DNA of 15,622 nt from NCBI GenBank assembly GCA_029946045.1, contig JAQSDS010000409.1, positions 1 to 15,622 of the forward strand. The letters run 5' to 3'. A model generated the notes under the pieces. The model did not search any database. It saw nothing but the letters and a program-made list of their open reading frames with translations, and was not told the origin of the DNA. The translations under genes and the position numbers were made by a program. Positions 1-15,622 of the stretch are shown one piece after another. This DNA is from Rhodoferax sp. GTDB lineage: Bacteria > Pseudomonadota > Gammaproteobacteria > Burkholderiales > Burkholderiaceae_C. Every line of letters starts with the position of its first letter. Position 1 is the first letter of the stretch.

Positions 1-761
1 GCCAGCGCCAGCTGCAGGTACTCGTTCACCGGCACCTCTTCGGCGCGCCGTTGCACATCAAATTCCCCGGCAAAATGTTTGACCTGCAACCATGCGCCCA
101 GCGTGTGGCGCAGCAATTTGCGTCTTTGGCTGAAGGCCACTTGCACCAGTTCGCTTAAAGCCTGCTCGTTCAGAGCGACCGCGTCCGGGCGGGGCACCAT
201 GCGCACCACGGCGCTGTCCACACGCGGCGGTGGATCAAAGCTTTCGGGCGGCACAAACAACACATTTTCCATGGCGTAACGCCATTGCAGCATCACGCTC
301 AAGCGGCCATAGGCGGCGGTCGACGGCTTGGCCACCATGCGGTCAATCACTTCTTTTTGCAGCATGAAGTGCTGGTCTTCGATGATGTCCACAAATTGCA
401 GCAAATGAAACAGGATCGGCGTGGAGATGTTGTAGGGCAGGTTGCCCACCACCCTCAGGCTGGGCGCTGCTTGCGCCTGCGCCAATTGGGCAAAGTCGAC
501 TTTCAGCACATCCGATTCAATCACCCGCAACTGGGCATGGCTGCGCAACCGTTGGGCCAGATCGCGGTCGAGCTCGATCACCGTCAAGGCGCCTAAGCGC
601 TCGACCAGTGGCTGGGTCAAGGCCGCCAGGCCGGGGCCAATTTCAACCATGGCTTGACCCGGCTGCGGGTCAATGGCGTCCACAATGGCTTCAATGATGC
701 TCCCGTCGGCCAGGAAATGTTGGCCAAAACGTTTGCGTGGGATGTGCTTGCTGTGCTTCAA
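1..761 (-). CDS. rsmA: 16S rRNA (adenine(1518)-N6/adenine(1519)-N6)-dimethyltransferase RsmA (partial, C-terminus off window)
   Basis: Dimethylates A1518 and A1519 in the 3' hairpin of 16S rRNA during small-subunit maturation, using SAM. Reading the minus strand from 761 gives 253 uninterrupted codons running off the left edge; the family is about 270 residues, so only a short C-terminal tail is missing. Visible motifs: the N-terminal RFGQHFL (residues 11-17), the SAM-binding [11 protein letters not shown] (39-49), VIELDRDL (61-68), and the catalytic NLPYNIS (107-113). The start appears to be TTG: no in-frame ATG lies near the conserved N-terminus, and AGAGG at 769-773 sits 7 bases upstream of the TTG. 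The gene starts 10 bases after the surA stop codon, with no room for its own promoter, so it is probably cotranscribed with lptD and surA. pdxA, which lies between surA and rsmA in E. coli, is absent. Identity is certain; the start is likely. Confidence 0.95.
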
Positions 762-771
762 ATCGGTGCCT

Positions 772-2124
772 CTAGAGCGGCGCGGCTCGCAGCTCGACGT
801 AGGCCCTGCCGCGTAGTTCCTGGGCCCAGGTTTGCGCGGTTTCATCGCGCTTTTTCTCGCGCAACAGGGCGCGCACCGACTCGCGTTGCTCGGCTTCGCT
901 GAGCTTGGCCTGACGCCGCTCCAGCAGTTGGATCAGATGAAGTCCAAAGCGCGACAGCAGCGGCTCGCTGACTTGGCCCGGGGCCAACTGGTTCATCACG
1001 CTTTCAAATTCAGGCACAAACATGCCCGGGTTGGCCCAGCCCAGGTCGCCCCCTTGGGCTGCGCTGCCGTCCTGGGAATGCTCGCGCGCCAGCGCGGCAA
1101 AGTCAGCTTGCCCGGCCTGTACCCGCTTCTTGAAATCGAGCAAGCGCTCGCGTGCCCGCGCTTCATTGAGATCGGCCGAAGGCCGCAACAAGATATGTCG
1201 GGCACGGCTTTGTGTCACCGATATGGCAGGCAAACCTGCGTTGACCTTCTCGACGACTTTCAAGATATGAAAACCAGCCAGTGAGCGGACCAGGGCGGAC
1301 ACTTCGCCTGGCACCAACGCTTGTGTGGCTTCAACAAATGAAGCCGGGTAGCGGCCGACGCTGCGCAAACCAAGCTGACCACCATTGGACTGTGCCGACG
1401 GGTCGGAGTAGGTGCGGACCAGCGTGCCGAAGTCCTCGCCCGCGCGTGCCCGCTCCAGCACTTTGCCCGCTTGCACTTGCAAGGCTTGTACCTGTTCGGC
1501 GCTGGCTCCCTCGGGGACCGCAATCAGGACTTGCGCGAGATTGATTTCCAACTGGCTTGGGTCCTGGTTGTTTTGCTGGGCCTGCAAATAGGTATCGATG
1601 TCGGACTCCGACACCTTTACCCGCGGCTCCAGATCGCGCTCACGCAGGCGTTGCAGCAAAGCTTGGTCACGCAGCTGCGCCCGGAACTGAGCCACGCTCA
1701 TGCCATCGGCGACGACTCGCTGGCGCAACTCGGCGACGGTCAACTGGTTTTGGGCCGCGATTGATTGCTCGGTCTGGTCGATGGCCGCGTCTTCAACCTT
1801 GATGCCCGTGTCGCGCGCGAACTGAAGCAGAACTTTCTGGTCAATCAAGCGTTCCAGCATTTCTGCGTTCAGGCGCTGAGGATCGGGTGCCGGCCGCCGC
1901 TGCGCAGCAAACTGTTGCTGTACTCGCAGAACTTCACGTTGCACCTCGGTATTGGTCAGCGGCTCGGAATTGACGACCGCCACAATAAAGTCAGCAGTGG
2001 CGGCGCTGCCGGCCGGCACTGACGTAGCCGTCGTGGGCGCCAGACGCAAACCTTGGGCATGCGCCTGCGCCCCGAACAAACAGGCGGTCAAGGCAACAGA
2101 TAAAAATTTAAAGCGAACGGTCAT
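772..2124 (-). CDS. surA: periplasmic chaperone / peptidyl-prolyl isomerase SurA
   Basis: Escorts unfolded outer-membrane proteins, including LptD, across the periplasm to the BAM complex. The 450-residue product has a signal peptide with predicted cleavage at AHA|QG (after residue 23). An N-terminal SurA chaperone domain (about 45-165) follows, then two parvulin domains at about 194-293 and 305-403, each with the typical GG(Q/D)LG core (GGQLGL at 248-253, GGDLGW at 358-363). A C-terminal helix (about 408-440) completes the chaperone core. Length and domain order match the family. The ATG lies 6 bases after the lptD stop codon and has no convincing Shine-Dalgarno sequence, which suggests translational coupling to lptD. 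rsmA follows after 10 bases. An lptD-surA-rsmA operon is the conserved arrangement. Confidence 0.97.
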
Positions 2125-2130
2125 GATGGT

Positions 2131-4494
2131 TCAATCGTAATTGCTGAAACGGCTGGGCGGTTCACCGGGTTCACGCAGGATCTGGTAGCCGGGGATATTG
2201 TCCTTGAGCGACTTGAGTGGATTCACGCCGAGCCGGGTGAATCCGACGAATTCCAATTGGAACATGATGCGCTGGGTGGCGGTACTGGTACTGGTTTGCA
2301 GGCGCTCCAGCACAATGCGGCCCAGCCAGCAACTTGCATCGTATTCAAAGCCTACCAGCGAGTTGACCAACTTGCGCTCATTGATGCTGTAGTTCAGGCG
2401 CCCCACGCTGTACCAGCGTCCCTCGCCCTGGCCCTGTCCAGCACCCATGTTCTGACCTTTGTCGCCCCACAGGTCGTTGATGGGCCACTGCCAGCCAAAA
2501 TCAGCTTGCTCGCTCGATTCGCGCTGGTAGCGGTAGGCTGCCGAGACCGTGCGGAAGGGACCGGGCTTGTAGCTGGCGCTCAGGGTGGAACGCACCGAGC
2601 GTTTGGCTTTGGGGTTGAACTGAACCGTGCCGTCAAAGCTCCAGCGTGGGTCCCAGTGGACCGAGCCCCCCAGCAGCAAGTCGCTGAGGCTGTCGTCTGC
2701 GGGCAGCTCGCCGGGCAAGGTGACATTTTGATCGGAGAAGCGCAGGCGCTGGGCCATGCCCAGGCGGGCAGCTTCAGCCCCGGTAGCCGGGTCTAGCCAG
2801 CGCGTGGTGACCCCGAAGGTCAGCAAATTGCTGTCAGAGATGCGGTCATTGCCGACATAGGCATTTTCTGTGTAGATGGTGGCCAGGTTAAAGTCGTTGG
2901 CGCCAGAATCGTAATTAGGCAAATAGCTTTGATCACGGTAGGGCGTTTTGACATAAAACGCCCGTGGCTCCAAGGTCTGGCGCAAGTTGCGGCCAAACAA
3001 TTGGGTGTCGCGCTCAAACACCAGGCCACTGTCGAGGCTGAAGGTCGGCAACACCCGACTGGCCGATGTGTCGCCATTTGTCAGGGGTGTTTCGAACTGG
3101 TACTGGCTGGCGTGCAATTGCACTCGGGGCGTTAAATAGCCAGCTGGGGCGGTCATGGGGTAACTGGCCTGCAACAAGCCAAAGCTGCGCTGGCCGTTGG
3201 CTTGTCCGGTGCGTGTCATGTCGGATCGAAAACGGGTGTAGTCGGCATTGAAGGCGTAATTAAAACCGGCGACATTGGTTCGTGCATAACTGGTGGTGAG
3301 CTGCGGCAACCGGTCGTAGGGCGGCACGATGGGTGCCGTGACATCTTGCAGGGTTTGCCACTTCAGCGTACGCACATTGTTGGCCCAGGCGCCTGTGCTC
3401 CAGGACAAGGTGGCATCATTGGCCAGCAGGCGTTGCGTCAGGGAATTGTTGGCGAGGTTGAAATCACGCCAATAGTTGTCATCGCTGACCCGGTTCAGGC
3501 TCAGGTTCAGGGCGGCACCGCTATTGGTCCAGGCACTGTCAAAACGGGCCTGGTGATTCAGGTTCAGGCCCCAGCGGTTGGCATCACGCAATTGATCGGA
3601 AGGCATCCAGTCAAGCTGCACTTCGCCCTTGTATTTTTGCTCCAGATAACGGAATTCGGTGCCGAGATTGACACCGCGCTTGCTCATCAAGGTCGGGGTG
3701 ATGGTGGCGTCGCGGTTGGGCGCCATGTTCCAGTAATAGGGCACCGACACTTCAGACCCATTGACGGTGTCCAGACCGATCGTCGGCGGCAGGATGCCCG
3801 ACTTGCGCTGGTCGCCCAGTGGAAAGCTGATGTAAGGCACAGGCAGCAGCGGCACGCCCTTGAAACTGAGCAGGGCGCCGGTGGCGGTGCCTACTTCTTC
3901 CTTGTTGTCCAGGGAAATGGTGCTTGCTTTCAAAATCCAGTCCGGCATCCAGCTCGGACCTGGCAAGCGGCGACAGGTGGTGAAGGTGGCGTTGTGAATC
4001 ACCGCCCGCTGCTGGTCCAGAAAATCCACCCGGTCGGCCTGGCCATGGGCCTGATTGCGCAGAAAGTGGTAACTGGGTTCGTTGAAAAACCCCTCGAAGG
4101 TCTCCACCCGCAACTCCAGCAAAGGGCCTTCGTAAACGTTGCCTGCGCGGTTGATTCGCACATGGCCCCGGGCCTTGGCCACATCGGTGGGTTGGTTGTA
4201 TTCCAGCTGGTCGGCCTGGATCACCATGTCGCCACGACGCAGCATGGCCTTGCCCTCGACCACCGTTTCAAGGTCCTGGCGGCCGGTGATGCGCTGGCCC
4301 GAGACGAAGCTGGGTAAACTGCCCCGCACCTCTGGCGCTAGGGTCTCTTGCAGCGTGGGGCTGGTTTGCAGAAGCAAAGGCGCATCGGCGGCCTGCTGCG
4401 CACTCACCATAGCCGATGGCAGCAGCGTGGCCAGCACACTCAGGCGCAGCGGTCGCGCGCGACCCAGCAGCTGAAACACAGGCGTGTCGCGCAT
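2131..4494 (-). CDS. lptD: LPS-assembly outer-membrane protein LptD
   Basis: The beta-barrel of the LptDE translocon, which inserts lipopolysaccharide into the outer leaflet of the outer membrane. From the ATG at 4494 it is 787 residues. A signal peptide (about 1-32, ending VSA|QQ) is followed by the periplasmic OstA/LptA-like beta-jellyroll (about 70-180) and the LptD barrel up to the C-terminus. The mature protein has only two cysteines, C174 (in TTCRRLPGPSW) and C722 (in YDASCWLGR). They align with E. coli C173 and the C724/C725 pair, so one interdomain disulfide is expected. The frame stays open up to an ATG at 4605 (824 residues), but that extension (proline/histidine-rich) is not signal-like, would overlap the divergent kinase gene, and lies upstream of a plausible promoter. 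An ATG at 4506 is another possibility. None of these starts has a clear ribosome-binding site. Identity is certain; the start is not. Confidence 0.93.
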   Translation of the reverse strand: MRDTPVFQLLGRARPLRLSVLATLLPSAMVSAQQAADAPLLLQTSPTLQETLAPEVRGSLPSFVSGQRITGRQDLETVVEGKAMLRRGDMVIQADQLEYNQPTDVAKARGHVRINRAGNVYEGPLLELRVETFEGFFNEPSYHFLRNQAHGQADRVDFLDQQRAVIHNATFTTCRRLPGPSWMPDWILKASTISLDNKEEVGTATGALLSFKGVPLLPVPYISFPLGDQRKSGILPPTIGLDTVNGSEVSVPYYWNMAPNRDATITPTLMSKRGVNLGTEFRYLEQKYKGEVQLDWMPSDQLRDANRWGLNLNHQARFDSAWTNSGAALNLSLNRVSDDNYWRDFNLANNSLTQRLLANDATLSWSTGAWANNVRTLKWQTLQDVTAPIVPPYDRLPQLTTSYARTNVAGFNYAFNADYTRFRSDMTRTGQANGQRSFGLLQASYPMTAPAGYLTPRVQLHASQYQFETPLTNGDTSASRVLPTFSLDSGLVFERDTQLFGRNLRQTLEPRAFYVKTPYRDQSYLPNYDSGANDFNLATIYTENAYVGNDRISDSNLLTFGVTTRWLDPATGAEAARLGMAQRLRFSDQNVTLPGELPADDSLSDLLLGGSVHWDPRWSFDGTVQFNPKAKRSVRSTLSASYKPGPFRTVSAAYRYQRESSEQADFGWQWPINDLWGDKGQNMGAGQGQGEGRWYSVGRLNYSINERKLVNSLVGFEYDASCWLGRIVLERLQTSTSTATQRIMFQLEFVGFTRLGVNPLKSLKDNIPGYQILREPGEPPSRFSNYD

Positions 4495-4573
4495 CAGGCA
4501 ACGCATTCGGAAAACGCGCAGGGGTCGAAAACGGTGACGGGCATGAGGTGGGCGCGGTGGAGGGCTGAACACA

Positions 4574-4601
4574 TTTGTAGAATGGATTATCCATGAGTCA
4601 A
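4574..4601 (-). promoter_or_regulatory. candidate lptD promoter in the lptD/amgK divergent region
   Basis: On the minus strand TTGACT (4596-4601) is followed after 16 bases by TACAAA (4574-4579), a fair sigma-70 type pair. Transcription would start near 4567, inside the longest lptD reading frame, which favours the lptD starts at 4494/4506. On the plus strand a TAGAAT (4578-4583) overlaps this -10 and points at amgK, whose message would then be almost leaderless. Both are read by eye only. Confidence 0.3.
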
Positions 4602-5759
4602 GCACTTCCCCCCCAAGCCCCCATAGCGCCAGCCATCGCCTGGAGCGATCTCGTCCGCGCTGATCAATTCAGCCACTGGCTGGCTGCCACCGCTGCCCAA
4701 CACGGCTTGCAGCCCGCGAGCCTGCGCCTGGCCTCGGCCGATGCCAGTTTCCGGCGCTATTTCCGCATCGACGCGCAGGACGGCAGCCGCATCATCATGG
4801 ACGCCCCGCCCGACAAGGAAAACAGTGCGCCCTTTGTCAAGGTGGCCACCCTGATGCACGCCGCTGGCGTCCCGGCACCCAAGGTGCTGGCCTGGGACGA
4901 GCCGCTGGGCTTCATGCTGCTGACCGACCTGGGCGCGCAAACCATGATGCAAGTCATCAACCGGCACGATGCGCAAGCCAACCTGCCCCTGTATCTGCAG
5001 GCGGTGGACGCGCTCATTGCCTGGCAACTGAGCTCCCAACCCGATGTGCTGCCGCCCTACGACGAAGCGCTGCTGCGCCGCGAGCTGGCGCTGTTCCCCG
5101 ACTGGTACATCGCCCAACACAAGGGCATCGTGCTGGACGATGCCATGCGCCAGACCCTCGACAAGAGTTTCGAGGCGATCATCCGCCACAACCTGAGCGC
5201 ACCCAGCGTCTTTGTGCACCGCGACTTCATGCCCCGTAATCTGATGGCCCCCACGCTTGCCACTGCGTGTGCTGCGCTGCCCCCCGAGGGGGCTGATTTG
5301 CCTTGGGGCGGCCCGGCGGCGAATCGTCTCATGGTGTCCGGGCCCGGCACCCTGGGCGTGCTCGACTTCCAGGATGCGGTGTACGGCCCCATCACTTACG
5401 ACATTGCCAGCTTGATGCGCGACGCCTTCCTGAGCTGGGACGAAGACTTTTGCCTGGATGTGACCATCCGCTACTGGGAAAAAGCGCGCAAGGCCGGGCT
5501 GCCGGTGGGCGACGACTTTGGCGAGTTTTACCGCGGCGTGGAGTGGATGGGCCTGCAGCGGCACCTGAAAGTGGCCGGCATCTTTGCCCGCCTGACGCTG
5601 CGCGACGGCAAGCCCCAGTACCTGGCCGACACGCCGCGATTTATTCATTACATCCGTGCCACCTGTGCCCGTTACCGCGAACTCAAACCGCTGCTGCGAC
5701 TGGTGGAGAAAATCGAAGGCATCGAGGAGCCCGCCGTTTTCGGTTTTGGGCGGCAGTAA
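4593..5759 (+). CDS. amgK: AmgK-like cell-wall amino-sugar kinase (aminoglycoside phosphotransferase fold) with internal repeat-derived insertion
   Basis: A kinase of the aminoglycoside/choline phosphotransferase fold. AmgK phosphorylates the anomeric hydroxyl of N-acetylmuramate and N-acetylglucosamine for peptidoglycan recycling, and its gene typically sits beside lptD as here. The 388-residue product shows the N-terminal SADASFRRYFR nucleotide-binding segment (48-58), the catalytic loop HRDFMPRN (209-216) and the metal-binding DFQDA (258-262) followed by YDIASLMRD. In relatives those two motifs are separated by a short loop. Here residues about 219-247 are extra and repeat-like (see the repeat entry), yet the frame stays open and every motif is intact. 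murU, the usual partner, is not adjacent; instead a decayed restriction island follows 62 bases later. The ATG used is the first in frame, with no clear ribosome-binding site. Kinase fold is certain; the AmgK assignment rests on similarity and position. Confidence 0.85.
   Translation: MSQALPPQAPIAPAIAWSDLVRADQFSHWLAATAAQHGLQPASLRLASADASFRRYFRIDAQDGSRIIMDAPPDKENSAPFVKVATLMHAAGVPAPKVLAWDEPLGFMLLTDLGAQTMMQVINRHDAQANLPLYLQAVDALIAWQLSSQPDVLPPYDEALLRRELALFPDWYIAQHKGIVLDDAMRQTLDKSFEAIIRHNLSAPSVFVHRDFMPRNLMAPTLATACAALPPEGADLPWGGPAANRLMVSGPGTLGVLDFQDAVYGPITYDIASLMRDAFLSWDEDFCLDVTIRYWEKARKAGLPVGDDFGEFYRGVEWMGLQRHLKVAGIFARLTLRDGKPQYLADTPRFIHYIRATCARYRELKPLLRLVEKIEGIEEPAVFGFGRQ
5247..5333. repeat. in-frame GC-rich palindromic repeat element inside amgK
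   Basis: An 87-base stretch (29 codons, residues 219-247) appears inserted between the two catalytic motifs of the kinase. Its core is the inverted repeat CCCCC-CGA-GGGGG (about 5280-5292). It also holds a weaker outer pairing between the CCCCACG near 5249 and the CCTTGGGGCGG at 5301-5311. It translates to an Ala/Pro/Gly-rich segment (AALPPEGADLPWGGPAA). The coding text on both sides is similar: AATCTGATG ends at 5246 and AATCGTCTCATG ends at 5333 (NLM versus NRLM), as if the target had been duplicated. From memory, near-identical palindromic units are scattered between genes in Comamonadaceae genomes; no second copy occurs in this window. Confidence 0.6.
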
Positions 5760-5775
5760 AAAACCGTTGCCACCG

Positions 5776-5821
5776 CCCTGTCTTTACCGCGTAAACAGCT
5801 TTCAAAATCAAAAGGACAGGG
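5776..5821 (+). promoter_or_regulatory. nested inverted repeats in the leader of the hsdR remnant
   Basis: CCCTGTC (5776-5782) is exactly complementary to GACAGGG (5815-5821), which ends at the base before the hsdR start codon and overlaps its Shine-Dalgarno AAGGA (5812-5816). Between them TTTAC-CGC-GTAAA (5783-5795) forms a smaller hairpin that can extend to a CAG pairing with the first arm, so two alternative folds are possible. It could be a leader structure masking the ribosome-binding site, an operator, or chance. No uridine run follows, so it is not a standard terminator for amgK. Confidence 0.3.
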
Positions 5822-6058
5822 ATGACGCCAGAGCAACAGGCCAGACAAAGCATTGACACGCTGTTGCAGCAAGCGGGCTGGCATGTGTGCGACATGCTTC
5901 ACGCCAACATCCACGCCGCCCGAGGTGTGGCCATCCGCGAGTTCTCGCTCAACCCCGGTCATGGCTTTGCCGACTACCTGCTTTACATCGACGGCAAGGC
6001 CGCCGGCGTGATCGAGGCCAAAAAAGAAGGTGCCACGCTCACGGGTGTGGAAGGGTAA
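5822..6058 (+). pseudogene. hsdR: type I restriction endonuclease subunit R, N-terminal fragment
   Basis: A 78-residue stub of the HsdR restriction/translocase subunit, normally around 800-1100 residues. It retains the start of the nuclease domain: the IREFSLNPGHGFADYLLYID segment with D51, and the ExK motif E65-A66-K67 (VIEAKKEG), the metal-binding core of the PD-(D/E)xK fold. It ends at TLTGVEG, where the intact protein would continue into the rest of the nuclease domain and the helicase motors, none of which is present. A good Shine-Dalgarno (AAGGA, 5812-5816) lies 5 bases before the ATG, so a short peptide could still be made. The reading frame continues past two stop codons (6056-6058 and 6068-6070) into the Fic remnant, marking a deletion joint. 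Restriction activity is not expected. Confidence 0.85.
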
Positions 6059-6070
6059 TCCCCCCGTTAA

Positions 6071-6841
6071 ACCCTGCCGCTGTCAAACCGACTGCTTCGC
6101 AAAACGCATGAAATTCTGATGCGTGGTGTGCGTGGTGAGAACAAGCAGCCCGGAGAGTTCCGCATCAGCCAAAACTGGATTGGTGGCTCCAGCTTGATGG
6201 ACGCGGTTTTTATTCCACTCCACCCGGAAGGTGTGCCAGCCCTGATGAGCGATCTGGAGAAGTTCTGGCATGACGAGAGCATCACCGTGCCACACCTGAT
6301 TCGGCTGGCCATCAGCCATTACCAGTTTGAGACGATCCACCCATTTTTGGATGGCAATGGGCGCATCGGGCGACTGTTGGTGCCACTTTATTTGGTGAGT
6401 AATGGGTTGCTGGCGAAGCCATCTCTGTACCTGTCAGACTTTTTTGAGCGCAACCGGGCCAGCTACTAAGACGCCCTGATGCGGGTGCGCGTGTCCAACG
6501 ACATGATTCACTGGGTGCGTTTTTTTCTTCAAGGCGTGGCAGAAACAGCGATCAAAGGGCGCAATGTGTTCAAGGAAATTTTGGCCTTGAGGACGGATGC
6601 TGAACACAAGCTGCTGTCACTAGGCAAACGCGCGCCCAACGCAAAGCAAGCGCTCAATTTGCTTTACAGACGCCCCATGTTGAGCGCCACAGACCTGGAA
6701 AACAGCCTGGGCGTCAGCCACCCCACTGCCAACGCCCTGTTGCGAGACTTCATCCGGTTGGGTCTTTTGAGGGAGGTGACGGGCGCTGCCCGACACCGCC
6801 TGTATGTGTTTGAAACTTACCTAGAGCTATTTACAAGGTAA
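6071..6841 (+). pseudogene. Fic family AMP-transferase, N-terminally truncated and interrupted by a nonsense codon
   Basis: Remnant of a Fic protein, a family that transfers AMP from ATP to target proteins. Homology begins abruptly at codon 6071 ([17 protein letters not shown]), immediately after the hsdR scar, so the N-terminal region that usually carries the inhibitory helix is lost. The catalytic motif [12 protein letters not shown] is intact (about 6337-6372). At 6467-6469 TAA replaces the tyrosine expected in the ERNRASY-Y-DALMRVR segment; the same frame then runs on to 6841. The second part ends in a winged-helix domain (SATDLENSLGVSHPTANALLRDFIRLGLL), typical of the long Fic-HTH proteins found in type I restriction loci. 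Pieces with their own ATG are 6119-6469 and 6479-6841; neither has a good ribosome-binding site. Probably nonfunctional, unless the stop is a sequencing error or is read through. Confidence 0.85.
6467..6469 (+). other. in-frame nonsense codon splitting the Fic remnant
   Basis: TAA where the conserved sequence predicts tyrosine (TAC or TAT to TAA is one base change). Both sides are in the same frame with no other disruption between 6071 and 6841. Confidence 0.75.
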
Positions 6842-6861
6842 GGGAAATGCATTTCCCTTAC
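6838..6861. promoter_or_regulatory. 24-base perfect palindrome at the end of the Fic remnant
   Basis: GTAAGGGAAATG is followed directly by its exact reverse complement. The Fic stop codon TAA (6839-6841) lies inside the left arm. As RNA it could form a 10-pair stem with a TGCA loop, but an A-rich run rather than a T run follows on the plus strand. An operator for a dimeric regulator is therefore more likely than a terminator. A related near-palindrome, TACCCTAAGGTA, lies at 6870-6881, 26 bases away centre to centre. Confidence 0.55.
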
Positions 6862-6987
6862 ATTAAAAATACCCTAAGGTAAAGATGAAGCCGACCCGAT
6901 GGAGTGGTCCACGCCTTGCACACGCGCTTCGGCGAACGCTTTACCAAGCTGGACAAAACGGTGGTGCACCTCCGATCCCACTAATTT

Positions 6988-7001
6988 CAATATGCATATT
7001 G
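6988..7001. promoter_or_regulatory. operator-like perfect palindrome, copy 1
   Basis: CAATATGCATATTG reads the same on both strands. It lies 78 bases before the preferred start of the winged-helix gene and 65 bases from a second copy. Inferred binding site for the winged-helix protein itself. Confidence 0.5.
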
Positions 7002-7023
7002 CATATATTTGTCTGCGACAACC

Positions 7024-7052
7024 TTGAATAGCAACGCAATTTATGGCATATT
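7024..7052 (+). promoter_or_regulatory. candidate promoter of the three-gene operon
   Basis: TTGAAT (7024-7029) and CATATT (7047-7052) with a 17-base spacer make a moderate sigma-70 type promoter lying between the two palindromes. Transcription would begin near 7060, inside the second palindrome, giving a leader of about 20 bases before the ATG at 7079. Such flanking is typical of self-repressed promoters. Confidence 0.35.
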
Positions 7053-7066
7053 CCATATGCATATTG
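7053..7066. promoter_or_regulatory. operator-like palindrome, copy 2
   Basis: CCATATGCATATTG differs from the first copy (6988-7001) by one base. It overlaps the predicted transcription start and lies just before the ATG at 7079. Its position favours that start over the in-frame ATG at 7043, which would put the operator inside the coding region. Confidence 0.5.
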
Positions 7067-7078
7067 AATACAAACACA

Positions 7079-7633
7079 ATGAGTTCATCCGGTATTAAAT
7101 CCCGCCTCGGCCATGCCCAATGGTCGCTCAAGCCACAAGACTTGGCTATGGCGTTCAAGCTGGTGTGTCTGGCGGGGCAAAAACTGCCCTACGCGACCTT
7201 GGCACAAGTCATGCACATGTCGCAGTTTGAGGCCCATGCCTGCATGGCGCGCCTCGCTGGCGCACGTCTCTTGGCCGAGGTGAATGATGCGCCTGCGTTG
7301 GTTATGGCTGCATTCCGGCCCATGGTGTTGTATGGTGCTGCTTATTTTTTTCCGGCAGTGCGCGGCGAAATCACCATGGGTTTCCCTACGGCCTATGGTG
7401 TTGAACCACTCAAATCCAAAGTGCTGTTTGCTGACGAGATGCCGCCCGTGTGGCCGCATGCAGATGGGCCGGTGCGAGGTAGCGCATTGTTGCCGCTTTA
7501 CCCCAAGCTGCCTTTGGCTGCGATGCAGGACCAGGCGTTGTACGAACTGCTGTCCCTGTTTGACGCGCTGCGTATAGGCCAGGCCCGTGAGCGTGAAATT
7601 GCCCGCAAGTTTCTGGAAGAAAGCTTGAACTAA
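7079..7633 (+). CDS. uncharacterised winged-helix-like protein, putative antitoxin/repressor partner of the downstream nucleotidyltransferase
   Basis: A 184-residue protein with a likely winged-helix fold at the N-terminus (about 17-66): WSLKPQDLAMAFKLV leads into the helix-turn-helix LAQVMHMSQFEAHACMARLAGARLL. A conserved-looking C-terminal part follows, with AAYFFPAVRGE, PPVWPHADGPVRGSALLPLY and YELLSLFDALRIGQARERE. I recognise this pattern from uncharacterised bacterial proteins encoded next to nucleotidyltransferases, but know of no assigned function. It is cytoplasmic, with no membrane segment. The stop codon overlaps the next start (TAATG, 7631-7635), so the two genes are translationally coupled, as in AbiEi/AbiEii-type toxin-antitoxin pairs. 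An ATG at 7043 would add 12 residues; 7079 is preferred because the operator and promoter lie between the two. No clear Shine-Dalgarno is visible. The antitoxin/repressor role is inference. Confidence 0.8.
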   Translation: MSSSGIKSRLGHAQWSLKPQDLAMAFKLVCLAGQKLPYATLAQVMHMSQFEAHACMARLAGARLLAEVNDAPALVMAAFRPMVLYGAAYFFPAVRGEITMGFPTAYGVEPLKSKVLFADEMPPVWPHADGPVRGSALLPLYPKLPLAAMQDQALYELLSLFDALRIGQAREREIARKFLEESLN

Positions 7634-8355
7634 TGGCAGCATTCAACAATCCCAATCTGGCGATTCTGGAGTTGGTGGCGCAGGCCCTTGGTCCCGTGTG
7701 TGAGAGCGTGATTTTTGTAGGCGGCTGCGCCACTGGCTTGCTGCTGACACAAGAGCGGCCTGACCGCATCCGAATGACCGAGGACGTCGACATCGTGGCC
7801 CACGCGTTGACAGTGCATGACTACCATGCGATCGAAAGCGCCGTGCGAGCACGAGGCTTCAGCAACGATATGCGACCCGATGCACCCATTTGCCGCTGGG
7901 TTTATAAAAGTGTCACCCTCGATTTGATGCCGACCGTGAAAGACATTTTGGGTTTCGCCAACCGTTGGTATCCACTTGCATTGCAGACAGCCGAGCTTGT
8001 GACTTTGCCCAGCGGCACGACGATCAAGCTCATTACTGCCCCGGTGTTCATTGGTACCAAGCTGGAAGCCTTTAAAGACCGAGGCAAAGATGCCAGCGGC
8101 AAGCCAGACTTTTTGGGTAGCCACGACCTTGAAGACATCATCACCGTGGCAGACCGAAGGCCTGAGTTGCTGGCGGAGTGCAAGGCCGCAGCATCCGAGT
8201 TGCGCGCTTATCTGGCCGCAGAATTCCAGGCCCTTTTTGCCAACCCGGAATTTGAACAAGCCTTGTCAGGCCATTTGCCAGGCGACGCGTTCAGTCAGCA
8301 GCGCACCAAACCCCTGGCCAAAACCTTACGCGAACTATCCAAGCTTTCAACATGA
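7633..8355 (+). CDS. DNA polymerase beta-like nucleotidyltransferase (AbiEii/AbiGii-like toxin candidate)
   Basis: A 240-residue protein with the hallmarks of a minimal nucleotidyltransferase: a glycine pair in IFVGGCATGL (27-36), the metal-binding pair D51-x-D53 in MTEDVDIVA, and a likely third carboxylate D97 in VTLDLMP. The helical second half contains KLEAFKDRG (143-151) and SHDLEDIITVADRRPEL (163-179), as in AbiEii-like proteins. AbiEii toxins modify RNA or protein targets using NTPs and are held in check by a winged-helix partner encoded just upstream; the arrangement here is the same. Translation is coupled on both sides: its ATG overlaps the upstream TAA by one base, and its own TGA overlaps the hsdM start (ATGA, 8352-8355). 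The fold is clear; toxicity and substrate are inference. Confidence 0.85.
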   Translation: MAAFNNPNLAILELVAQALGPVCESVIFVGGCATGLLLTQERPDRIRMTEDVDIVAHALTVHDYHAIESAVRARGFSNDMRPDAPICRWVYKSVTLDLMPTVKDILGFANRWYPLALQTAELVTLPSGTTIKLITAPVFIGTKLEAFKDRGKDASGKPDFLGSHDLEDIITVADRRPELLAECKAAASELRAYLAAEFQALFANPEFEQALSGHLPGDAFSQQRTKPLAKTLRELSKLST

Positions 8356-9845
8356 ACTCAGCCACCATCGTCCAGAAACTCTGGAACTACTGCAACGTGC
8401 TGCGCGACGACGGCATGAGTTACGGCGACTATGTCGAGCAGCTCACTTACCTGCTGTTCCTCAAGATGGCCGATGAGCGCAGCCAGCCGCCGTGGAATCA
8501 GCCCAGCCCTATTACCAAAGGCTTCGACTGGCCGTCGCTGCTGGCCAGGGATGGCGATGCGCTGTTTGACCACTATCGTCACTTGTTGGACGAGTTGGGC
8601 AAAGAGAAGGGCACAATTGGCCTGATTTTCGGCAAGGCGCAAAACAAGTTCCAGGACCCGGCCAAGCTGCGCCGTCTGGTGGTGGATCTGATCGACGGCG
8701 AGAACTGGTCGGCCATGGGTGCCGACGTGAAAGGTGACGCCTACGAGGGTCTGCTGGAAAAAAATGCGCAAGACACCAAGAGCGGCGCCGGCCAGTACTT
8801 CACGCCGCGCCCGCTGATTCAGGCCATGGTGGACTGCATTGCGCCCAAGCCGGGCGAGACCGTGTGCGACCCGGCCTGTGGCACCGGCGGCTTTTTGTTT
8901 GCCGCGCACAACCATGTGGCCGAGCACAACCCCAACCTGACGCGCGAGCAAAAAAAGCACCTGAAAGAAAACGCCTTGCGCGGCTGGGAACTGGTGCAAA
9001 GCACGGCGCGCCTGGCCGCCATGAACATGATGCTGCATGGCATTGGCTCCGACAAATCGGTGCCCATTGTGGTGGCCGACGCGCTGGCTGCCGACCCTGG
9101 CGAACGATTTGACGTGGTGCTGGCGAATCCGCCGTTTGGCAAGAAGAGCAGCACCATGATCACCGGGGCCGAGGGCCGGGTGAGTACCGAAAAAGACGGG
9201 ATCGAGCGCGACGACTTCTGGGCCACCACCAGCAACAAGCAGCTCAACTTTGTCCAGCACATCAAGACCCTGCTCAGGCAACACGGGCGCGCCGCCGTGG
9301 TGCTGCCCGACAACGTGCTGTTCGAGGGTGGCGCGGGCGAGACCATCCGCAAAAAGCTGCTGCACGAGTGCGATGTGCACACGCTCCTGCGTTTGCCCAC
9401 CGGCCTGTTTTACGCCCAGGGCGTGAAGGCCAACGTGATTTTCTTTGAGCGCAAGCCCGCCTCAGAGACACCCTGGACCAAAAAGCTGTGGATTTACGAC
9501 CTGCGCACCAACCAGCATTTCACCCTCAAGACCAACCCGCTCAGGCGCGAGCATCTTGATGAATTTGTCCAGCTCTACCACCCGGCCAACCGGCATGACC
9601 GCAAGGCGAACTGGTCAACCGAGACACCCGATGGCCGCTGGCGGGCGTATGACTATGCCGATCTGATAGCGCGTGACAAAGCCAGCCTGGACATTTTCTG
9701 GCTCAAGGACGACGCCCTGGCCGACAGCGACAACTTGCCACCGCCCGACGTGATTGCGCAAGAAATTGTGGATGACCTGGAAGCGGCGCTGGAGCAGTTC
9801 AAACTGATCGCAGGCGATTTGGCGGGCAGCGCAGAGACGGTTTAG
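8352..9845 (+). CDS. hsdM: type I restriction-modification DNA methyltransferase subunit HsdM
   Basis: The N6-adenine methyltransferase subunit of a type I system, which normally acts as M2S with HsdS supplying sequence recognition. The 497-residue product is full length. It has an N-terminal HsdM helical bundle (about 5-130, YGDYVEQLTYLLFLKMADE), the QYFTPRPLIQAMVDCI segment (148-163), SAM-binding motif I DPACGTGGFL (173-182) and catalytic motif IV NPPF (259-262). The remainder is the usual C-terminal region (VVLPDNVLFEGGAGETIRKKLL, then the LPTGLFYAQGVKANVIFF stretch). Its start overlaps the nucleotidyltransferase stop (ATGA), so it belongs to that operon. No hsdS follows: 34 bases after the stop comes the converging end of the ybdD-type gene. 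Without a specificity subunit elsewhere in the genome it may be inactive, yet the frame shows no decay, unlike hsdR and fic upstream. Confidence 0.96.
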   Translation: MNSATIVQKLWNYCNVLRDDGMSYGDYVEQLTYLLFLKMADERSQPPWNQPSPITKGFDWPSLLARDGDALFDHYRHLLDELGKEKGTIGLIFGKAQNKFQDPAKLRRLVVDLIDGENWSAMGADVKGDAYEGLLEKNAQDTKSGAGQYFTPRPLIQAMVDCIAPKPGETVCDPACGTGGFLFAAHNHVAEHNPNLTREQKKHLKENALRGWELVQSTARLAAMNMMLHGIGSDKSVPIVVADALAADPGERFDVVLANPPFGKKSSTMITGAEGRVSTEKDGIERDDFWATTSNKQLNFVQHIKTLLRQHGRAAVVLPDNVLFEGGAGETIRKKLLHECDVHTLLRLPTGLFYAQGVKANVIFFERKPASETPWTKKLWIYDLRTNQHFTLKTNPLRREHLDEFVQLYHPANRHDRKANWSTETPDGRWRAYDYADLIARDKASLDIFWLKDDALADSDNLPPPDVIAQEIVDDLEAALEQFKLIAGDLAGSAETV

Positions 9846-9872
9846 TCCCTGCGCTACGACTTGAAAATACCA

Positions 9873-9891
9873 GGCTGCCTCAGCAGCAGCC
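9873..9891 (-). terminator. weak hairpin at the end of the cstA-ybdD operon
   Basis: GGCTGC and GCAGCC form a 6-pair stem with a 7-base loop that contains the stop codon of the minus-strand gene. On that strand TGGTATTTTC follows, a short T-rich run a few bases from the stem. It could serve as a weak terminator for both converging operons, or be chance. Confidence 0.3.
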
Positions 9892-10089
9892 ACCCGAGCG
9901 GCCCGAGCCGTAGCGGGCTTCCTGGCGGTTCCTGAAAAACTCCAGCTCGGTCATGATGGGCTCGCCCGGATGGGTGATCCGCCGGTGTCTGACGTAGGTG
10001 GCGTAATCGGGTACGCCCACCATTTGCCGGGCGGCCTGCCCCAGGTACTTGCCTACCGTGGACAGGTCGTTGAAGAACAGGCTAGCCAT
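9880..10089 (-). CDS. YbdD/YjiX-family small protein associated with CstA transporters (DUF466)
   Basis: A 69-residue cytoplasmic protein with the family pattern GVPDYATYVRHRRITHPGEP, then MTELEFFRNRQEARYG, ending in a Gly/Ser-rich tail closed by two cysteines. Members are almost always encoded directly after cstA/btsT and are thought to assist the transporter; the precise role is unknown. The ATG lies inside the end of cstA, with an 8-base overlap (10082-10089), so translation is coupled. Some family members carry selenocysteine at the C-terminus. Here the residues are Cys-Cys followed by TGA, which I read as the true stop because read-through would give a long, unrelated tail. Confidence 0.88.
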   Translation of the reverse strand: MASLFFNDLSTVGKYLGQAARQMVGVPDYATYVRHRRITHPGEPIMTELEFFRNRQEARYGSGRSGGCC

Positions 10090-12142
10090 TGACCGGGATG
10101 GCCTGGTACGGTGTCTCGCAACTGGTTTGCTTACCGGTGCGCGAGGCCTTTACGCAGGCGATGACGGTGTAGTACAGCATGCTGACCACCACAAACATGA
10201 AAAACAGCGCCAGCGCAGCATCGAGCTGGTTGTTGTACACGATCTGTTGCATCTGGGCCAGGCTCTTGGCCGGTGCCAGCACCGTGCCCTGGTCGATGGC
10301 GGCCTGGAACTTGTTGGCCAGCGCGAGAAAGCCGATCTTGGGATTGGCATCAAATACTTTTTGCCAACCTGCCACCAGCGTGCAGATCAGCAGCCAGGAG
10401 GCCGGCAGAATCGTCACCCAGGCATATTTCTGGCGCTTCATCTTGAACAGCACCACCGTGCACAGCATCAGTGCGACACCGGCCAGCATCTGGTTGGAAA
10501 TGCCAAATAGCGGCCACAGGCTGTTGATGCCGCCCAGCGGATCAACCACGCCCTGGTACAAGATGTAACCCCAGGCGGCCACACACAGGGCAGTGGCAGT
10601 CAGGCTGGCAATCCAGGAATCGGTCCGCTTGAGGGACGGGATGAAGCTGCCCAGCAAGTCCTGCAGCATGAAGCGGCCGGCACGGGTGCCGGCATCGCAG
10701 GCGGTCAGGATGAATAAGGCCTCGAACAGGATGGCAAAGTGGTACCAGAAGGCCATCATGGCCTGGCCACCCATGATCTGCGAAAAGATCTGGGCCATGC
10801 CCACCGCCAGCGTCGGTGCACCGCCTGCGCGTGACAGGATGGTGTTCTCCCCGACGTCCTTGGCGGTCTGCAGCAGCACATCGGGTGTGATGAGGAAACC
10901 CCATTGCGAAATGATCTGGGCGGCGCTGTCGACATTGGTGCCGATGACGGCGGCGGGGCTGTTCATGGCGAAATACACACCTGGATCGATCACCGAGGCG
11001 GTCACCATGGCCATGATGGCCACGAACGACTCCATCAGCATGCCGCCGTAGCCGATCATGCGGGCGTTACCTTCGCTGTCGAGCAGCTTGGGCGTGGTGC
11101 CCGACGAAATCAGGGCGTGGAAACCGGACACGGCACCGCAGGCAATGGTGATGAAGATGAACGGGAACAGGCTGCCTGACCAGGCTGGGCCGGTGCCATC
11201 GATGAACTGGGTCACGGCGGGCATGCGCAGGTTGGGCGCCACAAACACCATGGCCAATGCCAGCCCGACAATGGTGCCGATCTTCAGGAAGGTGGACAAG
11301 TAGTCACGCGGCGCCAGCAACAGCCAGACCGGCAGCACCGAGGCGATGAAGCCATAGATGATCAGCATCCAGGTCAGTTGTTTGGCATCAAAGGTGAACA
11401 TCGGGCCCAGCACCGCGCTTTCGGCCACCTGGCCACCTGCCACGATCGAGGCAATCAGCAACACCAGGCCAATGACAGAAACTTCACCGATGCGCCCGGG
11501 GCGCAGATAGCGGCTGTAAACCCCCATGAACAAGGCAATCACGATGGTGGCAGCCACGGTAAAGGTGCCCCACGGGCTGGCAGCCAGCGCCTTGACCACG
11601 ATCAAGGCCAGCACGGCCAGAATGATCACCATGATGACAAACGTGCCGATCAGGGCAATCATGCCGGGCACCAGGCCCAACTCGGATTTGACCAGGTCGC
11701 CCAGTGAGCGCCCGTCGCGCCGGGTCGAGACAAACAGCACCATGAAGTCCTGCACCGCACCGGCCAGCACCACGCCGACGATGATCCACAGCGTGCCGGG
11801 CAGGTAACCCATTTGTGCCGCCAGCACCGGGCCCACCAGTGGGCCGGCGCCTGCAATGGCCGCAAAGTGGTGGCCAAACAGGACATATTTGTTGGTCGGA
11901 ACAAAATCCAGACCGTCGTTGTGGCGCACTGCGGGGGTGGCGCGGGTGGGGTCGATCTGCATGACCTTGTCGGCGATGTACAGGCTGTAGTAACGGTAGG
12001 CGACCAGGTAAATGGATATTGCTGCTGTGATGATCCACAACGAATTGATGGTCTCACCCCGCGACAGCGCCACGGTGCCCAGGGAAAATACCCCGATCAC
12101 CGTTAAAAGCGCCCAGAGGGCGTGCTTGGAAACAAGATGCAT
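10082..12142 (-). CDS. cstA: CstA/BtsT family carbon-starvation (pyruvate/peptide) transporter
   Basis: A large inner-membrane transporter of 686 residues; E. coli CstA and BtsT are 701 and 716. E. coli BtsT is a proton-coupled pyruvate importer, and CstA imports pyruvate and is linked to peptide use. Signature stretch: DFVPTNKYVLFGHHFAAIAGAGP (79-101), followed by LVGPVLAAQMGYLPG. Many hydrophobic segments run along the whole length (more than a dozen by eye), with ISSGTTPKLLDSEGNARMIGYGGMLMES in the middle. The start is supported by AGGAG five bases upstream of the ATG. The gene overlaps the ybdD-type gene and lies downstream of btsS-btsR on the same strand, separated from btsR by 203 bases that contain three BtsR-like repeats. 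This suggests induction by extracellular pyruvate through BtsSR. Whether it is functionally nearer to BtsT or CstA cannot be settled from sequence alone. Confidence 0.95.
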   Translation of the reverse strand: MHLVSKHALWALLTVIGVFSLGTVALSRGETINSLWIITAAISIYLVAYRYYSLYIADKVMQIDPTRATPAVRHNDGLDFVPTNKYVLFGHHFAAIAGAGPLVGPVLAAQMGYLPGTLWIIVGVVLAGAVQDFMVLFVSTRRDGRSLGDLVKSELGLVPGMIALIGTFVIMVIILAVLALIVVKALAASPWGTFTVAATIVIALFMGVYSRYLRPGRIGEVSVIGLVLLIASIVAGGQVAESAVLGPMFTFDAKQLTWMLIIYGFIASVLPVWLLLAPRDYLSTFLKIGTIVGLALAMVFVAPNLRMPAVTQFIDGTGPAWSGSLFPFIFITIACGAVSGFHALISSGTTPKLLDSEGNARMIGYGGMLMESFVAIMAMVTASVIDPGVYFAMNSPAAVIGTNVDSAAQIISQWGFLITPDVLLQTAKDVGENTILSRAGGAPTLAVGMAQIFSQIMGGQAMMAFWYHFAILFEALFILTACDAGTRAGRFMLQDLLGSFIPSLKRTDSWIASLTATALCVAAWGYILYQGVVDPLGGINSLWPLFGISNQMLAGVALMLCTVVLFKMKRQKYAWVTILPASWLLICTLVAGWQKVFDANPKIGFLALANKFQAAIDQGTVLAPAKSLAQMQQIVYNNQLDAALALFFMFVVVSMLYYTVIACVKASRTGKQTSCETPYQAIPVNG

Positions 12143-12245
12143 GTCTTCTCCTGGTGTTGGTTGATGTCCTGAACATGTCAGAACTTGCTGACCAGGGTGG
12201 CGCCATGTCGTGCAAGGCGTCAGCTTTCCTAGTCAGTGGGCCGGA

Positions 12246-12251
12246 AATGTA
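12246..12251 (-). promoter_or_regulatory. candidate -10 element of cstA
   Basis: TACATT on the minus strand would place transcription start near 12239. That puts the nearest BtsR-like repeat at about -46 to -53, a usual position for activation. No good -35 is visible, as expected for an activator-dependent promoter. Confidence 0.25.
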
Positions 12252-12284
12252 GCGGCATCGGCGGCGCTTTTGTGCGCTATCTGG

Positions 12285-12333
12285 CGAGTGGTTTCCAGCA
12301 GGATTAAGTGGTGCGTGCGCGCTGCCCAGCGGT
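12285..12333 (-). promoter_or_regulatory. three direct repeats matching the BtsR binding site
   Basis: On the minus strand, in order: ACCGCTGG (12326-12333), ACCACTTA (12305-12312) and ACCACTCG (12285-12292), separated by 13 and 12 bases. The E. coli BtsR (YehT) site in front of btsT is described as two direct repeats ACC(G/A)CT(C/T)A with a 13-base spacer. The spacing of 20-21 bases between starts equals two helical turns, as expected for LytTR dimers. The array lies about 143 bases before the cstA start and within 50 bases after btsR. Confidence 0.7.
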
Positions 12334-12345
12334 GCGCAAAAAACC

Positions 12346-13062
12346 TCAGCCGATGAGCAACTGGTCTTTCAGTTCGCGCAGGTAACGCCGGCTCACGGGC
12401 AGGCGCCGGGCACTGCGCGTGATGATTTCTGCGCTCCCGTTGTCCATCAATTCAATCTCGGCAACGTGGTTGAGGTTGACCAGATATTGCCGGTGGCAGC
12501 GCAGCAGTGGGGTGCGTTCCTGCAATATTTTGAGGGTCAGTTCGGTGATGCCCTGACGCTTGTCGGCCACCACATGCACGCCACTGAGGTCGGTGTGAAC
12601 AAATTCAACCTCATCGAGCGCCAACAAAAAGATGCGGTTCAGTGCCATGCAGGGAATATGCCGCAGCGCCGGAATCAAGGGCGCATGTGCCGGTTGCGAT
12701 GGCCGGGCGCCTGCACGCAGCCAATCCAGGGTTTTGGCAAGTCGTTGCGGGTCGATCGGTTTGAGCAGGTAGTCGGCGGCATGCTCTTCAAAAGCCTTCA
12801 GCGCGTGTTCATCAAATGCAGTCACAAACACGATGTGCGGCAAGGCGGCGGCCTCGATCATGCCCACCATTTCCAAGCCGCTCACGCGCGGCATCTGGAT
12901 GTCCAGAAACACCACGTCGGGGCGCAAACGGTGAATGGCCGCAATACCTTCCAGCGCGTTGCTGCACTCGCCCAGCACGTCGATGTCGGCATGGGCCGCC
13001 AGCAGCGCCTTCAGTTCGTCGCGCGAGGGCGCTTCATCGTCAATGATCAAGGCGCTTAGCAT
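12346..13062 (-). CDS. btsR: LytTR-family response regulator BtsR
   Basis: DNA-binding response regulator of 238 residues. The receiver domain (about 1-120) has the acidic pocket D8/D9/E10, phosphoacceptor D54 (VVFLDIQMP), T81 and K101 (LLKPID). The C-terminal LytTR domain (about 133-236) includes RCHRQYLVNLNHVAEIEL and ARRLPVSRRYLRELKDQL, very close to E. coli YehT/BtsR. On phosphorylation by BtsS it should bind paired ACC-type repeats; three such repeats lie just downstream, in front of cstA. The ATG lies inside the last codons of btsS, with a 7-base overlap (ATGCTAA), so kinase and regulator are translationally coupled. A run of six T follows the stop, after a short 4-pair hairpin, a weak terminator at most. 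Confidence 0.95.
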   Translation of the reverse strand: MLSALIIDDEAPSRDELKALLAAHADIDVLGECSNALEGIAAIHRLRPDVVFLDIQMPRVSGLEMVGMIEAAALPHIVFVTAFDEHALKAFEEHAADYLLKPIDPQRLAKTLDWLRAGARPSQPAHAPLIPALRHIPCMALNRIFLLALDEVEFVHTDLSGVHVVADKRQGITELTLKILQERTPLLRCHRQYLVNLNHVAEIELMDNGSAEIITRSARRLPVSRRYLRELKDQLLIG

Positions 13063-14762
13063 GCGGCACGCTCGTCTTCAATCGGCAAGCGGATGGCCAC
13101 GCGGGTCCAGCCATCGGGTTGGCAGGTGACATCAATGCCAAAGCCCGGGCCGAAACGCAGCTTGATGCGCCGGTCCACCAGGCCCATGCCCAGACCATCG
13201 CTGTCGGGCTTGGCCTGATACAAGCCGGCACTGTCTTCGACCACCACAGTCAATACCGCCCCAGCACGCCGGGCACTGATGACAATGGTGCCGGGCTCCA
13301 GCAACTGCGAGATGCCGTGCTTGATCGCGTTTTCAACAATCGGCTGCAGCGAAAAGGCTGGTAGCTGTAGCCCCAGCAGGTCCTCGGGCACATCAAAGCG
13401 CACGTTGAGCCGGTCGGAAAACCGGGCCAACTCGATGCGCAGGTAAGCATCCACATGTTCGATTTCATCCTTGAGCGTGGCATCGTTACCGGTGCGTTTG
13501 AGACTCTTGCGAAAAAATGTGGACAGATATTGCACCAGTTGCCGCGCCGACTCCGGGTCACGCCGGATCACGGCGGCCAGGGTATTGAGCGCATTGAACA
13601 GAAAGTGCGGATTGATTTGGGCCTGTAGCAGCTTGATCTCGGCCTGCGCGAGCAACTGCTTTTGCTCCTCGATGCGGCCGGACAGCAACTGGTTGGAGAG
13701 CAACCGGGCAATGCCTTCGCCCAGCGTGCGGTTCAGCGATGAGAAAAATTTGGTTTTGGGCTCGTACAACTTGATGGTGCCAATCACCCGGTTCTCACTA
13801 CCCCGCAGCGGAATCACCAGGCATGACCCGAGCTTGCAGTCCCTGGTCACCGAGCAGCAGTAGGGAACGGCCGCGCCATCGGCATAAACCACTTCGTTGT
13901 TGCGGATGGCCTGCAAGGTGTGCGCCGAAGAGATCGGCATGCCGGTCAGGTGGTGGTCTGCGCCCACGCCGACAAAACCCAACACCTTCTCGGTATTGGT
14001 GATGGCCACGGCGCCCACCCCGGTTTCTTCGCGAATGATGCCGGCCATACGCGCGCAGTTGTGTTCGTTGAAGCCCTGCACCAGCACGCCGACGGAGCGC
14101 TCGGCAATGCGCAGCGCTTTGGCAGAAAAGGCAATCGAGTACTTTTCCAGGGTTTCCTTGCGATCCAGAATCAGACGCATGAACAGGGCCGCGCCAAATG
14201 AATTGGTGAGCACCATGGGCAAGGTAATTTGGGCCACCAGATGGGCCGCTTGTTCGGCCGGTTTGGCGAGCAGCAAAATGATGCTCATCTGGCACAGCTC
14301 GGCCACCAGCGTGGTGCCAAAGGCAATTGCCGGATTGAGCAACAGGTGGGCCTTGTTACGGCGCAACAAATAGAAATGCAGGAAGCCGCCAATGAGTCCT
14401 TCGGTCACGGTGGATACGGCACAGGCCGTTGCTGAAAAGCCCCCCAGCGAGTAGCGATGCAGGCCACCGGTCAGACCTACGGCCAGGCCCACCAACGGGC
14501 CGCCCAACATGCCGCCCAGCACGGCACCAATGGCCCGGGTGTTGGCAATGGCGTCGTCAACCTGGAACCCGAGGTAGGTCCCCATGATGCAGAAGCCAGA
14601 AAAAACCACGTAGCACACCAGCCGGTCGGGCAAGCGCACGGTGACCTGCATCAAGGGCGAGAACAGGGGCGTCTTGCTGAGCAGGTAGGCTATCACCAGA
14701 TAGACGCACATTTGCTGCAGCAGGTCGCCAACGAGCGCGATGTGGTTGATCTCGGCCAGCAT
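13056..14762 (-). CDS. btsS: LytS-type sensor histidine kinase BtsS (pyruvate sensor)
   Basis: Inner-membrane kinase of 568 residues; E. coli BtsS has 561. The N-terminal 5TM-LytS domain (about 1-205) keeps the residues shown in E. coli to be needed for pyruvate sensing (R72, R99, C110, S113), here R76 (ANTRAIGA), R103 (LHRY), C114 and S117. A GAF domain follows (about 225-365; GVGAVAITNTEKVLGFVGVG). Then comes the His-kinase domain with H386 in NPHFLFN and the N-box ENAIKHG (477-483), and a glycine-rich GLGMGLVD (523-530) for ATP. The ATG at 14762 fits the E. coli N-terminus (LLQQMCVYLVIAYLLSKTPLF). The frame stays open to an ATG at 15278, but that extension runs through rsmE and is rejected. 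btsR overlaps its 3' end. Pyruvate as the signal is inferred from the conserved residues and the neighbouring cstA. Confidence 0.96.
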   Translation of the reverse strand: MLAEINHIALVGDLLQQMCVYLVIAYLLSKTPLFSPLMQVTVRLPDRLVCYVVFSGFCIMGTYLGFQVDDAIANTRAIGAVLGGMLGGPLVGLAVGLTGGLHRYSLGGFSATACAVSTVTEGLIGGFLHFYLLRRNKAHLLLNPAIAFGTTLVAELCQMSIILLLAKPAEQAAHLVAQITLPMVLTNSFGAALFMRLILDRKETLEKYSIAFSAKALRIAERSVGVLVQGFNEHNCARMAGIIREETGVGAVAITNTEKVLGFVGVGADHHLTGMPISSAHTLQAIRNNEVVYADGAAVPYCCSVTRDCKLGSCLVIPLRGSENRVIGTIKLYEPKTKFFSSLNRTLGEGIARLLSNQLLSGRIEEQKQLLAQAEIKLLQAQINPHFLFNALNTLAAVIRRDPESARQLVQYLSTFFRKSLKRTGNDATLKDEIEHVDAYLRIELARFSDRLNVRFDVPEDLLGLQLPAFSLQPIVENAIKHGISQLLEPGTIVISARRAGAVLTVVVEDSAGLYQAKPDSDGLGMGLVDRRIKLRFGPGFGIDVTCQPDGWTRVAIRLPIEDERAAC

Positions 14763-14813
14763 GGGGTCTTGGGTCTGGATAGTGTGAGTGAAGACGCTAT
14801 TATCCAGCTCCTC
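14763..14813. promoter_or_regulatory. divergent btsS/rsmE promoter region
   Basis: Only 51 bases separate the two start codons. TATTAT (14798-14803) faces rsmE and could be a -10 giving an almost leaderless message; its complement ATAATA faces btsS. Neither gene has a clear Shine-Dalgarno sequence here. Promoters must overlap each other or extend into the opposite gene. Confidence 0.3.
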
Positions 14814-15566
14814 ATGCCCCGTTTTTACTGCCCCACTCCCTTGAGCCCTGGCGACCTGCTGGAGCTGCCCGCCAGCGCTGCACGCCATGTGCAGGTGCTG
14901 CGCCTGCAGCCGGGTGAAGTCATCACGCTGTTCAATGGCGGGCCGGAGGTGCCAAGCAGCAGCGGCGGCGAATATGCAGCCACCGTCACCCAGATGGGTC
15001 GCAGCCATGTGCAGGTGCAGGTGGGTGCGTACACCGCAGTGGAGCGCGAAGCGGCGCTGCAGGTGCATCTGGCGGTGGGCATGCCGGCCAACGAGCGCAT
15101 GGACTGGTTGGTGGAAAAAGCCGCTGAGCTGGGCGTGGCCAGCATCCAGCCGCTGATGACCGAGCGCAGCGTGTTGCGCCTCAGTGGCGAGCGCGCCGAC
15201 AAGAAACAGGCGCACTGGCAAAGTGTGGCCGTGGCGGCCTGCGAGCAGTGTGGCGGCAACCGTGTGCCGCGTGTGCATGCGGTGCTGACGCTGGCGCAGT
15301 GGCTCAAGATACCAGCCGCATTGGGCGCTGGGCGGTCACCACGCCTGTTGCTGTCCTTGCGGCCTGAGTCGGTGGGCTTGCACGAAGCTGCCCGTGCCAC
15401 GACAACCGGCATCACATTCCTGTCAGGCCCCGAAGGTGGTTTGAGTACGGCGGAAGAGGATGCGGCGCTGGCCCAGGGTTTTGCCCCGGTCACGCTGGGG
15501 CCGCGTGTGCTGCGCTCGGAAACTGCGGCTATCGCGGCCTTGGCGGCGCTTCTGATCAGCGCCTGA
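14814..15566 (+). CDS. rsmE: 16S rRNA (uracil(1498)-N3)-methyltransferase RsmE
   Basis: SPOUT-family enzyme that methylates U1498 in helix 44 of 16S rRNA, using SAM. The product is 250 residues (E. coli 243). It has an N-terminal PUA-like domain (PRFYCPTPLSPGDLLELP, then ARHVQVLRLQPGEVITLFNG) and a C-terminal trefoil-knot methyltransferase with NERMDWLVEKAAELGV (93-108), FLSGPEGGLS (202-211) and LGPRVLRSETA (228-238), which form the SAM site. The start is set by the conserved MPRFY; the frame is open further upstream to an ATG at 14457, but that part is antisense to btsS. No pathway link with btsS is evident. A further gene begins 23 bases downstream. Confidence 0.96.
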   Translation: MPRFYCPTPLSPGDLLELPASAARHVQVLRLQPGEVITLFNGGPEVPSSSGGEYAATVTQMGRSHVQVQVGAYTAVEREAALQVHLAVGMPANERMDWLVEKAAELGVASIQPLMTERSVLRLSGERADKKQAHWQSVAVAACEQCGGNRVPRVHAVLTLAQWLKIPAALGAGRSPRLLLSLRPESVGLHEAARATTTGITFLSGPEGGLSTAEEDAALAQGFAPVTLGPRVLRSETAAIAALAALLISA

Positions 15567-15588
15567 TTTTCAGTTTTTGGAGCGCAGC

Positions 15589-15622
15589 ATGAACTTTGGC
15601 CTTGTTGCCCATCGCCTACACC
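15589..15622 (+). CDS. start of an unidentified gene (runs off window)
   Basis: ATG at 15589 preceded by TGGAG (15578-15582) at good spacing, 23 bases after rsmE stops. Only 11 codons (MNFGLVAHRLH) are visible, too few to identify. Probably cotranscribed with rsmE. Confidence 0.45.
   Translation, partial: MNFGLVAHRLH

Follow-up and report, generated by a model that had tools for sequence, protein, structure and literature searches.

Analysis of a 15,622-nt stretch of a Rhodoferax sp. genome (hereafter the window, meaning the whole stretch) revealed two genes, A and B, that probably form an autonomous toxin-antitoxin or abortive-infection unit of the PDC-M21 type and represent interchangeable cargo, while the hsdM gene directly behind them would be the former terminal gene of a type I restriction-modification operon and not a toxin component. 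The pair would sit ahead of hsdM because it is exchangeable cargo of a larger phage-defence operon that is largely missing here, and the best reading of the locus is an autoregulated cargo that outlives its decaying restriction operon.

As claimed in a preliminary description of this DNA, three intact genes follow each other on the plus strand, namely gene A (7079..7633) for a PDC-M21A-like winged-helix protein of 184 aa, gene B (7633..8355) for a PDC-M21B-like nucleotidyltransferase of 240 aa, and hsdM (8352..9845) for a type I modification subunit of 497 aa, with no hsdS or hsdR alongside. Coordinates and both stop/start overlaps were recovered (TAATG at 7631–7635 for A/B, ATGA at 8352–8355 for B/hsdM), and these overlapping junctions support the proposed coupling of the three genes. 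The flanking hsdR and fic genes are indeed broken. A remnant of hsdR (5822..6052, plus strand) comprises about the first 77 codons and showed up to 82% identity in tblastn to the HsdR N-termini of related loci; the own-genome search aligned 5822–6073 at 74%. After a short stretch, it runs into fic from about residue 127. This SoFic-like remnant (6071..6841, plus strand) has lost its N-terminal part and consists of two open frames (6119–6469 and 6479–6841), both matching Fic/SoFic families, with 77.6% identity to residues 127–381 of the Fic protein of locus L161. A perfect 24-base palindrome (6838–6861) overlaps the stop codon of the second frame. Further downstream, a short remnant (6894..6968, plus strand) is common to regions upstream of hsdM in loci of the same genus; its DNA matches G312, G304, and G302 at 76–81% and falls in G302 inside an ORF of 218 aa without a Pfam match.

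Outside the locus, the window is chromosomal, with LptD-like and APH-family genes upstream and further ORFs downstream. The hsdR start follows the APH-family gene (5822–6071), and the same junction is present in G302. Among 40 relatives searched, G302, which belongs to the same genus, matched positions 5600–6069 at 84%, and its hsdR therefore begins at the corresponding position. In several others, only the first 100–160 bases or so of this query were matched, i.e., the end of the preceding gene. Since only this end is matched in those relatives and the junction is shared with G302, the position looks like an island insertion site.

Comparison of gene A with PADLOC models resulted in a match to PDC-M21A (3.4e-31, residues 41–183 of 184). 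If translation began at an alternative in-frame ATG (7043), the protein would have 196 aa; the Met at 7079 was preferred because homologues listed at 184 aa begin there. No Pfam or NCBIfam match was detected at E ≤ 0.1, hence none to the AbiEi family. The AlphaFold2 model (pLDDT 90.6) showed winged-helix matches over residues c. 15–92, though none to a solved structure at E ≤ 0.001, and the comparison barely covered the C-terminal half. The winged helix noticed earlier is supported for the N-terminus by predicted structure and not by Pfam. Upstream of gene A, two 20-base near-copies form candidate operators, a distal one at 6986..7005 (TTCAATATGCATATTGCATA; repeat D1, inverted repeat I1) and a proximal one at 7051..7070, 8 bases ahead of the start codon. 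In relatives, the regions upstream of A carry palindromes of several sequence types. Four palindrome patterns, which were picked after viewing the sequences, occurred in 74 of 107 upstream regions versus 12 after shuffling; a pattern-free score is the fairer test and reached at least 9 in 28 of 99 distinct upstream regions versus 2 of 495 shuffles. A sigma-70 scan of 6700–9950 revealed no promoter-like site on the plus strand and one on the minus strand versus 1.0 expected by chance. The palindromes fit an autoregulating DNA-binding protein, and gene A is a probable autorepressor and antitoxin, which would bind these sites ahead of its own gene, act as repressor of the operon, and counteract B.

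Gene B, the second gene as in the PDC-M21 order, matched PDC-M21B over residues 1–235 (1.9e-61), while its score against Pfam AbiEii (14.3 bits) stayed below the cut-off of 22.5. Judged against the AbiEii-type motifs given in PMC3985639, its conserved residues display nucleotidyltransferase motifs I–IV, with His as the basic residue of motif IV. Its predicted fold is MenT-like, the nearest solved folds being MenT1 and MenT3/TglT. B is a probable toxin, and the likeness of the pair to type IV toxin-antitoxin systems that had been noted is supported as a resemblance. The putative nucleotidyltransferase would halt growth once A is lost or inactivated, most likely, following MenT and AbiEii, through transfer of nucleotides onto tRNA or some other part of the translation machinery, and the pair may respond to a phage trigger. 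The pair is widespread (2468 homologues of B at E ≤ 0.001; 114 plasmid records). Among annotated phages no match to the pair was found, and none of 109 stretches of viral contigs that fitted a pattern encoded a relative; a phage-borne pair was rejected on these grounds.

The third gene was confirmed as a type I modification gene by its N6_Mtase and HsdM_N domains and the PADLOC MTase_I match (6.5e-199). The window holds no full type I system, since hsdR is a 5' fragment and hsdS was not found, and a close HsdS was not detected elsewhere in the 86.7% complete assembly, whose Methylase_S matches lie on contig C31 only. This contig carries a second type I locus with hsdM and hsdS, and the HsdM encoded there is 29% identical to that of the window. 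A deletion would have fused the beginning of hsdR with an internal part of fic, and with hsdS gone as well, only the 3' portion of the operon was left, consisting of A, B, and hsdM, the latter staying as its former last gene outside the toxin system. Because hsdS is missing, the orphan HsdM is probably inert.

In regard to selection, pairwise dN/dS ranged from 0.056 to 0.096 for A, from 0.038 to 0.139 for B, and from 0.072 to 0.151 for hsdM (one pair not computable), although these ratios are rough because many dS values lie near or above 1. The check thus points to purifying selection on all three genes (about 0.04–0.15). Synonymous versus non-synonymous changes private to the window numbered 26:2 in A, 29:4 in B, and 16:3 in hsdM. 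The genes were under constraint until recently, and an intact hsdM with mostly synonymous private changes (16 to 3) does not look like long neglect. The suggestion that selection continued on this unit alone is not supported, as hsdM is under purifying selection in relatives too and five of them revealed similar private changes in it (16–23 synonymous, 1–2 non-synonymous).

Related loci revealed the operon order hsdR-hsdS-[cargo]-hsdM. For these comparisons, genes were called with a crude ORF picker, and families were assigned by profiles for which the window and a small number of loci served as seeds. In none of 28 loci (27 distinct) with hsdS and this hsdM on one strand did the two genes adjoin; the interval had a median length of 2716 nt, contained a same-strand ORF of at least 90 aa in 26 loci, and was accompanied by hsdR on the same strand in 27. 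Fuller operons carry the A-B pair in just this interval (L018, L024, L032, L077, L162, L163). We searched 40 cargo proteins, picked by hand and for the most part encoded closest to hsdM, against Pfam. At E ≤ 0.01, a family was recognised in 30 of them, in some cases with scores under the curated cut-off, and in 10 there was none. The families detected were AbiEi_2 with AbiEii (L155), PIN (L230, L231, L232, L242, L174, weakly L153), PIN7 (L230), RES (L151), Polbeta (L156), AlbA_2 or HATPase_c_4 (L156, L171, L177, L195), AAA_14/DUF4143 (L157, L173), AAA_21 (L237), AAA_13 (L158), DUF87 (L166), PLDc (L169), Mrr_cat (L164), YhcG (L152), SMODS (L032), reverse transcriptase (L018), and DEAD helicase (L155). 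Fic proteins also occupy this position in L157, L161, and L165. Given so many cargo families before hsdM, the Fic remnant of the window, the further remnant, and the A-B pair would be such cargo, i.e., A-B would be one of many exchangeable defence cargos of these operons. In locus L235 (G354), hsdR and fic are followed by A and B and then by an hsdM that is broken. The slot of A-B is filled in L155 by a true AbiEi_2-AbiEii pair, whose AbiEii overlaps hsdM by 4 bases. A PIN7-type protein with a start near VDYENV recurs near hsdM or A-B (L018, L021, L230, L232, L243).

Whether the slot is merely a recombination hotspot, with the pair as ordinary horizontally moving cargo without a functional tie to restriction-modification, we regard as evenly balanced. 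Cargo turns over at nearly every tree tip, and hsdM 5' fragments lie upstream of cargo and ahead of full hsdM in L152, L157, and L161, such as serial insertions or recombinations leave, as if cargo had been stacked successively at the hsdM start; moreover, an hsdS-hsdR slot has been called a potential recombination hotspot (PMC12255303). However, defence and toxin-antitoxin families are strongly over-represented among the identified cargo, which a neutral hotspot alone does not predict.

In the preliminary description, it had been proposed that the pair may have taken up HsdM as its third member, for example as a methylation-licensed toxin, and that this would fall if homologous pairs were almost never next to hsdM. 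The latter did not occur. We examined the best 80 of at least 568 relatives, a sample that leans to close kin, and found hsdM, or what is left of its 5' or 3' end, directly 3' of B on the same strand in 12 of them (L016, L018, L021, L022, L024, L025, L032, L036, L050, L064, L077, L080; a weak internal hsdM match in L031 was left out), so that the pair is recurrently found beside hsdM, while upstream control stretches contained an hsdM match in one of 109 loci (L057, in a different arrangement). In an order sample of 300 genomes drawn from a larger group, B occurred in 27 and this HsdM (E ≤ 1e-80) in 39. Both were present in eight (G000, G002, G132, G145, G171, G189, G190, G236) and stood side by side in six, the window's own genome among them, and chance linkage was rejected on this count. 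Adjacency was thus seen in 5 of the 26 other B-bearing genomes (G002, where hsdM is a 5'-truncated remnant, G132, G145, where B matched in two pieces, G189, and G190). Within the genus, it was found in four of six, namely G300, G314 (remnant), G327 (contig end), and G354; the samples overlap, as L032 is G189 and L025 is G314.

That HsdM works as a third component, its subunit or mark licensing or restraining the toxin at a ratio fixed by coupled translation, is nevertheless very improbable. For this reading speak the recurrence of hsdM adjacency on scattered branches, an intact hsdM next to broken hsdR and fic, and the ATGA overlap of B and hsdM, which is present in the window and, read from the position of hsdM codon 1, in eight further loci (L022, L024, L036, L064, L077, L080, L104, L108). 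B overlaps hsdM at −4 in 9 of 16 distinct loci (10 with L018 by gene coordinates), and other cargo forms the ATGA overlap at 7 of 29 intact hsdM starts (L152, L155, L156, L176, L177, L231, L242); since B does so more often, the B/hsdM junction may exceed ordinary packing. Against it, B is followed neither by hsdM nor by a clear remnant of it in 68 of these best 80 of at least 568 relatives, many unrelated cargos fill the same slot and in those 7 of 29 cases also overlap hsdM, and hsdM decays with A-B open in L016, L022, L025, L036, L050, L064, and L080. B also meets hsdR at −4 (L006, L038) and other genes (L015, L028, L055, L074, L090). Against the preferred cargo reading, the A-B junctions vary, 11 of 80 overlapping by other lengths and some without overlap. 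In two Pseudomonas plasmids (L008, L011), a third gene of about 228 aa follows the pair with a 1-base overlap, annotated in one of them as a PP2C-family phosphatase.

On the B tree, the 19 hsdM-adjacent rows of 102 need 17 changes (shuffled mean 17.8), 12 of them forced by starred branches. On the HsdM tree, the 10 labelled rows of 46 that carry the pair are scattered and need 10 changes (shuffled mean 9.3), 7 of them forced; the L240 row was left unlabelled, though its genome has A-B at the edge of a different contig, with the first 54 residues of hsdM behind it (L239). While HsdM of G300 is 94% identical to that of the window, its B is only 43% identical. The tree scatter and this mismatch favour the view that the pair was gained and lost repeatedly next to an hsdM that stayed in place, and HsdM as an adopted subunit was downgraded on the neighbour counts and both trees. 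Only the first 25–34 hsdM codons or so are left directly after B in L022, L050, L064, and L080, which suggests that the pair outlives hsdM.

Another reading takes the pair as an addiction or guard module that stabilises the restriction operon or kills upon its inhibition or loss, comparable to PrrC and EcoprrI, and we consider this possible but rather doubtful; the guard against loss of the restriction locus suggested earlier is close to it. Repeated embedding in type I loci fits, including positions between hsdS and hsdR (hsdS-A-B-hsdR in L006, similar in L037 and L053), as do the PrrC precedent (PMC3874165) and the reported stabilisation of plasmids by AbiE (PMC3985639). However, only 19 of the best 80 of at least 568 relatives have a type I gene no farther than 6.5 kb from B, so that most copies were seen standing alone, and the slot is taken by different cargos. 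In the window, hsdR and hsdS were lost though A-B is intact, and thus the pair did not prevent those losses.

Since the module has an operator-like promoter region and is fused to hsdM by an overlap, hsdM might be read from the antitoxin-controlled promoter, so that, once the antitoxin is lost or titrated away, the toxin would be released and methylase levels would rise together with it, a modification-first safety circuit. We consider this unlikely; if true, any toxin-antitoxin module placed before hsdM would serve such a circuit, which may explain the frequent toxin-antitoxin-like genes immediately before hsdM in this operon family.

The widespread, uncharacterised pair gains an anatomy, with a candidate winged-helix autorepressor, a candidate MenT-like toxin, and operator-like palindromes. 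A further outcome is a family of type I operons in which many defence modules come and go rapidly between hsdS and hsdM, and the slot contents provide a ready candidate list and a natural experiment on the nesting of defence genes.

The preliminary description knew of no characterised system of this composition. This held for the exact composition in the literature searched, but the pair itself is already catalogued as a candidate, as both genes match M21A and M21B of the PADLOC candidate defence pair PDC-M21 in the same order, and embedded defence genes in type I loci are already published. A literature search for PDC-M21 by name found no paper, and this comparison covers the models; PADLOC PDCs were found by guilt-by-embedding (PMC12988326), and PDC-M21 itself presumably as well. 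Similar to AbiE (PMC3985639), the regulator gene comes first and the nucleotidyltransferase with motifs I–IV second, and palindromes precede the pair; the AbiE antitoxin represses its promoter via inverted repeats, and palindromes are present here upstream of A. However, B remains under the AbiEii cut-off and A lacks an AbiEi match, and classing the pair as AbiE was rejected for these reasons. MenAT systems (MenT1, MenT3/TglT) provide the closest solved folds to B, though with low sequence identity (17–23%). Related arrangements recur in other bacteria. The Campylobacter jejuni hsd loci carry extra ORFs, rlo between hsdR and hsdS and mlo between hsdS and hsdM (PMC5183652), likened here by ORF position and not by gene family. 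DarTG2 is a toxin-antitoxin pair inside an Escherichia coli type I locus, the RptR island (PMC12255303), but belongs to another family and sits between hsdS and hsdR. Likewise, TgvAB is a defence pair inside the type I locus of Vibrio VPI-2, of another family, and is likened in that paper to RloF, which lies between hsdR and hsdS (PMC11411939). PrrC is encoded inside the type I operon EcoprrI (PMC3874165), but this toxin is an anticodon nuclease held by the restriction complex, and A and B are likened to it by gene position alone. Compared with these systems and after a limited literature search, the cargo-bearing hsdR-S-x-M operon family and the operator anatomy of the pair may be new detail.
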